The translations under genes were made by a program, and so were the position numbers. The notes below the pieces were generated by a model that saw only the letters and a program-made list of their open reading frames with translations, was not told where the DNA came from and searched no databases. 64,000 nt of DNA from positions 3,596,001 through 3,660,000 of the forward strand of contig OY282455.1 of the NCBI GenBank assembly GCA_958296195.1, in the 5' to 3' direction. Positions 1 through 64,000 of this stretch are shown one piece after another (within the stretch, counting starts at the first letter, position 1; the number at the start of each line of letters is the position of its first letter). This DNA comes from an uncultured Pseudomonadales bacterium. GTDB taxonomy: Bacteria; Pseudomonadota; Gammaproteobacteria; Pseudomonadales; Azotimanducaceae.

Positions 1-120
1 AATCCCCAGCGCCTCCCAGAGGCTTTCGGCGGCCCCGTCCAAGTCGCCGCGACTCCGCTGAAGGACGCCCAGGTTGTGCAGCGAGTCGGCGGAATTCGTG
101 CGGCTTTGCGGGGCGTTCAT
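1..120 (-). CDS. TPR-repeat protein, N-terminal fragment (runs off window)
   Basis: Reading leftward from an ATG at 118-120, about 40 codons are open to the window edge. They contain a tetratricopeptide-like helix pair (SLHNLGVLQRSRGDLDGAE), the pattern of TPR/kinesin-light-chain repeats, which usually mediate protein-protein contacts. A GGAG lies 10 nt before the ATG. The frame stays open upstream to about position 237 without a clear start, so the true N-terminus could be longer or the gene could be a fragment. The partner cannot be inferred. Confidence 0.5.
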   Translation of the reverse strand, partial: MNAPQSRTNSADSLHNLGVLQRSRGDLDGAAESLWEALGI

Positions 121-825
121 GCCCTGATCTCCAGTTGCGGTTCGGGCGGCAATTGTACTTAAACCAATCCCCAAGCAAGATTCTGCCGGGTGGATGGTTG
201 GGAACAAACAAGGAGGGCAAAACGCCCGCCATGCGGTTCGGACTCACCGGCAAAATGGTGGACTGAATCGCCCGCCCATGGCGGCCTGCCGTCAGGGCGC
301 CTCCCATGGCCTCGTCGCCGTCATCGCCATTGAAGGCGGGCATGCGCTTGGCAACGGGGATGGACCCAATTCCGCCATCTTGTTCGTGCCGCCATGAAGG
401 GCGCATTCAGAGCGGATGGCCGCCCTCGGCATCCAAGCGCATTCTCCACCACGGACAGGCAGTGGATTGACGCTGCTCCGCCGCCGCCACACGCCGAACG
501 GCTTCCATTCAGTCCGATAGGCGAGGAAGTTGTGGGGCGGCCCTCCTCGCAGTACGTGGCGATGGCGTGGCGCTGGCGCGCATCCGGTGGCGACGTCCGG
601 CCAGTTGGCCGTGGCGAAGTGGCGGGGACGTCCGCCGTTGGGCGACATGTGGGTTGGTGACGCGGCGGCCCCACCTCGGCTGGGCGAATTGCCCGGAGGC
701 CGCAATCAGCGCGTCATGATGGGCGGTTCAGCATGTGCTGATGTGGCATGAACGGCCTACTTGCGACTGTGCTTGGTTGGGCGAAACTCTGCGCCCCATC
801 CCTGAAGATCCAAAAAACGCCACTT
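121..825. other. Stretch without a supportable gene
   Basis: Several short overlapping open frames occur on both strands, but they are rich in R, P, A and G, lack recognisable domains and have no convincing ribosome-binding site. No hairpin-T-run terminator or tRNA was seen. It is probably decayed accessory DNA next to the 71-bp repeat. Confidence 0.4.
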
Positions 826-896
826 TAATTTTTAGTAAAAGTTCATGTAATTCAAATGGACAGTTGGTGGTTGATCCCGAAATATGGAACGGCTAG
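826..896 (+). repeat. 71-bp direct repeat, copy A
   Basis: This AT-rich 71-bp block recurs at 4901-4971 in the same orientation with two mismatches (879 G versus 4954 A; 889 A versus 4964 G). The copies bound a 4-kb segment holding the FHA, kinase-FGE and avd-like genes. Base composition differs from the GC-rich surroundings. It may be a recombination scar or the end of a mobile element; no inverted terminal repeat or transposase is visible. Confidence 0.85.
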
Positions 897-923
897 ATGA
901 TTCTGTCATGGTGAGAAAATGCC

Positions 924-1364
924 TCACCAATAAATTCTCCGCAGTTCCTTTTCCAATTGGCCGTGATCCATTGAAGCCACTGCCCGCATAGCGCTCTGTT
1001 GCATCCGATCGACTACATATTTCTCCTGTCGCGGTCCATCGACCCAGTGCAATACATCGCTCCCGTCTTCGTCGGTTTCGATCCGAAGGTCTTTGACCCG
1101 GCAAGCCATAAGAAAGGGATTGTGCCCACAGTGAATGGAGGAACTGCCGTCCAGTTGGGTTTCTAATTTGGCTCTGTAGGGCGGCGTTGCCGGCTTAGAG
1201 TAATGGGCGTAGTCCAGCTTTTCTTGGACAGAAGCAGTTAAATCTGTATGCAGTTGTTCCACACGCAGGCGAACAGTTTCTGCTCCGAGACGCGCATTTA
1301 GGATGGTGGCAATAGGACCATTTCCACTATTCGCGCAGACCCACCTCACCAGCCACGCTTTCAT
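924..1364 (-). CDS. Hypothetical protein, 146 aa
   Basis: An intact frame starts at an ATG with GGAG 9 nt upstream, which supports this start. The product is soluble and mixed in charge, with no signal peptide, no transmembrane segment and no motif I recognise. It lies just inside the left 71-bp repeat and is transcribed away from the FHA/kinase cluster. Function unknown; being real is supported by the ribosome-binding site and a normal amino-acid composition. Confidence 0.55.
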   Translation of the reverse strand: MKAWLVRWVCANSGNGPIATILNARLGAETVRLRVEQLHTDLTASVQEKLDYAHYSKPATPPYRAKLETQLDGSSSIHCGHNPFLMACRVKDLRIETDEDGSDVLHWVDGPRQEKYVVDRMQQSAMRAVASMDHGQLEKELRRIYW

Positions 1365-1557
1365 CGCCTTTTCTCCAAAATTGCCGATCAGCGGATTGTA
1401 GATAGGCTAAGGTGAATGTTACGGGATTGTCAAGTGGAAAAGCCGCCGCCTGTTAAGAACAAATCAATCGTGTGGTCCAAGATCACACAGTGATAAGCCA
1501 GAATCCCATGATCGCGTTTGGATCATCCGCGGCTATGACGGTGCAGAGCAGCAAATA

Positions 1558-1776
1558 TTGGAAAAGGAGATCCCAGGCGATGTAGAGGAACAAACTGTAA
1601 AGGAAATACTCAGTCGCCTAACCTTCCGCGACTTGACCTTAGAGGAAATCGTGGAGCGCTCCATTAGTCCAGAACAGGGGATACCTAGAGTGTCCAAAGA
1701 CCTGGAACACGGACACATAATGACTACCGGGAATCCCCACTACATCGCCGAGTTGGTCGACCGACCAGACCAATGA
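1558..1776 (+). CDS. Hypothetical small acidic protein, about 72 aa
   Basis: The frame from a TTG at 1558 encodes an acidic, helical peptide (for example VKEILSRLTFRDLTLEEIVE). It stays open upstream to 1411 with a protein-like sequence (VWIIRGYDGAEQQ), so the true start may lie earlier or have been lost. The stop overlaps the ATG of the next small gene (ATGA at 1773-1776), suggesting translational coupling. It heads the short run leading to the FHA and kinase-FGE genes. No family recognised. Confidence 0.5.
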   Translation: MEKEIPGDVEEQTVKEILSRLTFRDLTLEEIVERSISPEQGIPRVSKDLEHGHIMTTGNPHYIAELVDRPDQ

Positions 1777-1907
1777 CCGAGGCAGAACTGGCAGAATTTG
1801 CCGATGGGGTTGCCGAGGCAATCCACAAATTCAGGTCGGAACTCCATGCACAAGAGGTGTTGGTGTGGGCGGTAACTAAGGCATTGGCCAAGACGGTCGG
1901 CCAATAG
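1773..1907 (+). CDS. Hypothetical 44-aa protein coupled to upstream gene
   Basis: The ATG overlaps the preceding TGA (ATGA). The 44 residues are helical and acidic at the N-terminus (MTEAELAEFADGVAEAIHKF), ending at a TAG at 1905-1907. The FHA gene follows 13 nt later with its own GGGAGG site. It may be a small partner of the 72-aa protein in the DGR-associated cluster, inferred only from order and overlap. Confidence 0.45.
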   Translation: MTEAELAEFADGVAEAIHKFRSELHAQEVLVWAVTKALAKTVGQ

Positions 1908-1920
1908 GGAGGAATGGAGC

Positions 1921-2434
1921 ATGCCAATCAGACGCCGCGATGACGGCGAAATAATCGAGGAAAGCACGGAGTCCGTTCGCGGACGGGAAGGCGACTGTGC
2001 AGAGCACGGTGCCGACGACACATCCACCGATCCCGTCGAGAGCCGCAAGAGCCGCCCGCAGGGAGACTCCCTGTTCGAGGGCGGCGCTCCGCAAAGCTGG
2101 GAGGCACCCACCAAGCCCATCGGCAGCGGTGGCGACGGCAAGACCCGCATCATATCGCCGTGCGGTCGGCCGCAGCCGACGGACGCCGCGGCAAGTGCCC
2201 CGGAAGAAGACCCAATGGCCGACCCGCCTGTAGGCTGGCTGGTGGTCGTGCGCGGCCCCGGCAAGGGGCGGGTGCTCACCTTGGGCAACGGCATGAACCC
2301 CGTCGGCCGCAGCGCCCAGTCCCGGGTGCTTGGACTTCGGCGACGACAACATCTCCCGCGCCAATCACGCCCGGTTGGTTTACGAGCCACGTCAGCGGCG
2401 CTGGCTGCTGAGTTCCCTGATGGGTAGGAGATAG
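1921..2434 (+). pseudogene. FHA-domain protein, frameshifted and truncated
   Basis: It starts at an ATG with GGGAGG/GGAG upstream. About 100 low-complexity residues lead into an FHA start (GWLVVVRGPGKG, then NPVGRSAQSRV). Near 2328 the frame breaks: the continuation LDFGDDNISRANHARLVY, the phosphothreonine-binding loop region, lies in the +1 frame and ends at 2434. Two missing bases (or one extra) at the V-L junction would restore an FHA domain. The C-terminal end of the domain is also missing. FHA domains read phosphothreonine marks, fitting the kinase-derived gene downstream. Confidence 0.7.
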
Positions 2435-2569
2435 TGCTGCTGTAGTGGCCATGCACAGGTAGCTCAAGAGGCTGATAGGGCAATGGCGGCGAAAAAAAGA
2501 GGATAGGGACCGCATAGGGGGCAAGAGCCTCCGCGGGCCACGGGTGATCTTGGCAATCCGGTAACGAAA

Positions 2570-4600
2570 ATGCTGTACATGCAAAAAAGCCTAATTCTGG
2601 CGATTTTGGCCCTGCCTTTGGCCTTGGGCTGGGCGGAAGATGAGCCCCGACCATCGGCGGAAGAAACCGCGCTATCCAAGGAGCCAGCCCAAGCTTCCCC
2701 TACGCCGGAAGAGGTTCCGACTCAGGCGGACGAGGCGCGAACGCTCACCCGTTTCAGGCACCCGAACCTAGTGCAGGTGTCGGACTACTTCGGGGCCAAC
2801 AACACCGCCTACATCGCGATGGACTACGAGGTTGGCGAGCCGCTCGACGCGCTTCTGGCGCACCACGGAACGCTCACCGAGGCGCAGTTGAAGCGGGTGC
2901 TGCTGCCGGTGGCGGACGGGCTGCGCCAAGTCCGCGCGGCGGGTTTTCTGCACCGGGACATCAAGCCGTCCAACATCTTCGTGCGCCGCTCGGACGAGAC
3001 GCCGTTGGAATTGGCCAATCTGCGGGCGGGCACTCATGACCTAGCGCTGCGGCATCCGCACTACAAGACAGTTCATCTGGAGGGGCGGAGGTTCACGGAC
3101 GGCGAGGTGCTGCGGATTGAGCGGACGCCGAGGCGGGGCGTTGGCAAGCTGACGGTGCTGACCACTCCCCGCAACGCCTGGGTGGAGCGGGACGGCGAGC
3201 GCTTGGCGTCGCGCACGCCGGTGACCCTGGAGAGCTTGCCGGCCGGGGCCTTGCAGTTGACGCTGGGCGCGGATGGGCACCGAACCGCCCAGGTGCGGGC
3301 GCAGGTGCCGAAGGACGGCCTCGGCCGGCTGCAGCGCACCTTGGAGCCCATTGTTTACGGCACGCTGACGCTGGAGCTGGTTCCGGCGGACGCGGCGGTG
3401 ACGCTGCCGGACATCGGGCCGCCGTACCGTCCGGGAATGCGTCTGCCGGAGGGCCGTCACCGGGTGGTGGCGAAGCGCGAGGGTTACGCGGACGCGAGGC
3501 TGGAGGTGGCGGTGCCGGGCAACGGGGAGGCCCGGGAGCGAATCGAGCTGACGCCCCTTCCGCAGCCGTTCACGGTGGAGGCGTCGCCAGCGACGGCGCA
3601 AGTGCGTCTGATGGATCGTTCCGAGGGCTACCGGGCGGGGATGCTGCTGCCTTGGGGCGAATACCGGGTGGAGGTGAGCGCAACGGGCTATCAATCCAAG
3701 ACCGAGACCATTCGGCACGGTTCTTCGGGGCCGACGATGCATCGGGTTGAGTTGGAGAAGTTGTTTGAGGTCGGCAGGCGTTTTCGGGATTGTCCGGATT
3801 GCCCGGAGCTGGTGGTGGTTCCGTCGGGTTCCTTCATGATGGGTTCGCCGTCCCATGAGCAAGGCCGTGATGAGAATGAGGGGCCGGTTCACCGGGTGCG
3901 GATTGGGGAGCCTTTTGCGGTGGGGGTTTACGAGGTGACGGTATCGGAGTTCGGTCGATTCGCGGACGGGACGGGGCACTCTACGGGGAATTCCTGCTGG
4001 ACGTACGAGGGAGTCGAGATTGAGGATCGGGTTGGTCGCGGCTGGCGGGATCCGGGCTTTCGGCAGGCGGGTTCGCATCCGGTGGTGTGCGTGAGTTGGG
4101 ATGACGTGCGGGCTTATGCGTCATGGCTGTCACGGAGGACGGGGGAGCGCTACCGATTGCTGAGCGAGTCGGAGTGGGAGTACGTTGCCCGGGCAGGGAC
4201 GCGGACGGCGCGGTATTGGGGCGAGGGGGAGTCGGGTCAGTGCGGCCACGCGAACGGAGCGGATGCGTCGGCGAAGCGGCACTCCTGGGCCGCGGCGTCG
4301 TGCGACGACGGGCATGTGCGTACGGCACCAGTGGGGAGCTACGGTGCCAACGCATGGGGGCTGCACGATGTTTTGGGGAACGTTTGGGAGTGGACGGGGG
4401 ACTGCTGGAATGGAAGCTATGCGGGTGCGCCGAGTGATGGAAGCTCATGGGAGAGGGGGGCCTGTTCCGTCCGCGTTTTGCGCGGCGGTTCCTGGTACAT
4501 CATGCCGAGGTATCTCCGCTCCGCGTTCCGCATCAGGGGCAGCACCGGCTTCCGCTACGACGACTTCGGCTTCCGTGTGGCCCGGACGCTCACGCCATGA
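2570..4600 (+). CDS. Signal peptide-kinase fragment-PEGA-FGE-sulfatase protein; likely DGR target
   Basis: 676 aa. Residues 1-22 form a signal peptide (start possibly the second ATG, 2579). Residues 56-145 match the middle of a Ser/Thr kinase, with hinge MDYEVGEPL and catalytic loop HRDIKPSN, but the glycine loop, the catalytic Lys region and DFG are absent, so phosphotransfer is unlikely. Residues about 193-395 are PEGA-type beta repeats. Residues about 407-675 are an FGE-sulfatase (C-type-lectin-like) domain (PELVVVPSGSFMMGSP, ESEWEYVARAG, GNVWEWT, RVLRGGSW). The active-site Cys pair of true formylglycine-generating enzymes is missing from the final segment. That segment (residues 643-666) has the scattered aromatic, small and polar codons of a DGR variable region. 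An avd-like gene follows. The kinase lobe seems to have lost both ends by in-frame deletions; whether the protein is made and exported is unknown. Confidence 0.8.
   Translation: MLYMQKSLILAILALPLALGWAEDEPRPSAEETALSKEPAQASPTPEEVPTQADEARTLTRFRHPNLVQVSDYFGANNTAYIAMDYEVGEPLDALLAHHGTLTEAQLKRVLLPVADGLRQVRAAGFLHRDIKPSNIFVRRSDETPLELANLRAGTHDLALRHPHYKTVHLEGRRFTDGEVLRIERTPRRGVGKLTVLTTPRNAWVERDGERLASRTPVTLESLPAGALQLTLGADGHRTAQVRAQVPKDGLGRLQRTLEPIVYGTLTLELVPADAAVTLPDIGPPYRPGMRLPEGRHRVVAKREGYADARLEVAVPGNGEARERIELTPLPQPFTVEASPATAQVRLMDRSEGYRAGMLLPWGEYRVEVSATGYQSKTETIRHGSSGPTMHRVELEKLFEVGRRFRDCPDCPELVVVPSGSFMMGSPSHEQGRDENEGPVHRVRIGEPFAVGVYEVTVSEFGRFADGTGHSTGNSCWTYEGVEIEDRVGRGWRDPGFRQAGSHPVVCVSWDDVRAYASWLSRRTGERYRLLSESEWEYVARAGTRTARYWGEGESGQCGHANGADASAKRHSWAAASCDDGHVRTAPVGSYGANAWGLHDVLGNVWEWTGDCWNGSYAGAPSDGSSWERGACSVRVLRGGSWYIMPRYLRSAFRIRGSTGFRYDDFGFRVARTLTP
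4480..4585 (+). other. Putative DGR variable region (VR) at 3' end of FGE-domain gene
   Basis: Codons 643-666 encode Y-I-M, Y, F, I, G-S, F and Y-D-D-F at spaced positions within a conserved frame (RGGSW..., RSA.R.R..TG.R...GFRVAR). Almost all these codons (TAC, ATC, TAT, TTC, GGC, AGC, GAC) can be reached from AAC, AAT or ATC by changing adenines only; the single ATG is the exception. This is the signature of adenine-specific mutagenic retrohoming. The donor template repeat and reverse transcriptase are not in this window, so the assignment rests on pattern and context. Confidence 0.7.
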
Positions 4601-4626
4601 ATCTTCACCTCCTTACCTCGGGGGTT

Positions 4627-4669
4627 CGGGGGCTTGCCCCCGATGGGGTTCAAAGGGGCGAAGCCCCTT
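4627..4669 (+). terminator. Two GC-rich hairpins after the VR, followed by a T-run
   Basis: Hairpin 1 (4627-4642) is a near-perfect palindrome, CGGGGGC-TT-GCCCCCG. Hairpin 2 (4653-4669) is AAGGGGC-GAA-GCCCCTT. A six-T run follows at 4677-4682. They begin 27 nt after the stop codon. In characterised DGRs a hairpin or cruciform just downstream of the VR promotes retrohoming, so hairpin 1 may serve that role. Alternatively the pair is a transcription terminator; the 7-nt gap before the T-run makes this imperfect. Confidence 0.5.
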
Positions 4670-4704
4670 GGCCGAATTTTTTGCATAGTTTAGGAGGCAA
4701 GACA

Positions 4705-4971
4705 TTGCCGGTAGAGGGGAAGCCAGATCGACATCCCGGCGGCCAGCCGGATGGCGCCCGCAGCACCGGCGCGGCCTTGGAGGCGCACTACCGCTTCGTG
4801 CTGTGGCTGGTGTCGGCCGTGGAGCACTTCCCCCGCAGCCAGAAGTTCCTGCTGGGAGACCGCATCCAAGGCGCGGGGCTGGACGTCCTCGAGCGCCTCA
4901 TAATTTTTAGTAAAAGTTCATGTAATTCAAATGGACAGTTGGTGGTTGATCCCAAAATATGGAGCGGCTAG
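4705..4971 (+). pseudogene. DGR accessory protein Avd (four-helix bundle), 3'-truncated
   Basis: A perfect AGGAGG (4692-4697) precedes a TTG start at 4705. The sequence carries the Avd/four-helix-bundle signature (FVLWLVSAVEHFPRSQKF, then LLGDRIQGAGLDVLERLI). Homology stops at the start of the 71-bp repeat (4901); the frame then runs through repeat sequence to a TAG at 4969-4971. Roughly 66 of about 120 usual residues remain, so a working pentameric Avd is improbable. Its position directly after a VR-bearing gene fits a DGR cassette (target, avd, template repeat, reverse transcriptase) that lost its last two parts. Confidence 0.7.
4901..4971 (+). repeat. 71-bp direct repeat, copy B
   Basis: Second copy of the block at 826-896, 69 of 71 identical and same orientation. 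It joins exactly where avd homology ends, so the join or insertion created the truncation. About 4.07 kb separates the two copies. Confidence 0.85.
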
Positions 4972-4998
4972 CCCTCCGCGTCTTCAACCAGAAAGCGA

Positions 4999-5952
4999 TC
5001 AGGCCTCGGGCGTCGGCATCCGTTCAAGATAGATCTGCTTTTGCAGATAGGGATGCGGATGGCGTTCAAGCAACTCCAGCATGAGTACACGAGCGTCGTC
5101 CAGCGACGCAGCGCCTAGTCGGCAGCGCTCCACGACATGCGCAAGTCGGGCCGCTTCGGGCTTGGTCAGCCGCCCCCTGAAATAGCCCTGCATGTGGGCA
5201 AGGGCGTTGCCGTGGCCGGCCGCCGTAGCCGGACGGCGCAAGCCCTCCATCAGGCTGGCGAAGTAGCCTTCCCCCTTGGCGCCGAAGTCGCCCCGCAGGT
5301 CGCTGAGCAACTGTCCGCAACGCCGGTAGTGGACCGGGCTGTGCGCCATCAGCAAGTACTTGTGGCGGGCGTGGAACTCCAGCAGACGCAGCCTGGTCAG
5401 GCCGGCGTCAAGCAACCGATGCCAATGAGCGAAGGTGGCTATGCGGGTGAGGAAGGCATCGCGTTGAGCGGGGTCCCAGAGGCGCCGGCTTTCCTCCACC
5501 GGCAGATGCGGCCGGGACTCCACCACCCGACGGGCAAAGACGCCGCGTCCGTCCAACCGCAGGGGCCCGCCCTGAACCTCCGCCCGCACTTTCACGCTGG
5601 ACAGACCGCAGCTAGGCGAACGCTCCATGAAGATGAAGCCAAACACCCCCTCAAGAAACGAATTCTGAGCGTCCGCAAAGGCGCTCAGCGCGTCGGTGAC
5701 GTCCACCTCCGGCCTATCGACACGCAAGGCGCGAGGACTGTTTGAATCGCCAACCAAGCGAATCGGCGGCCTTGGCGTTCCCATGCCGATGCCCACCTCC
5801 GGGCACAGGCCGCAAAGCCTGACTAGGCCGCGCAGTTCACGCGCCGGCAGCGACGAGGCGGCATCGGCGCCGTCGTAGCGGACCGCCGCACCGGTCAGAC
5901 AGGCGCTGACGCCAACTGGCAGCGGCGGCTGGGGGCGGGAGGGGAAGTCCAT
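4999..5952 (-). CDS. DUF523-DUF1722 protein, TudS-like thiouracil desulfidase fused to YbgA domain
   Basis: 317 aa. Residues 1 to about 150 are DUF523, whose characterised member TudS is a [4Fe-4S] enzyme removing sulfur from 2-thiouracil. Cysteines expected for the cluster are present: SACLTG (C18), LCGLCPEVGIGMG (C47/C50) and SPSCG (C115). The C-terminal half is DUF1722 (YbgA-like), with the typical FHARHKYLLMAHSP segment. The fusion is common in proteobacteria. It stands alone, facing into the repeat copy B. A role in thiolated nucleobase salvage or detoxification is inferred from the family; confidence in the domain calls is high. Confidence 0.85.
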   Translation of the reverse strand: MDFPSRPQPPLPVGVSACLTGAAVRYDGADAASSLPARELRGLVRLCGLCPEVGIGMGTPRPPIRLVGDSNSPRALRVDRPEVDVTDALSAFADAQNSFLEGVFGFIFMERSPSCGLSSVKVRAEVQGGPLRLDGRGVFARRVVESRPHLPVEESRRLWDPAQRDAFLTRIATFAHWHRLLDAGLTRLRLLEFHARHKYLLMAHSPVHYRRCGQLLSDLRGDFGAKGEGYFASLMEGLRRPATAAGHGNALAHMQGYFRGRLTKPEAARLAHVVERCRLGAASLDDARVLMLELLERHPHPYLQKQIYLERMPTPEA

Positions 5953-6054
5953 GCCCTGTTGTTTTCGGCTAGTTGCCGGCTGGTTCGCACATTTGGCAAC
6001 GGCGGCAAGACCGCCTCGGCCCTGCCCAGCGGACCGCCGGCCGCAGCCGCGGTC

Positions 6055-7077
6055 TCAACTCCTCGTCGCCAAGAAGTCCCACACCTGCTCGGCGCCAAGA
6101 CTGCAAATGTGTCGGCCCAGCCGGGCCTGCCAGTAGGCTTCATTGCCATATTCATCCCGCCACGCCCAGAGCCGGCGAGTGAAGTGGTGCAATTGGTGCT
6201 CGTAGGTGAAGCCCATGGCCCCGTGGACCTGATGCACCGTCTCGGCGACAACGCCAACCGCCTCCCCCACCCGCGCCTTGGCGGCGGCGACCTCCAGTTC
6301 GAACCGTTCATCGCCGATGGCGTCAATGGCGGCGTCCGCCGCCCGGTTCGCCGCCGCAACCTCCGCGGCCGTCGCGGCGAGCATCTGTTGGACGGCTTGA
6401 AACTTGGCCAGCGGACGACCGAACTGCTCCCGCTCCTGAACGTAGCCAACGCCAAACTCCAACACTCGCTCCAAGGCACCGGCGGAAAGCGCCACCCGGG
6501 ACAGGGCCAACAGCGCCAAGACCGGCTCTCGGCAAGCCAAGGGCCGCACCGCATCAGCCCCAACCTGATCCCGAGGCTCTCCCGCCAAGTTCGCTCCCTG
6601 CTGCACCCCAGACGGCGCCGCCGCCCATAGAGTCCCATCCGCGGCAACGCCAACAACGCTCTGCGCGGCCCGACCCCAGGGCACCTCCACAAACACCCCG
6701 GCATCCTCCTGGGCGCTGCCGGCGGATGCAGCCTCCGTCGCACGGGGCGCTGCGCTGCGCCCGCCAGGGGCGTCGTCGCCGAGCCAACGGCCCACGACAT
6801 TCAGGCCGTCCCCCGGCCCGCGCAGCCAACGGTTCGCCAGCAGCGCTTCGGCCAGCGGCAGCGGCACGGCAAAGCGCCCCGCCACCCGCAGCACGCGGAA
6901 GGCGTCGCCAAGCTCGACCCCACTGTCCGGCAACGCCATGAGGTGAAAGCCTTGGTCGCAAAACGTCCGCCAAAGCGGCCCGGGAAATTCGCCTAGTTCA
7001 GCGGTGTCAAGATCCGCCTTGGTGCAACCGTCCTGGAGGATCCGCGCCGCCGTATCCAACAACACCTGGCGCATCAC
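6055..7077 (-). CDS. Acyl-CoA dehydrogenase family protein, small subunit
   Basis: 340 aa with the N-terminal helical domain (LGEFPGPLWRTFCDQGFHLM) and C-terminal helical FAD-binding domain of acyl-CoA dehydrogenases (EREQFGRPLAKFQAVQQMLA, then HQVHGAMGFTYEHQLHHFTRR), but a shortened middle beta-domain. Its start overlaps the stop of the larger paralogue (ATGA at 7074-7077). This pairing matches heteromeric acyl-CoA dehydrogenases, known for sterol side-chain degradation in mycobacteria (ChsE, IpdE). It likely oxidises a bulky acyl-CoA with FAD in the cytoplasm. The substrate cannot be read from sequence. Confidence 0.8.
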   Translation of the reverse strand: MMRQVLLDTAARILQDGCTKADLDTAELGEFPGPLWRTFCDQGFHLMALPDSGVELGDAFRVLRVAGRFAVPLPLAEALLANRWLRGPGDGLNVVGRWLGDDAPGGRSAAPRATEAASAGSAQEDAGVFVEVPWGRAAQSVVGVAADGTLWAAAPSGVQQGANLAGEPRDQVGADAVRPLACREPVLALLALSRVALSAGALERVLEFGVGYVQEREQFGRPLAKFQAVQQMLAATAAEVAAANRAADAAIDAIGDERFELEVAAAKARVGEAVGVVAETVHQVHGAMGFTYEHQLHHFTRRLWAWRDEYGNEAYWQARLGRHICSLGAEQVWDFLATRS

Positions 7078-8228
7078 CGCAGCCCCAAGCCCCGGGCGAT
7101 AACGCCCCGCAGTATTTCCCGGGCGCCGCCGCGCAAGGTGAAGGAGGGCGACAGCAACAGAGTGTCCGCATAGGTTTGGCGAAAGCGGCTGCGGTCCCCG
7201 GCGCCATTTCCGACAAAAGGCTCTTCGAACGGCGCGGCCAGCCGGGCGATTTCCGGCAGCAGCTTCTCGAAGTTGTTGCCCAGCTCCTTCACCAAGGCCG
7301 CCTCCACGTTCGGCGCCTTGCCCCGCTCCAGCATGCCGGCCACGGATATGGACATGCGGCGCAACGCCATCAGGTGGGCGGCGATGCGGCCGACTGCGGC
7401 CGCCGCAACGCGGCTTGGGTCAGCCTGCACCAAGCGCACGAACTCCACATAGACTCGAAACGCCGACAGGAACCGTTCGGGGCCGCTGCGCTCATAGCCG
7501 AGTTCCGAGGTCACCTGCGCCCAGCCGTTGCCCGGTTCGCCCACCAAGTCGGCGTCCGCCACGAAGGCGTCGGTGAACACCACCTCGTTGAAGTCTTCGC
7601 CCCCTGCCATGTTCTTGATGGGGCGAATGTCCACGCCGTCCGCCTGCAGATCAATGATGAGTTGGGAAAGCCCAGCGCGCCGGTTCCCGCTTGGCGGCGC
7701 GGTGCGCACCAAGGCGATCATGTAGTGGTTGCGGTGGGCGCCGGAAGTCCATAGCTTGGTGCCGTTGACCAACCAGCCGCCGTCCACGGGCTTGGCGGTG
7801 GTGCGCACCGCCGCCAAATCCGACCCGGCGTTCGGCTCGCTCATGCCAATGGAGAAGAAGCTCTCCCCTCTGGTGATGGCGGGAAGGTAGCGGTTGCGCT
7901 GATCTTCGCTGCCCCAAGTCAACAGCAACGGCCCGCTTTGCCGGTCCGCCACCCAGTGGGCGCCGACCGAAGCGCCGGCGGCCAGCAGCTCCTCGGTGAC
8001 GACGTAGCGTTCAAAGAAACTGCGCTCGCCGCCGCCGTAGGTCTTGGGCCAAGTCATGCCAATCCAGCCGCGCCGCCCCAGCGCAGCGGAAAACTCCGCA
8101 TCATGGCCGGTGCTGAAATCCGAATTCGGTGCATCCAGCCGGTCTGCGCAGCCGCCTAGGAACCGCCGCACCTCCGCGCGCAATGCAACGGTGTTGTCCG
8201 GCAGCGTCACTGGATCGAACTGAAGCAT
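7074..8228 (-). CDS. Acyl-CoA dehydrogenase, large subunit
   Basis: About 384 aa from the ATG at 8226-8228, with a GAGGGG just upstream; an earlier ATG at 8264 is possible. All three domains of the family are present: the N-terminal helices (WPKTYGGGE), the middle domain (GMSEPNAGSDLAAVRT, then KLWTSGAHRNHYMIALVRT) and the C-terminal helices. The usual catalytic Glu of the IYEGT-type motif is absent; the equivalent reads LRGGAREILRGVIARG. The base may sit elsewhere or in the partner subunit. It is the first gene of the pair. Confidence 0.82.
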   Translation of the reverse strand: MLQFDPVTLPDNTVALRAEVRRFLGGCADRLDAPNSDFSTGHDAEFSAALGRRGWIGMTWPKTYGGGERSFFERYVVTEELLAAGASVGAHWVADRQSGPLLLTWGSEDQRNRYLPAITRGESFFSIGMSEPNAGSDLAAVRTTAKPVDGGWLVNGTKLWTSGAHRNHYMIALVRTAPPSGNRRAGLSQLIIDLQADGVDIRPIKNMAGGEDFNEVVFTDAFVADADLVGEPGNGWAQVTSELGYERSGPERFLSAFRVYVEFVRLVQADPSRVAAAAVGRIAAHLMALRRMSISVAGMLERGKAPNVEAALVKELGNNFEKLLPEIARLAAPFEEPFVGNGAGDRSRFRQTYADTLLLSPSFTLRGGAREILRGVIARGLGLR

Positions 8229-8532
8229 CTTCCCCTCATTGGAAAACTCAAGAGTCCCCGGCAAGCCAACGGCAACGGAGCCGCGCCCCGATGCGGTGCA
8301 AAGCCCTTGGCCAAGGGTAAATCCACTGGCTGCGCCCGGTAATTTGCTTGCGCGGAACTTTGCGTTACCTTTTGCTCATGCCCCGCAAAAAACAACCCGC
8401 CCCCCGCCATGATCGCTCCAGCGCCTGAAGTGAGAATGCCGCCAAACCGCTGCAACAGGGGCGGCCCGCACTCTCTACGCACCGCCACGACAGCCTGCGG
8501 ACTGATCCGGGCCAACCCCCTACCTGCGCAGA

Positions 8533-9030
8533 ATGCCCTACCAAAACCCTTGTGGCAACAACGCCATGCCGGCCGCACCCCTGAACCAACCGCCCCTGCA
8601 AGGCGGGCTGACCGTGGCTGACCTGAACGGACTGCGCAGCCGCTTTGCGCCCGTGCTCGAGGACATCGCGCAGCGCTCCGCCGTAACTGGCCGCTTGGTG
8701 CATCGGGACGCATACCGCATCTCCGTCGCCACCCTTTGGACCAAGGTGGTGCTGCAGCCCAGCGATGTCGGCGTTGCCGAAGAGGAGTTGGAGGCTCTGC
8801 ACGACATTCTGAACGAGGAACTGCAGCAGGTGCTCGGAGCGGACGCCGACCTAACCAGCTGCTTCGCCTTCCTCAACAGCAAGCAGGGCGAAGCGGCCAT
8901 GCAAGAGGCCCGGCTGACGAGCGCCCACAAGGACCTGCTGCGCTACTTCTGCTCCATGATTCTGGACCCGGAGGGCCATCGCAAGTGGGCGCAGCGGCTG
9001 CGGGAGAAGCAGGCAGGTCCAAGCCCCTAG
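8533..9030 (+). CDS. Hypothetical protein, about 165 aa
   Basis: A soluble, helical, acidic protein with no signal peptide and no domain I recognise. It has protein-like features (ELEALHDILNEELQQVLGA, then LRYFCSMILDPEGHRKWAQR). The start is uncertain: ATG 8533 or ATG 8566, neither with a good ribosome-binding site. It is divergent from the acyl-CoA dehydrogenase genes, with 268 bp between them, and convergent with the LtaS-like gene. Composition supports a real gene; function unknown. Confidence 0.55.
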   Translation: MPYQNPCGNNAMPAAPLNQPPLQGGLTVADLNGLRSRFAPVLEDIAQRSAVTGRLVHRDAYRISVATLWTKVVLQPSDVGVAEEELEALHDILNEELQQVLGADADLTSCFAFLNSKQGEAAMQEARLTSAHKDLLRYFCSMILDPEGHRKWAQRLREKQAGPSP

Positions 9031-9129
9031 CCGGCGGATTGCACCAAGGCGCATTCCTCAACGACAGCTAGGCAACTTCTTAAAAGGGACATTCCGGCTT
9101 GGAACCAGTGGCTTAGCGCAATATGCCGG

Positions 9130-10953
9130 CTAGTCGCCGTAGAAGCGCCGGTGCGCATCGCCGAACAGGGCAGCGGCCTGTCGCGCCTGCTGCATGTCCG
9201 GTTGGTCGAACAGCAGCCGACGGCCGTCGTAGCGCCAGCCGTACAGGGTGCCGCCGCGGGCCAGCACCGTTAGGTGATCCGGGCCGAGGACGCCGATGTG
9301 GTAGTCCTCCTCCACCGGCGCCAGCGGCCGCCCGCCCTGCATCAGGTTCCATCCGTACAGCGGCTCCGTGGCCGGCACGCCAAGCAGGTCCAGCAAGGTC
9401 ACGGCCAAGCTCATGGTGGAGCCGTGGTGCTCGATCACTTCGGGGAGCAGCTTGACCGGGTTGTACAGCACCAAGGGCACCCGGAAATTGTTGGCCGGCA
9501 GCAAGGCGACGCCGGGCATGTCCGGCCCGTGGTCGGCAACGACAACCACAAGGGTGTCCTCCAGCCACGGGCGCTCATCGACCTGGCGGATGAACTCGCC
9601 GAGCGCCCAATCGGCGTAGGCGATCACATAGTCCTGCCGCCGCTCGTCGCTGGGGAAGGGAACGCGACCGTCCGGGAAATCAAAAGGCAGGTGGTTGCTC
9701 AGCGTCAAGGTGGTCAACAGCACGCGATCATGCACGGCGGTGAGGCGGTCCATCTCGGCGAGCACCCGCTCGAACAGTATCTCGTCGGCCACGCCCCAGC
9801 TGGTCTCAAACCAACGGTCCTCGAAATCGTAGCGGCTCAGCATCTCTTGGAAGCCTATGCCGCGCCAGTAGTCGAAAAAACTTGTGAAGTTGGGCCAACC
9901 GCCATAGACAAAGACGGTGTGAAAGCCGGCGTTGCCGAGCACTCGGGCCAGGGAGGGCGCCCGCTCGAAGCCCTCCCGTTGCGACAGGGCCTTGCCCGGC
10001 AACGGCGGATAGCCGTTCAGAATGGCCTCAAGCCCGCGAATGGTGCGGCTGCCGGTGGCGAAAATGCGGTCAAAGTAACGGCCGCGCTGGGCGAGCGCCG
10101 CCAGTTGCGGCATGTACTTCCGGCGCCGCTCCAGATCCCACCAATTGTCTCCCGCCAAGGATTCCTCAATCACCAGCAGCAAATGCTGGAAATCAGCGGC
10201 GGCGGTTTCCGGATGGGTGGAGTCAGCAGCGCTGGAGTTCTCGGCAACCGGCGTCAACGCCGGCCCCGCTGGCGAGCCGCCGTCAGTGCGGCAAGCGCCG
10301 CCATCGGCGGTGGCGGCGTCCGCCCCGCAGGTCCAATAGGCGCCCTCCCAAGCCGCCAAATCCACGCGAGCCGCGAACAGCACCTCCAAGTAGCCATTGC
10401 TGCCGAGCTGGTTCAGCGGCCGGGAATGGCCAGTGGGCCAAGCCTGCCCAAAGGCCAGCACCAAGGCCGCGGCAGCCATCCAACCCAAAAAACCCAAGCG
10501 ATGGGCGCGGGTGAATGCATCCGGCAGCCAGTGCGCCATCCCGCGGGCCACCAGCCAAGCCAGCACCGCCGCCGGCAGCAGGTAGTAGCTGAGGTAAATC
10601 TGCTCATCGGCAAATGCGGTCACCTCCCGCAGATGGATGATGTAGTGCAGGACCACCCGGCCCATTCGGGTTTGAAACTCAGACCAATACAGTGCGTCCG
10701 TGGCGAACATCGCAGCGAAAGGAAGGAACATCAACCCCAACCACACGGGCGCGAAGCGGCGGCCAGCCAAAAAACCAGCCGCCAAGACGCCGCCCACGAC
10801 TGCAAGGGCTTGCAGGTCGCTGCCCAAGCCAACCCCCATAGCGACCAACCGATCGAGGACCGACTGCTCCGGCAAGGACAACGCCAACATCAGCCGCAAG
10901 CCACACCACAACGCCATGCAGAGGATGGCGAATCGCAGCCAAAAGGTCGTCAC
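9130..10953 (-). CDS. LTA synthase-family membrane sulfatase/phosphotransferase
   Basis: 607 aa starting with GTG, which overlaps the stop of the upstream RND gene (GTGA). About five transmembrane helices fill residues 1-180, followed by a periplasmic sulfatase-fold domain. It has the catalytic-Thr region FATGSRTIRGLEAIL, VVVADHGPDMP for metal binding and NNFRVPLVLYNP. LtaS, OpgB and related enzymes move phosphoglycerol (or phosphoethanolamine) from lipid donors to glycans or lipids. As the last gene of a lipid-trafficking run it may modify an envelope lipid or glycan; the exact donor and acceptor are unknown. Confidence 0.82.
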   Translation of the reverse strand: MTTFWLRFAILCMALWCGLRLMLALSLPEQSVLDRLVAMGVGLGSDLQALAVVGGVLAAGFLAGRRFAPVWLGLMFLPFAAMFATDALYWSEFQTRMGRVVLHYIIHLREVTAFADEQIYLSYYLLPAAVLAWLVARGMAHWLPDAFTRAHRLGFLGWMAAAALVLAFGQAWPTGHSRPLNQLGSNGYLEVLFAARVDLAAWEGAYWTCGADAATADGGACRTDGGSPAGPALTPVAENSSAADSTHPETAAADFQHLLLVIEESLAGDNWWDLERRRKYMPQLAALAQRGRYFDRIFATGSRTIRGLEAILNGYPPLPGKALSQREGFERAPSLARVLGNAGFHTVFVYGGWPNFTSFFDYWRGIGFQEMLSRYDFEDRWFETSWGVADEILFERVLAEMDRLTAVHDRVLLTTLTLSNHLPFDFPDGRVPFPSDERRQDYVIAYADWALGEFIRQVDERPWLEDTLVVVVADHGPDMPGVALLPANNFRVPLVLYNPVKLLPEVIEHHGSTMSLAVTLLDLLGVPATEPLYGWNLMQGGRPLAPVEEDYHIGVLGPDHLTVLARGGTLYGWRYDGRRLLFDQPDMQQARQAAALFGDAHRRFYGD

Positions 10954-13511
10954 AGGTTCGGCCCGCGAGTCGGCACCGACAGCCAGGACAACAACACCGG
11001 CAACAAAAACACCGTGAACACCAGCAAGAGCGACACGGCAATGGCCAGCAACAAGCCGATGGAGGCGGTGCCGGCATGAGGCGAGAGCGACAGCGCCGAA
11101 AAGGCGCCCACCGTGGTCAGAGCGCTCAGCACCACCGCGCGGGGGGTGCTCGAATGCATGAGATGCGGAACCCCCCCCTCGCCGCGGTAGCGGTCCACCA
11201 CATGCACGCCGCTATCGACGCCGAGCCCGAACACCAACGGCATCACCAACACGTTGGCCATGTTCAAGGGCATGTCCAGCAGCACCCCCAGCGCCAACGT
11301 GAACGCCACGGCGAGCGCCAAGGGCACCACCACCAAGGCCGCATAGCGGACGCTCTGAAACATCACCAGCAGAATGCCGGCGATGGACACTAGGGCGAAC
11401 GCCAACGCCTGCTGAAAGGCGCCAACCACCACCTCGCCGACGCCCCACTCAATGACGGGACGCCCCGTCGCCGTCGGTGCGATGGCGCGGACCCCTTCAA
11501 TGAAGCGGGTCATGGCCCCGACATCGGCCACGTCCCCTTCGGGGAGCACGATGCCCAGTCGCTCATCGTTGCCGCCGGTGAACCGACGGCGAACTTCAGC
11601 CGGCACCGAATCCCCCGTGACCGGCGCGACCTGCAGCGCCCGCCGCAGCCACTCGAGCTCCTCAACCAAGTTGGGCACCACGCCCCGCTGCCAAAGCTGC
11701 AACTGCTGCGTCGGCCCCGCCGCCAAGGCGCTCAACGCCTCCTTGAGGTGGACAAGGCGGCCGCTGTCATCATGCCTCTCAATGGTCTGAACCAATTCCT
11801 CAACGCTGGTTCGCAGCTCGCTGGCCACCGGCGTCGGCAACTGCCGCAGCGGGGCCAAGGCGCTGGCGAGCATGAACTGCAAATCCTCCAGCACATAGAG
11901 TTTGTCCGCTTGGTCCTTGGGCACAAAGTCCGCATGGGTGATCACCGAGCCCACCACCGGCAGAGCCTCAATGGACTGCAGGGTGGATTCATCCGCGGAA
12001 ACCAGCAGCAGGGCATAGTCCGTGGCTTGGCCGCCCTCCTGCAGCTCCTGCAAGGTGCGCATGGAGTCAGCGTTCGGATCTTTGAGCGCCAAGGTGCTGT
12101 AGTCAAAGCGCATTTGACTGGCGCTGGCTACCGCCAGCACCGCCAGCACGGTAAACAGCGCCAGCACCTTGCGGCGATGGAGTATCAGAATGTTCACCAG
12201 CCGGGCGCTTGAGGGGATGGACATGACGTGGGACTTGATGGGGCCAAGAACCGCGAACAGCGCCGGCAGCAAGGTGAAGGTCAGAAACCCGGCGATGGCA
12301 ATGCCTCCGGCGGAAATGACGCCGAGATCGGCCAAGCCCTTGTAGTCCGTTGGCCAGAAGCCGAGAAAGCCGAGCGCCGTGGTGAGGGTGCAGACCACAA
12401 TGGCGCCGCCAACGCTGTGTACGGTCGATTCCAAGGCCGGGCCGACCGCGCCGGCACCGGTGTTGACCGCCTCTTGATAGCGTAAGGAGAAGTGGATGGC
12501 GAAGTCCACGCCGAGGCCGAAGAACATCACCATGAAGACGATGGACAGGGTGTTGTATTCGCCCACGGCCAACATGGCGTAGGCTGAAGTCAGGGCGATG
12601 CCGACCGCCAGCATGGCGAAGGTGGCGACGATGATCTTAAGCGACCTGACACCGAGGATCATGGCCACCGCCAGGAGCGCCACCGCCAGCCAGCCGGCGA
12701 GCTGCACACCACTCACCGCCGCTTCTATTTCCTCATGCGCCAGGGCCACTTCCCCAGTGATGCCCACCCGGACGCCGGGCGGGGCGCCGGCCGCGGCGAT
12801 CAGTTCGCGCAGTTCCCGCACCACCTCCGCATTGGCGGCGGTTTCGCCAAGTTGCAAATTGGTCTTGACCGCAATGAGCCGCCGCCAAGTCTCTTGGTCG
12901 TTGAAAAATTCATTGGCCCAATAGATGGTTGGGTCGTCACCGTCGAGCAGTGCGTTCGCCGAATCCCGCAGCAGCCCCACAACGCTCTCCGCGCCGCTGG
13001 GCAGTTCGTTCTCGATGCCATCGCCAAGCAAGCCGAGAATGCCGCGCAGGCTCGGGTCCTCGGCAACTGCGGTCAGCCAAGGCTGGGCTTCCGCCAAGCG
13101 GTCCGCGACTTCCTCGAGTTCCTGGTGGTCAAGGTACAGCAGCGCATGGTCGCGGAAGAACGGATGATTGTCCGGCGCGTAAACGGCCCGAAATCGATCC
13201 GGGCGGCGGCGAATCTCATCTTCAATGCGGCGGGCCGCATCCTCAACCTGCTTGAAGCCTGGCCCGGAAACCACCACTACGGCGGTTTTGACGTGGTCCG
13301 GAAACAACGACTCAAAGCGATCGAAGTGCTCGCGCCATGCAGCGTCCTGTTCGATGAGGTCGCCCAAATTGGCGTTCATCCTGAAGCGGTCCACGGCCAC
13401 CCAAGCTGAAGCGCCGGCCAGCAATGCAAGGCAGACCAGAGTCGTCCAAGGACGATTGGAAATCAGAACAACCCATCTGGCTAGGCTCTGTATCAGCCAG
13501 CGCTGAATCAT
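10950..13511 (-). CDS. HpnN-like RND/MMPL lipid transporter
   Basis: 853 aa with the RND arrangement: one N-terminal membrane helix, a periplasmic loop (about 40-250), a sterol-sensing-domain-like block of five to six helices (FGLGVDFAIHFSLRYQEAV), a second loop and another helix block (FGLGVDSGVHVVDRYRG). This is the HpnN/MMPL family, which shuttles hopanoids or other lipids to the outer membrane. Start and stop overlap both neighbours by 4 bp, showing one operon. No hopanoid cyclase gene lies in the window, so the cargo may be hopanoid, phospholipid or another hydrophobic molecule. Confidence 0.85.
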   Translation of the reverse strand: MIQRWLIQSLARWVVLISNRPWTTLVCLALLAGASAWVAVDRFRMNANLGDLIEQDAAWREHFDRFESLFPDHVKTAVVVVSGPGFKQVEDAARRIEDEIRRRPDRFRAVYAPDNHPFFRDHALLYLDHQELEEVADRLAEAQPWLTAVAEDPSLRGILGLLGDGIENELPSGAESVVGLLRDSANALLDGDDPTIYWANEFFNDQETWRRLIAVKTNLQLGETAANAEVVRELRELIAAAGAPPGVRVGITGEVALAHEEIEAAVSGVQLAGWLAVALLAVAMILGVRSLKIIVATFAMLAVGIALTSAYAMLAVGEYNTLSIVFMVMFFGLGVDFAIHFSLRYQEAVNTGAGAVGPALESTVHSVGGAIVVCTLTTALGFLGFWPTDYKGLADLGVISAGGIAIAGFLTFTLLPALFAVLGPIKSHVMSIPSSARLVNILILHRRKVLALFTVLAVLAVASASQMRFDYSTLALKDPNADSMRTLQELQEGGQATDYALLLVSADESTLQSIEALPVVGSVITHADFVPKDQADKLYVLEDLQFMLASALAPLRQLPTPVASELRTSVEELVQTIERHDDSGRLVHLKEALSALAAGPTQQLQLWQRGVVPNLVEELEWLRRALQVAPVTGDSVPAEVRRRFTGGNDERLGIVLPEGDVADVGAMTRFIEGVRAIAPTATGRPVIEWGVGEVVVGAFQQALAFALVSIAGILLVMFQSVRYAALVVVPLALAVAFTLALGVLLDMPLNMANVLVMPLVFGLGVDSGVHVVDRYRGEGGVPHLMHSSTPRAVVLSALTTVGAFSALSLSPHAGTASIGLLLAIAVSLLLVFTVFLLPVLLSWLSVPTRGPNL

Positions 13512-14389
13512 TCGATGGCGTCGGCCTCATCGAAAAAGCTGTCGAAGTCGTCCAGTGGCGGCGCCTCGTCATGAATCATGAACTCACGGATCTGGTAGTA
13601 GGCCTCACGGGTGAAGACGTAGGAATCAAGGGCCGCCGCATCCCGCGCATCGGTCAACGCCAGTGCATCCGCCCGGGCGCTCAGAAGGCCGACCCCACTC
13701 AACCAGAGTCGGTAGTCCTTGGGGACCGGACGTGGGTCAAAGAACGCGCTGAAGACCGTGGCCGGGATGTCGCGGAGAGTCGATGGTCCAAACAAGGGCA
13801 CATAAACGTAGCGGCTGTTGCGCCACCCCCACACCGCCAAGGTTTGGCCGAAGTCCTCGTTTTGAGCGGGCAGGCCGACCGGCGTCGCCACGTCAAAAAG
13901 ACCGGCCACGCCCAAGGTGCTGTTCAGCAAAAACCGCATCAAATCGGTGCCGCCGCCCCTGGGCTTGCCCTGCAGAAAGCCGTTGATGCTGCTGTCAACC
14001 GAAGTCAGGTTGGCGAAGAAGTTGGAGGCCCCCTTCTCCACCGGGTCCGGCAGCAGGCTTTGGTAGGCTCTGGCCGCAGGGGCAAAGAGGCTTCGATCCA
14101 CCTTGTCCGAAAACTCAAAGGAGGTTCGGTTGAAGCCTTCGTTGGTGTCGTAGGCGGCGGAATCGGCGCTGTCTCCGAGGCTGGCGCAGGCGGCTTGCAG
14201 CAGCGCTACGGTCGCCAACGGGCCAGCCCAGGCGCACCGCCGCAACAGCCGCGCACCCAACTGCCGCTTGGGCGCTGTCCTTGCCCTAGGCGCCTGAAGC
14301 CCGACGCTCAGTTGGTTTTGGGTCTTCGCCTCGCCAAAGTTGGCGCAAACTTCCATATGTTTCTCCCATCGGCCCCGCTGGGCCGGCAA
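13508..14389 (-). CDS. mlaA: MlaA/VacJ outer-membrane lipoprotein
   Basis: 293 aa from the first ATG; ATG 14356 gives a shorter leader. A lipobox LLQAAC marks the acylated Cys near residue 67, an unusually long leader if the first ATG is used. The mature part shows MlaA features: YDTNEGFNRTSFEFSDKVD near the N-terminus, then NFFANLTSVDSSINGFLQ, FGQTLAVWG and YVYVPLFGPSTLRD. MlaA removes misplaced phospholipid from the outer leaflet and passes it to MlaC. Here it sits between mlaC- and hpnN-like genes rather than with mlaFEDB, as in some hopanoid-type lipid-transport operons. Confidence 0.88.
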   Translation of the reverse strand: MPAQRGRWEKHMEVCANFGEAKTQNQLSVGLQAPRARTAPKRQLGARLLRRCAWAGPLATVALLQAACASLGDSADSAAYDTNEGFNRTSFEFSDKVDRSLFAPAARAYQSLLPDPVEKGASNFFANLTSVDSSINGFLQGKPRGGGTDLMRFLLNSTLGVAGLFDVATPVGLPAQNEDFGQTLAVWGWRNSRYVYVPLFGPSTLRDIPATVFSAFFDPRPVPKDYRLWLSGVGLLSARADALALTDARDAAALDSYVFTREAYYQIREFMIHDEAPPLDDFDSFFDEADAIE

Positions 14390-14430
14390 TTTTCTCCAAG
14401 GGCGCAGGGTTTAGGCGCCCCAACTAGCAT

Positions 14431-15036
14431 CTAATCGAGTGGCGCCGAGCCCGCCTCCGCAATGCTGGATTCAATGTGCTCAACCAGCGCAGGGAAACCC
14501 TTTTTTCTGATGATGCTGGCGTAGTCCGCCCGTCGCAACGACAGGTCGCTGACCCCGTCGGCCACCACATTGAACGCTTTGTCGCCGCGAAAGTAATAGT
14601 CCAGATTCACCGCTTCGCCGTTGGCGCGGATGAGTTGCGACTTGATGACCACGCCGGTGCTGGCGGCGGCCGCGTCCACCCGCTCAAACCGTTGGCCGCC
14701 GTAGCTGTCGAAGCGGTCCGCGTAGGTGGCGACGATCAGCCGCCCCAAGAGTTTGATGAAGGCTGCACGTTGCGCGTCCGGCAGGCTGCGCCAACTAGCC
14801 CCGACGCTGATGCGGGCAATGGTGGCCACGTCAAAAAAATCCGCCACGACCGGCTCCAGCAGCGCCAGCCGGGCAGCAAAGGCGTTGGTGCGCATGGCCT
14901 CGAGCAAGACGCTGTGGAAATGATCGACACGGCCGCCGGCCGCATCAGCCCCCTCCACTGCCCCGCCTACCGCCGGCGACCAGACCGCGGCCGCCATGAC
15001 AAGGCCGCCGGCCAAGGCGGCAAGGCGCCGCCGCAT
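14431..15036 (-). CDS. MlaC/HpnM-family periplasmic lipid-binding protein
   Basis: 201 aa from the ATG at 15034-15036, chosen because it opens directly on a signal peptide (MRRRLAALAGGLVMAAAVW). The mature protein has the Tol/Ttg2 (MlaC) pattern: LLEPVVADFFDVATIARISV, SWRSLPDAQRAAFIKLL, ADRFDSYGGQRF and YFRGDKAFNVVADGVSD. It carries lipid across the periplasm. It lies 63 bp after dctM and 42 bp before mlaA. In several bacteria the hopanoid-associated homologue is called HpnM; which lipid is bound here is unknown. Confidence 0.85.
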   Translation of the reverse strand: MRRRLAALAGGLVMAAAVWSPAVGGAVEGADAAGGRVDHFHSVLLEAMRTNAFAARLALLEPVVADFFDVATIARISVGASWRSLPDAQRAAFIKLLGRLIVATYADRFDSYGGQRFERVDAAAASTGVVIKSQLIRANGEAVNLDYYFRGDKAFNVVADGVSDLSLRRADYASIIRKKGFPALVEHIESSIAEAGSAPLD

Positions 15037-15098
15037 GAAAGCGCCCCTACACTGGATGCCCCCAAGGGTGGCCTGCAACAAAGCAGGTGCGCAAAGCC

Positions 15099-16397
15099 TC
15101 ATCGCACCAGCACCAAGGTGAACCAAGGAACGTAGGTGATCAGCAGCAGGGCCGCCAGCAACACCAGCATGAACGGCCAGCAAGCGGCGTAGAGCGCCAG
15201 TACCGGTTTGTTGAATCTATAGCTGGCGATGAACAGGTTCATGCCCACTGGCGGCGTAAAGTAGCCGATTTGCATGTTCGCCAAAAACACAATTCCCAAA
15301 TGCACGGGATCTATGCCGTAGCCCGCCGCCACCGGCAGAATCAAGGGCACCATGATAACCAAGGCGGAGAAGATATCCAACATCGCGCCCAACGCCAACA
15401 GCAGGATATTCAAAAGCAGCAGAAAGGCAATCGGGCTTTCGATGTGCGCCTGCATGAACTCGAACAAACGCTGCGGCACTTCCGCATCCACTAGAAAGCT
15501 GGTGAACGCCAAGGCTACGCCCAGTATCAACAGGATGCCGCCCACCATGACCATGGCCTTGACCGCAATGGAAGGCAGGGCCCTAAGGCGCAAATCCCGA
15601 TACAGCAGGGTCTCGGCGACCGTAACGTAAACTGCGGTCACCGCCGCCGCCTCGGAGATGGCGAAGTAGCCGGAATAGATGCCGCCCAGCACCACTATCG
15701 GCAGCGGCAGCTCCCAGCGGGCAGCCAGAAGCGCCGGCCAGATACGGGCGCGTTCCGCAGCTACGCCGGTCGGGTTGGAGGTCGGAACCGCCGAGCCGCG
15801 TCGTTGGACCCACAGCGTCCAAGCGACGAGGCAAGCCAGCATGAGCAGCAGCGGCAGCACTCCCGCCTTGAACAGATCTATGATCGTGAACGGCTCGCCC
15901 ACGTTGATCTGCTGCGCGATGACGCCGTAGAGAATGAGCGGCAAAGACGGCGCCAGCAGCAGGCCCAAGCTGCCGGAGGTGGTTACCAACCCCAAGCTGA
16001 AGCGCTCCCCATAGCCGGCCTGCAGCAAGGCCGGCAACAACAGGGCGCCCAAGGCGACGATGGTGACGCCGGAGGCCCCGGTCAGCGCCGTGAACAGGCC
16101 GCAGGCGATGAAGCCGACGATGGCCAGGCCGCAGGGCAGCCAGCCGAGCAGGCTCCGCACCAAGGCGACCAGCCGCTCCGAGGTCTTGGCTTCGGCCAGA
16201 ACGTAGCCGGCGTAGGTGAACAGGGGCAGAGCCACCAGCAAGGGCGTATCGACGATGCGGTACACCTCAATGGCCACCACCGTCAGATCGATGTCGGCGG
16301 CCAGAAAGCCCAGCATGGCGGCGGCCATGAGCACGGCGACCAACGGCGCTCCGGCCAAGGCCGCGGCCAACGTCAACGCCAAGCCGGCCCAAATCAT
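15099..16397 (-). CDS. TRAP transporter large permease (DctM family)
   Basis: 432 aa from the ATG at 16395-16397, which overlaps the small-permease stop (ATGA); an ATG at 16433 would need a 40-bp overlap. About 12 hydrophobic helices, with DctM motifs such as PLFTYAGYVLAE, LTGASGVTIVALGALLLPAL and the C-terminal MQIGYFTPPVGMNLFIASY. It uses the sodium or proton gradient to import solute delivered by the binding protein. It is the last of four TRAP genes. Confidence 0.9.
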   Translation of the reverse strand: MIWAGLALTLAAALAGAPLVAVLMAAAMLGFLAADIDLTVVAIEVYRIVDTPLLVALPLFTYAGYVLAEAKTSERLVALVRSLLGWLPCGLAIVGFIACGLFTALTGASGVTIVALGALLLPALLQAGYGERFSLGLVTTSGSLGLLLAPSLPLILYGVIAQQINVGEPFTIIDLFKAGVLPLLLMLACLVAWTLWVQRRGSAVPTSNPTGVAAERARIWPALLAARWELPLPIVVLGGIYSGYFAISEAAAVTAVYVTVAETLLYRDLRLRALPSIAVKAMVMVGGILLILGVALAFTSFLVDAEVPQRLFEFMQAHIESPIAFLLLLNILLLALGAMLDIFSALVIMVPLILPVAAGYGIDPVHLGIVFLANMQIGYFTPPVGMNLFIASYRFNKPVLALYAACWPFMLVLLAALLLITYVPWFTLVLVR

Positions 16398-16873
16398 CGG
16401 GGCACCAAGGTGTGCAGCAGGTAGCGCAGGCATATGACCGCCGCGCCGAAGGGCAAGACGGCTTCGCAGAGCCAGGCCGGAACGGCGCCGAAGGCGATCA
16501 TCCCGTCTGCGTGTTCAAAGAGCACGAACTGCAGGCTGAACCAAGCGAAAACGCCGAATACGGCGCAGGTGAAGCCGTTGGTGAAGCGGGCGAGAGGCCG
16601 ACGCCAGCGGGCCGGAGCGAAGCGGGTCGCCAAATCGATTCGGATGTGTTCATCGCTGCGGGAGGCCACCATGGCCCCCACCATCGCCACCCAGATCACC
16701 AGCACCCGCACCAAGGCGTCTCCCCACAGCAGGCCAGTGTCAAACAGGTTGCGGGCCGCCACCTGATAGGCGGCCACGCCGATGATGGCGGCGAGGATCA
16801 ACACCAACAGGCCGTCCTCCAGCCGCCGCAGCCAAACCAAGACCAACCGCAAGGCGCTCAGATCAGCCGGCAT
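16394..16873 (-). CDS. TRAP transporter small permease (DctQ family)
   Basis: 159 aa from the ATG at 16871-16873, preceded by GGAAGGGG. Four membrane helices, with the DctQ-like WGDALVRVLVIWVAMVGAM and SRSDEHIRIDL. It forms the membrane complex with the large permease through a 4-bp gene overlap. About 240 bp separates it from dctP upstream, a gap with no gene seen. Confidence 0.88.
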   Translation of the reverse strand: MPADLSALRLVLVWLRRLEDGLLVLILAAIIGVAAYQVAARNLFDTGLLWGDALVRVLVIWVAMVGAMVASRSDEHIRIDLATRFAPARWRRPLARFTNGFTCAVFGVFAWFSLQFVLFEHADGMIAFGAVPAWLCEAVLPFGAAVICLRYLLHTLVPR

Positions 16874-17116
16874 GTCCGTCCCCTTCCGACTGCCCCGCCC
16901 GGCAAGGCCGCAGACAGCGCCGCATCGGCGCACTCATTTCCAATACGAACCCATCTGAAATTTCCCCAGAGCGAATCCAAAGCCCGTCGAGACGCATTTT
17001 CTTCCCGCCTAGACGCCCTTTGCACACCCCTAATGGCGAATTGCACCCACCAACCCCGAACAACCACGGACTATGCAGATCCTTCGCCGGCTATGGAGCG
17101 GCGTACAGGCTAGGGA

Positions 17117-18181
17117 TCAGGAGCCGGCCCGGAAAGCAGTGAGATGCTCCAGCAAGGCGGTGTGCAGGTCGCCGGAAACATAGCCCTCCTGCACCAGCCG
17201 CGCCGAGGCTCGGTCGGCCAGCACACGCCACTCCGCCGCTTCGTCGGGGGAGGCCGACAGCCAAGTCAGCCCTTGGTTGGCCAGCGCCGTGGATGCCTGC
17301 TCATGGTCCTGGCGGCTGCGGGCGTTGACCTTGGCCACCATCTCCCCCATCACTTGGCGCACAGCCCGTTGGTCAGCCTCGTCGAGCCCGTCAAAGCGGC
17401 GTTTGTCGATGGCCAGCAGGCCGTAGATGTAGAGCAGGGGCAGATCCAGCACATGAGTCACGCGGGTGTGCCATTGCAGGGCGATGGCGCCCACCGGCGG
17501 CGCGGCAATGCAATCGATCAGGCCAGTCTGCAAGCCGCCGAGCACATCGACGATGGGCAAGGGAATGGGCGTCACCCCGAACGCCTGCAGCGCCTGCGCC
17601 GAGGCCGGGTCGTTGTCCGGCGTCCAGACCCTCTGCTTGCCGGCGTCCGCCACGCTGGTCACTGGGTTCTGCGACATGGCGTAGGCAAAGCCAACTTCGG
17701 CGAAGCCAAAGGCGACGAAGCCTCGCTCCTCCAAGCCGGCCATCAGCCTCCCGTCCAGACGCTCGCGCACATAGTCCGCTTCGGCACCGGAGCGGAACAG
17801 CATCGGCAGGTTGTACAAGGCGATGTCGGGATAGACCTGCACCAAGGCCCCGGCGGTCATCACCGCGCCGTGCAACTGACCTACCCGCATCTTACGCAGC
17901 ACCGCCTTGTCGTCTCCCATCACCCCGCCGGGATAGAACTTGAAGGCGACGCGACCTTCGGTTGCCGCGGCCACGCTTTCACCGCCGGCGCGCAGCAAGT
18001 TCATCCACACGGAGCCCTCCGGCGACAAAGCGGCGATCTTCAGGGTTGCGCCGGCGGCGAAGGTGGGCCAAAGCGCAGCGCCGACGACGGCCAGCGCCAA
18101 CCCAGCCAGACGCAAAACCCTAACCTGGCTGATTAGAGCGGCAACAGCAACAATCAACCAGCTGGAACTAGAAGTAGGCAT
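17117..18181 (-). CDS. TRAP transporter solute-binding protein (DctP family)
   Basis: 354 aa with a long hydrophobic N-terminus, probably a signal peptide ending near LWPTFAAGA (residues about 25-45). It has the DctP fold motifs: LKIAALSPEGSVWMNLLRA, GRVAFKFYPGGVMGDDKAVL, NLPMLFRSGAEADYV and GLIDCIAAPPVGAIALQW. Its start overlaps the TatT gene by 14 bp. Binding proteins paired with TatT (the TPAT subgroup, Tp0957 in Treponema) have been proposed to bind hydrophobic ligands, suiting the lipid genes downstream. Confidence 0.88.
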   Translation of the reverse strand: MPTSSSSWLIVAVAALISQVRVLRLAGLALAVVGAALWPTFAAGATLKIAALSPEGSVWMNLLRAGGESVAAATEGRVAFKFYPGGVMGDDKAVLRKMRVGQLHGAVMTAGALVQVYPDIALYNLPMLFRSGAEADYVRERLDGRLMAGLEERGFVAFGFAEVGFAYAMSQNPVTSVADAGKQRVWTPDNDPASAQALQAFGVTPIPLPIVDVLGGLQTGLIDCIAAPPVGAIALQWHTRVTHVLDLPLLYIYGLLAIDKRRFDGLDEADQRAVRQVMGEMVAKVNARSRQDHEQASTALANQGLTWLSASPDEAAEWRVLADRASARLVQEGYVSGDLHTALLEHLTAFRAGS

Positions 18182-19148
18182 CGGCGGTCTCCATCAATCC
18201 TTGAGCGCGCCGCTTGGCGACAGCGTTCATCAACGTCAGTTCGGGAACTTCGACATCGGCGGCTAGAACCTGGTTGAGCAGATCATCATGGAGAGGGCGG
18301 TCAAACACCAGCCGAGCGTACTGCTCCGCGAACATCACCAAGGTGAGCAGATGCTTGCCCTCGGCCAGCGCCAAGGCGCGTTCAAAGTGGGCGCGACCCA
18401 CCTCCGGCCGGCCGCCCAAGGCCGGCGGCAGCAGAGTTTCAAACACCCCAAGGTACAGGTGCGGCCCACCGTATTCGTAGCCCTCATCGAGTTCGGCGAT
18501 GCGCTGCATCAAAACCTTCACCTTGCCCAAGTCGGCAATGGCGTTGAAGTCGTCGCTGTTGGCCTGCATCCAAGCCGCCCAAGCGGTCGCCAAGCCGTAG
18601 GCCAAGGGCACGTCCTCCCTGCGCAAGGCCAAAGTCCAACGCTCGAATTCCGCAAAGGGCTTGCCGGCCACCCCGCAGCCACCTTCAACCCCAAGGCAAA
18701 GCGCCCGTTCCGCCAAGCCCTTAGCCTTGGCGGCCATCAGCCGGCTGCGCTCGCCGCGCTCCACAAAGGCGCCGGCATAGGCCGAATTCAGCAGTGCAGC
18801 TTGGGACAATAGGGTGACGCTGTCCGGGCTGCCCTCCAAGAGGCCGTCAATCAACAGCAGAAAGGCCGGCGCTCCCTCCCGCACAACATCCATGTCGGGG
18901 TTCTCCAATATCGCCGCCGCCAAGTCCCCGGCCAGGTTCTCCGTCACCGAAGACACCAAGGTGGTACAACCGGCCAACGCGAACAGGCACACCAGCAGCA
19001 CGCCGCGACAGACGGCCCCTCTGCGCCGGACGCCGCCGAGCCGAGCCGAGGGCCCCGCCGCTTCCGCCACGTCAACCGCCGCACTGGCCCGACAGCCGCA
19101 TTGGAGCATCCGCCAACAGAGGCAACGAGCGACGGCCGGCGCAGTCAT
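18168..19148 (-). CDS. TatT-family TPR lipoprotein of a TRAP transporter
   Basis: 326 aa as drawn. The lipobox LFALAGC places the lipidated Cys near residue 61, so translation may begin further downstream; no clear ribosome-binding site decides. The helical mature part matches the TatT component family (Tp0956-like): LLLIDGLLEGSPDSVTLLSQ, LNSAYAGAF and the strongly conserved GGPHLYLGVFETLLPPALGG. TatT forms a trimer with three binding proteins in TPAT systems. It is the first gene of the minus-strand TRAP and lipid-transfer run. Confidence 0.85.
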   Translation of the reverse strand: MTAPAVARCLCWRMLQCGCRASAAVDVAEAAGPSARLGGVRRRGAVCRGVLLVCLFALAGCTTLVSSVTENLAGDLAAAILENPDMDVVREGAPAFLLLIDGLLEGSPDSVTLLSQAALLNSAYAGAFVERGERSRLMAAKAKGLAERALCLGVEGGCGVAGKPFAEFERWTLALRREDVPLAYGLATAWAAWMQANSDDFNAIADLGKVKVLMQRIAELDEGYEYGGPHLYLGVFETLLPPALGGRPEVGRAHFERALALAEGKHLLTLVMFAEQYARLVFDRPLHDDLLNQVLAADVEVPELTLMNAVAKRRAQGLMETADAYF

Positions 19149-19207
19149 TGCGCCTGTTGGTGGTGCGCCGAAAAGGTGCGGCCCAACATGCTGAGCGGTC
19201 CGCTCCG

Positions 19208-19777
19208 TCAGCTCGCAGCGGCCTGCACCGCGGCAAGCACCTCTTCCATCGGCGGCCTTTGCCGATACCCCGGCACAGCGAACTTGGCCACTACGGCACC
19301 TTCCGCCGAAATGTAGAAGATGCCCGGATGGGGTATGCCGTGGGCGCTGTGGCCGGGCTCGTACTCCTCGTTCAGCACGTTGAAGCCGAGCACATGCTTG
19401 GCGTCCTCATCGCTGAGCAGGGGATAGCCCAATTCCCGGTCGGCGTGAAAAGCCGCCAGAACCTCCACGTCGTCATAGGTCATGCCGGCCACTTTGACGC
19501 CGACCGCTTCAAATTGCTCTCGCCATTCCTCCAGTTGAACCAACTGGTGCATGCAGAAGGGTCACCAATCGGCGGAGCGGTTCAGAAACAGCACCAGCCC
19601 CCGCTCACCCGCCAAGGACCCCAAGTCCCGCAAGGCGCCGCTTTGGTCCTGGGCCTCAATGGCCGGTGCCTTGGCGCCCACGGCCAAGCCCCAACCATCC
19701 GCATAGTCGTCCGCCAACGCCGCCGCCGCCAGCATGGCCGCGACCCAAGCTGCCACGGCAATCATTGCCTGCTTCAT
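19208..19777 (-). CDS. Secreted peroxiredoxin-like redoxin with in-frame UGA (putative selenoprotein, UPFC)
   Basis: 189 codons from the ATG at 19775-19777, which has GAGG 9 nt upstream; ATGs at 19786 and 19795 are alternatives. Residues 1-22 form a signal peptide ending AAALA. The redoxin fold follows (GAKAPAIEAQDQSGALRDLG, then GLVLFLNRSADW), then a TGA at codon 72 (19562-19564), and the same fold resumes in the same frame (PFCMHQLVQLEEWREQF, HGIPHPGIFYISAEG). Relatives have Cys at the TGA position (DWCPFC), so this reads as a UxxC redox motif with selenocysteine. A hairpin with a GGUUC loop begins 14 nt after the UGA, as expected for a bacterial SECIS. It would act in periplasmic thiol or peroxide chemistry. 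A nonsense mutation is the alternative, but the downstream frame is intact. Confidence 0.8.
19531..19547 (-). promoter_or_regulatory. SECIS-like hairpin downstream of the UGA codon
   Basis: On the minus strand CCAGTT-GGTTC-AACTGG forms a 6-bp stem with a 5-nt loop carrying G and U. It starts 14 nt after the UGA of the redoxin gene, with loop bases at +21 to +25. The E. coli fdhF SECIS also presents a GGU-containing apical loop at about this distance, where SelB binds. The match is by eye. Confidence 0.6.
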
Positions 19778-20075
19778 GTCAATCATCCTCGTCAAGCCAT
19801 TGTGATAGATGCGGCATGATCGAAGCCAAGGCGTCCGCTGTCAAGGCGCAAGCGGCGTAATGTCAATCTCTGGCTGCATGTCGTCCAGAACAACTTTTCA
19901 ACGTGCGGTGCGCTCATGCGGCCTCCCCAGTGGGTGTTCGAAGCGGGTTGGCGCGGGGTCGAGGCTCTCAAGTGGCCCAACGAAGCATGACCACCACGGG
20001 GGCGGTCTAGGCGCTAGGCACTGGCTTGGGATGCCCCTAGGGGCTGGACAGAGCGCCACGGCGTCTTGGGGAAAC

Positions 20076-20084
20076 TGCTAAAAT
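20076..20084 (+). promoter_or_regulatory. Possible extended -10 promoter element (TGCTAAAAT)
   Basis: TGC-TAAAAT matches an extended -10 element (TGn-TATAAT-like) 21 bp before the hydrolase ATG. No good -35 box is present. The 309 bp between the selenoprotein gene and the hydrolase hold no convincing gene. Confidence 0.3.
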
Positions 20085-20104
20085 TCGCATTTTTGCCGTT
20101 CGCC

Positions 20105-20995
20105 ATGCCCAGCTTCACCCGCGCCGGCCTGCGTCTCCACTACGAACAATGGGGCGCTCGCGCCGACCCACCCGTGCTGCTCATCCACGGCCTGTCCTGT
20201 CAGATCATCCATTGGCCGCCGCGCCTGATCGAGCTGTTGGCCGCCGCCGGCCACCGGATCATCGCCTTGGACAACCGGGACATCGGGCTTTCCTCCAAGG
20301 TCGACGCGCCGGCGCCAAGGGTGGCCGAGATCGTCGCCAACCTAGCCGACCTGTCCATCCACCCGCCGGCCTACACGCTGAGCGACATGGCCGGGGATGC
20401 GGTTGCCCTGCTGGACCACCTCGGGCAGGCCGGCGCCCATGTCGTCGGCCTGTCCATGGGCGGCATGATCGCCCAAACCCTCGCCATCGAGCATCCGCAG
20501 CGCTGCTTCAGCCTGACCTCCATCATGTCCTCCACCGGCAATCCGGACCTGCCGCCGCCCAAGCCGGAAGCCTTTGCCGCGTTCATTGCTGATCGCCCCG
20601 AAGACCGGGGCCAAGCCATCGCCCAATACCAGCAAGGGTGGCGCATCCTGGCCGGCCCGCATTACGACTCGCTGGCCGAAGGGCTGGCCAGATTTTCCGA
20701 GCAGGCTGTGGACCGGGGCTTCGACAACGCGGGCTTCGCCCGCCAACTGCTGGCCATCCGCCACGCACCAGACCGCCGCAAGGCCCTTGCGCAGGTTCAG
20801 GCGCCGGCGCTGGTCATCCACGGCGCCGCCGACCCGCTGGTGCCGCCGGCAGCCGGCGAAGACACCGCCAAGGCCCTGCCCAACGCCAAGCTCAAGGTCT
20901 TCGACAAGATGGGCCACGACCTGCCGGAACCACTGGTGCCGGAAATCGCCCAAGCCGTCATCGACCATGTCAAACAATCCGCCACCCGCCGATAG
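20105..20995 (+). CDS. Alpha/beta-fold hydrolase
   Basis: 296 aa from the ATG at 20105; an upstream in-frame ATG at 20066 overlaps the likely promoter. The hydrolase landmarks are LLIHGLSCQIIHWPPR (oxyanion region), DNRDIGLSSK, the nucleophile elbow VVGLSMGGMIAQ with Ser, HGAADPLVPP with the acid and KMGHDLPEPL with His. The pattern resembles methylesterases of the RdmC type. No signal peptide, so cytoplasmic; the substrate is unknown. It is followed by cfa after about 100 bp. Confidence 0.85.
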   Translation: MPSFTRAGLRLHYEQWGARADPPVLLIHGLSCQIIHWPPRLIELLAAAGHRIIALDNRDIGLSSKVDAPAPRVAEIVANLADLSIHPPAYTLSDMAGDAVALLDHLGQAGAHVVGLSMGGMIAQTLAIEHPQRCFSLTSIMSSTGNPDLPPPKPEAFAAFIADRPEDRGQAIAQYQQGWRILAGPHYDSLAEGLARFSEQAVDRGFDNAGFARQLLAIRHAPDRRKALAQVQAPALVIHGAADPLVPPAAGEDTAKALPNAKLKVFDKMGHDLPEPLVPEIAQAVIDHVKQSATRR

Positions 20996-21097
20996 CCGCC
21001 GGCGACGGCACGGCACACACCGCGCCAAACCTCGCCCAATGGCCTGAATTGAGCCGGCAATGGCGGTAGAATCGGAGCAAACGGCGGGCTGTTCGCC

Positions 21098-22270
21098 ATG
21101 AATCCGCAATTTCTCAACAAGTTCATTCGGCAAGGCCGGCTTACGGTGGTCGATCACGCCGGGCGCGAGTTCGAATTCGGCCAAGGCGAACCCAGCGCCG
21201 TTTGGCGCCTGCATAGGGCCTCCACCTTCAACGCCATCCTGCGCAATCCCCAACTCAACCTAGGCGAGACCTACATGGCCGGCGACTGGGACGCCGGCGA
21301 TGGCGACCTGCACGGCTTGCTGACCGTGCTGCGCATCAACCTTGAAGCCGACTTGCACGAGAACTTTTGGCTGAACGCCCTCAAAATGCTGCTCGGCTCC
21401 TGGAACAGCGTCACCGCCAGCCACCGCAACGTCCGCCACCACTACGACTTGGACGAACCCCTGTTCCGCGCCTGCCTGGACAAGGACATGCACTACTCCT
21501 GCGCCTACTTCAAGAACCCGGACGCGAGCTTGGAGGACGCCCAGGCGGCAAAATGCGAACGCATCGCCGCCAAGCTCCGCCTAGCGCGCGGCCAGCGGGT
21601 GCTCGACATTGGCAGCGGCTGGGGCAGCTTGGCCCTGCACTTGGCAGAGCGGCACGGGGTGTCCGTCACCGGGCTGACGCTCTCCACCGAACAGTTGCGT
21701 GTCGCCAAGCAGCGGGCGCTGGAGCGCGGCTTGGCGGACCAGGTGGAGTTCCACCTGCAGGACTACCGAGAGCATGAGGGCGTCTATGACCGCATCGTCT
21801 CCGTCGGCATGTTCGAGCATGTCGGCAAGCGCAACTATCCAGCCTTTTTCGACAAGGTGCGCAACTGCCTGGCCGCCGATGGCGTCGCCCTGCTGCACAG
21901 CATCGCCAGCAAGGCCCCGCCGACGCCGGTGAACCCTTGGATTCGGCGCCACATCTTTCCCGGCGGCTACATTCCCTCCCTTTCCGACATCGCCCCCGCC
22001 GTAGAGCAGGCCGGCCTGACCAGCACGGACATTGAAGTGCTGCGCACCCACTACGCCCTGACCTTGCAGGCTTGGAACCAGCGGTTTCAGAAAGCGCGCC
22101 CGGGATTCGCGGCAAGCAAGGGCGAAGCCTTCTGCCGCATGTGGGAGTTCTACTTGGTGACCTGCCAAACGGCCTTCGAGGTCAGCGACCTAGTGGTGCT
22201 GCAATGGCAACTAGCCAAGAACAACCAAGCCGTGCCCATGACCCGCGCCTACCTCACCGCAGAGCCCTAA
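21098..22270 (+). CDS. cfa: Cyclopropane-fatty-acyl-phospholipid synthase
   Basis: 390 aa, close to the family norm. The N-terminal region (IRQGRLTVVDHAGREFEFGQ) is the lipid-binding domain; from about residue 160 the SAM-dependent methyltransferase begins (QRVLDIGSGWGSLALHLAE). Also present are GVSVTGLTLSTEQL, VSVGMFEHVGKRNY and RRHIFPGGYIPSL, all typical of CFA synthases. It methylenates cis double bonds of membrane phospholipids, which the desaturase near 59 kb may supply. A TAGAAT-like -10 lies near 21067. Confidence 0.93.
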   Translation: MNPQFLNKFIRQGRLTVVDHAGREFEFGQGEPSAVWRLHRASTFNAILRNPQLNLGETYMAGDWDAGDGDLHGLLTVLRINLEADLHENFWLNALKMLLGSWNSVTASHRNVRHHYDLDEPLFRACLDKDMHYSCAYFKNPDASLEDAQAAKCERIAAKLRLARGQRVLDIGSGWGSLALHLAERHGVSVTGLTLSTEQLRVAKQRALERGLADQVEFHLQDYREHEGVYDRIVSVGMFEHVGKRNYPAFFDKVRNCLAADGVALLHSIASKAPPTPVNPWIRRHIFPGGYIPSLSDIAPAVEQAGLTSTDIEVLRTHYALTLQAWNQRFQKARPGFAASKGEAFCRMWEFYLVTCQTAFEVSDLVVLQWQLAKNNQAVPMTRAYLTAEP

Positions 22271-22364
22271 ACGGCCTATTCCCAAGGCCCCACCCAGCAT
22301 GGACTCCCGGCCCAGAGCACGAGCCCACATCCAGCAATCAACACCAAGGAGCGCGGCCACGAAC

Positions 22365-23156
22365 ATGTACGAGCGCAATTCCTCCAAACTGGCGCGGCGA
22401 GGCGCCGTCATTGCCTTGTCAGCTCTAATAGGGCTCGGCAGCAGCGTTGCGGTCAGGGCCGCAAGCGGCGACGCCGGGCTGCGGCAGAACGGGTTTTACG
22501 CCGGCGCCTTCCTCGGCGCCGGGCGGGCCAACAACCGGATCGTCGATGTCGATGGCTTCTCGAATTGGGGCAGTCCGGGCTGGACCGTCGATTACGATGA
22601 CAGCGGGTTCATCGGGGGCCTCCTGATCGGCCGGAAATTCCAAACCAGCGCCGGACGCATCAGGCTGGAGCTTGACGGCGCACTGGGAGACCTTTCGGCA
22701 AAGACCAACAAGCTGGACCCCGGAGGCTTGGACGAAACCGCCAAGGCCAAGTTCCGTTGGACAGCGACGCTGCGCACCGGCGGCGAGTGGGCCGTTGGCG
22801 CCGCCACGGTCTTCGCCACCGGAGGGCTGGCCGCTGCTCGAATCAGCAATTCGGTGACCGACCTCGACCGGAGCGGCCTCAACGACCCTTGGCGTTTGGA
22901 CCCGGACGATTCCTTTCGGCAAACCTCGACGGAAGTGGGCTGGACGATCAGCGTCGGTGTCGAAGCCGCCCTGTCCCCCGCCTGGAGCCTGCGGCTGGAG
23001 GGCAACCACCTAGATTTCGGGAGCAGCACCCACCATGTGAACCACTCGGCCAACGGCCGTTGCGGGCCGGGAAATCCGCAAAGGCCCTGCCCCTACAAGG
23101 TCAAGAACAGGCTGGGCGTGATTCGTCTGGGCATCAGCCGCCGCTTCGGCGGCTAG
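22365..23156 (+). CDS. Outer-membrane beta-barrel protein
   Basis: 263 aa from the ATG at 22365, with AAGGAG 13 nt upstream; earlier in-frame starts lack a site. A signal peptide (LARRGAVIALSALIGLGSSV, cleavage near VRAASG) precedes alternating strands (NGFYAGAFLGAGRANN, FIGGLLIGRKFQ, VGWTISVGVEAALSPAWSLR) and a C-terminal phenylalanine motif (GISRRFGG), as in OmpA-like or Omp25-type porin barrels. Two Cys near residue 237 may pair. Function unspecified. Confidence 0.8.
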   Translation: MYERNSSKLARRGAVIALSALIGLGSSVAVRAASGDAGLRQNGFYAGAFLGAGRANNRIVDVDGFSNWGSPGWTVDYDDSGFIGGLLIGRKFQTSAGRIRLELDGALGDLSAKTNKLDPGGLDETAKAKFRWTATLRTGGEWAVGAATVFATGGLAAARISNSVTDLDRSGLNDPWRLDPDDSFRQTSTEVGWTISVGVEAALSPAWSLRLEGNHLDFGSSTHHVNHSANGRCGPGNPQRPCPYKVKNRLGVIRLGISRRFGG

Positions 23157-23218
23157 AACGCCGCCGAGGAAGCCATTGCAAGGCGGGAATTGCCTGACGC
23201 CCAAGCTGCAAGCCGCGC

Positions 23219-24133
23219 TCAACCGGTCAGGCTGCCCAGGAACTCCAGCGTGCGATCATAGGCACCCTCCTCCACGCCCATGATGGCGGCGTTGAAGTGG
23301 GTGACGCCCATGTCCTCAAGGCGCTTGATCTCCCCGCGCAGCAGGTTCTCGTCACCTAGAATGGCGACGTCCTCCGGCCCCCGGGCGCCCTCCCGGTCCA
23401 GCATGGCCCGGTAGCTGGGCAACTGGCCGTAGATCACCAAGCCCTTGCCGACTGCGGCACGGGCCTCGTCCGGCTTGGTGGTGAGGGCGATGGGGTAGCC
23501 GCCCACCACTCTCGGCGCCGGCTTGCCGGCCGCAGAGGCGGCGGCGCTGAGCCCCGGCAGCACATGCCCCTGCATGGTCTTCGGCCCCACCATCCAAGTG
23601 TTGGTGCCGTCCGCGAGTTCCCCGGCAACCTTCAGCATGGCCGGGCCCAAGGCGGCAACCACCACAGGCATCCCCTCCGAGCCGGGAATGTCCATGGTCA
23701 GGCCGCGCACCCGATACTCATCACCCTCGTAGTTGAGCGTTTCGCCACGAACTAGGGGCATGAGCACCCGCAGATACTCGCGCATGTGCGCCGCCCGCCG
23801 CTGGTAGGAGAGGCCCAGCATGTCCTCGATGACCAGCTTGTGGGAAAGCCCTATCCCCAGCGTGAAGCGCCCTTTGCAGGCGGCCTGGGCGGTGAGGGCC
23901 TGCTGGGCGATGGCTGTCGGGTGGCGGGGATAGGTGGGCGTCACCGCCGTGCCCAAGCCGATGCGCTCCGTCTCCCGGCCAATCAAAGCCAAGGTGCTGA
24001 TGGCGTCGAACGAAAAGATGTTCGCCAGCCATACGTCATCCAACCCGGCCCGCTCCGCCTGCTTGGCCACGGCGATGACGCCCTCAACGTCCCGGCGGGC
24101 GCCGTCCGCCCCAAGCATGATTCCTATGCGCAT
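23219..24133 (-). CDS. Luciferase-like (LLM-class) F420-dependent oxidoreductase
   Basis: 304 aa from the ATG at 24131-24133, with AAGGAG 10 nt upstream. The TIM-barrel LLM signatures are present: MRIGIMLGADGARRD at strand 1, GLDDVWLANIFSFDA, IGLGTAVTPTYPRHP, KGRFTLGIGLSHK and DGTNTWMVGPKTM. These resemble the F420-binding subgroup rather than FMN enzymes. It is divergent from npdG, with about 200 bp between them, fitting shared F420 use. The substrate, a hydride acceptor or donor from F420H2, is unknown. Confidence 0.85.
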   Translation of the reverse strand: MRIGIMLGADGARRDVEGVIAVAKQAERAGLDDVWLANIFSFDAISTLALIGRETERIGLGTAVTPTYPRHPTAIAQQALTAQAACKGRFTLGIGLSHKLVIEDMLGLSYQRRAAHMREYLRVLMPLVRGETLNYEGDEYRVRGLTMDIPGSEGMPVVVAALGPAMLKVAGELADGTNTWMVGPKTMQGHVLPGLSAAASAAGKPAPRVVGGYPIALTTKPDEARAAVGKGLVIYGQLPSYRAMLDREGARGPEDVAILGDENLLRGEIKRLEDMGVTHFNAAIMGVEEGAYDRTLEFLGSLTG

Positions 24134-24332
24134 TGCAACACACTCCTTCAGCAGTTTCCGGTGAAAGCCGCACCTTACGCGAAAAAGCCGGCATGGGTAA
24201 ACAGGGCAACGGCACGGCATCCCAGCTTGCCGCACCTCAGGCGCAACGCGGCAACGCAGAAGGGAGAGCCTCGGCAGGTGGCGCAGGGGTGCGCTTTGGC
24301 GTCATAATTGCCGCCCTTTGCGGAGGGCTGAC

Positions 24333-25010
24333 ATGCTAGGCGACCAAGCCGACAAGGAAACCATCGCCATTCTCGGTGGCACGGGAGACCTAGGCACCGG
24401 CCTCGCCATTCACTGGTCCAAGGCCGGCTACCGCATGATCATCGGCTCCCGCACCCTGCCCAAGGCCGAAAAAGCGGTGGCCGACCTGCAGGAGATCAGC
24501 CCGGACACGCCCGCTCTGCCCATGGAGAACGCCGCTGCCGCCGCCGCCGGGGACATCGTGGTGCTGACCGTTCCCGCCGCCCATCAGCTATCCACCTTGG
24601 CCGGCGTGAAACAAGCCTTGGCTGGGAAGATTCTCATCGACGTGACGGTGCCCCTAACGCCGCCCAAGGTGGGCACGGTGCAACTGCCGCCGGAAGGCAG
24701 CGCCGGCAAGCGGGCGCAGGACCTTCTAGGCGATGAGGTCATGGTGGTCACCGCCTTCCAGAACGTCGCCGCCCATCTGCTCAAGGAGGACGTGCGCATC
24801 GAGTGCGACGTGCTCGTCGCCGGCAACAAAAAGGCCGCCCGGGACAAGGTGATGCAGCTTGTGCAGGCGGCCGGCATGACCGGCTGGCACGCCGGCCCCA
24901 TCGAGAACTCGGCGGCGGCGGAGGCGCTCACCTCCATCCTCATCCAGATCAACCGGCGGCACGACATCTCCCACTCCGGCATCAAGATCGTCGGGCAGTC
25001 GGACCATTGA
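24333..25010 (+). CDS. npdG: NADPH-dependent F420 reductase
   Basis: 225 aa from the ATG at 24333, with GGAGG about 7 nt upstream. It opens with a Rossmann motif (IAILGGTGDLGTGLAIHW) and the NADP-selective GSRTLPKAEKA. It also has VVLTVPAAHQLSTL, VTAFQNVAAHLL and the C-terminal IENSAAAEALTSILIQINRR typical of F420:NADP oxidoreductases (Fno/NpdG). It moves hydride between NADPH and F420, feeding F420H2 to enzymes such as the LLM protein next door. Confidence 0.9.
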   Translation: MLGDQADKETIAILGGTGDLGTGLAIHWSKAGYRMIIGSRTLPKAEKAVADLQEISPDTPALPMENAAAAAAGDIVVLTVPAAHQLSTLAGVKQALAGKILIDVTVPLTPPKVGTVQLPPEGSAGKRAQDLLGDEVMVVTAFQNVAAHLLKEDVRIECDVLVAGNKKAARDKVMQLVQAAGMTGWHAGPIENSAAAEALTSILIQINRRHDISHSGIKIVGQSDH

Positions 25011-25037
25011 TTCGCGCACCCGTCGCTGTCAAAATTT

Positions 25038-25065
25038 TTGCAGAACGAAAAATCGTTGTTAAAAC
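25038..25065 (+). promoter_or_regulatory. Possible promoter and operator upstream of the F420 operon
   Basis: A short AT-rich patch in the gap after npdG holds TTGCAG and TAAAAC 16 bp apart, resembling -35/-10 boxes. An inverted repeat TTGTT-AA-AACAA (25056-25067) overlaps the -10 and could be an operator. It lies 130-170 bp before the cofE start. Confidence 0.35.
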
Positions 25066-25195
25066 AATTTGTTAGGGAACTACTGCCAACTGGGCTTTGG
25101 TGCGGTTTGGTGTGCAGTTCCGGGATCGGCACCCGCCTAGGAAGCGTCATGAACGGGTTCCCGTTTGTTGAGAAAGCCTTGGGAGTTGTTCCACA

Positions 25196-26017
25196 TTGAC
25201 CGCCGCAGAGGGTTCATCAAGCAGCAGCAGCATGGCGGAACCCAAAAAACTGAAGACCCATGCCCTGCGCCTGCTGCCGGTGCCGGACTTGCCGATGGTT
25301 CAGCCGGGGGATGACCTCGCGGCGCTGGCTTTGCAGGCCATCGGCCAAGCTCAAATCGCACTCGAGGGAGGGGATGTGATCTGCTTTGCGCAGAAAGTCG
25401 TCTCCAAGGCGGAAGGCCGGCAAGTCGCCTTGGCGGACGTGCGTCCTTCGGTGGAGGCGAAGCGCTTGGCGGCGGAAACGGACAAGGATCCGCGCCTAGC
25501 CCAGCTCATACTGGATGAATCCACGGCGGTTGTGCGGCAAAAACCCGGCATTGTGATCGTCCGGCATCGGCTGGGCTTCGTGTGCGCCAACGCCGGCATC
25601 GACCAATCCAACATCGAACACCAAGGCGGCGCTCAGGCGTTGCTGCTGCCGAAGGACCCCGACCGCTCCGCGGCGGCGCTGTGCGAACGACTGCGGGCGG
25701 CGGCCGGCGTGGCGCTCGGCGTAATCATCACGGACAGCCACAACCGGCCTTGGCGCCTAGGCACCGTCGGCGTGGCCATCGGCGCCGCCGGCGTCGAAGT
25801 GCTGGATGATTTCCGCGGCGGCGTCGATCTGTTCGGGCGCGAGCTCAAGGTCACTCTCATCAACCGAGTCGATGCCATCGCCGCCGCAGCCACCCTGCTG
25901 ATGGGCGAAACTACAGAGAGAATTCCGTTGGTGGTGGCCAAGGGGCTGCCGCCGCAAAATAGCCGGGACCACGCCGCCATGGTGGTGCGCCCTCTGGAGG
26001 AGGACCTGTTCCGCTAA
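25196..26017 (+). CDS. cofE: Coenzyme F420-0:L-glutamate ligase
   Basis: 273 aa from a TTG with GGGAG 10 nt upstream; the ATG at 25232 would remove a Ser-rich 12-residue leader. CofE motifs include LEGGDVICFAQKVVSKAEG, VRQKPGIVIVRHRLGFVCAN, GIDQSNI and GVIITDSHNRPWRLGTVGVA. The enzyme adds gamma-linked glutamates to F420-0 using GTP. Unlike actinobacterial FbiB there is no C-terminal nitroreductase-type domain, so reduction of a dehydro-F420-0 intermediate is not supplied here. Its TAA overlaps the cofD ATG (TAATG). Confidence 0.92.
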   Translation: MTAAEGSSSSSSMAEPKKLKTHALRLLPVPDLPMVQPGDDLAALALQAIGQAQIALEGGDVICFAQKVVSKAEGRQVALADVRPSVEAKRLAAETDKDPRLAQLILDESTAVVRQKPGIVIVRHRLGFVCANAGIDQSNIEHQGGAQALLLPKDPDRSAAALCERLRAAAGVALGVIITDSHNRPWRLGTVGVAIGAAGVEVLDDFRGGVDLFGRELKVTLINRVDAIAAAATLLMGETTERIPLVVAKGLPPQNSRDHAAMVVRPLEEDLFR

Positions 26018-27009
26018 TGGCCTATCTCGCGCTAACCGGCGGCATCGGCGGCACCAAGCTGGGGCTGGGGCTGGCCCGCGTTCTGCGGCCCGATGCGCTG
26101 AGCTTCCTGGTCAACACCGGGGACGACTTCGAACATCTCGGCCTGCATGTGTCCCCGGATGTGGACACCCTGACCTACACTCTGGCGGGCGCGAGCAACA
26201 CCGCCTTGGGTTGGGGCCGCAAGGACGAGACTTGGCGCTTCATGGCGGCGCTTGAGGCACTGGGCGGCGAAACCTGGTTTCGGCTGGGCGACGCGGACTT
26301 GGCGCTGCACGTCACCCGCACCCAGATGCTCAAGCAGGGCGCGACCCTGACCGAAGCCATCCGCGCCCTCAGCGCCCGGCTGGGCGTGGCCCACTCCATC
26401 ATCCCCATGAGCGACGATCCGGTAAGGACTTTGGTGCATACGGCGGACGGTCGGCTGTCGTTCCAGCACTACTTCGTGCGGGACCGCTGCCGACCGCAGG
26501 TGACCAGCTTCGAGTTCGCCGGCGCCGCCGACGCCGCCCCAAGCCCGGCCCTGCTGGAGCTGCTGCCCACCTGCGACGGCGTCATCATCTGCCCCTCCAA
26601 CCCCTACGTCTCCATCGACCCCATCCTGTCGGTGCCGGGCTTGGCGGCGGCCCTGAAAGCCTGCGGAGCGCCCATCGTCGCCGTCTCCCCCATCGTCGGC
26701 GCCGCCGCCATCAAAGGCCCTACGGCGAAGATGATGGCGGAGCTTGGCGTACCCACTACCGCCGAGCAGGTGGCCGAGCACTATCGGGGCCTTATCGACG
26801 GCTTCATCCTTGATGTGGCCGATGCCGACCTGCACGGCGCGCTAGGCGTGCCGACCCGGGTGCGGCACTCCGTGATGGTGACCTTGGAGGACCGGGAGCG
26901 CTTGGCCGCCGGCGCCTTGGAGTTCATCAAGGAGTTGAGCGCCGATCTTCGGCCAACGGCGCCATTGACCATCGACGATGCCGACGACCAAGGGAATTGC
27001 GCTCAATAG
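26017..27009 (+). CDS. cofD: 2-phospho-L-lactate transferase (CofD/FbiA)
   Basis: 330 aa starting in the TAATG overlap with cofE. The N-terminus YLALTGGIGGTKLGLGLARV is the CofD nucleotide site, followed by LVNTGDDFEHLGLHVSPDVD, YTLAGASNTALGWGRKDETW and ICPSNPYVSIDPILSVPG. It joins the phospho-lactate (or analogous) group to the deazaflavin Fo to give F420-0 or a relative. The tight coupling with cofE and cofC indicates one transcript. Confidence 0.93.
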   Translation: MAYLALTGGIGGTKLGLGLARVLRPDALSFLVNTGDDFEHLGLHVSPDVDTLTYTLAGASNTALGWGRKDETWRFMAALEALGGETWFRLGDADLALHVTRTQMLKQGATLTEAIRALSARLGVAHSIIPMSDDPVRTLVHTADGRLSFQHYFVRDRCRPQVTSFEFAGAADAAPSPALLELLPTCDGVIICPSNPYVSIDPILSVPGLAAALKACGAPIVAVSPIVGAAAIKGPTAKMMAELGVPTTAEQVAEHYRGLIDGFILDVADADLHGALGVPTRVRHSVMVTLEDRERLAAGALEFIKELSADLRPTAPLTIDDADDQGNCAQ

Positions 27010-27045
27010 GCCGCCGGATGTCCCGTGAGGGCGACGAGGAAAATC

Positions 27046-27708
27046 ATGTGGGCCATCGTCCCCGTCAAGCGCTTTGACCAAGCCAAGCGGCGCTTGGCCA
27101 GCGTGTTGAACGCCCCGCAGCGGCGCGGCCTGATGCTGGCCATGGCCCAGGACGTGTTGACCGCCCTCTCCCAGGCCCAGCAATTGAGCGGGGTACTGCT
27201 GGTCTCCCGGGCTCCCGAAGCCGAGGCCCTCGCGCAAGCCTTCGGCGTGCGCCAGTTCGCCGAAAGCGCAGCGGCGAACCTGCCCCAGGCCTTGGAGGAA
27301 GCCCGTGACCACGCCGTAAGCGAACTGGACGCGACCAGCGTTTTCATCGTGCCCGCCGATGCGCCCCTAATCTCCGGCGATGAGATCGACCAACTCATCC
27401 AAGCGCATCGGCACGTCACCCTGCTGCCCGACGGGGAGGCCATCGGCACCAACGGCTTGATCTGCACGCCGCCGGACGCCATCCCCTTCGTCTTCGACGG
27501 CAAGAGCTTCAAAGCCCATGCCGCCCACGCCCAGGCCGCCGGCTTCCCGCCAAGCATAGTGGCGAATTCCAGCTTCGCATTGGACATCGACACACCTGAC
27601 GACCTAGCGCAACTGCTGCGCCAAGCCCAAGGCGGCAAAACCGCCGCGTATCTGCGGGAGTGCGGCCTAGCCGACGATAACTTAGGGCATGATCGAGGCG
27701 CTGGTTGA
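27046..27708 (+). CDS. cofC: 2-phospho-L-lactate (or 3-phosphoglycerate) guanylyltransferase
   Basis: 220 aa from the ATG at 27046, preceded by GAGGA; an in-frame GTG lies at 27025. CofC features are MWAIVPVKRFDQAKRRLASV (nucleotide binding), GVLLVSRAPEAEALA, SVFIVPADAPLISGDEIDQL and the C-terminal SFALDIDTPDDLAQLL. It activates 2-phospholactate, PEP or 3-phosphoglycerate with GTP for CofD. Which substrate is used cannot be decided by eye; some proteobacterial homologues use 3-phosphoglycerate. Confidence 0.9.
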   Translation: MWAIVPVKRFDQAKRRLASVLNAPQRRGLMLAMAQDVLTALSQAQQLSGVLLVSRAPEAEALAQAFGVRQFAESAAANLPQALEEARDHAVSELDATSVFIVPADAPLISGDEIDQLIQAHRHVTLLPDGEAIGTNGLICTPPDAIPFVFDGKSFKAHAAHAQAAGFPPSIVANSSFALDIDTPDDLAQLLRQAQGGKTAAYLRECGLADDNLGHDRGAG

Positions 27709-27941
27709 GCCCCGCATTCGCCCCAGCCCGATGGGAGGCCGGCCGGTCTTTGCAGTGCGGCGGCAGGTTCCATTGCAAGCACGATTTCGGAAACGCCGAG
27801 GCGCCAAGCGAGAGCAAGCAATGGACAGAGGGACGGGGCAATGCCAAAATCCAAGGGCGTCCCGAACCCATGCCGCGCCACGCTGAATGTCTCCCGCCGC
27901 TTGGGGCCGTTCGCAAGCCGCCAACACAGGGCAACCGGATC

Positions 27942-29702
27942 ATGGCCACATCGCTTAATGCACACTGCCCCGCCATCCCCTACGGTCTAGCCTACTTCAA
28001 GGGCATCCGCCAGGAGGGTTGCCTGTATGTCGATAAGACCCGCTTCATCCACAAGTTGGAGAACGAGCGCCATGTTTTTCTGATTCGCCCGCGGCGCTTC
28101 GGCAAAAGCCTCTGGCTTTCGGCACTGGAGAGCTACTACGACCGCAAGCAGGCCGACGAGTTCGAGGCCATCTTCGGCGGCACCGACATCGGGCGGCGGC
28201 CCACGGCGAACCGCAACTGCTACGTCGTCCTGCGCTTCGATTTCTCCGCCTTCAACGACAAGCTGGAGACCTTGGAGGAACGCTTCGAGGAGTATTGCTT
28301 CACGCAGCTTCAGGGGGCTGTGGAGCGCAACGCCGACCTCTTTTCCGAGGCGGCGATGCAGCGCATCCTCTCCGCATCCGGCATCAACGGGCAGCTCAAC
28401 AGGCTGTTCCAATACGCCAACGACCACGACATCCCGCTGTACGTCCTGATCGACGAATACGACAACTTCGCCAACACCATCTTGGTTCATCAAGGTGCGG
28501 AGGCTTACCACTCCTTCACCCACGGCGGCGGCTTCTACCGCAATTTCTTCGCCACCCTGAAGACCGGCACAGCTGTGGGCAGCCTGCAGCGCATGTTCAT
28601 CACCGGCGTGTCGCCGATCACCATGGACGACGTGACCAGCGGCTTCAACATCGGCGCCAACATCAGCCTGAACCCCGCCTTCAACGAACTGCTGGGCTTC
28701 ACGGAAGACGAAGTGAAAGGCGTTCTACGAATGTACAGCGACGCCGGCGCCCTCCATCAAGAAGTGGGCGCCGCGCTGCACACCATGCGGGAGTGGTACA
28801 ACGGCTACCGCTTCGCCCAAGGTGCTCCGAATGATCTGTACAACTCGGACATGGTGCTTTACTACCTGAAGGCGCTCGTTCTTTACGGAGCCCCGCCCGA
28901 GGAATTGATCGACGCCAACGTGCGCATCGACTACGGCAAGCTGCGCCACCTGCTGGTGACTGGACAGCGATTGAACGGCAATTTCGACCTGCTGCGCAAC
29001 CTCATCGGCGAAGGCAAGGCGGACGCCAACCTGGTCGGCAGCTTCCCCCTGGAACGCCTAGGTCGGCGCGAAAACTTCCTTTCGCTGATGCACTACTTCG
29101 GCCTGCTCAGCATCCAAGCAGCCACCGAGGACGCGCCAAATCTGGGCATTCCCAACCAAACCGTGCGCCAACTGATGTACGGCTACCTGCGCGATGGCTA
29201 CGACGACACCGGCGTGTTCTCCGTCGATCTCTATGAGTTCGAGCGGCTGACCCGCGCCATGGCCCGCGACGGCGACTGGCGCCCGGCCATTGAGCGCTTA
29301 AGCGCCGCGGTGGCGGAGCAAACCAGCATCCGCGACTACATCCAGGGCGAAAAGATCATCCAAGGCTTTCTGGCTGCCTACCTCAGCGCATCCAACTGCT
29401 TCGTCCTCCATACGGAAGTGGAACTCAACAAAGGCTACGCGGACATCGTTTTGCAGCCGCTCATCGCCCGCCACCCAAGCCTGCGCCACGGCTTTGTGGT
29501 GGAAATCAAGTACCTGAAGCGCGACGCCGCCGGCGACGCCAAGCCGGCCGCAGCCCTGGAGACGGCAACAGAGCAGTTGCGCGGCTATCTAGCGGACCAG
29601 CGCTTGGCGAAGCAGCATCCGTCGGTCCAGTTCACGGGCTTGGCGCTGGTGTTCCACGGCTGGGAGCTGGTGCATAGCGAAGCCATCAGGACGACCTCCT
29701 AG
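27942..29702 (+). CDS. AAA-ATPase-like/PD-(D/E)XK nuclease-domain protein
   Basis: 586 aa from the ATG at 27942; the frame is open further upstream but that part is not protein-like. The N-terminal AAA-ATPase-like domain (PF09820 type) shows GLAYFKGIRQEGCLYVDKTR, the P-loop-like IRPRRFGKSLWLSAL and a Walker B-like YVLIDEYDNFANT. The C-terminal PD-(D/E)XK domain has HGFVVEIKYLKRDA and YADIVLQPLI. This widespread bacterial and archaeal family has no settled role; links to mobile elements or defence are suggested. It interrupts the F420 cluster between cofC and fbiC. Confidence 0.85.
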   Translation: MATSLNAHCPAIPYGLAYFKGIRQEGCLYVDKTRFIHKLENERHVFLIRPRRFGKSLWLSALESYYDRKQADEFEAIFGGTDIGRRPTANRNCYVVLRFDFSAFNDKLETLEERFEEYCFTQLQGAVERNADLFSEAAMQRILSASGINGQLNRLFQYANDHDIPLYVLIDEYDNFANTILVHQGAEAYHSFTHGGGFYRNFFATLKTGTAVGSLQRMFITGVSPITMDDVTSGFNIGANISLNPAFNELLGFTEDEVKGVLRMYSDAGALHQEVGAALHTMREWYNGYRFAQGAPNDLYNSDMVLYYLKALVLYGAPPEELIDANVRIDYGKLRHLLVTGQRLNGNFDLLRNLIGEGKADANLVGSFPLERLGRRENFLSLMHYFGLLSIQAATEDAPNLGIPNQTVRQLMYGYLRDGYDDTGVFSVDLYEFERLTRAMARDGDWRPAIERLSAAVAEQTSIRDYIQGEKIIQGFLAAYLSASNCFVLHTEVELNKGYADIVLQPLIARHPSLRHGFVVEIKYLKRDAAGDAKPAAALETATEQLRGYLADQRLAKQHPSVQFTGLALVFHGWELVHSEAIRTTS

Positions 29703-30598
29703 CCTTGCACCCGTATATGCGGCGCATACCAATCGAGCTATGCGGCCCTGAAGAGGCGGGTCCGATTCCCGACACGGATCGCGAGCTACAACAAAGTTCA
29801 CTCCTGCGGTGCAAATCGCCCTCTGTTTCCGGTGGTCCAGCCCTTTGACAGACCGTCGATTTTTCGCCTTAAGAACGTGTATTTTCGCACTAAGACCTTG
29901 TATTTCTCGCCATAAGAGGTACATGCAGGGCATTTGGCGGGGTACTTCCAAGGCGTTCGCCCGCTACGGGAGAACGTTCATCGACAGGGCCTAGTCGTCT
30001 TGGCGGAGTTCGCCGGCAGCGCCTTCGAGCGGGGTGTTCCAATCTACGGCGGGCGGGAGGTGTTGCCGTTCAGCTTAGGCGGGAGGCGCTTCCACGCCCT
30101 GCCCTTGGGGATGTTGTTGGGACAGCGCCCCAGTTGAATGAAGGTGCGTTTTCCGAGCGGACGGGCCAGCGGGGGAGATTGGGACGCCCTAGGAGCGCTG
30201 AACGCCATGCTGCTGCTCGGCGTGTTGGACAACGAGCCAGAAACCCGCACGATACGGGCGGGCATTCCATCCTTCGTGCGGCACGTCGCAAAGATGTCGC
30301 CGCCAACGCCCAACAGGCTACCCACAAGGTAGCGGCAATTCCCCTTCTTCCAATTGCGGAAGCCAAACGGCGTTCCTTTGTCGTCGTGGGAGCAGGATAC
30401 TTGGTGTAGGAACCAGTTTGTATTCGCACCATTCCAGAAGCGCGTCTATTCTTTCTGAAAATGGCAGCGCACGCACGGCCTTGGCATCGCCACATGGCAC
30501 CAGATAAGGCTAACGAGTGACTGGGCAGCCAAGGCTGGCAAGCCCGCCACGCTAACCATACTGTCCAAATTCCTCGGTTGCCGACCGAATTGAGAGCA
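29703..30598. other. Gene-poor accessory stretch with remnants
   Basis: No intact gene with a start site could be supported. Protein-like shreds occur on the plus strand around 30000-30130 and 30138-30330 (for example VVLAEFAGSAFERGVPIYG), each short and unplaceable. A three-copy 21-bp repeat lies at 29858-29920. The composition is less GC-rich than the core genes. It looks like a decayed insertion. Confidence 0.45.
29858..29920. repeat. Three imperfect 21-bp tandem repeats
   Basis: Units at about 29858, 29879 and 29900 share GTATTTTCGC followed by a CTAAGA-like core, the third shifted by one base. On the minus strand they read as a seven-residue repeat, but no gene start supports coding. 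They may be a remnant of a mobile-element end or a protein-binding site. Confidence 0.5.
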
Positions 30599-30604
30599 TA
30601 TAAT
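30578..30604 (+). promoter_or_regulatory. Promoter with consensus TATAAT for the MNT gene
   Basis: TATAAT at 30599-30604 is a perfect -10 box, with TTGCCG 15 bp upstream (30578-30583). The expected transcription start is close to 30611, next to the ATG at 30612, implying a leaderless or nearly leaderless message. Confidence 0.5.
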
Positions 30605-30611
30605 GCGCCGA

Positions 30612-30983
30612 ATGGAAACGAACAAAATGCTCGGCTCCAATTTGGATGCTCTCGGCATCAACGCCATGACAGCAGCGATGGTCGAGCGTTTGGTCGGCGA
30701 ATTCAACCCCTTGAAGATCATGCTGTTTGGGTCCAGGGCTCGGGGAGACGCCAACGCCTCAAGCGACATTGACGTGTTGGTGGTCCTGCCAGACTTTCCA
30801 GCCAGCCAAAAGCGTGACAAGCGCGTTGCCGTCAGGCGGGTGCTTCAGGATGTCTTCGACGTCGCGTTGGATTTCGACGTGATGGTCTCCACGCCCCAGG
30901 AGATAGATCGCATTGGGCATGTTCCCGGATGGCTTCTGCACGAGGCGTTGCGGGAAGGCAAAGTGCTGCATGAGCGTGTCTGA
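30612..30983 (+). CDS. Minimal nucleotidyltransferase (MNT) domain protein
   Basis: 123 aa from the ATG at 30612; an ATG at 30603 overlaps the TATAAT box. The nucleotidyltransferase signature is clear: IMLFGSRARGDANASSDIDV (GSxxxGxxxxxSDxDL type), with a further carboxylate in ALDFDVMVSTP. MNT proteins pair with HEPN RNases in toxin-antitoxin modules, where the MNT partner (MntA) AMPylates and silences HEPN. A broken HEPN frame follows directly, so the pair may no longer work as a toxin system. Confidence 0.85.
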   Translation: METNKMLGSNLDALGINAMTAAMVERLVGEFNPLKIMLFGSRARGDANASSDIDVLVVLPDFPASQKRDKRVAVRRVLQDVFDVALDFDVMVSTPQEIDRIGHVPGWLLHEALREGKVLHERV

Positions 30984-30997
30984 GCAGTCCTTGCAAG

Positions 30998-31300
30998 CGG
31001 GTTTTCTACCATTCCCAACAAGCGGCGGAAAAGGCGTTGAAGGCCGGCTTGGTCATTGACGGCAAGTCTCCCCCGAGGACGCACAACTTGGAAACTCTGC
31101 GGCGCCTGATGACGCGGCGTGGCGGATGGGATCAATTAAAGCCTGAATGGGATTTGCAGCGTTTGACGGATTGGGAGGTTTCCGGCCGCTACCCGGACCC
31201 AACCCTTCCGCCAACAGTGAAGGAAGCACAGGCCATGCTTGTGTTGGCCAAGGATGTTGTGCGGGTGATAACGGAGCAGTTTGAATCCTGCCGTCGATAG
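30998..31300 (+). pseudogene. HEPN-domain protein, N-terminally truncated
   Basis: The frame carries the HEPN core helix (RVFYHSQQAAEKALKAGLVI), PPRTHNLETLRRL and SGRYPDPT, then VVRVITEQFESC at the C-terminus. The usual N-terminal 30-40 residues are absent: in-frame sequence goes back only to a TGA at 30971-30973, inside the MNT gene, and has no normal start before a TTG at 31037. It therefore looks 5'-deleted. HEPN proteins of this kind are RNases or their relatives; the MNT gene upstream is the expected partner. Confidence 0.65.
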
Positions 31301-31311
31301 GCCCTTGAGCG

Positions 31312-31626
31312 TTGTGTGCTTGGGTGCGGGTCCTGTGGTCGCACATGGTTGGGGACACGGCGGCGCTGCCCGCCCTTGAGGAATTGGAACAGGATGACGA
31401 AGGAGGCAACATGACGACATTGCTGGAAGCGAATGCACGGCAGTGGGAGTCCGAGTGGCTCGCGCAAGGCGTTAAGAAAGGCCGCACCGAAGAAGGCTTG
31501 CGGCTTATCGGCCGGCTTGCGGCGTTGAAGTTCGGCGCACGCACTGCGGAACGTCTAGCTGAGCTTACGAGTGGCCTGTTGGCGCAGGAGCATCTGGATT
31601 TGGTGGGCGATTGGATCATCGAGTAA
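31312..31626 (+). pseudogene. C-terminal remnant of an Rpn/PD-(D/E)XK transposase-like protein
   Basis: The sequence LPALEELEQDDEGGNMTTLL followed by WLAQGVKKGRTEEGLRLIGR and LDLVGDWIIE resembles the tail of the Rpn (recombination-promoting nuclease) and related families. The N-terminal nuclease domain is missing. An ATG at 31411 with GGAGG 5 nt upstream could still give a 71-aa peptide. After the stop, until fbiC, there is only a short shred (HTANIYGPLAFDSGKG) without a start. Confidence 0.55.
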
Positions 31627-31807
31627 GGCGGCGCGGACACCAACGCGCTGCCTTGGCTGGCGGCGAGAACCTCATCCACACCGCCAACATCTACGGGCCG
31701 CTGGCGTTCGACTCTGGCAAGGGTATGGCGCAACGCCAGTGCAGTGTTGGATAATGGGCCGCCAGAAGAAACGGCGGCATTCCGCCGCCAACATCCGTAG
31801 GCATAAT

Positions 31808-34324
31808 ATGGCGAACCTCAGCCCCGCTCTGGAAAAGGCCCGCAACGGCAGCCGGTTAAGCGACGCGGAAGCGTTGGCGTTGGCCGGCTATGGGGACACC
31901 AACGCCCTGGCTTCCGTCGCCAACGAACTGCGCGACCACGGCTTCCGCAACGTCGTCACCTATTCGCGCAAGGTCTTCATTCCCCTCACCCATCTGTGTC
32001 GGGACGTCTGCCATTACTGCACCTTCGCCCAGGTGCCGCGGCGCATCAAGGCGCCCTTCATGACGCTGGACGAAGTGCTTGAGGTCGCCCGCCGCGGCGC
32101 CGCCTTGGGCTGCAAGGAGGCTCTGTTCACTCTGGGCGAAAAGCCTGAACTGCGCTACAGGGCGGCCCGGGAGGGTTTGGCGGAGCTTGGCTTTGCATCG
32201 ACCTTGGAATATCTGAACCAGGCCGCGGAGGTCGTCCTCAAGGAGACCGGCTTGCTGCCGCACCTGAACGCCGGCACCATGACGCCGGAGGAATTGGCGC
32301 AGTCAAGGCCGCTCGCTCCTTCAATGGGCATCATGCTGGAGTCCGCCTCGGAGCGGCTGTGCGCCAAGGGCATGCCCCACTACGGCTCGCCGGACAAGGT
32401 GCCCGCGGTGCGGCTGCAAACCTTGGAGGACGCCGGCAAGGCCAAGATTCCCTTCACCACCGGCATCCTCATCGGCGTCGGCGAGACGCGCCGGGAACGC
32501 ATCGAGTCCCTGCTGGCCATCCGCGCCCTGCATGAGCGGCACGGCCACATTCAGGAGATCATCGTTCAGAACTTCCGCGCCAAGCCGGAAACCAAGATGG
32601 CCCAAGCGCCGGAGCCGGACTTGAACGAGCTGCTCTGGAGCATCGCCGCCGCCCGCCTCATCTTCGGGCCGAACATGAGCATTCAGGCGCCGCCGAACTT
32701 AAGCCCCGGCGTGTTGCCGCAAATCGTCGCCGCCGGCGTCAACGATTGGGGCGGCGTGTCGCCGCTGACGCCGGATTTCGTCAATCCCGAGGCGCCTTGG
32801 CCGCATCTGGACGACCTTGCGCGGGAAACCGCCTTGGCGGGCAAGGACCTGCACGAACGTTTGACCCTCTATCCGGCATACGCACGGGACTACGCAACCT
32901 GGGTGGCGCCGGAACTGCACGAGAGGCTTCTGGAACTCGTTGATGCCGACGGCTTTCCGCGCACGGACCCTTGGGCGCCAGGAGAGCTGATCGACCCGCC
33001 GCAGCAGGACTTGGCCCGCATAACCCAGCGCCCCAATGGCGCCGTCCCCACAGCCGCGCCGGGCCTCGGGATTCCGGCTTTCCCGCGCACTTCCCCAGAC
33101 TTGACGGCCATTCTGGACAAGGCGGCACTGGGCGGAGGCCTGGAAGAAGCGGAAGTGGTGCGGCTGTTCCAAGCAAGGGGCGCAGACTTCGCCGCCGTGG
33201 TGCGGGCCGCGGACCGGCTGCGGGCGAAGGTCAACGGCGATGTGGTCAGCTTCGTCGTCAACCGCAACATCAACTACACCAACATCTGCTACTTCAAGTG
33301 TCAGTTCTGCGCCTTCTCCAAGGGCAAGCTGTCGGAGAACCTGCGCGGACGGCCCTATGACCTTTCCCATGAGGAGATCCAGCGGCGCACACAGGAGGCT
33401 TGGGAACGGGGTGGCACCGAAGTCTGCATGCAGGGCGGCATCCATCCCGAATACACCGGCGACACCTACCTAGGCATCCTGAAAGCCGTGCAAGCCGCCG
33501 TGCCGGGCATGCACATACACGCCTTCTCGCCCTTGGAAGTCTGGCAGGGCGCGGCCACCCTGAACCTGGACTTGCCCACCTACCTGAAGCGCCTTAAGGC
33601 TGCCGGCCTTGGCACCCTGCCCGGCACCGCCGCGGAGATATTGGACGACGAAGTCCGCGCCCTGATCTGCCCGGACAAGATCAACACGGAGCAATGGCTG
33701 CAAGTCATGGAGGCCGCCCACGGCGCCGGCTTCAAGACCACCGCCACCATCATGTATGGCCATGTGGAGGGGCCGCAGCATTGGGCGCGGCACCTGCTGC
33801 GGGTGCGCCGCCTGCAGGCCAAGACCGGCGGCTTCACGGAGTTCGTGCCGCTGCCGTTCGTCCACATGGAGGCACCCATGTACCTCAAGGGCAAGGCCCG
33901 CAAAGGCCCCACCTTCCGGGAGGCCATCCTCATGCACGCCGTGGCCCGCCTGGCCCTGCATCCCCACATCACCAACATTCAGGCCAGCTGGGTGAAGATG
34001 GGGCACAAGGGCGTGGTCGCCTGCCTCAACGCCGGCTGCAACGACCTCGGCGGCACCCTGATGAACGAGAGCATCAGCCGCGCCGCCGGCACCACTCACG
34101 GGCAGGAAACCTCGCCGCAAACGATGGCGGCCATGATCGAAGCCGCCGGCCGCCAGCCGCGGCAGCGCAACACCCTTTACGAGGACGCCAGCCCGGAACG
34201 CATCGAAGCCGGCCGCCGCGCCGGGGAACTGACCGAGATCATCAATACCCCGGCCCGCAAGTACGAACGCAAGCGCAGCGCTCCCCTGCTGCGTCCGGGC
34301 TTGATCGAACTGTCGGAGGCCTAG
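31808..34324 (+). CDS. fbiC: 7,8-didemethyl-8-hydroxy-5-deazariboflavin (Fo) synthase, CofG-CofH fusion
   Basis: 838 aa from the ATG at 31808. Two radical-SAM halves are fused. The N-terminal CofG half has the cluster motif CRDVCHYC (C64, C68, C71), with SMGIMLESASERLCAKGMPH later. The C-terminal CofH half has CYFKCQFCAFSKG (C494, C498, C501) and CMQGGIHPEYTGDTY. Together they make Fo from tyrosine and a pyrimidine precursor of flavin. A fused form is typical of Actinobacteria, separate genes of archaea. It is separated from cofC by a 4-kb accessory insert, so it probably has its own promoter; GCATAAT lies just before the ATG. Confidence 0.95.
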   Translation: MANLSPALEKARNGSRLSDAEALALAGYGDTNALASVANELRDHGFRNVVTYSRKVFIPLTHLCRDVCHYCTFAQVPRRIKAPFMTLDEVLEVARRGAALGCKEALFTLGEKPELRYRAAREGLAELGFASTLEYLNQAAEVVLKETGLLPHLNAGTMTPEELAQSRPLAPSMGIMLESASERLCAKGMPHYGSPDKVPAVRLQTLEDAGKAKIPFTTGILIGVGETRRERIESLLAIRALHERHGHIQEIIVQNFRAKPETKMAQAPEPDLNELLWSIAAARLIFGPNMSIQAPPNLSPGVLPQIVAAGVNDWGGVSPLTPDFVNPEAPWPHLDDLARETALAGKDLHERLTLYPAYARDYATWVAPELHERLLELVDADGFPRTDPWAPGELIDPPQQDLARITQRPNGAVPTAAPGLGIPAFPRTSPDLTAILDKAALGGGLEEAEVVRLFQARGADFAAVVRAADRLRAKVNGDVVSFVVNRNINYTNICYFKCQFCAFSKGKLSENLRGRPYDLSHEEIQRRTQEAWERGGTEVCMQGGIHPEYTGDTYLGILKAVQAAVPGMHIHAFSPLEVWQGAATLNLDLPTYLKRLKAAGLGTLPGTAAEILDDEVRALICPDKINTEQWLQVMEAAHGAGFKTTATIMYGHVEGPQHWARHLLRVRRLQAKTGGFTEFVPLPFVHMEAPMYLKGKARKGPTFREAILMHAVARLALHPHITNIQASWVKMGHKGVVACLNAGCNDLGGTLMNESISRAAGTTHGQETSPQTMAAMIEAAGRQPRQRNTLYEDASPERIEAGRRAGELTEIINTPARKYERKRSAPLLRPGLIELSEA

Positions 34325-34360
34325 GCGGCCGGAATACCACCCCCGCGCCGAACGCCCCGC

Positions 34361-35158
34361 ATGGACGCGACCTTCCCACTGCTGACGGGATACGCCGCCG
34401 CCATTGCCGCCGCATCCCTGTTCGGCGGCTGGCTGCCTTCCGTCATTCGCATGACCCACACCCGCATCCACATGGCGATGAGTCTGGTGGCGGGCCTAAT
34501 TCTCGGCGTGGCCCTACTCCACCTGCTGCCCCACGGCATGGCGCAGTTGCCGGAGCCGGATGCAGCCGCGACCGCCCTTTGGTGGGCGATGCTGGGCATG
34601 GTCTTCATGGTGCTGCTGCTGCGGGTGCTGCCCTTCCACCAGCACGACTTCAGCAACGCAGCCCACGGCACCGGCGCACCTTCCCTAGGTTGGTTCGGCA
34701 TCGCCCTGGGCATGGGCCTGCACTCCTTCGTTGAAGGGGTTGCCCTGGGCGTCGGTGTTCGGGCCGGCATCGCCAGCGGCGGCGGGTTGGTCGGCGGCGG
34801 CGTGTTTTTGGCTATTTTTCTGCACAAACCCTTGGACGCCCTGTCGATTGCCGGCGTCATGCAGGCCAGCCATCTCGATGGCCGCACCCGCCGACTGGTC
34901 AACATCGGCTTCGCCTTGATCTGCCCAGCGGCGGCCTTCTTAACGTATTGGGGCGCGGCTTCGCTCGGTGCTGGGCAGGAGGCGATTGTGGGTCGGGCGC
35001 TCGCCTTTTCGGCCGGCGCCTTTCTATGCATATCGCTGAGCGACCTGCTGCCGGAAATTCAATTCCACAGCCACGATCGCGGCAAGTTCACCCTAGCCTT
35101 CCTGGCGGGGATTGGCTTGGCCTATGCGATGCACCTAGTGGAATCCCATGCTCTCTAA
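34361..35158 (+). CDS. ZIP-family divalent metal transporter
   Basis: 265 aa, eight hydrophobic helices. The ZIP helix IV motif LHSFVEGVALGVGV and helix V HKPLDALSIAGV supply metal-binding His, Glu and Asp. A His-rich loop (PFHQHDFSNAAHG) lies between helices III and IV. It likely imports zinc, iron or manganese through the inner membrane. It is 37 bp after fbiC, possibly cotranscribed, and converges with the DyP gene with overlapping stops at 35155-35158. Confidence 0.88.
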   Translation: MDATFPLLTGYAAAIAAASLFGGWLPSVIRMTHTRIHMAMSLVAGLILGVALLHLLPHGMAQLPEPDAAATALWWAMLGMVFMVLLLRVLPFHQHDFSNAAHGTGAPSLGWFGIALGMGLHSFVEGVALGVGVRAGIASGGGLVGGGVFLAIFLHKPLDALSIAGVMQASHLDGRTRRLVNIGFALICPAAAFLTYWGAASLGAGQEAIVGRALAFSAGAFLCISLSDLLPEIQFHSHDRGKFTLAFLAGIGLAYAMHLVESHAL

Positions 35159-36042
35159 CGCTCGAACGCCGCCAACATGGGTGCCTTCGGCGGCGCGTAG
35201 AAGAAGCTGCCGCTGATGGGCTTGGAGTAGCCGAGCAGACGGTCGCGGCGGCTGGGGTCCGCCAAGCCGTACATGGACTCAAGCAGCCAGCGAAAGCGGT
35301 TCGAGTCCGCACTGAAGGCTAGGAAGTAGAGACCCGGGTCGCGCACGCCGCCCACGGGACTGCTGCGCCGGTAGATTTTCACCGCTTCGCCGCCTCGCTT
35401 GATGTCGGTGCGGCTGACGTGGCTGTTCGCCGGCATGGCGTCGCCCTGGAGTTCGATGCTGTCCGTCTTGGTGCGGCCGATCACTCGTTCCTGGTCCGCA
35501 ACCGGCAAGGCGTTGAAGCCGGCGAGATCGTGCAGCCAGCGCTGCGCCATGACAAAGCTGCCGCCGGCATGGTCGCCGTCGGCAATGATCGCCACCGTGC
35601 GCCGGGCGTCCTCCTGCGGATTGGCGCTGCCATCGACAAAGCCGGTGAGGTCGCGGCTGTCGCGCAGGAGGAAGCCATGCTCCTCGGCGGCCAACTGCGC
35701 CTTGCCCTGCAGCGCCTCCCGCCATTCCAAGGCGCGCATGAACAGTTCATCGCGCCGCTCCCCCTGCAGCCAGACAAACAGGTCGCGCTGGGTGGCCGGG
35801 GCAACATAGCCGCCAGCCCCGGCAACAACGGCGGCGAAGTCGGCAGCGCCCGGCGGCGGCGCAACGCCGCGCAGACATCCCAGCAGCCCGGCGCCGAAGG
35901 CGACCACCTGCTCGCCGCCGGCCACTGGCGCAATGGCCAAAGCGCGGCCCGGCAGGAATCGCGGCGCCCCGCTGACCGTGAATTCAAGGAAGATGTGATG
36001 GGCGCTGCCCTCGTGCAGGATGCCGGGCTGAAATTCCGTCAT
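35155..36042 (-). CDS. DyP-type heme peroxidase
   Basis: 295 aa from the ATG at 36040-36042. The GXXDG motif is GFVDGSANP with catalytic Asp137, the proximal heme His is in SHVSRTDIKR (His208), and a distal Arg lies in VKIYRRSSPVGG. The C-terminus GSFFYAPP is also typical. No Tat or Sec signal is present, so cytoplasmic or cargo-like; no encapsulin gene is nearby. The gene follows topA by 12 bp on the same strand. Confidence 0.9.
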   Translation of the reverse strand: MTEFQPGILHEGSAHHIFLEFTVSGAPRFLPGRALAIAPVAGGEQVVAFGAGLLGCLRGVAPPPGAADFAAVVAGAGGYVAPATQRDLFVWLQGERRDELFMRALEWREALQGKAQLAAEEHGFLLRDSRDLTGFVDGSANPQEDARRTVAIIADGDHAGGSFVMAQRWLHDLAGFNALPVADQERVIGRTKTDSIELQGDAMPANSHVSRTDIKRGGEAVKIYRRSSPVGGVRDPGLYFLAFSADSNRFRWLLESMYGLADPSRRDRLLGYSKPISGSFFYAPPKAPMLAAFER

Positions 36043-36053
36043 GGTCCGCTCCC

Positions 36054-38774
36054 TCATCCGCCTGCGGCCTTCGCCGTGGTGCGGCGCCTTGGCCCGCTTC
36101 CCCCCGCAAGCTGGCCGCGACGCCCCGCGCCCTTCTTCGCCGGCGGCGCCTTGCTCTCCACCCACTGGCCGTTTCGGTAGAACGCCTGCCAGCCGGTGGG
36201 TTTGCCGTCCAGCTCGGACTGCACATATTGCTGCTTGGTCTTGCGGCTGAAGCGAATGAACGTGGGCCGGCCCTCCGGGTCCGCCGCCGGCGCCGCAAGC
36301 AGGTACTTGAACTTGGGGTCCAGTTCGTTGGCGTGGGGCAGCAGTTCGGCCACCTTGGGTGGACGGGTCTCCCGATTCTTGGGGAACTGGCTGGCGGCCA
36401 GAAAGATGCCGGAGGCACCGTCGCGGAGCAGGTAGTGGTCATCAACGGTCCGGCAGCGCAGCTCCGGCATGGGCACCGGATCCGCCTTGGGCGGCGCCGG
36501 TTCGCCGTTGCGCAGCAGCTTGCGGGTGTTCTTGCAAGCCGTGCAGCCGAAATACTTGCCGAAGCGGCCGGACTTCAACTGCATTTCCGCACCGCAACGG
36601 TCGCATTCGAGCACCGGTCCTTCGTAGCCCTTGATGCGGAACTGGCCGCGCTCCACCTCAACACCGGGGCAGTCCGGGTTGTTGCCGCAGATGTGCAGCT
36701 TGCGCTCCGCATCGATTAGGAAGCCGTTCATCGGCGCACTGCACAGGGAGCACTTGCGCTTGCTGCGCAGCAGCTTGGATTCCCCCTCGTCGTCCTCAGC
36801 AGCGGCGGTGTCTTCGCCGGGGACCAGGTTGAGTGTTCCTTGGCAGCGCTCCTTGGGCGGCAGCCGATAGCCGGAGCAGCCGAGAAACACGCCCGTGCCG
36901 GCGGTTCTGATCTGCATGGGCCGGCCGCACTTCGGGCAATCGATGTCCGTATCCGTGGGCAGATTGGGCCGCATGCCGCCGTCGCTGCGTCGGGCGCTGG
37001 CCAAGTTTTGGCTGAAGTCCTCGTAGAAAGCGTCCAGCACGGTGCGCCAGCGGGCCTTGCCGGCGGCGACCTGGTCAAGCTCCAGCTCCAGCTTGGCGGT
37101 GAACCCGTAGTCCAGCAGGTCCTGAAACTGCTCCACCAAGCGGTCGTTGACCAGTTCGCCGATCTTCTCCGCATGGAAGCGACGCTTCGCCAAGGTGACG
37201 TAGCCGCGCTCCTGAATGGTGGAGATGATGGCGGCGTAGGTGGAGGGGCGGCCGATGCCGCGCTTCTCCAGCTCCCGCACTAGGCTGGCTTCGCCGTAGC
37301 GGGGGGGCGGCTTGGTGAAGTGCTGGTTGGCCTCGACGTCGACCAGGTCCAGCGCCTCGCCCACGGCCAAGTCCGGCAGAGGCTTGTCGTCCTCGTTGCG
37401 GGCCATTGGCGGCAGCACTCGGGTGTGGCCATCGAACAGCTGGATGCGGCCGCGGATGCGCAGCTCAAAATCGCCCGCGGCGACGAGCACCGTGGTCGCC
37501 AGATACTCCGCATCCGGCATCTGGCAAGCGACGAATTGGCGACGGATCAGGTCGTAGAGCCGCACCGCTTCCGGGGCGACCCCAGCCAGTTGCTCCGGCG
37601 CCGTGCCGACATTGGACGGACGGATGGCTTCGTGGGCCTCTTGAGCGGAGGCCTTGCTGGCGTAGAACCTGGGCTTGGCCGGCAGGTACTTGTCCCCGTA
37701 GTTTTCGCCGATGTGCCCCCGGCAGGCGGCGACAGCTTCGCCGCTCAGGCTGGTGGAGTCCGTGCGCATGTAGGTGATGTAGCCGGCTTCGTACAGGCGT
37801 TGCGCTAGGGTCATGGTTCTCTTGACGCTGTAGCCCATGCGGGCGCTGGCGGCTTGCTGCAGAGTGGAGGTGATGAACGGCGGATTGGGGCGGGTTTTCG
37901 TCGGCCGATCGTTGCGGGCGCTGACCTCGAAAGCGCCCTCGCACCCGGCTTGCCGCAGCCGCGCCAAGGCGCCTTCGGCCGCTTCTTGGTTGCCGGGTCG
38001 GAAATCCTTGCCGCGCTCCTTGACGACCTGAAAGCGCAGGGCGTCGGCTTCGCCGGCCCGCTTCAAGTCCGCAAACAGCTCCCAGTACTCCTCCGGCTTG
38101 AACGCTCGGATCTCCCGCTCCCGCTCCACCACCAAGCGCACCGCCACGGATTGCACCCTGCCCGCCGACAGGCCCCGGGCCACCTTGGCCCAGAGCAGAG
38201 GCGACAGCTCGAAGCCCACCACTCGGTCCAGAAAGCGGCGCGCCTGCTGCGCGTTGACCCGGTTCATGTCCAGTTCGGAAGGCGACTTGAAGGCATCCTG
38301 AATGGCCTTGCGCGTGATCTCATTGAAGATGACGCGACGGTAGCGGCCAGGCGAACCACCGATGGTTTCCCGCAAATGCCAAGCGATGGCTTCCCCTTCC
38401 CGGTCCAAGTCGGTGGCCAAATAGACGGCATCCGCCCGACCCGCGAGCTTGGCTAGCTCCTCAACCACTTTCTCCTTGCCGGGCAGCACCTCGTAGTGGG
38501 CCTTCCAGCCATCGTCAGGATCGACCCCCATGCGCCGAATGAGCTGCTGTCGCGCCGCCTGTTCCCGACGCACGGCGCGTTGCTCCGCGGACAGAGCGCC
38601 GGCCTTGCCTCCTTTTGCGGCTTTGCCTTGGGCTGCGGCGTCCTTGCCGCCCCCACCGGCCGGCAGGTCACGGATGTGGCCGACGCTGGACTTGACGACG
38701 TAGCCCTTGCCTAGGTAGCGGTTGATGGTGCGGGCCTTCGCCGGCGATTCAACGATGACGAGTGATTGAGCCAA
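36054..38774 (-). CDS. topA: DNA topoisomerase I
   Basis: 906 aa from a TTG at 38772-38774, the expected position just before [20 protein letters not shown], with GGAA upstream; an in-frame ATG at 38882 adds an unlikely leader. It has the Toprim domain ([20 protein letters not shown]), the type IA gate with catalytic Tyr in [12 protein letters not shown], and C-terminal zinc ribbons ([29 protein letters not shown] with FGCTAC). A basic Lys/Arg tail ends the protein. It relaxes negative supercoils. Length and domain order are normal. Confidence 0.96.
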
Positions 38775-38906
38775 GGCTGCTTCCTTGCGTTGCGGCAACT
38801 TAAGGTCTGTGCGTCCGAATGGGCGGCGTTTATACGGCCAGCGGGAAAGCCCTGTCAAGCCGCTGCTGCAACCCGATGGCACCGTTTCTCACTGAGCAGC
38901 CGCTCA

Positions 38907-38950
38907 TCTACGGGACGACCGCCGTCATTCTACGGGACGACCGCCGCCAT
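38907..38950. repeat. Tandem pair of a 22-bp sequence
   Basis: TCTACGGGACGACCGCCGTC and its next two bases are repeated directly once, with one difference, at 38907-38928 and 38929-38950. The duplication sits at the truncated end of the AlbA_2 remnant and probably marks the rearrangement that broke it. Confidence 0.7.
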
Positions 38951-39139
38951 CCACCCCACGAATATGACGCCGGGCCAGCGATGGTTCGGCAGATCATTGG
39001 CGAAGGCGCAAACCGCTCGCCGGACGGTTCCTGGAGACTCGCCCCGCAAGGACTCCTTGCGCTCCACCAAGTCGGACTCCAAGCCCGTCATCATGGCTTC
39101 CAGCTTCTTGTCCGAGTACCCGCTCATCGCCACAGTCAA
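38930..39139 (-). pseudogene. AlbA_2 (Schlafen-like) ATP-binding protein, N-terminal remnant
   Basis: From the ATG at 39139 the product is SDKKLEAMMTGLESDLVERK, then ESLRG and VCAFANDLPNHRWPGVIFVG, the typical start of AlbA_2-domain putative DNA-binding/ATPase proteins (several hundred residues when intact). Homology ends after about 60 residues, with a one-base frame change at VG and a 22-bp duplication. It is a broken gene next to the PIN/ATPase pair. Confidence 0.6.
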
Positions 39140-39195
39140 TTCTTGAATCTAAGTGATTCCACGAAGAAACTTGCCAAAGCCTCCGCAGAAGCGCA

Positions 39196-39654
39196 TCACC
39201 GGGCTTTAAGCCCGGCGCAGACCAAGTTGGTGAGCAAATTCGTGTTCTCCGCTCGGGAATAGACTCGGCCTCTTGGCTGGTCGATGAATTTCTTGTCCCT
39301 GAAGTCGTCCATAAGTTTCCTGTCCCCCGTGTAAAGAAGACGAGCGCCGCTTGCCCGCGCCAACGCCAGCACATGTGGGTCGTCGGAACGCATGTCACCG
39401 CCAGCCTGCAAAGCCCGCTCATCGCCAGCAAACCGATTGGCGGGAATCAGTTGCGCCTTGCCTGATCGAACGTACGCCGCCAACTTGGTGCGCTTTGCGC
39501 CCGAAACTTCCTGCGCGAAACGCCCGCTGGTTGAATAAACGATCTTTCCCCTACCGTGCTGGCGGTTAAGCCATTGATGTATCGGCGCGGAGTCCTTGTT
39601 GGGCGGCTCGGTGAGGAACTCTCCCAACTTGTTGGCATCCACAATGATGCACAT
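39196..39654 (-). CDS. PIN-like nuclease, partner of the adjacent ATPase
   Basis: 152 aa from an ATG 11 bp after the ATPase gene. PIN-like acidic residues are visible in MCIIVDANKLGEFL (Asp6), SDDPHVLALARASGARLLYT and GDRKLMDDF, in the expected order. No signal peptide. PIN proteins are metal-dependent RNases, often toxins. The tight spacing to a DUF3696-type ATPase, rather than a VapB-like antitoxin, suggests a two-gene effector/sensor module. Function is inferred. Confidence 0.75.
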   Translation of the reverse strand: MCIIVDANKLGEFLTEPPNKDSAPIHQWLNRQHGRGKIVYSTSGRFAQEVSGAKRTKLAAYVRSGKAQLIPANRFAGDERALQAGGDMRSDDPHVLALARASGARLLYTGDRKLMDDFRDKKFIDQPRGRVYSRAENTNLLTNLVCAGLKAR

Positions 39655-39665
39655 CCCCAGAATGC

Positions 39666-41054
39666 TCAGTCGGCGAAGCCAAGCAGCCGGTCGGTCTCCC
39701 TCAGGAAGAAATCCCGGTATCCAGCGGGTGCATCTTGCAAATTGCCGTCTTCATCAAGGCTCATGCTATGGATCTTCGCAGCCCTGCCATTGGGTTCAAA
39801 ATAGAGAATGGAGACGTCCCCGGGCTTCAACAAACCCTGCCGGACCGAAATGCGGACGCGATCAACGATGTAGTCGCTGTGCGTCTCGATCAGGAACCGG
39901 CTGCCACGCTTCCTGTACGCCGCAATGAACAGGTTGGCAAGTTGGGCTTGGCCCCGAGGGTGCAGATGGACCTCCGGCTGCTGCAGCAGAAAGGTCCGCC
40001 CATCGGCACTGCGCCGCCTCCTGCCCCGAACAGGCTCGTCCGCCATGATGTCCACCAAAATCGGCAGGCTTTGGCTGATGCCATAGCCCACGTCCATGAT
40101 GTTGGCGTGCGACCCGGAACGCACTTTGACCTGCAATTGAAAGGGGTCGCTCATTTGCTTGCCGTGGCTTCTCACCTTGATGTCCGAAAACAGGCCAGAA
40201 TCGTGCCCGAAGGTGACGAGTTCATCGTGCAGCGAATCCCAGTGGCGCTTGTTGGTGCGGTCCAGCCGCATCATCAGCATTGGGGTGTGCTCCCCCTCGG
40301 GAGAGACGGTCTCCCGAACAGGGTTGTAGGTGCGCTTGGGCTTGGAGCGCAACGGCGCCACTGGAACTAATCGGGACAGATTCAGACGCCCAATGTGAAA
40401 GCCCCCCCGAACCCTATGGGCAGGGTTACGAACAGGGTTTCTTTCGGATTGGCCGGACGCACTTAGCTTGGAAAGATGATTTCTTGCCGGCGTCAATTTT
40501 TCGACCATGCGGGACCTTGCGCTCCCATCTACGGAAATAGCCGTTGGGTAGTCCAGGAGAAACATCACATCGCGGATAGAGGCTTCGCCAATCTCCGCAG
40601 TGTCACCCGGTATTTTCACGCAAGTCCCCCCGGCAACTTGTCGCAGTTCCAAGAATGCACTAACGTCGAACTGAAATCGGAGCGCAGAGACGACAGGCTG
40701 AGAGCCGTCTTCGCGGAACGTTACGGTCAATTCATAAGGCGGCATACCGCTATCAGGCGCGTCGATGTCAAGCCCGATCTTGAATTCACCAATGCGCCCC
40801 TTTGGCCCTAGCCTCGATCTAACGATTTCCCGAAAGGAGCCCATGGTAAACGGCTCCTCGTTAAAGTCCGGGACAGGGTCCAAACCCCGCTCTGAAAAGA
40901 CCTGATGGAGCACACGGTAGCAGCCCAAGAAAGTGGTCTTGCCAGTGCTGTTCTCCCCCACCAGCAACGTAATGGGCCGCAATCGACCGCGCTGCTCGCC
41001 CTCAAAGCAGCGTACATCCCGCAGGATGAATTGCCTCGGATGGTCCACGGACAA
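39666..41054 (-). CDS. AAA/ABC-type ATPase (DUF3696-like), OLD/RecF-related
   Basis: 462 aa. Walker A is LLVGENSTGKTTFLGCYRVL, the ABC-like D-loop and Walker B region is FLLQQPEVHLHPRGQAQLAN, and RFLIETHSDYIVDRVRISVR follows, as in predicted ATPases of the AAA_15/AAA_21 and DUF3696 groups. No nuclease domain (Toprim) is fused, so the downstream PIN protein could be the effector. Such pairs are often found in defence islands. The gene starts after a 168-bp gap with no gene, and codon use is less GC-biased than in the flanking core genes. Confidence 0.8.
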   Translation of the reverse strand: MSVDHPRQFILRDVRCFEGEQRGRLRPITLLVGENSTGKTTFLGCYRVLHQVFSERGLDPVPDFNEEPFTMGSFREIVRSRLGPKGRIGEFKIGLDIDAPDSGMPPYELTVTFREDGSQPVVSALRFQFDVSAFLELRQVAGGTCVKIPGDTAEIGEASIRDVMFLLDYPTAISVDGSARSRMVEKLTPARNHLSKLSASGQSERNPVRNPAHRVRGGFHIGRLNLSRLVPVAPLRSKPKRTYNPVRETVSPEGEHTPMLMMRLDRTNKRHWDSLHDELVTFGHDSGLFSDIKVRSHGKQMSDPFQLQVKVRSGSHANIMDVGYGISQSLPILVDIMADEPVRGRRRRSADGRTFLLQQPEVHLHPRGQAQLANLFIAAYRKRGSRFLIETHSDYIVDRVRISVRQGLLKPGDVSILYFEPNGRAAKIHSMSLDEDGNLQDAPAGYRDFFLRETDRLLGFAD

Positions 41055-41222
41055 AGCCTCCTTAGTCTGGAATTCGACTCATCCGCCAAATGCCCTATCC
41101 TTGCTCGTCGGCACAGGCCACGAGTTGGGGAATACAGCGGAAGCCGAACCTGCAAGGCCATATTACGCGCAATTAGGCATAGGTAGTCAAACCGCCGACC
41201 AAGTTCGGCGCTGATTGGATAT

Positions 41223-41870
41223 CTACCCCTCCAAAACGGCAACCACCTTGGCGATTTCCGTCAGCGCCGCCTTCAGGTTCGCCACGGAATCCGCTTGAGC
41301 AGGGAAGCTCTCCAGCCAGCAGCAGCCTAGGGAACGGCCTTGGCGGTCAAGGGCCACCGCATCGTCCGGCAGTTGGTCGAGCAGGGGCAGCAGGTGCGCC
41401 GCCAAGCCCTCGGCGGGCGGCGCCTCCGCATCGGCGACCCAACCGGGCGGGCTGCACAGCAGGCGCCAGTTGTCGGCCGCCGCGGCAGTTGGGGCGCTGG
41501 CTGGTGCTGTGACGGGTTCCTCTGCTTGAGCGGTGCTTGCCGCCGGCACCGCGTCGGTCTCTTTTGCTGGACGGTGGCGCGACTCCAACGCAAGGGGCAA
41601 GGCGTAGCGGACGCTCCGATGCATCGGCGCACGGGTGCGACCGCCGGCAGTGACCCGCTCCTCCAAGTCCGCACCGAGCTTGGGAACAGGCTGCAACTCC
41701 ACGCTGAGGCCCAAGCGCCGCGCCTCGGCCCGCAACGCCGCCAACCGCCGCTCCTTTTTGCTGGGCAGCAAGACAAAGACAGGGCCGAGGGCCACCGCCA
41801 GCGCAGCGAACATGATGAGCCATATCCAGAAATCACCCACGGCCAAATACGCCCGAAGCCTCTTCCGCAT
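41223..41870 (-). CDS. Membrane-anchored hypothetical protein
   Basis: 215 aa from the ATG at 41868-41870; an earlier ATG at 41891 is possible. One N-terminal membrane helix (WIWLIMFAALAVALGPVFVL) is followed by a charged helix (KKERRLAALRAEARRLG), a Pro/Ala linker and a C-terminal domain with WRLLCSPPGWVADAE and RSLGCCWLESFPAQAD. The domain is unplaced but the overall layout, one helix and a cytoplasmic tail, is common in proteobacterial conserved hypotheticals. Confidence 0.6.
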   Translation of the reverse strand: MRKRLRAYLAVGDFWIWLIMFAALAVALGPVFVLLPSKKERRLAALRAEARRLGLSVELQPVPKLGADLEERVTAGGRTRAPMHRSVRYALPLALESRHRPAKETDAVPAASTAQAEEPVTAPASAPTAAAADNWRLLCSPPGWVADAEAPPAEGLAAHLLPLLDQLPDDAVALDRQGRSLGCCWLESFPAQADSVANLKAALTEIAKVVAVLEG

Positions 41871-41999
41871 TCGCGTTGGGCAAGCGTACATCGCCGCGGT
41901 CGGCCTACGAAGCCCTCTCTCCGCCTTTCGCCACACCAATTCAAAGCCACAGACCAGCTGGCTTGCCGCAATGCGCCAACAGTCCAACTGCGCGCCTAC

Positions 42000-42189
42000 A
42001 TGCAGCGCCAGTCCAAACGCCCGGAAATGGGCTCGCTGTCGTTCAACAACAGCAAGGAGTTCGCGGAGCGCCGGGACATCGGTGCGGTGCTGGGGGCGGA
42101 TCTTCTTCGTCCATTCCCGCCAAACGGAACAGCTCTACGACAACCCGCACAACATCCTTGAGAAGTTCCCGCCTCGCCATGTAATCTAG
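42000..42189 (+). pseudogene. Possible IS30-family transposase remnant
   Basis: The frame reads MGSLSFNNSKEFAERRDIGA, similar to the TFDNGKEFA-type segment of IS30 transposases. It changes frame near 42100 to IFFVHSRQTEQLYDN, where the HPY-type motif would be, and stops at 42189. Only about 60 residues remain, with no inverted repeats seen. The rest of the 41871-42219 gap shows no gene. Confidence 0.4.
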
Positions 42190-42219
42190 AGTGCTTCACC
42201 CACCAGCGAAGAGACTTCC

Positions 42220-44130
42220 TTGACCAACCTTGTCGGCCGGCTGGCTTTCGCAGCCTGTGCATTTCTGTTGTGGACGCCGCTTGGCGCGGACGATGGCGGC
42301 GGCATGTCGCTCTACGAGCAGCGCCAAGCCTACCGGCGAGCGGTGGACCATCTGCGCGCCGGCCGGGTCACCGCCGCCAGGAAGATTCAGCAGGAACTGT
42401 CGGACTATGTACTTGCACCCTACCTGACCTACCATCGCAACCGCCTGCGCCTCTCCCAGTTGACGGCGGCGGAGGTGAACAGCTTTCGCCAAGCCCACCC
42501 GGACCTGCCCGGCGCCCAGCGCATTTTCTGGCAATGGCTGGAGCAGCAGGCGGACCGGGGCCACTGGCGAACGTTCCTGAAGCACTACGAGCCGACCGAA
42601 AGCGCCGAGCTGCAATGCCACCGGCTGCGGGCGCTCTACCTCACCGGCGCGAAGGAGGCCGCCCTGGACGGAGTGCCGCCGCTGTGGACGGTGGGCGAAT
42701 CCCAACCCAAGGCCTGTGATCCAATCTTCCAAGTCTGGCAGAAGGAGCGGCTGACCGACGCGATCGCTTGGGAGCGCCTGCGCTTGGCCATCGACGCCAA
42801 CGAGAGGCTTTTGGCCCGCTATCTCATCCGGTTCTTTACGTCCAGCCAAAGGAACTGGGCGCAGGCTTACTACGATGTGCATATCTCCCCTAACCACGTC
42901 AAGGCCGCCGCCCGCTACCGCACGGACAATCCCCTGTCCCGACAGGTCATTGCGCATGGGTTGAAGCGGCTGGCCGCAAAGGACCCGGAAGCCGCCGGCG
43001 ATGCTTGGGCCAAATATCGGGCAAGCCACAGCTTCCCCGCGGCGGAACGGCAGCGCATCGCCGGCTTGGTGGAGGCCGCCCTCGCCGGCGCCGGGCTGTT
43101 GGACCAAGCACCCGAGGCTGAAGCATCGCCAGAGGCGGCGGCGGACTTCGCCAAGGCTTACATTAGGCAGCGGAAGTGGTCCTTGCTGCAGGCTTGGATT
43201 GAGCACATGCCAGAGGACGAGCGTTTTGCAGAGCGCTGGCAATACTGGCTGGCGCGGGCGGTTGACGAAACCCACGACGACTCCGAGCGGGCGCGGCTGG
43301 CCTATTTGTCGCTGGCGCAAAACCGCTCTTACTACGGGTTTCTGGCCGCCCAGCACGGCGGCGGCGGCGTCAACATGAACGAAGTCAGCAAGCCGTCCGC
43401 AGCCGAGCAGCGGCAAGCGCTGGAAATTCCCAGCGTCGGGCGGGCCATCGAGCTGTTCGCAGTGGGCGATGCGGTGAACGCCCGCCGGGAGCTCACCCAC
43501 ATCATGCCTAGGCTAGTACCGGAGAAGCGCCGCGCCGCCGCTTACTGGGTGCAAAGCATCGGCTACCCGATCCTAGCCATCCACACCGCCAACAAGGCTG
43601 AACTCAGGGACGACTTGGCGCTCAGGTTCCCCATCCTCCACCGGCCATTGTTTGAGCACGGCAGCCACAACGCCGATGTGGCCCTGCCGGTGCTGCTGGC
43701 CTTCGCCCGCCAGGAAAGCGCGTTTGCGGCGCAAGCGAGGTCCGTCGCCAACGCTAGGGGCGTCCTGCAGATGCTGCCCAGCACCGCTAGGCTGGCGGCC
43801 AAGCGGGCCGGCCTGCCGCAGCCCTCCGCCAACGACCTCTACGACCCGGCCGTCAACATCCCGCTCGGCAGCCACCACATCGCCTGGTTGCTGCGCCGCT
43901 ACGACCAATCCCTGCCCTTGGCCGCCGCCGCCTACAACGCCGGGGAGCACCGCGCCGACCGCTGGGCCAAGGAGCTGGCCGGAGCACCCATGGACGTTTG
44001 GATCGAATCCATTCCCTTCCGGGAGACGCGCAACTACGTCAAGAACGTCCTCGCCTTCGCCGTGGTCTACGCCCACCGCCTCGGCGAGCCGCCGCCGCCC
44101 TTGGGTGTGGTGGGGTCCACGGTGCCATAG
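42220..44130 (+). CDS. slt: Soluble lytic murein transglycosylase (Slt70-like)
   Basis: 636 aa from a TTG that gives a complete signal peptide (MTNLVGRLAFAACAFLLW, cleavage near LGADD); an ATG at 42304 would lose it. A long superhelical N-terminal U-domain (residues about 30-440) precedes the lytic transglycosylase domain with catalytic Glu499 in LLAFARQESAF, then ANARGVLQMLPSTARLAAKR and AAAYNAGEHR. It cleaves the MurNAc-GlcNAc bond in the periplasm. Followed after 15 bp by tatD. Confidence 0.93.
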   Translation: MTNLVGRLAFAACAFLLWTPLGADDGGGMSLYEQRQAYRRAVDHLRAGRVTAARKIQQELSDYVLAPYLTYHRNRLRLSQLTAAEVNSFRQAHPDLPGAQRIFWQWLEQQADRGHWRTFLKHYEPTESAELQCHRLRALYLTGAKEAALDGVPPLWTVGESQPKACDPIFQVWQKERLTDAIAWERLRLAIDANERLLARYLIRFFTSSQRNWAQAYYDVHISPNHVKAAARYRTDNPLSRQVIAHGLKRLAAKDPEAAGDAWAKYRASHSFPAAERQRIAGLVEAALAGAGLLDQAPEAEASPEAAADFAKAYIRQRKWSLLQAWIEHMPEDERFAERWQYWLARAVDETHDDSERARLAYLSLAQNRSYYGFLAAQHGGGGVNMNEVSKPSAAEQRQALEIPSVGRAIELFAVGDAVNARRELTHIMPRLVPEKRRAAAYWVQSIGYPILAIHTANKAELRDDLALRFPILHRPLFEHGSHNADVALPVLLAFARQESAFAAQARSVANARGVLQMLPSTARLAAKRAGLPQPSANDLYDPAVNIPLGSHHIAWLLRRYDQSLPLAAAAYNAGEHRADRWAKELAGAPMDVWIESIPFRETRNYVKNVLAFAVVYAHRLGEPPPPLGVVGSTVP

Positions 44131-44145
44131 GGTGGCGCAACACCC

Positions 44146-44952
44146 TTGATCGACATCGGCGCCAACTTGCTGAACGGGCAGTTTCGCCAAGATCTGGACG
44201 CCGTCCTCGCCCGCGCTTGGGCGGCCGGCCTTGAGCACCTGATCGTCACAGCCACCAACCCGGAAGACGCCGCCGCAGCCGTTCAGCTTTGCGCGGCGCA
44301 TGGCAACCTGTCCTGCACGGCGGGGGTGCATCCGCACTACGCCGGTGAAGTTCATGAAGCGGCCGGCGATTGGCTGGGCCGAATTCGCGCCTTGGCGGTC
44401 GGCAAGCCGGTCTGCGCCATCGGTGAAACGGGGCTGGACTTTCACCGCAACTTCTCCCCCCATGCGGCGCAGAAGGCGGTCTTCGCCGCCCAAGTGAAGT
44501 TGGCGGCCGAACTGGGCCTGCCCCTGTTCGTTCACGACCGGGACAGCCAGGGGGCGGTTTACGACATCCTCATCAAGCAGGCGGACGACTTAGTCGGGGT
44601 GGTCATCCACTGCTTCACCGGCAGCGAACGGGACCTCGTTCGCTATTTGGACGCGGGGTTTTTCATCGGCGTCACTGGCTGGGTCTGCGACCGGCGGCGA
44701 GGCGGCCGGCTGCGCGAACTAGTTGCGAAGATTCCGCTGGACCGGCTGCTGATCGAAACCGACGCACCGTTTCTGCTGCCCCACGGAGCGGTCAGCCCGA
44801 CTGAGCAAAAACGGCGCAACGAACCCAGCCTACTGCCCTTCATCGCCGAATACATCGCCGGATTGCTGCAGGTCCCGACCGCCGAGGTCGCCGAGCGCAC
44901 CGCCGCCAACGCCCGCCGCCTATTCAGGCTGGGGCCTGCAACCAACCGTTGA
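44146..44952 (+). CDS. tatD: TatD-family metal-dependent deoxyribonuclease
   Basis: 268 aa from a TTG. The N-terminus IDIGANLLNGQF lacks the HxH of YcfH-like members, as in TatD proper. Also present are TAGVHPHYAGEV, CAIGETGLDFHRNF, PLFVHDRDSQGA, VVIHCFTGSERD and LLIETDAPFLLP, the metal-binding His, Glu and Asp residues. TatD acts as a 3'-5' exonuclease in DNA repair. It is probably cotranscribed with slt. Confidence 0.93.
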   Translation: MIDIGANLLNGQFRQDLDAVLARAWAAGLEHLIVTATNPEDAAAAVQLCAAHGNLSCTAGVHPHYAGEVHEAAGDWLGRIRALAVGKPVCAIGETGLDFHRNFSPHAAQKAVFAAQVKLAAELGLPLFVHDRDSQGAVYDILIKQADDLVGVVIHCFTGSERDLVRYLDAGFFIGVTGWVCDRRRGGRLRELVAKIPLDRLLIETDAPFLLPHGAVSPTEQKRRNEPSLLPFIAEYIAGLLQVPTAEVAERTAANARRLFRLGPATNR

Positions 44953-45170
44953 CGCCGACGGGTGCGGCCGGCCTACTGCTCCACCTGCACCACCGACCCA
45001 CACTTGGCCTCAGCGCCACCCCAAGTTGGTGGTGTCCCACCAAAAGCGCAACCAGCCCTTGCAGCAGAACAAGGCCATCCCAAAGCCGTTCGCGCCAATC
45101 CACAACCGAGCAAAGAGCCTGAATCAACCGGGTGCCTTTGGTGAGCGGCGATCGCCATAGCCCTTGGGAG

Positions 45171-45443
45171 TCACTTGCTTGACGACCCCAACTCCGCTTC
45201 GACCGCCTTTCTCGGATGGAGCAGCGCCAAGACTCCGCGCCGATCAAAGGGAGCGCCGAGCTCCCGGCCCGCATGGCGGAGCACCGGAAGGCGCTCCCCA
45301 TAGCGGCGCGTCAGCCCTGCATCGGCGGCGACATCCACCACCCGCAAGGAGAGGCCGCGCAACTCTGGCATACTCAACAGCAGGTTCAGCGCCTCTTCGC
45401 AAAGGGCGCAGTGATCAGTTGAGTAGAGAGTTAGGGACTTCAT
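45171..45443 (-). CDS. Glutaredoxin-family (DUF836-like) small redox protein
   Basis: 90 aa. The N-terminus MKSLTLYSTDHCALCEEALN has the thioredoxin-fold CxxC (C13, C16), then RYGERLPVLRHAGRELGAPF with the cis-Pro. Size and pattern match the DUF836/YfcE-type glutaredoxins. The start codon overlaps the oppositely oriented C39 gene (45441-45444). The 218 bp toward tatD holds no gene. Confidence 0.85.
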   Translation of the reverse strand: MKSLTLYSTDHCALCEEALNLLLSMPELRGLSLRVVDVAADAGLTRRYGERLPVLRHAGRELGAPFDRRGVLALLHPRKAVEAELGSSSK

Positions 45444-46386
45444 GCAGGCATCTTATCGCTACGGGGACCCGGAGACCGTCGCCAAATATCCCCTAGCCGC
45501 CCAAATCGGCTTGGCTTGGCGGCGGCGCATGGGCCGAGTCTGGTGCGAGATCGCCCTGCCGCCCTGTCCGCCAAACCACATCATCGTGCCCAGCTTGTCC
45601 GTCGGCCAGACGGACTACCGCTACGAGGCGTCCCTTGGCGTCAACGACGCGACTTGGCCCCTGCAACCCGTGCCGGCCGCAAGAGGCCGGCTGTTCGGCA
45701 ACCGCAAGCGTACCGCGGCACCCGGCGCCGTCAGCACCCACATCGACTGTTTCCACACCCACTCCGCACTGCCGGCCAGCCGCTTGGCCTTCCGGCTTCG
45801 CCAAGCGGCGGCGCCGGAGCGATATCTGGCCGTCGCCTCCATCCGGCCGCTGCAGCAACCCAGGCCAAATCCACCGGCAGCGCACGTCCTTGCCCAGCAA
45901 CCCCCTCTTCTTAGCCAAATGCAGGCGCCGGACGACATGCGGCGGCGCATCTGCTCGCCCACGGCCTTGGCCATGCTGCTGCAAGCCTCGGACCCGGACA
46001 TCGACTGGATGGACACCGTGGCCCGTTGCTTCGACCCAAGCACCAGCTCCTACGGCTGCTGGCCATTGGCGATTCGCTGCGCCGCCGCCCACGGGCGGAT
46101 CGGCGCGGTTGAAGCCCTGCCCTCCTGGGCTGCGGTCGTCGTGGTGCTGGACGCCGGACTGCCCCTGGTCGCCAGCATACGCTTTGCCGAGGGGGAGTTG
46201 CCGAACGCCCCCCTAGCGAAAACCCGCGGTCATTTGGTCACCTGCTACGGCATCGATGGCGATGAGGTACTGGTCAACGATCCCGCCGCCGAAGGCCCAG
46301 CCGCCGTCGGGCGACGCTACGATCTCGCCGCCTTCAGCCGCGCCTGGTTGGAGCAGCGCGGCGCCGCCTACATACTGGCGCCCTGA
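45442..46386 (+). CDS. C39-family peptidase-like protein
   Basis: 314 aa, no signal peptide. The C-terminal papain-like region has RRRICSPTALAMLLQ (Cys nucleophile context of the C39_2 family), GCWPLAIRCAAAHG, TRGHLVTCYGIDGDEVLVND (His) and the NDPAA acid position. The N-terminal 150 residues form an all-beta extension. Start and stop are coupled to neighbours (TGATG with the next gene), so it forms a run with a small membrane protein, a GNAT enzyme and an S9 peptidase. Substrate unknown. Confidence 0.8.
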   Translation: MQASYRYGDPETVAKYPLAAQIGLAWRRRMGRVWCEIALPPCPPNHIIVPSLSVGQTDYRYEASLGVNDATWPLQPVPAARGRLFGNRKRTAAPGAVSTHIDCFHTHSALPASRLAFRLRQAAAPERYLAVASIRPLQQPRPNPPAAHVLAQQPPLLSQMQAPDDMRRRICSPTALAMLLQASDPDIDWMDTVARCFDPSTSSYGCWPLAIRCAAAHGRIGAVEALPSWAAVVVVLDAGLPLVASIRFAEGELPNAPLAKTRGHLVTCYGIDGDEVLVNDPAAEGPAAVGRRYDLAAFSRAWLEQRGAAYILAP

Positions 46387-46613
46387 TGAAGTACGCCAGT
46401 TGGTACATTTTGCTGGCGGCGGGGTTTGCCCTCATCACCGCCGGGCTGGCGTCCTGGAATGATCGGGCATTTCTCTTCAACGGCCTGCTGAGCCTTGATG
46501 ACGGTCTCCATCCTTTGTTTTTGTTGATTCTCGGCATCGCCGTGGTTCCGCCGGCGCTGTGGGAGATATTCCTAGCGGAGCACAACAAACGCACGGGCGG
46601 TTCCGATGAGTGA
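46386..46613 (+). CDS. Small two-helix membrane protein
   Basis: 75 aa. Two hydrophobic segments, WYILLAAGFALITAGLA and LFLLILGIAVVPPALWEIF, flank a short loop, and the tail is charged. The ATG overlaps the upstream stop (TGATG) and its end overlaps the GNAT gene by 8 bp. Family not recognised. Confidence 0.7.
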   Translation: MKYASWYILLAAGFALITAGLASWNDRAFLFNGLLSLDDGLHPLFLLILGIAVVPPALWEIFLAEHNKRTGGSDE

Positions 46614-47145
46614 AGGCGCCGGCCCGAACGTTTACCTGCGCCCCGTCGCCAAGGGCGACCGCGACGAATTCCTTAGCGTCATGCGCCTTAGCGCCGCTCT
46701 GCATGAACCTTGGATTCATCCGCCCACCACGGTGGAGATGTTCCGCCGCTACCTCCATCGGCTGAAGCGGGACGACCATGAGGGCCTGCTGGTGATCGAC
46801 CAAGCGTCTGGCGCCATCGCCGGCTGCTTCAACATCAACAACATCGTCCTCGGCTCGTTCCGCAGCGCAGCCCTCGGTTACTATGTGGCGGCGCCCTTCG
46901 CCGGGCGCGGCTACATGCGGACGGGGCTCAAACAAGTGATCAAACAGGCGGTTGAAAAGATGGGCCTGCATCGGCTGGAGGCCAACATTCAGCCGGGCAA
47001 CGAAAGGTCCATCGCCTTGGTGAAGCGTTGCGGCTTCATCAAGGAGGGAATTTCCCGAGACTACCTCTTCATCGGCGGCGCTTGGCGGGACCATGAGCGC
47101 TGGACCTATCTGGACAAGCGCCCCCATCTGCGCCCTCTGCGATGA
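46606..47145 (+). CDS. GNAT N-acetyltransferase (RimJ-like)
   Basis: 179 aa. The fold runs from VYLRPVAKGDRDEFLSVMRL through GCFNINNIVLGSFRSAALGY, the acetyl-CoA loop AAPFAGRGYMRTGLKQVI, then LEANIQPGNERSIALVKRCG and FIKEGISRDYLFIGGAWRDH, as in RimJ/RimL-type enzymes that acetylate protein N-termini. The end overlaps the S9 peptidase start by 4 bp (ATGA). Confidence 0.9.
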   Translation: MSEGAGPNVYLRPVAKGDRDEFLSVMRLSAALHEPWIHPPTTVEMFRRYLHRLKRDDHEGLLVIDQASGAIAGCFNINNIVLGSFRSAALGYYVAAPFAGRGYMRTGLKQVIKQAVEKMGLHRLEANIQPGNERSIALVKRCGFIKEGISRDYLFIGGAWRDHERWTYLDKRPHLRPLR

Positions 47146-49301
47146 CTGCGCACCTAGCTCAGGAATCACCCATCACGCCCCAGCTAGTGGCCGCCGCGGC
47201 CGTCAGCCTCAGCGAACCTAGGATCTGCGAAGGCGTCCTGCATTGGCTGGAGACTCGCCCGGCCCAGGGCGGGCGGGTCACCCTGCTGCGCAATACCGCA
47301 GCCGGCACGGCGGAAATGACGCCGGAACCCTACAGCGTCAGAAGCCGGGTGCATGAATACGGCGGCGGCGCCTACCTGCCCGTTGCCGAGGGCGCCTACT
47401 TCGTCAACAATCAGGACCAAAACATCTACTTCGCCGCTGAAGACGGCGCCATCAGGCAGATCACCCACTCATCCCCCGCCGTCCGTTACGCCGACCTGTG
47501 CCTTGACGCCGGCCGGCGACGCCTAATCGCCGTGACCGAGATCCATCCTCAAAGCGAAGAGCCCGTGGATGCGGAAACTGGCCAAGAACCGGACCAGGCG
47601 CCCATTGCAGAACCGGAAAACGCCTTGGCCACCATTGCTCTCGATGGCGGCAAGGCGGCCCTTCTGCACCAAGGCCATGATTTCTACGCCGCGCCAAGGC
47701 TGTCCGCCGACGGCGGCGAACTGTTGTTCGTCGCTTGGGACCATCCCAACATGCCTTGGGACGGCGCCCTGCTGCAGCGCTGCCAGCTGGCGGCGAGGGC
47801 CAGCCAACGGACTGCCGCTGGAAACCCCGCCACAGAATCCGCCGCACCACTCCCGCTTGAAGACGGCGCCATTGCGGAAGCCGCAATCGTCGCCGGCGGC
47901 ATCCAAGAATCGGTGATGCAGCCATCGTGGACGCCCGACGGCGCCATTCTCTACCTCAGCGACCAAACCGGCTTCTGGAACATTCACCGCTTGGACGACG
48001 CGGGCGCCGGCCCGCTGCTGCGCGACGAGGCCGATTACGGCGACCCGCCTTGGCAATTCGGGCAGCGCAGCTATGTTTGCTTGAACGAACGGCTGATCGT
48101 CGCCCGCCGCCGCAAGGAAGGCCGTCAAGAGTTGGTGTTGCTAGACCAAGCGAACGGCGCCGCCAGCCCATTGGCGGACAACTACGCTGCATACGGGCAT
48201 TTGTCCGCCCAAGACGACAGCCTCTACTGCGCCGCGGCCCACACCGACAGCTTCACCGTTTGCCTGAGCATCAACCTGAGAACCCAAGCGCAGGCCGTTC
48301 TGGCGCAGCCGCCGCCCATCCCCCAAGGAGGCGGCAATGCCAGCCCAGTGGACGAAGAGCCTTGGTCCCAAGCCAGCGGAGGCAAGGCATCACGCATATC
48401 GCAGCGCTCAGCCTGTACGCATGCGGAGAAGTCTCCCAAGGAACCGGCGAACGCGACGGCCAACCCCCTCGCCGGCATGGAGTCTTGGTTGAGCTCACCG
48501 GAGCACGTTGCCTACCCCACCCGGGATGGCGGCTGCGCCTACGCCTACCTGTATCGACCGAATCACCCGGAGCTTCAGCAAGGCGGCCGGTCGCCGCTGA
48601 TGCTGTTGTGCCACGGCGGGCCGACCGGCTCGGCCTCCCCATCCTTAAACCTGCTGGTGCAGTTCTACACCAGCCGGGGCTGGATGGTGGTGGACGTGGA
48701 CTACCGAGGCAGCGCCGGTTATGGCCGGGCCTATAGGGACGCCCTCAACGGGCGCTGGGGCGAACTGGACGTCACCGACTGCGAAGACGCGGTCCAACAC
48801 CTAGTCGCCCAAGGGCAAGCAGACCCGGCCCGAGTGGCCATTCGCGGGCGCAGCGCCGGCGGCTACACCACTCTGCGCGCCCTGACCACCAGCAGGGTCT
48901 TTCGGGCCGGCGCCAGCCACTACGGCATCGGCGACCTTGAGGCTTTGGCCCAGGACACCCACAAGTTCGAGGCGCGTTACTTGGACGGGCTGCTCGGCAC
49001 TGCTAATGCGCTGCAAAGGCGCTCCCCCATTCATCACATCGACGGCTTGAATTGTCCTGTGATCTTCTTTCAAGGCGGCAAGGACCGCATCGTCCCGCCC
49101 AACCAAGCCCAGGCCATGGTCGCCGCACTGCGGCGCAAGGGCCTGCCCGTGGCCTACGTCGAATTTCCCGACGAGGGGCACGGCTTTCGCGACGGGCGCA
49201 ACATCGCCCACTGCATCGGCGCCGAATGCGTCTTCTTCTGCCGCGTCTTCGGCCTGCCGCAGCCGAACGGCCTGCCGAAAGTGGAGATCGAGAACCTATG
49301 A
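47142..49301 (+). CDS. S9-family prolyl oligopeptidase-like peptidase
   Basis: 719 aa. A beta-propeller (residues about 20-420) precedes an alpha/beta-hydrolase catalytic domain with the nucleophile in VAIRGRSAGGYTTLRAL, acid in VIFFQGGKDRIVPP and His in FPDEGHGFRDG. Also seen is LLCHGGPTGSASP (oxyanion region). No signal peptide. It resembles acylaminoacyl-peptidases/dipeptidyl peptidases that trim short peptides. Overlap with the GNAT gene suggests an operon that handles acylated peptides (inference). Confidence 0.9.
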   Translation: MTAHLAQESPITPQLVAAAAVSLSEPRICEGVLHWLETRPAQGGRVTLLRNTAAGTAEMTPEPYSVRSRVHEYGGGAYLPVAEGAYFVNNQDQNIYFAAEDGAIRQITHSSPAVRYADLCLDAGRRRLIAVTEIHPQSEEPVDAETGQEPDQAPIAEPENALATIALDGGKAALLHQGHDFYAAPRLSADGGELLFVAWDHPNMPWDGALLQRCQLAARASQRTAAGNPATESAAPLPLEDGAIAEAAIVAGGIQESVMQPSWTPDGAILYLSDQTGFWNIHRLDDAGAGPLLRDEADYGDPPWQFGQRSYVCLNERLIVARRRKEGRQELVLLDQANGAASPLADNYAAYGHLSAQDDSLYCAAAHTDSFTVCLSINLRTQAQAVLAQPPPIPQGGGNASPVDEEPWSQASGGKASRISQRSACTHAEKSPKEPANATANPLAGMESWLSSPEHVAYPTRDGGCAYAYLYRPNHPELQQGGRSPLMLLCHGGPTGSASPSLNLLVQFYTSRGWMVVDVDYRGSAGYGRAYRDALNGRWGELDVTDCEDAVQHLVAQGQADPARVAIRGRSAGGYTTLRALTTSRVFRAGASHYGIGDLEALAQDTHKFEARYLDGLLGTANALQRRSPIHHIDGLNCPVIFFQGGKDRIVPPNQAQAMVAALRRKGLPVAYVEFPDEGHGFRDGRNIAHCIGAECVFFCRVFGLPQPNGLPKVEIENL

Positions 49302-49541
49302 CTCGAATCCACCTCCAAAGCACCACTCAAGCCACCAACACCAGATAATAATGCGGATGTTATGCAGTCCAATTCAGGGATAGGTTCTTGTCTTTTCTTG
49401 GGCGGCGGCGTCACCGTTTTGGTCATGCCGCGGGCGAGAAAACAAGCGAGTGGGCAGCCAGCACAGTTTGCAGTGGGGGGATCTTCCAAAATGGTCCACA
49501 AGTTCTGTGTTGAAGGAGGTTCCCTCTCTCACTCCTTGACC
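49302..49541. other. Intergenic stretch before the minisatellite
   Basis: No gene supported. Together with the following repeat it makes up the 493 bp between the S9 peptidase and ddl. An open frame spans it, but only because the 45-bp repeat is a multiple of three. Confidence 0.5.
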
Positions 49542-49729
49542 GAGGGTCTTTTCTTGCGAGGGGCAAGTCCCCCACGCCCCCTAGCTGAGGGCTCTTTCTT
49601 GCGGGGGGCAAGCCCCCCGCGCCCCCCGGCTGAGGGCTCTTTCTTGCGGGGGGCAAGCCCCCCGCGCCCCCCGGCTGAGGGCTCTTTCTTGCGGGGGGCA
49701 AGCCCCCCGCGCCCCCCGGCTGAGGGCTC
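49542..49729. repeat. 45-bp minisatellite, four units, each with a GC hairpin
   Basis: Units at 49542-49586 (degenerate) and 49587-49631, 49632-49676, 49677-49721 (identical to each other) plus an 8-bp partial unit. Each identical unit holds the perfect hairpin GCGGGGGGC-AA-GCCCCCCGC. The period being 15 codons makes all frames open, but composition and lack of a start argue against coding. The AAG core resembles hairpin 1 at 4627. Confidence 0.85.
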
Positions 49730-49794
49730 CAAATCAAAAGCACTGCATCGCGCAACGAGTGGCTTGGTGGTTCGTCAAAGTGGCGCCGGCAAAC

Positions 49795-50739
49795 ATGCCG
49801 TCTAGCGTTTGCAACATCGTCGTGTTGATGGGCGGCCAGTCGTTGGAGGCCGACGTTTCCCGGGTCTCCGCGCGGCAAGTGGCCGCCGGGCTGGAGGCGG
49901 CGGGGCACCGAGCCACCTTGTTGGAGTTAGACCCCAAGGCACCGGTCCGCTTGGCGCAGCTACACCTGGACGCGGTGTTTCCCGCTTTGCACGGGCCGCC
50001 GGGAGAGGATGGCGGGGTGCAGGGCTTGTTGGACATCCTCGGCTTGCCCTATGTCGGAGGTGGCGTCCAAGCCAGCGCCTTAACCATGGACAAAGCCAGC
50101 GCCAAGGCGCTGTTTCGGCGCTTCGGCCTGCCGGTTGCCGATGACGTGCTGCTGCTGCCGGGCACCTCCATTGACGAAGGAGTGCAGCAGATTCCGGCGG
50201 TACTAGGGGATCGGGTGGTCATCAAGCCGGCCGGCCAAGGCAGCGCCCTCGGCGTCTCCCGGCTGCCGAGCCGGGAGGAAATCGGCCCGCGGCTAGTCGA
50301 TGCGCTCTCCTTGGGCAAGGTGATCGTCGAGCCTTTCATCGCCGGCAAGGAGATCACCGTGGGCGTGCTCGACCTGCATGGAGAAGCGCCCAGCGCCTTT
50401 CCGGTCATCGAGATCCGCACCGCCGCCGGCGAATGGTACGACGCCGTGAACCGCTACAAGGCCGGCGCCAGCGAACACCTCATTCCGGCGGCCTTGCCGG
50501 ACCCCGTCAATGCGGAGTTGCAGCGCATCGCCGTCGCCGCCCATCAAGCTCTGGGCCTGCGGGATCTGTCCAGAGCGGACTTCATCGTGGGCGACGATCA
50601 TGACATCCGGTTGCTCGAAGTCAATTCCCTGCCGGGCATGACCCCCACCAGCCTGTACCCGGACGGCGCCCGCGCCGCCGGCTTGGAGTTTCCGCAGCTG
50701 CTTGACGCCCTGATCAGAAGCGCCATCGCCCGCGGCTAA
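49795..50739 (+). CDS. ddl: D-alanine--D-alanine ligase
   Basis: 314 aa from the ATG at 49795, which puts the conserved VVLMGGQSLEADVSRVSA near the N-terminus; a GTG at 49759 adds 12 residues. ATP-grasp features: ALHGPPGEDGGVQGLLDILG, PYVGGGVQASALTMDKASAK, VVIKPAGQGSALGVSRL, VEPFIAGKEITVGVL and VNSLPGMTPTSLYP. It makes the D-Ala-D-Ala dipeptide for peptidoglycan. It stands apart from the usual mur-fts cluster, so may be a second copy (unknown). Confidence 0.93.
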   Translation: MPSSVCNIVVLMGGQSLEADVSRVSARQVAAGLEAAGHRATLLELDPKAPVRLAQLHLDAVFPALHGPPGEDGGVQGLLDILGLPYVGGGVQASALTMDKASAKALFRRFGLPVADDVLLLPGTSIDEGVQQIPAVLGDRVVIKPAGQGSALGVSRLPSREEIGPRLVDALSLGKVIVEPFIAGKEITVGVLDLHGEAPSAFPVIEIRTAAGEWYDAVNRYKAGASEHLIPAALPDPVNAELQRIAVAAHQALGLRDLSRADFIVGDDHDIRLLEVNSLPGMTPTSLYPDGARAAGLEFPQLLDALIRSAIARG

Positions 50740-50851
50740 GGGCGGCAGCCCCTTGCTTTGCCCGCGACCAAACCAGCCCCGCCGAACCAAGGCGTCTTGT
50801 TCGCAGCAGCTACAGACGCAACGGGACTCACTCCGACCGCCTGACCAAGCC

Positions 50852-52138
50852 CTACAGATCGTAGCCGCGCTCGTTGTGCAGGGCCAAGTCCAGGCCGCGC
50901 TGCTCGTCCTCCTCCGACACTCGGTTGTCCAGCAGAGCACCGGTCACCTTAAGGATGATGAAGGTGGCCAGCGCGGTGTAGCCCAGGGTGGCGATGACGC
51001 CGATGGCCTGCACACCCAATTGGCCGCCCATGGTCATGCCTTCGGCGCTGTAGCCTTGGCCGCTAAAAACGCCCAAGGAAGTGCTGGCGAAAACCGCCGT
51101 CAAGAGGGTGCCGAGGACGCCACCGACACCATGCACCGGGAAGACGTCCAGCGAATCGTCAATTTTGAGGGAGCGCTTGATGTAGTTCGTCGCCAAAAAG
51201 CAGAGCAGGCCGGCGGCGATGCCAATAACCAGTGCGCCGGCGGGGCCGACGAAGCCCGAAGCCGGCGTGATGGTGCCGAGGCCGGCCACCATGCCGGTGA
51301 CGGCGCCGAGGGCGCTCGGCTTGCCGAAGCGCACCCATTCGCAGGCCATCCAGGTGAAGGCCCCGGCCGAAGCGGACAGATGCGTGACCAGCATGGCCAT
51401 GGCCGCATCGCCGTTGGCCGCCAAGGCGCTGCCGCCGTTGAAGCCGAACCAGCCCACCCAGAGCATACCGGCCCCGGCCATGGTCAGCGTCATGTTGTGC
51501 GGCGGCATGGCCTGCTGCGGAAAGCCGCGGCGGTTGCCCAGCACCAGCGCAGCGACGATGGCGCCCACTCCGGCGGTGATATGCACCACCGTGCCGCCGG
51601 CGAAGTCCATCAAGCCCATCTGCCCCAGCCAGCCGCCGCCCCACACCCAGTGGCAGATGGGCGCATAAACCAACAGCAGCCACAGTGCGCTGAACAGGAG
51701 CATGGCGGAAAAGCGCATCCGTTCGGCGAAACCACCGACGATCAGAGCCGGCGTGATGATGGCGAAGGTCAACTGAAATAGAGAGAAGGCCGATTCGGGG
51801 ATGCTGCCGGACAGGCTCCCCTCTCCAACGCCGGCGAACAACGCCTTGCCGAGGCCGCCGACTAGGGCGCCGCCCTCGTCAAAGGCCAAGCTGTAGCCGA
51901 CCACCAGCCACAGAATGGACACCATGCAGGTCAGCGCGAAGCACTGCATCAGCACACTCAACACGTTCTTGGTGCGCACCAAGCCCGAATAGAAGAGCGA
52001 AAGGCCCGGTATGGTCATGAACAGCACCAGGGCCGTGGCGGTCAAAATCCAAGCCGTGTCCCCCTCATTCAACCCGTCCTGCGCCCAAACAGGCACCGCC
52101 ATCAGGCCCAAGGCCAAGGTCGTCATCCAACGTGTCAT
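50852..52138 (-). CDS. amtB: Ammonium transporter
   Basis: 428 aa with a cleavable N-terminal signal (MTRWMTTLALGLMAVPVWAQ) and eleven helices. Amt landmarks: FYSGLVRTKNVLSVLMQCFA, DFAGGTVVHITAGVGA, the twin-His region WVGWFGFNGGSAL and DSLDVFPVHGVGGVLGTLL. GGGAG and GGAGGGG lie just upstream of the ATG. No glnK lies beside it. In proteobacteria expression usually depends on NtrC and sigma-54; no clear -24/-12 box was seen by eye. Confidence 0.95.
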   Translation of the reverse strand: MTRWMTTLALGLMAVPVWAQDGLNEGDTAWILTATALVLFMTIPGLSLFYSGLVRTKNVLSVLMQCFALTCMVSILWLVVGYSLAFDEGGALVGGLGKALFAGVGEGSLSGSIPESAFSLFQLTFAIITPALIVGGFAERMRFSAMLLFSALWLLLVYAPICHWVWGGGWLGQMGLMDFAGGTVVHITAGVGAIVAALVLGNRRGFPQQAMPPHNMTLTMAGAGMLWVGWFGFNGGSALAANGDAAMAMLVTHLSASAGAFTWMACEWVRFGKPSALGAVTGMVAGLGTITPASGFVGPAGALVIGIAAGLLCFLATNYIKRSLKIDDSLDVFPVHGVGGVLGTLLTAVFASTSLGVFSGQGYSAEGMTMGGQLGVQAIGVIATLGYTALATFIILKVTGALLDNRVSEEDEQRGLDLALHNERGYDL

Positions 52139-52293
52139 GCCCCTCCACTCCCTCTTAAATGTGGTTTGTTGTGCAGCGTTCGACTAAGCCCGAAGCCTTC
52201 CGACCCCATGTCCGCCCCTCACAGTGGAAGTATCACGATGCACAGCGGATGGGTCAAGCGGCGGCAGGCACCGGTACCGACAACCAAGGGGAG

Positions 52294-53319
52294 TCAAACC
52301 GACCCGGCCTCCAGCGCGGCGATTGAGTACACCAAGGAGGGGCCGCCGTAGATCAAGCCCGTGTAGATCTGCACTAGGTCGGCGCCGGCTTCGAGCATCG
52401 CTTGGGCGTCGCTGGCGCCCATGACACCGCCGCAGCCGATGATCGGCAGGCTTGGCCCAAGGCGGCGCCGCAGACGGCGCACCGCATTGAGGGCGAGCGG
52501 AGCCAGAGGGGCGCCGCTCAAGCCACCCGGCTCATCGCCATGCTTGAGGCCGGGCGGCAGCGGGCGGGCCAAGGTGCTGTTGCCGGCCACCACGCCATCG
52601 ACCTGAAACTCCAGCAAGGCATCCGCCACCGCGTCGAGCGCCCCATCGTCCAAGTCCGGCGCCAACTTAACGCAGAACGGCACATAGCGGTCACGCCTGG
52701 ACTCAAGCCGAGCTTGGCGCTCCTTCAGCGCGTCTAGGAGCACACTGAGGGCGTCGCCGTGCTGCAGCGTCAGCAAACCCGGCGTGTTCGGCGAAGAGAG
52801 GTTCACCGTCAGGTAGTCCGCACAGGAGTGCAGCGCCTCCATGCAGGCTAGGTAGTCGTTCACCGCCTCATTCATCGGCGTGTCTCGGTTCTTGCCGATG
52901 TTGACGCCGATGGGGATGGTCGCCATCCGGCCCCCGCGCCGCAACTTGGCGATGCGCTCGGCCAAGGCCGCAGCGCCGGCGTTGTTGAAGCCCATGCGGT
53001 TGATCAGTGCGCCAGCGGCGGGCAAGCGGAACAGCCGCGGCCTTGGGTTGCCCTCCTGCGGCCTAGGCGTGACCGCCCCCAGTTCGAGGTGCCCAAAACC
53101 CAGCCGCGCCAAGCCCTCCACGGCAAGGCCGTCCTTGTCCAACCCCGCCGCCAACCCAACGGCGTTGTGGAATTCGAGCCCCATCAAGGTTCGCACCCGC
53201 CCAGGCGCCGGACGAACGACCCCCGGCAAGGCCGCAAAAGCAGCTAGGGCCTTTAAGGCAAGACTGTGGGAGCGCTCCGCATCGGCGGCGAAGAGCAAGG
53301 GGCGGAGAAGCTGGTACAT
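52294..53319 (-). CDS. pyrD: Dihydroorotate dehydrogenase (quinone)
   Basis: 341 aa. Class 2 features: N-terminal membrane-association helix (MYQLLRPLLFAADAERSH), GLAAGLDKDGLAVEGLARLG, GFGHLELGAVTPRPQEGNPR, INRMGFNNAG, LTVNLSSPNTPG with the catalytic Ser, and IIGCGGVMGASDAQAMLEAG with VQIYTGLIYGGP. It oxidises dihydroorotate to orotate at the inner membrane with FMN and quinone. It stands as a single gene. Confidence 0.95.
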   Translation of the reverse strand: MYQLLRPLLFAADAERSHSLALKALAAFAALPGVVRPAPGRVRTLMGLEFHNAVGLAAGLDKDGLAVEGLARLGFGHLELGAVTPRPQEGNPRPRLFRLPAAGALINRMGFNNAGAAALAERIAKLRRGGRMATIPIGVNIGKNRDTPMNEAVNDYLACMEALHSCADYLTVNLSSPNTPGLLTLQHGDALSVLLDALKERQARLESRRDRYVPFCVKLAPDLDDGALDAVADALLEFQVDGVVAGNSTLARPLPPGLKHGDEPGGLSGAPLAPLALNAVRRLRRRLGPSLPIIGCGGVMGASDAQAMLEAGADLVQIYTGLIYGGPSLVYSIAALEAGSV

Positions 53320-53835
53320 GCTGCCTCTTAGGATAGTGGACCGAGTGCGGCATTGGACGGCAAGCCAGTGCCCTGCCGCAGCGCTGCAGGGCGGTCAGCG
53401 CTAACGCACGGTTGCAGCGGAGGCCACGCCCGGCATCCTGCTCCCCAAGGAATTCTCCGTCAAGCACCTGTGCGGGACTACTTGGTTTCTGGATGCATCC
53501 CGTATAGTCTTGTCCTCGGCTTCGACCCCAGCCATTTGGGGCGGAGACCGATGGCCTTGCCCTAAGGCGGGGCACAATGCGATTCAATTTGAAGCCAGGA
53601 CTTGATCCCCTAGCAAGGACAGGTACCCATGAAGGCAAACGGCAAGCGCTTCCCGCCCCCAGTCGGACTTGGTTGGTCCGCTCTCCGCCTATGGCCGGCC
53701 GAGCGCCGGTCCCAAGTCAGAGGGAAAAACCCTTGGGGGTCTTGGGAGCGCCCAACCTGAAAGCGTGAAGATGCACTCTTTCAGGCTAATGCCGCCATGG
53801 GTCATCCCGTTCCAGCAGGGCAACGGGAGGAAGCC
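53320..53835. other. Intergenic region between pyrD and panB
   Basis: About 516 bp, no gene supported. It contains an inverted repeat near its right end (53756-53785) and should hold the divergent promoters of pyrD and panB. Confidence 0.5.
53756..53785 (+). promoter_or_regulatory. Perfect 8-bp inverted repeat upstream of panB
   Basis: CCTGAAAG and CTTTCAGG are separated by 14 bases, forming a hairpin 50 bp before the panB start. No T-run follows, so a 5'-UTR structure or protein-binding palindrome is more likely than a terminator. Confidence 0.5.
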
Positions 53836-54624
53836 TTGAACACCCTTGATTTCGCCAAGCGCAAAGCCGCTAATGACCCCATCGCCATGGTCACCTGCTA
53901 CGACTACTGGTCGGCGCAGGTGCTGAACCGCACCAACGTGGACTGCTTGCTGGTCGGGGACAGCCTCGCCATGGTGATGCACGGCTTCGACAGCACCGTG
54001 CATGCCACGATTGACATGATGGCGCTGCACGCCGCCGCCGTGCGCCGGGGGGCGCCAAACGCCTACATCGTCGGGGACATGCCCTTTCTGACCATGCGCC
54101 GCGGCCAAGGCTGCGCCATGGACGCAGTGCAGACCCTGATGCGCACGGGCGTCAACGCCGTGAAGGTGGAGGGGGAAGCCGGGCAGGCGGATCTGATCGC
54201 CCACATCGTCGAGTCCGGCGTGCCGGTGATGGGCCACCTAGGGCTGACGCCGCAATCGGTGCATGCCTTCGGCGGCCATCGCATCCAAGGCCGCAACGCC
54301 AACCAAGCGGCGCAAATTCTGGATTCCGCCAAGCGCCTGCAGCAGGCCGGCTGCTTCGCCTTGGTGCTCGAATGCACCCCCCGCCATTTGGCGCGGCGCA
54401 TCACCGAGGCGCTGGCCATTCCCACCATCGGCATCGGCGCCGGTCCGGACACGGACGGCCAAGTGTTGGTGCTGCAGGACATGCTGGGCATGGACCCCGA
54501 ATTCAAGCCGAAGTTCCTGCGCCACTACGCGGACGGCTGCAACATGATTCGGAGCGCTGTTGATCGGTTCGCCCAAGACATCCGCGCCGGGTCCTTTCCG
54601 ACCAAGACGGAGTTTTATGCATGA
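53836..54624 (+). CDS. panB: 3-methyl-2-oxobutanoate hydroxymethyltransferase
   Basis: 262 aa from a TTG with GGGAGG 5 nt upstream; an in-frame ATG at 53797 lacks such a site. PanB motifs: MVTCYDYWSAQVLN, VDCLLVGDSLAMVMHGFDST, VGDMPFLTM, VNAVKVEGEAG, GHLGLTPQSVHAFGG and TIGIGAGPDTDGQVLVLQDM. First step of pantothenate synthesis (ketopantoate). The panC start follows 27 bp later. Confidence 0.94.
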   Translation: MNTLDFAKRKAANDPIAMVTCYDYWSAQVLNRTNVDCLLVGDSLAMVMHGFDSTVHATIDMMALHAAAVRRGAPNAYIVGDMPFLTMRRGQGCAMDAVQTLMRTGVNAVKVEGEAGQADLIAHIVESGVPVMGHLGLTPQSVHAFGGHRIQGRNANQAAQILDSAKRLQQAGCFALVLECTPRHLARRITEALAIPTIGIGAGPDTDGQVLVLQDMLGMDPEFKPKFLRHYADGCNMIRSAVDRFAQDIRAGSFPTKTEFYA

Positions 54625-54651
54625 GGACACTCAGAGCTTGGGGACTGCGCC

Positions 54652-55446
54652 GTGCGGTTGTTCGACACCCTTGAGAATTGGCGCCGCTTCCGCGCCGGCT
54701 GCGTCGGCAGCGTCGGCTTGGCACCCACCTTGGGGGGGCTGCACGAGGGTCATGCGTCGCTTATTCGCCGCGCCCGGGCGGAAAACCACGTGGCGGTGGT
54801 GAGCATTTTTCTGAATCCCACCCAGTTCAACGACCAACAGGACCTAGCCAACTATCCCGCCACCACTGAAGCGGATCTGGCCAAAGCCGAACAACTCGGC
54901 GTGGACGCCGTGTTGATGCCCTCCCGGGAAGCCATCTACCCCGACGGCTTCCGCTTCAGGGTGGAGGAGGACGACTTCAGCCGCGAGCTGTGCGGCGCCC
55001 ACCGGCCCGGCCACTTCACCGGCGTCCTCACGGTGGTAATGAAGCTGCTGAACTTGGTCAGGCCGCAACGAGCCTATTTCGGCGAGAAGGACTATCAGCA
55101 ACTGTCGCTCATCCGCGACATGGCGAGCGCCTTCTTCATGGACGTGGCCATCGTCCCCTGCCCCACCATTCGCGCTGCGGACGGCTTGGCGCTGAGTTCC
55201 CGCAACGCCCTGCTGGACGCGAAGGGTCGGCGGCTGGCGCCCAAGCTGCATGAGATGCTGCGCGCGGACAGTTCGGACGGCGCCGTGGCGGAGGCGCTTG
55301 CCGGCATGGGCTTTGAGGTCGAATATGTGGCGACCCGTGAGGGACGGCGGTTTGCGGCGGCGGCGATCAATTGCGGCGGCAAGGCCGTGCGGCTGATCGA
55401 CAATGTTCCGTTCGACGGAACCGAACGGGCGCCGGGCGGCCCATGA
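54652..55446 (+). CDS. panC: Pantothenate synthetase
   Basis: 264 aa from a GTG. The HxGH class motif is APTLGGLHEGHASLIRRA, followed by FLNPTQFNDQQDLANYP, LCGAHRPGHFTGVLTVVMKL, AYFGEKDYQQLSLIRDM and LALSSRN. It joins pantoate and beta-alanine with ATP. No panD is seen in the window. A short extra frame of 44 codons after the stop (55443-55577) looks non-coding. Confidence 0.94.
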   Translation: MRLFDTLENWRRFRAGCVGSVGLAPTLGGLHEGHASLIRRARAENHVAVVSIFLNPTQFNDQQDLANYPATTEADLAKAEQLGVDAVLMPSREAIYPDGFRFRVEEDDFSRELCGAHRPGHFTGVLTVVMKLLNLVRPQRAYFGEKDYQQLSLIRDMASAFFMDVAIVPCPTIRAADGLALSSRNALLDAKGRRLAPKLHEMLRADSSDGAVAEALAGMGFEVEYVATREGRRFAAAAINCGGKAVRLIDNVPFDGTERAPGGP

Positions 55447-55573
55447 CTCCAGTGATCGAAATCGGCGGCCCGGCAAGGCGCACCCACAGCCCCACGCCAA
55501 GCGGCCGCCAACCACCAAGGCGAATTGCCGACCACAACCGCGCAACAAACCCCAAGCAAAGCGATTTCGGCCC

Positions 55574-56344
55574 ATGATTTTGACCATTGACGTCGGCAAC
55601 AGTCAGATCTTCTGCGGCGTCTTCAATGGCGACGCACTGACCGTGCAGTTTCGCCGCACCTCCACCGTGCGCGGCTCCTCGGACGAGCTTGGGGTGTTCC
55701 TGCGCGCCGCCCTGCGGGAGAACGGCGTTGACCCCAACGCCATCACCGAGGTGGCGGCCTGCTCCGTGGTGCCGGACATCAACTACTCCTTGAGGGCCTG
55801 CTGCCAAAAGTACTTCGGCATCGAACCCATGATCCTGCGGGCGGGCATCAAGACCGGCCTGCAGATCCGCTACAAGGATCCGAAGGAGGTGGGCGCCGAC
55901 CGGGTGGCCGACGCCATGGGCGCCGTGAAGCTGTTTCCCAACCGAAACCTGATCGTCATCGATTTCGGGACCGCCACCACGGTCTGCGCCATCACCCGGC
56001 GGCGGGAGTTTCTGGGCGGCAACATCCTTCCCGGCTTGCGGCTGGCCATGGACGCCTTGGAGTCCAAAACCGCCCAGCTGCCATCCGTGGAGATCAAACC
56101 GACACGCAGCGCGGTCGGCCAATCCACCGTGGAGAGCATCCAAAGCGGGCTGTACTGGAGCAACGTGGGCATGGTCAAGGAATTGGCGCGGCGCATCACG
56201 GATGAAGTCTTCGCGGACGAACCGCCGCTAGTGATCGGCACCGGCGGCTTCTGCCACCTCTTCAACCGCGAAAAACTGTTCGACCGGGTGGTGCCGGACC
56301 TGATTCTGACCGGGCTGCTGGAGGCGTTGCGGCTGAATTCATAG
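55574..56344 (+). CDS. coaX: Type III pantothenate kinase
   Basis: 256 aa from the ATG at 55574, which opens directly on the phosphate-binding MILTIDVGNSQIFCGVFNGD. It has GADRVADAMGAVKLFPNRNL, VIDFGTATTVCAI, FLGGNILPGLRLAMDAL and VIGTGGFCHLF, as in the CoaX family (ASKHA fold, K+-dependent, not feedback inhibited by CoA). It directs the pantothenate from PanB/PanC into CoA, which the acyl-CoA genes in this window need. Confidence 0.94.
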   Translation: MILTIDVGNSQIFCGVFNGDALTVQFRRTSTVRGSSDELGVFLRAALRENGVDPNAITEVAACSVVPDINYSLRACCQKYFGIEPMILRAGIKTGLQIRYKDPKEVGADRVADAMGAVKLFPNRNLIVIDFGTATTVCAITRRREFLGGNILPGLRLAMDALESKTAQLPSVEIKPTRSAVGQSTVESIQSGLYWSNVGMVKELARRITDEVFADEPPLVIGTGGFCHLFNREKLFDRVVPDLILTGLLEALRLNS

Positions 56345-56438
56345 CCCTGCTCCAACACTGATGTGCCGTTTGGACGCTCCACCGCGGCCAGGAACCTACC
56401 CGCATGTTTCATCAAGCCGCCTTCCCGCTAGCCACTCG

Positions 56439-56447
56439 TGCTAAGAT
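56439..56447 (+). promoter_or_regulatory. Possible extended -10 promoter element (TGCTAAGAT)
   Basis: TGC-TAAGAT fits the extended -10 form and lies 51 bp upstream of the cold-shock-domain ATG. No -35 box is apparent. Confidence 0.35.
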
Positions 56448-56497
56448 GCGGTCGTTTTCGCCCTCCGGCCCACTCCAACTGCCAACAGGACTCATTC

Positions 56498-56968
56498 ATG
56501 CGCACCTACATCCTCGTCGTTGCGAGCGCACTGCTGCTCGCCGCCCTGACCGTCGGCCTGTCGTCAAAACTTCCCGGCGGCAACTTCACCTTGTTGCTGA
56601 TCGTCTTCCTAGCCCTCGTCGTCAACGGCCTGTTCAGCGCCCGCCTTGCCGGTCATGGCGCAAAACGCGGCCGAGCGCAGTCCAAGCGCAGAAGGTCAAA
56701 AGGCCCCAAGGCGCCACGAACGCACACCGAGGTCGCCGCCGTGCGCAGCGAGGATTCGCAGCGGGAGGAAGGCGCCATCAAGTGGTTTGACGAAACCAAG
56801 GGCTTTGGCTTCATCATCCGCGACGCCGGGGGCGAGATCTTCATGCACAAGCGTTCGATCAAGGCGGCCAATGGCGAGCGACCGCAACTGCCCGATGGAT
56901 GCAGGGTCAGCTTCCAAGTCGCGGAGAACGAAAAGGGGCCATACGCCAAAAGCGTCACTACGCTCTAG
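56498..56968 (+). CDS. Membrane-anchored cold-shock-domain protein
   Basis: 156 aa from the ATG at 56498, with AGGA upstream. Two N-terminal helices (YILVVASALLLAALTVG and FTLLLIVFLALVVNGLF) and a basic linker lead into a cold shock domain (residues about 90-155) with the RNP1 region GAIKWFDETKGFGFIIRD and EIFMHKRSI for RNP2. It would bind single-stranded nucleic acid at the inner membrane. An extended -10 element TGC-TAAGAT lies at 56439-56447. Confidence 0.88.
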   Translation: MRTYILVVASALLLAALTVGLSSKLPGGNFTLLLIVFLALVVNGLFSARLAGHGAKRGRAQSKRRRSKGPKAPRTHTEVAAVRSEDSQREEGAIKWFDETKGFGFIIRDAGGEIFMHKRSIKAANGERPQLPDGCRVSFQVAENEKGPYAKSVTTL

Positions 56969-56994
56969 GGCGCCCGGCGCCCGCCGACGGCAAA

Positions 56995-58698
56995 ATGAAC
57001 GTCAAGCAACTGCTGTCCGCCCGGATAGAGACAGCGCTGGAGCGTTGCGGCGCTCCGGGGCCGGCCTTGGTGAAGGCTGCGTCAAGGCCGGAGTTTGGCG
57101 ACTATCAGGCGGACGGCGTCATGGCCGCGGCCAAGGCGGTCGGAGTCAATCCGCGCACCCTCGCCGCCCAAGTCATCGACCAACTGGACGCCGAAGATCT
57201 AGCCGAACGGGTTGCGGCGGCCGGCCCGGGCTTCCTCAACATCCACCTGCGCACGGAGATGCTCGCCGCCCATCTCGACCCAACCGCGGCGCTGCTCGAG
57301 AAAAGCGCGGCGCCGCAACGGGTGGTGGTCGATTACTCCTGCCCCAACCTCGCCAAGGAGATGCACGTCGGGCACCTGCGCAGCACCATCATTGGGGACG
57401 CCGCGGCCAGAATCCTGGAGGCTCTCGGCCATAGGGTCATTCGCCAAAACCATGTCGGCGACTGGGGCACCCAGTTCGGCATGCTGCTCGCCCAGCTCGA
57501 TGCGGCCGGCGGCGAGCTCTGGGATCTGAACGATCTGGAGGAATTCTACCGCGCCGCCAGCGTTCGTTTCCGGGAGGAGCCCGCCTTCGCGGAGGCCAGC
57601 CGGGCCAAGGTGGTGGCCCTGCAGTCCGGCGACGCCGCAGCGCGCGCCAATTGGCAGCGGTTTATCGACATTTCCCTTAGCCACTGCCAGAAGCTCTATG
57701 AGCGCCTTGATGTCGGCTTGACGGAGGCTGACGTCATGGCGGAAAGCGCCTACAACGACAAACTCGCGGAGACGGTGGCCCTGCTCGAAGGCAAGGGCCT
57801 GCTGACCGAGTCCGACGGCGCCCGGTGCGTGTTCCTGCCGGAGTTCACCGGCAAGGATGGCGGTTCGGCGCCCGTCATTGTCCAGAAGTCCGATGGCGGC
57901 TACCTGTACGCCACCACGGATCTAGCGACCATTCGCCACCGCGCCGATGTGCTGCGGGCCGACCGCGTCCTCTATTTCACCGACAGCCGCCAAACACTGC
58001 ACTTTCAGCAGGTGTTCGCCGTCGCCGCGGCGGCCGGCTTCAAACCGGCCGCCATGAGCTTGGAGCACATGCCCTTCGGCGCCATGCTGGGAAAGGACGG
58101 ACGGCCATTCAAGACTAGGCAGGGCGGCGTGATCAAGCTAAACGCCCTGCTCGACGAGGCCGAGGCCCGCGCCCTGGCGCTGGTGCGGGACAAGAACCCA
58201 TCCCTGTCCTCCGCCGAGCAGATCGCAGCGGCCCGAGCGTTGGGAGTCGGTGCGGTTAAGTATGCGGACTTGGCCAAGAACCGTGCCAGCGACTACATCT
58301 TCAACTGGGACCAGATGCTAGCCTTCGAGGGCAACACCGCGCCCTACCTGCTGTACGCCTACGCCAGAATCCAAAGCCTGTTCCGGCGCGGTCGCCTAGA
58401 TCCAACAGCCCTGTCCGGCCAAGCCGAACCCACGCATCCGGCTGAAAGGATCCTAGCCGTGGCCTTGGTGCGCCTGCAGGAAGTGCTTGAGCAGGTGGCC
58501 GCCGACGGCTGCCCGCATCTTTTGTGTATGTATCTACATGACTTGGCGGCCAAGTTCACCAAGTTCTACGAGGAATGCCCCATCCTGACGGCGGCTGAGG
58601 TCGAGACTGAAAAGCGGCTGAAGCTGGCCCAGCAAACCGCCCGCACCCTGAGCACCGGCCTAGGGCTGCTGGGCATCGGCGTTGTGCAGCGAATGTAG
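56995..58698 (+). CDS. argS: Arginyl-tRNA synthetase
   Basis: 567 aa from the ATG at 56995, 26 bp after the previous gene. The N-terminal additional domain is followed by the HIGH-like PNLAKEMHVGHLRSTIIGD, QNHVGDWGTQFGMLLAQL, FLPEFTGKDGGSAPVIVQKS, the KMSK-equivalent GKDGRPFKTRQGG, and the C-terminal anticodon-binding DALR domain (LLYAYARIQSLFRR). It charges tRNA-Arg. It is convergent with the desaturase gene. Confidence 0.96.
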   Translation: MNVKQLLSARIETALERCGAPGPALVKAASRPEFGDYQADGVMAAAKAVGVNPRTLAAQVIDQLDAEDLAERVAAAGPGFLNIHLRTEMLAAHLDPTAALLEKSAAPQRVVVDYSCPNLAKEMHVGHLRSTIIGDAAARILEALGHRVIRQNHVGDWGTQFGMLLAQLDAAGGELWDLNDLEEFYRAASVRFREEPAFAEASRAKVVALQSGDAAARANWQRFIDISLSHCQKLYERLDVGLTEADVMAESAYNDKLAETVALLEGKGLLTESDGARCVFLPEFTGKDGGSAPVIVQKSDGGYLYATTDLATIRHRADVLRADRVLYFTDSRQTLHFQQVFAVAAAAGFKPAAMSLEHMPFGAMLGKDGRPFKTRQGGVIKLNALLDEAEARALALVRDKNPSLSSAEQIAAARALGVGAVKYADLAKNRASDYIFNWDQMLAFEGNTAPYLLYAYARIQSLFRRGRLDPTALSGQAEPTHPAERILAVALVRLQEVLEQVAADGCPHLLCMYLHDLAAKFTKFYEECPILTAAEVETEKRLKLAQQTARTLSTGLGLLGIGVVQRM

Positions 58699-58756
58699 GC
58701 TAAACGCGCACCAGCCGGCCGGCGGCAAGGCTGCGGCGGGCCGGGGCGCGCACTCG

Positions 58757-59974
58757 TCAGGCTTTGGCCAAGCTGGGCAGGGCGCAGGACTTCAGTTCGC
58801 CGACGAAATCCCGCAACGCCTGAATGCCGGTGGCCTCCGCATCCAAGCACCAATGGCGCAGGGCGCTGAGCAAATCATCCGCGTTGCCGCCGCGTTTGGC
58901 CCAGATGTCATGCAGGCGCACCCGCAGCCGATAGACCGTGGCGATGGTGTGGCTGGCCTGCACGGCGGCGGCGATGCGCCGCTCCCCCTTGGCGCAGACC
59001 AAGATGCGCTCCCGGCACAGCAGGGAGCGAGCCTTGCGGAATAAACGACTGGTGGCTTCGTCCGCCTTGGCGCACTCTTGGCGGATCAGCGGCTTGACCA
59101 CGTCCTTTTGGTATGCGGCCATCAGCCGGAAGCGATCGTTCAGCACCGCCCAAGCCGTGTCCATGTCCAAGGTGGTCTTGCCGGGAACCCGCTCCACGAT
59201 GGGGCCGACGCTCTTCGCCCGCGCCAACCCAAACGCCCGGAACAGGCGAACCCACTGCCAGCCCAAGTCAAATTCCCACTTCTTGTGGGAGAACTTGGCG
59301 GAGTTGGGGTAGGCGTGGTGGTTGTTGTGCAGCTCCTCGCCGCCGATGAGAACGCCCCAGGGAGTAATGTTGGCGCTGGCGTCCGGCGACTCGAAGTTGC
59401 GGTAGCCCCAGGCATGGCCGACGCCGTTGATGACCCCGGCACCGAGCACCGGAATCCACAGCATCTGCACCGCCCAAACCGTCAGCCCGACGAAGCCGAA
59501 CAGGGCGATGTCCATAATCGCCAGAAGAATGACGCCTGCAGTGGGAAAGCGGGCGTATAGGTTGCGCTCCAGCCAGTCGTCCGGGCAGCCGGCGCCGTAG
59601 CGCTCGACCAGGGCCGCATCCGCCGCCGCCGCTCTATAGGCTTCCGTGCCCCGCCACAGGATGTTGCCAAGCCCTTGGATGCGGGGGCTGTGCGGGTCCT
59701 CCTCGGTTTCCGTGGTGGCGTGGTGCTTGCGGTGAATGGCGGCCCACTGCCGGCCGATCATGCCGGTGCTGAACCAACACCAAAAGCGGAAGAAGTGCTG
59801 CAGCGCCGGGTGCAGATCCAAGGCCCGGTGCGCCAAGTGACGGTGCAGATACAAGGTGACGGTAATGATGGTGAGGTGCGTCACCACCAACACATAGGCG
59901 ACGACGCCCCAAGCCGACAGATCCCAAAGCCCATTGCTCAGCCAGCCCAATACATCCAGCATGTTCAACGGCAC
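58757..59974 (-). CDS. Membrane fatty acid desaturase (delta-9 type)
   Basis: 405 aa. Four to five membrane helices and the three His boxes: HRHLAH (residues about 44-49), HRKHHATTETEED and ELHNNHHAYPNSAKF. These bind the di-iron centre of acyl-lipid/acyl-CoA desaturases. The C-terminal 150 residues form an added helical region (KARSLLCRERILVCAKGERR, then LHDIWAKRGGNADDLLSALR), seen in gammaproteobacterial members. It introduces a cis double bond in membrane fatty acids, which cfa could convert to cyclopropane. Confidence 0.92.
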   Translation of the reverse strand: MPLNMLDVLGWLSNGLWDLSAWGVVAYVLVVTHLTIITVTLYLHRHLAHRALDLHPALQHFFRFWCWFSTGMIGRQWAAIHRKHHATTETEEDPHSPRIQGLGNILWRGTEAYRAAAADAALVERYGAGCPDDWLERNLYARFPTAGVILLAIMDIALFGFVGLTVWAVQMLWIPVLGAGVINGVGHAWGYRNFESPDASANITPWGVLIGGEELHNNHHAYPNSAKFSHKKWEFDLGWQWVRLFRAFGLARAKSVGPIVERVPGKTTLDMDTAWAVLNDRFRLMAAYQKDVVKPLIRQECAKADEATSRLFRKARSLLCRERILVCAKGERRIAAAVQASHTIATVYRLRVRLHDIWAKRGGNADDLLSALRHWCLDAEATGIQALRDFVGELKSCALPSLAKA

Positions 59975-60009
59975 TCCTCCTCTAATTGTTGTCGGTTGTT
60001 CGGCCGGCC

Positions 60010-60399
60010 CTATGAGTCTCGGCGCGAGTCCTGATATGCCTTCAACCCATAACCGCCGGCGATGCCGGCGGCAAAAACGCCGAAGTACTCCAATATCCGC
60101 AAATACAAGTTAGCTTGGTCAGGCAACAAAAACCACGTCAGGAGCAAGAAGACGACGGTGCCGGCCAGCACATAGGTAAGATGAAACCATCGATTGCTCT
60201 TACGAAGCCGTTGCTCCCCGATGTCCTGCTCATGCGTTTGCCTAAGAAACTGGGTGACGTGTTCAGGGCCAAACTTGTCGAAAATCGGGTGATGAACAGG
60301 CCCAGAACGGGCAAAACCGGCGACGATCTCTTGGACAACCTTTGTCGGCTCGACTCCCCTGCCTCGTTCCTCCGGCTCCGCGACATTGCGCTTGTCAAT
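60010..60399 (-). CDS. Small membrane protein with a non-standard start (ATT)
   Basis: The frame runs from about 60411 to the TAG at 60010-60012 and has no ATG, GTG or TTG start. The only candidates near its beginning are ATT codons (60397-60399 or 60409-60411), 26 bp or less after the preceding gene. The sequence is protein-like, unlike the competing Arg/Ser-rich frame: VEPTKVVQEIVAGFARSGPV, GPEHVTQFLRQTHEQDI, then membrane helices FHLTYVLAGTVVFLLL and ILEYFGVFAAGIAGGY. Either it uses ATT, or a mutation removed its start. Family uncertain; layout resembles DUF2335-like proteins. Confidence 0.55.
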   Translation of the reverse strand: MDKRNVAEPEERGRGVEPTKVVQEIVAGFARSGPVHHPIFDKFGPEHVTQFLRQTHEQDIGEQRLRKSNRWFHLTYVLAGTVVFLLLTWFLLPDQANLYLRILEYFGVFAAGIAGGYGLKAYQDSRRDS

Positions 60400-60425
60400 C
60401 GGGCAACCAATCTAATTCCCCGTCC

Positions 60426-60842
60426 TTATCCGAGTTTTCGCTCAAACGACCGCACAGACTTGGTCATCCGATCCATAAACCTAGGCACTCGCCCCTTTTC
60501 CGCATTGAGCATGCGGGACGACAATGCTTGAAAAATCAAGGCGTAGGCAAGCGCCTCGGCAACTTCCTCTTCCGTTCCTTCGCCCCCGTTTCCGGCGGCA
60601 CGCTCCAAGTACTTCACCAAATCTGCGGGCAATCGCCCGCCTCCGCGGTCCCACAAAACATGCTGTCCCTGGTCCGGCAGCGGACGGCGGAGAGCGCGCA
60701 GCGAAGGAACGGAAGCCTCGACACTGCCCACAAGCGGCATTTGGTCCATCAACCCAAGCCTTTTCCCAATTGGTTCAGCCACAGCACCCATAATCCTATG
60801 TTTGCGCCGCAACTGCAAAGGGTATTTGCTCACATATTGCAC
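60426..60842 (-). CDS. Hypothetical protein, 120-138 aa
   Basis: From an ATG at 60842 (or 60791), with the C-terminal part strongly helical and acidic (EEEVAEALAYALIFQALSSR, then FMDRMTKSVRSFERK). Its stop lies 26 bp before the following ATT frame on the same strand, suggesting a two-gene unit. No domain recognised. No good ribosome-binding site decides the start. Confidence 0.5.
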   Translation of the reverse strand: MQYVSKYPLQLRRKHRIMGAVAEPIGKRLGLMDQMPLVGSVEASVPSLRALRRPLPDQGQHVLWDRGGGRLPADLVKYLERAAGNGGEGTEEEVAEALAYALIFQALSSRMLNAEKGRVPRFMDRMTKSVRSFERKLG

Positions 60843-60934
60843 TGCATTGCAACAACGCGGGAAATCCGTATCGTGGTGGGCCTAATGCAACGGGACCTGC
60901 CATTGATGACTTCAATCCACCCAAGGAGCGGCCA

Positions 60935-62146
60935 ATGGGCGCACCCCTAGCCAACATCCAAGTTTTGGAGGTCGATAGCTTCATGGCGGCGCCGAGCGCC
61001 GGCGCCATTCTCGCCGATCTGGGCGCGGACGTGCTCAAGGTGGAGCCGACTGGCGGCGACCCCATGCGCGGCCTGTCGCGGCCCTTGAAGGGGGAGTCAA
61101 AGTTCGCTGGCTATGATTTTCAGTTTGACGTGGACAACCGCGGCAAGCGCTCGGTGGCCATCGCCTTGGACCGCCCGGAAGGCGTCGCCTTGGCGCAGCG
61201 GCTGGCGGAGCGCAGCCACATCTTCATCTGCAACCTGCTTGTCCACAGGCAGCGGCGCTTCGGCCTGGACCCGGACACCCTGCTTAAGCGCCGACCCGAT
61301 TTGGTCCACGCCACTCTAACGGGATACGGCACCACCGGCCCCGAAGCCTGGCGGCCCGGCTATGACGTCACCGCCTTCTTCGGCCGTTCCGGGCTGTACG
61401 ACGCCATGCGCGAGGGTAAAGACGGCGTGGTGCCCCAGGCCCGCCCCGCCCAAGGCGACCATGCCGCCGGGTTGGCCTTGACCACTGCCATACTGGCCGC
61501 CTTGCGCCTCGCCGAGCAAACCGGCGAGGGGCAGGTGGTGGAGACCTCCCTGTACGAGGCGGCGGTCTGGACCCAAGCCTCGGACTTCGGCATCACCGCC
61601 GTCGATAAGGCGCCGGTGCGCCGCCGCGCCCGGCACGAAGCCCTCACCCCGATGACCAACCGCTACCCCTGCGGGGACGGCAAGTGGGTGGTGCTCAACA
61701 TGCTCGACAGCGGCGCCTGGGAGCGGCTGTGCCGCGCCATAGGGCGCGAGGACTGGCTAGCGGATGAACGCTTCCAGACCGGCAAGGGCCGCTACCAGAA
61801 CATGGCCGAGTTGGTGGACGGCGTGGACGCCACTCTGGGGCAAAAAACCCGGGACGAATGGGGTGCCGTCTTTGATGAACAAGGGGTGATCTGGGGTCCT
61901 GTTCTAGGCCTGCACGAAGTGCCGTCCGACCCGCAAGCCCAGTCTCTTGGCCTGTTCCCGTCAATCGAGCACCCGACACTCGGCCCCTACCCCACCGTCA
62001 ACGCACCCATGCGCTTCGACCGCGCCGACGTAAGGCCTCGGGGGCCGGCACCTGAGCTCGGCGAGCACACTAGGGAAGTGTTGGCCGGCATCGGCTTATC
62101 GGCAGCGGAAGCGCAGACATTGTTTGACCAAGGCGTAGTGAAGTAA
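60935..62146 (+). CDS. CaiB/BaiF family CoA-transferase
   Basis: 403 aa, normal length for class III CoA-transferases. Motifs: IQVLEVDSFMAAPSAGAILA, DLGADVLKVEPTGGDPMRG, DNRGKRSVAIALDRPEG, LTGYGTTGPEAWRPGYDVTA, catalytic Asp region QGDHAAGLALTTAILAAL, and LYEAAVWTQASDFG. It exchanges CoA between an acyl-CoA and a free acid. Next to a CaiD-like hydratase (convergent), it may start activation of a carnitine-like or related hydroxy acid. Confidence 0.92.
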   Translation: MGAPLANIQVLEVDSFMAAPSAGAILADLGADVLKVEPTGGDPMRGLSRPLKGESKFAGYDFQFDVDNRGKRSVAIALDRPEGVALAQRLAERSHIFICNLLVHRQRRFGLDPDTLLKRRPDLVHATLTGYGTTGPEAWRPGYDVTAFFGRSGLYDAMREGKDGVVPQARPAQGDHAAGLALTTAILAALRLAEQTGEGQVVETSLYEAAVWTQASDFGITAVDKAPVRRRARHEALTPMTNRYPCGDGKWVVLNMLDSGAWERLCRAIGREDWLADERFQTGKGRYQNMAELVDGVDATLGQKTRDEWGAVFDEQGVIWGPVLGLHEVPSDPQAQSLGLFPSIEHPTLGPYPTVNAPMRFDRADVRPRGPAPELGEHTREVLAGIGLSAAEAQTLFDQGVVK

Positions 62147-62179
62147 GCCCCGCAACGGCTTGCTTCGCCAAGCCAGGCA

Positions 62180-62965
62180 CTACCGCCCCTTCCAGACCGG
62201 CGCCCGTTTCTCCGCAAAGGCCCGAGCGCCCTCCAACTGGTCCTCACTGGAATAGAGCCTATCGACCGTGGCCAACTGGCGTTTGGTGACGCGGTTCAAC
62301 ATGTCCTGAAACTTCATGTCCTCCGCCTCGCGCACCACCTCCTTGATGGCGGCGTAAACCAAGGGCGGGCCGGAGGCGAGCAGCCGCGCCAAGCTCCAAG
62401 CCGCCTCGCCGAGTTGCTCCAGCGGCACAATCTCCTTAACCAGGCCCCAGCGCTGCGCCTCCTCCGCGTTGAACCAGCGCCCAGTCAGCAGCAGGTCCAT
62501 GGCCACATGATAGGGAATCCGCTTTGGCAGCTTGATGGAGGCGGCGTCCGCCACCGTGCCGGAGTGAATCTCCGGCAAGGCGAAGGAGGCTGCATCGCTG
62601 GCCAGAATCAGGTCGCAGGACAGCGCCAACTCCAGCCCGCCGCCGCAGCAGATGCCGTTCACGGCGCAGATGACCGGCTTGTTCATCGCTCCCAATTCCT
62701 GCAGGCCGCCGAAACCGCCGACGCCGTAGTCGCCGTCCACCGCATCCCCGTCGGCGGCGGCCTTAAGATCCCAACCAGCGCAGAAGAACTTGTCCCCCCC
62801 CGCCCGCAGAATCGCCACCCGCAAGTTGGGGTCATCCCTAAACGCCATGAAGGCTTCGCCCAGCAACCGGCTGGTGGCCAAGTCAATCGCGTTGGCCTTG
62901 GGGCGATCCAGGGTGACTTCCAAAATCCCCTCTTCCGTCTTGAGCCTTAAAGGTGCATCGCTCAT
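62180..62965 (-). CDS. Enoyl-CoA hydratase/isomerase, CaiD-like
   Basis: 261 aa from the ATG at 62963-62965 with GGAG 6 nt upstream; longer in-frame starts lack a site. Crotonase features: LDRPKANAIDLATSRLLGEA, KFFCAGWDLKAAADGDAVDG (close to carnitinyl-CoA dehydratase), KPVICAVNGICCGGGLELAL, and the end GARAFAEKRAPVWKGR. The usual first catalytic Glu region (LPEIHSGTVADAASIKLP) is present. It may hydrate or dehydrate a branched or betaine-like acyl-CoA. It ends 33 bp from the convergent CoA-transferase gene. Confidence 0.88.
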   Translation of the reverse strand: MSDAPLRLKTEEGILEVTLDRPKANAIDLATSRLLGEAFMAFRDDPNLRVAILRAGGDKFFCAGWDLKAAADGDAVDGDYGVGGFGGLQELGAMNKPVICAVNGICCGGGLELALSCDLILASDAASFALPEIHSGTVADAASIKLPKRIPYHVAMDLLLTGRWFNAEEAQRWGLVKEIVPLEQLGEAAWSLARLLASGPPLVYAAIKEVVREAEDMKFQDMLNRVTKRQLATVDRLYSSEDQLEGARAFAEKRAPVWKGR

Positions 62966-63092
62966 CAAAGTCTCCATAGCATGGACTCTGCCGCAAAACG
63001 GCGTTTCTCGGCATGGTAGCCGCACAGCAGCCTCCTTGCCGTTCTGCTAAACACGGCCATTCCGCCAGCCGGCTGGCTCCGACGGCGGCGCA

Positions 63093-64000
63093 CTAGGTTG
63101 CGGACCAGGCGGGGCTTAGCCGCAGCAAGGCGTCCACCGCCATACCGCCCTTGGGCCGCGCCAGATAGGGATTGACCTCAAGCTCCACGAGGCCATCGAC
63201 TGCGGCGGCGCAACGGGCCAATGTTTGCGCCGCCTCAACCACGGCGTCAACATCGGCCGCCGGCCGGCCGCGGTAACCGGCCAAGAGCGGCCAAATCCTC
63301 AAGCCGCGCAGGGCCTTCAAGACCTCCGCGTCGCGCACCGGCAGGATGAGGCTGGCCGTGTCGGCCAGAAGCTCCGTCCAGACGCCGCCCGCGCCAAGGG
63401 TCAGCACCAGTCCGTGGGCGGGGTCGGCGACCACGCCGAGCAGCAATTCCGCCACGGCGTCGCCGACCTGGGCTTCAACCAGCCAACCTTCCGGCGCATC
63501 CATCGCTTGGGCCGCCGCCCGCACCGCCTCGGGCGTTTCAAGCCCCAGCCGCACCGCGCCTCGATCGGTCTTGTGGGCATGGCCGAGACCCTTGAGGACC
63601 ACGGGAAAGCCAATGGCCGCGGCGCTGGTGGCGGCCTCCTGCGGATTTGCCGCAAGGCGGGACCGAGGCACGGCCAAGCCGTGCGCCGCCAGGGTGTGCT
63701 TGGCCTCCCGTTCGTTGACCTGCTCCACTGGCCCAGCTATCGCTTTCGCCGGCCAAGGCGGCTCCGGCAGCGGGGAGGACCAGTAGTCGGCTATGTCCGC
63801 TGCCGCCTCAATCGCAGTCATGGCGGCGTCAAGGCCGCATAAGGGCACGACGCCGGCGGCGATGAACCTTTCGGCGTAGGTCTCGGTCAGCAGTTCCGGC
63901 ATGGTGGCGATGACGGCACCGCGACCGCTCGTGCGGCGCACCGCCGCAATCCAAGCGTCCGCCGCTGGGCGCCATGCGTCGGCGTCGCAGCGATCGGTTC
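63093..64000 (-). CDS. ADP-forming acyl-CoA synthetase, C-terminal part (runs off window)
   Basis: The frame is open to the window edge at 64000, so the 5' part is missing. The visible part has the end of a succinyl-CoA-ligase-like domain (GRGAVIATMPELLTETYAER) and an ATP-grasp domain (ATP-grasp_5): LAAHGLAVPRSRLAANPQEA, IGFPVVLKGLGHAHKTDRGA, VVADPAHGLVLTLGAGGVW and VDGLVELEVNPYLARPKGGM. Such enzymes convert an organic acid, ATP and CoA to acyl-CoA and ADP. It follows the CaiD-like gene's strand and fits the local acyl-CoA theme. Confidence 0.9.
   Translation of the reverse strand, partial: TDRCDADAWRPAADAWIAAVRRTSGRGAVIATMPELLTETYAERFIAAGVVPLCGLDAAMTAIEAAADIADYWSSPLPEPPWPAKAIAGPVEQVNEREAKHTLAAHGLAVPRSRLAANPQEAATSAAAIGFPVVLKGLGHAHKTDRGAVRLGLETPEAVRAAAQAMDAPEGWLVEAQVGDAVAELLLGVVADPAHGLVLTLGAGGVWTELLADTASLILPVRDAEVLKALRGLRIWPLLAGYRGRPAADVDAVVEAAQTLARCAAAVDGLVELEVNPYLARPKGGMAVDALLRLSPAWSAT

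Follow-up and report, generated by a model that had tools for sequence, protein, structure and literature searches.

A very probable selenoprotein of predicted peroxiredoxin fold and predicted secretion, often encoded ahead of a TatT-TRAP gene row in a gammaproteobacterial family

A redoxin gene with a stop codon inside its frame may be a broken gene, a pair of genes, or a single gene whose product contains selenocysteine (Sec). The locus described here raises this question, together with that of what such a product would do in front of a row of transporter genes. The window, i.e. the whole stretch of 64,000 nucleotides that was analysed, comes from a genome assembled as a single contig of 4.31 Mb and 98% complete. 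Its 16S shares 87% identity with that of a Halioglobus isolate, and 77-78% with those of two alphaproteobacterial genomes and an acidobacterial one that gave long matches, which would make it a gammaproteobacterium; of the 14 genomes compared, five had no match and five had partial matches only, including three MAGs labelled Gammaproteobacteria at just 73-79%. Positions 19208-19777 of its minus strand are open from ATG to TGA except for a single in-frame TGA at codon 72 (19564-19562). The initial annotation had proposed a new selenoprotein at this place, and was silent on the minus strand, on the TatT-TRAP operon downstream, and on the conservation of the gene across the family. The features of the gene are the following:

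19208-19777, minus strand: selenoprotein redoxin gene, 189 residues plus stop, with an AhpC-TSA domain at residues 33-164
19562-19564, minus strand: in-frame TGA, assigned as selenocysteine 72 of SADW-U-PFC from the comparison of the TGA site across genes
19712-19777, minus strand: signal-peptide-like N terminus, MKQAMIAVAAWVAAMLAAAALA followed by DD, recognised by eye; helix at residues 2-26 in the structural model
19531-19547, minus strand: putative SECIS core hairpin, 7 bp with a GUU loop, its stem beginning 14 nt 3' of the UGA

The protein matches PF00578 (AhpC/TSA) with 79.3 bits, for a cut-off of 26, and its UxxC motif is UPFC (residues 72-75). With the signal-peptide-like N terminus, this bears out the earlier description of a secreted redoxin with a UPFC site, and the protein presumably goes to the periplasm, as predicted from its sequence. 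None of the NCBIfam models listed for it scores above its own cut-off. Apart from Sec, the only cysteine is Cys75, so that the two would form a two-residue redox pair. An alignment with 34 relatives of the gene contains 33 with Sec and one with Cys. Standard gene callers had been expected to split the gene, and the table-11 ORFs of at least 80 aa indeed include only the part of the frame located 3' of the TGA (19208-19552, minus strand, 114 residues). Selenocysteine insertion at codon 72 is by far the best reading of these data, and the apparently split gene almost certainly encodes a single secreted redox protein with selenium at its active site.

We searched 195 genomes, including that of the window, and found a homologue at 1e-10 in 96 of them. 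At least one match with a single TGA was present in 91 genomes: 90 of the 120 from the same genus or family, as judged from their numbering (G000-G119), and one from another family (G122). By our own tally, 10 of these 91 have only one of two other Sec types, a longer one or a third, more distant one. Only TGA-free matches were found in G109, G128, G142, G162, and G194, the match in G109 spanning just residues 88-186. Of 130 loci passed through a motif filter, seven were not captured (L072, L073, L074, L290, L299, L308, and L311) and were read separately. Once identical 54-nt stretches were merged, there were 111 distinct genes, including that of the window, and 106 of them have TGA at the codon-72 site (84 short Sec genes, 18 longer ones, and four of the third type). 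The other five have TGT (L070), TGG (L044/L091), or are TGA-free with Ser or PrxQ-type sites (L072, L073, and L074). Since the same TGA is found in 105 other related genes, a base-calling error in the window is very unlikely.

The TGA had been said to lie exactly where homologues have the first Cys of CPFC, and this was confirmed: Cys occupies the position in 80 homologues from named genomes, 46 of which were aligned. This set holds Cys forms only, because the scan pattern was built with Cys codons (177 matches confirmed, 80 kept). In a class-wide sample of 369 genomes, 36 gave a match at 1e-15, including that of the window; no match from the 35 others contains a TGA, and three contain a TAA.

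A stem-loop with a GGUUC loop had been noticed 14 nt past the TGA. It exists as a 6 bp variant of CCAGUUG-GUU-CAACUGG, which otherwise forms 7 bp with a GUU loop and pairs nucleotides 15-21 after the UGA with nucleotides 25-31. Its geometry does resemble that of bacterial SECIS elements. The limits given in excerpts of PMC13188914 are a stem of 4-16 bp, a loop of 3-9 nt with G in its first two positions, a distance of 16-37 nt between UGA and loop, and an energy of -7.5 kcal/mol or lower, and the window hairpin lies within them (loop 21 nt after the UGA, -8.4 kcal/mol for the 23-nt core). Taken alone, the hairpin is unremarkable: when the 63-nt stretch was shuffled by dinucleotides, 163 of 200 shuffles folded as well or better, and among synonymous recodings of the gene, 202 of 500 are as stable as the native form. 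The folding of this one sequence is not significant, and we rejected it as a proof of the SECIS element. The support for the putative element is comparative rather than drawn from the window sequence alone.

The control for this comparison was synonymous recoding, since conservation also extends to the protein in this segment (QLVQL). Each gene was recoded according to the codon frequencies of that gene, or to pooled frequencies where these were sparse, and the third-type genes were excluded from the hairpin, loop, and operon counts. In a first set of 43 genes, 283 of the 301 pairs form, compared with a maximum of 243 in 500 recodings. In the full set of 84 short Sec genes, 541 of the 588 pairs form, while 1000 recodings reach 449 at most, and 17 long Sec genes form 105 of 119 (maximum 89; one of the 18 contains an N and was left out), the rows of both sets being related and not independent. 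The same treatment of the 80 Cys homologues gave 294 of 560 pairs for 295.7 expected (sd 7.4), i.e. no excess pairing. In a set of 38 distinct sequences, 93.2% of cells pair, and covariation scores 0.378, whereas shuffles give 0.161 and none of 500 is as high; the score is at most 0.163 when the partner strand is slid along. Two of the five measures in this test are no better than shuffles (4 double-change pairs for 3.7, and 8 further pair types for 7.5).

The loop starts with G followed by G or U in all 102 short and long Sec genes, against 12 of the 80 Cys homologues, which fits the SECIS model in the excerpts of PMC13188914. The codon under the loop encodes Val (GU) in 90 of the 102 and Gly (GG) in 12. 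That it is always GUN or GGN suggests that an RNA signal is shaping the protein sequence. The third-type genes (L290, L299, L308, and L311) form three to five of the seven pairs in the register of the window hairpin; inspection by eye shows in them a differently registered hairpin, UCGCCG-AGUUA-CGGCGA or close to it, with its loop 16 nt after the UGA.

The search of the genome for selA, selB, selC, and selD, which had been suggested as a check, with their absence as a ground for refutation, found all four above their curated cut-offs. The genes selA (3050871-3052184, 518 bits), selB (3052217-3054055, 401 bits), and selC (3054101-3054189, tRNA-Sec, 74.4 bits) are consecutive, and selD (274 bits) lies about 6 kb beyond them. 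ARAGORN calls selC as a tRNA-SeC with anticodon tca. Across the genomes searched, selA was found in 84 of the 91 with the TGA form and in 25 of the 104 without it (Fisher odds 38); the 84 include G024, G026, G035, and G080, where the evidence consists only of fragments below the cut-off. A convincing selA is missing in seven of the 91, six of which are at most 88% complete and one (G108) 96% complete: the selA search gave no match in G036, G055, G084, G096, and G108, and a weak match only in G072 and G075. The predicted UGA recoding, the SECIS element, and the Sec machinery have strong sequence support, and the selenoprotein reading is nearly as firm as it can become from sequence data.

Several relatives depart from the window gene. 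The longer Sec type, with SAVWUPPC and similar motifs, comprises 18 genes from several genera of the same family; in the one tested (L075:3298-4542, minus strand), the redoxin domain is followed by DsbD_N, and no NCBIfam model scores above cut-off. The third type carries HWUPYCVAELRRW, with TGA at the same site. The gene L070 has Cys at the site and forms three of the seven hairpin pairs; its genome (G162), from the same order, retains selA. At L084:5268-6500 (minus strand), two Sec redoxin genes stand in tandem upstream of TatT, one with UPYC (six of seven pairs) and one with UGSC (five of seven). Finally, L044/L091 in G024 looks decayed, with TGG at the Sec site and TAG and TAA further on; it is followed by matches to TatT, DctP, DctQ, DctM, MlaC, and MlaA, and selA occurs in this genome only as fragments.

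That the TGA is a true stop, or a miscalled TGC or TGT, in a broken redoxin gene can practically be dismissed: the unremarkable folding of the window hairpin alone and the decayed-looking copy in G024 would agree with it, but 106 of the 111 distinct genes share this TGA and are conserved in protein sequence on either side of it, the RNA hairpin is conserved too, and the genome of the window contains the complete Sec machinery. The locus could otherwise hold two genes, one for a truncated peptide upstream and one for a separate protein starting at the internal ATG at 19552 (MHQLVQ). The window does have this ATG four codons past the TGA, where the table-11 ORF begins. However, this Met is replaced by K, Q, R, I, or W in most relatives, the downstream piece would be devoid of the redox motif and of the first strands of the fold, and the Cys homologues are single unbroken proteins, all of which makes two genes highly improbable. 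We keep the reading of one secreted peroxiredoxin-like selenoprotein, a periplasmic redox enzyme with the UGA of codon 72 translated as Sec, and put its probability at roughly 0.9.

An AlphaFold2 model of the protein, built with 46 Cys homologues, has a mean pLDDT of 93.5. Its best Foldseek matches in the PDB are peroxiredoxins (PrxQ/BCP, BcpB, and AhpE), with target-normalised TM scores of about 0.8. A profile alignment places Sec72 on the first Cys of the WCPHC motif of ResA, and Cys75 on the Cys of PrxQ that we take to be the peroxidatic one. Together, this alignment and the structural matches point to a peroxiredoxin fold with the active site of a thiol-disulfide reductase. Export and fold are predicted, and redox catalysis by Sec72 and Cys75 would follow from this arrangement. 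The genome has one DsbD_N match and one DsbD_TM match, adjoining, each in a 749-codon frame, and DsbD is probably the electron donor of the redoxin.

Downstream of the redoxin gene, on the same strand, the window contains the following row:

18168-19148, minus strand: TatT, TRAP T-component lipoprotein (PF16811, 226.6 bits); exact start uncertain
17117-18181, minus strand: DctP, TRAP solute-binding protein (PF03480, 107.3 bits); start uncertain
16394-16933, minus strand: DctQ, TRAP small membrane subunit (PF04290, 91.9 bits)
15099-16433, minus strand: DctM, TRAP large membrane subunit (PF06808, 250.1 bits)
14431-15183, minus strand: MlaC, phospholipid-carrier family (PF05494, 112.1 bits); start uncertain; near the likely end of the operon
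13508-14389, minus strand: MlaA lipoprotein (PF04333, 209 bits)

Of the 84 short Sec genes, 37 are followed by TatT on their own strand at a distance of up to 4 kb, and 33 of these at up to 0.5 kb. DctP and DctM are also present in 26 of the 37 loci, the other 11 having at most 1.5 kb of downstream sequence; MlaC, MlaA, or both are found in nine, these 11 loci being too short to show them. TatT is absent within 4 kb in the remaining 47 genes, two of which have less than 1.4 kb of sequence, and the 16 such loci that we inspected have varied neighbours. No TatT-TRAP-Mla neighbours were found for the 18 long Sec genes or the 80 Cys genes, in flanks of up to 8 kb (shorter in some contigs). In the tree, the TatT-linked genes labelled so far are scattered over the main Sec clade. 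Elsewhere in the order and class, outside the family, all 20 TatT-TRAP loci fetched were without such a redoxin in the stretch, which implies that the transporter can work without the Sec redoxin. The ORFs upstream of TatT in 10 loci of other orders, read by eye, were mixed genes with no obvious replacement redoxin.

As a side result, the TatT of the window (18168-19148, minus strand) has a C-x6-C pair, C151 and C158. This pair is found in 17 of 18 aligned linked TatTs, with the same counts at both positions, the odd row being a misread frame of L056. We rejected it as a dedicated disulfide substrate, since 23 of 35 TatTs of other families also have it and it is unspecific.

What the redoxin does beside this transporter can be read in several ways. 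One is that it works as a selenoperoxidase, its substrates being lipid hydroperoxides that the TatT-TRAP and Mla proteins carry. The PrxQ-like fold, the presence of MlaC and MlaA in the same gene row, and the hydrophobic ligands proposed for TatT systems, passed from TatT at the outer membrane to the binding protein (PMC5812351, excerpts), are in line with such an activity. However, the UxxC of the active site is that of ResA-type reductases and not the TxxC or TxxU of peroxidases, and we regard this role as unlikely. Another is that the protein serves redox or peroxide chemistry of the periplasm in general and stands before tatT for historical reasons, without functional tie to TRAP. The TatT-free short Sec loci with their varied neighbours, and the redoxin-free TatT-TRAP loci of other families, are what one would expect in that case. 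Against it stand the order and strand kept in 37 genes, mostly at 0.5 kb or less, and the spread of the TatT-linked genes over the main Sec clade. We give the absence of a tie a little under an even chance, and a functional tie between the redoxin and the TatT-TRAP transporter roughly equal odds of being true or not. The best reading of the candidate role is a periplasmic selenol/thiol oxidoreductase serving or protecting the TatT-TRAP system.

The following mechanism is proposed. SelB and the Sec-tRNA, made by SelA, SelC, and SelD, would bind the hairpin that closely follows the UGA; at this codon the ribosome would insert Sec and then continue to 189 residues. The finished protein would be exported to the periplasm with Sec72 and Cys75 as its redox centre, Sec72 attacking a disulfide or a peroxide and Cys75 resolving the intermediate. 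The oxidised pair would be recharged, most likely by DsbD. As the redoxin gene is the first of the row TatT-DctP-DctQ-DctM(-MlaC-MlaA), the protein would most likely keep the TatT-TRAP(-Mla) proteins or their hydrophobic cargo reduced. A bolder reading, which we regard as unlikely, is that a selenium-dependent periplasmic redox step is built into the uptake of hydrophobic ligands by TatT-TRAP(-Mla), and that the repair of oxidised cargo or carrier helped to retain Sec across this gammaproteobacterial family.

The claim of a new selenoprotein holds for the member and not for its kind. Selenoproteins of PF00578 with UxxC are already known: the Prx-like thiol:disulfide oxidoreductase (PF00578, UxxC/UxxU) is listed in Table 1 of PMC13188914, and Prx-like UxxC selenoproteins also appear in the excerpts of PMC2398784 and PMC1088965. 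The new parts are the near-fixation of the gene in one gammaproteobacterial family and its operon link with TatT-TRAP, neither of which was found in print among the literature matches listed. In these matches, neither selenoproteins nor peroxiredoxins were evidently linked with TRAP/TPAT or with DsbD, and nothing relevant appeared on new gammaproteobacterial selenoprotein families. Judged by the matches listed, the locus is the first known lead that connects a selenoprotein of the periplasm with a TRAP transporter, and this link makes the question of the redoxin's substrate testable. The result also puts right the annotation of a gene that standard callers would cut in two, and does so for most of the genomes sampled from one bacterial family.

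Among known systems, the Prx-like thiol:disulfide oxidoreductase ('Prx-like 1' in the Global Ocean Sampling) shares with the window protein PF00578, a UxxC motif with Sec first, and a SECIS-like hairpin past the UGA. The lineage of the window differs from the catalogued proteins, compared here by their description, in that it looks secreted and in that 37 of its 84 short genes precede TatT-TRAP. The SelL-related profile NF040769 matches all 35 aligned members (residues 36-127 of the window protein), but the window protein scores 38.9 bits, below the curated cut-off of 120. The fold is common to PrxQ/BCP and AhpE; in these, the position three residues ahead of the peroxidatic Cys has T or S, as in the TxxC/TxxU criterion for peroxiredoxins, whereas in the window protein it is Sec72. 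The reductases ResA, TlpA, and DsbE share the W-C/U-P-x-C motif, a periplasmic location, and a plausible electron supply of the DsbD type. The window protein differs from ResA (NF002854) by its score of 30.4 bits for a cut-off of 170, and by full-length profile and fold matches that are PrxQ-like. As to the TPAT (TatT-associated TRAP) transporters, TatT, DctP, DctQ, and DctM are all found downstream of the window redoxin with Pfam matches above cut-off, and the window locus differs in having separate DctQ and DctM, a Sec redoxin before the row, and MlaC and MlaA after it.
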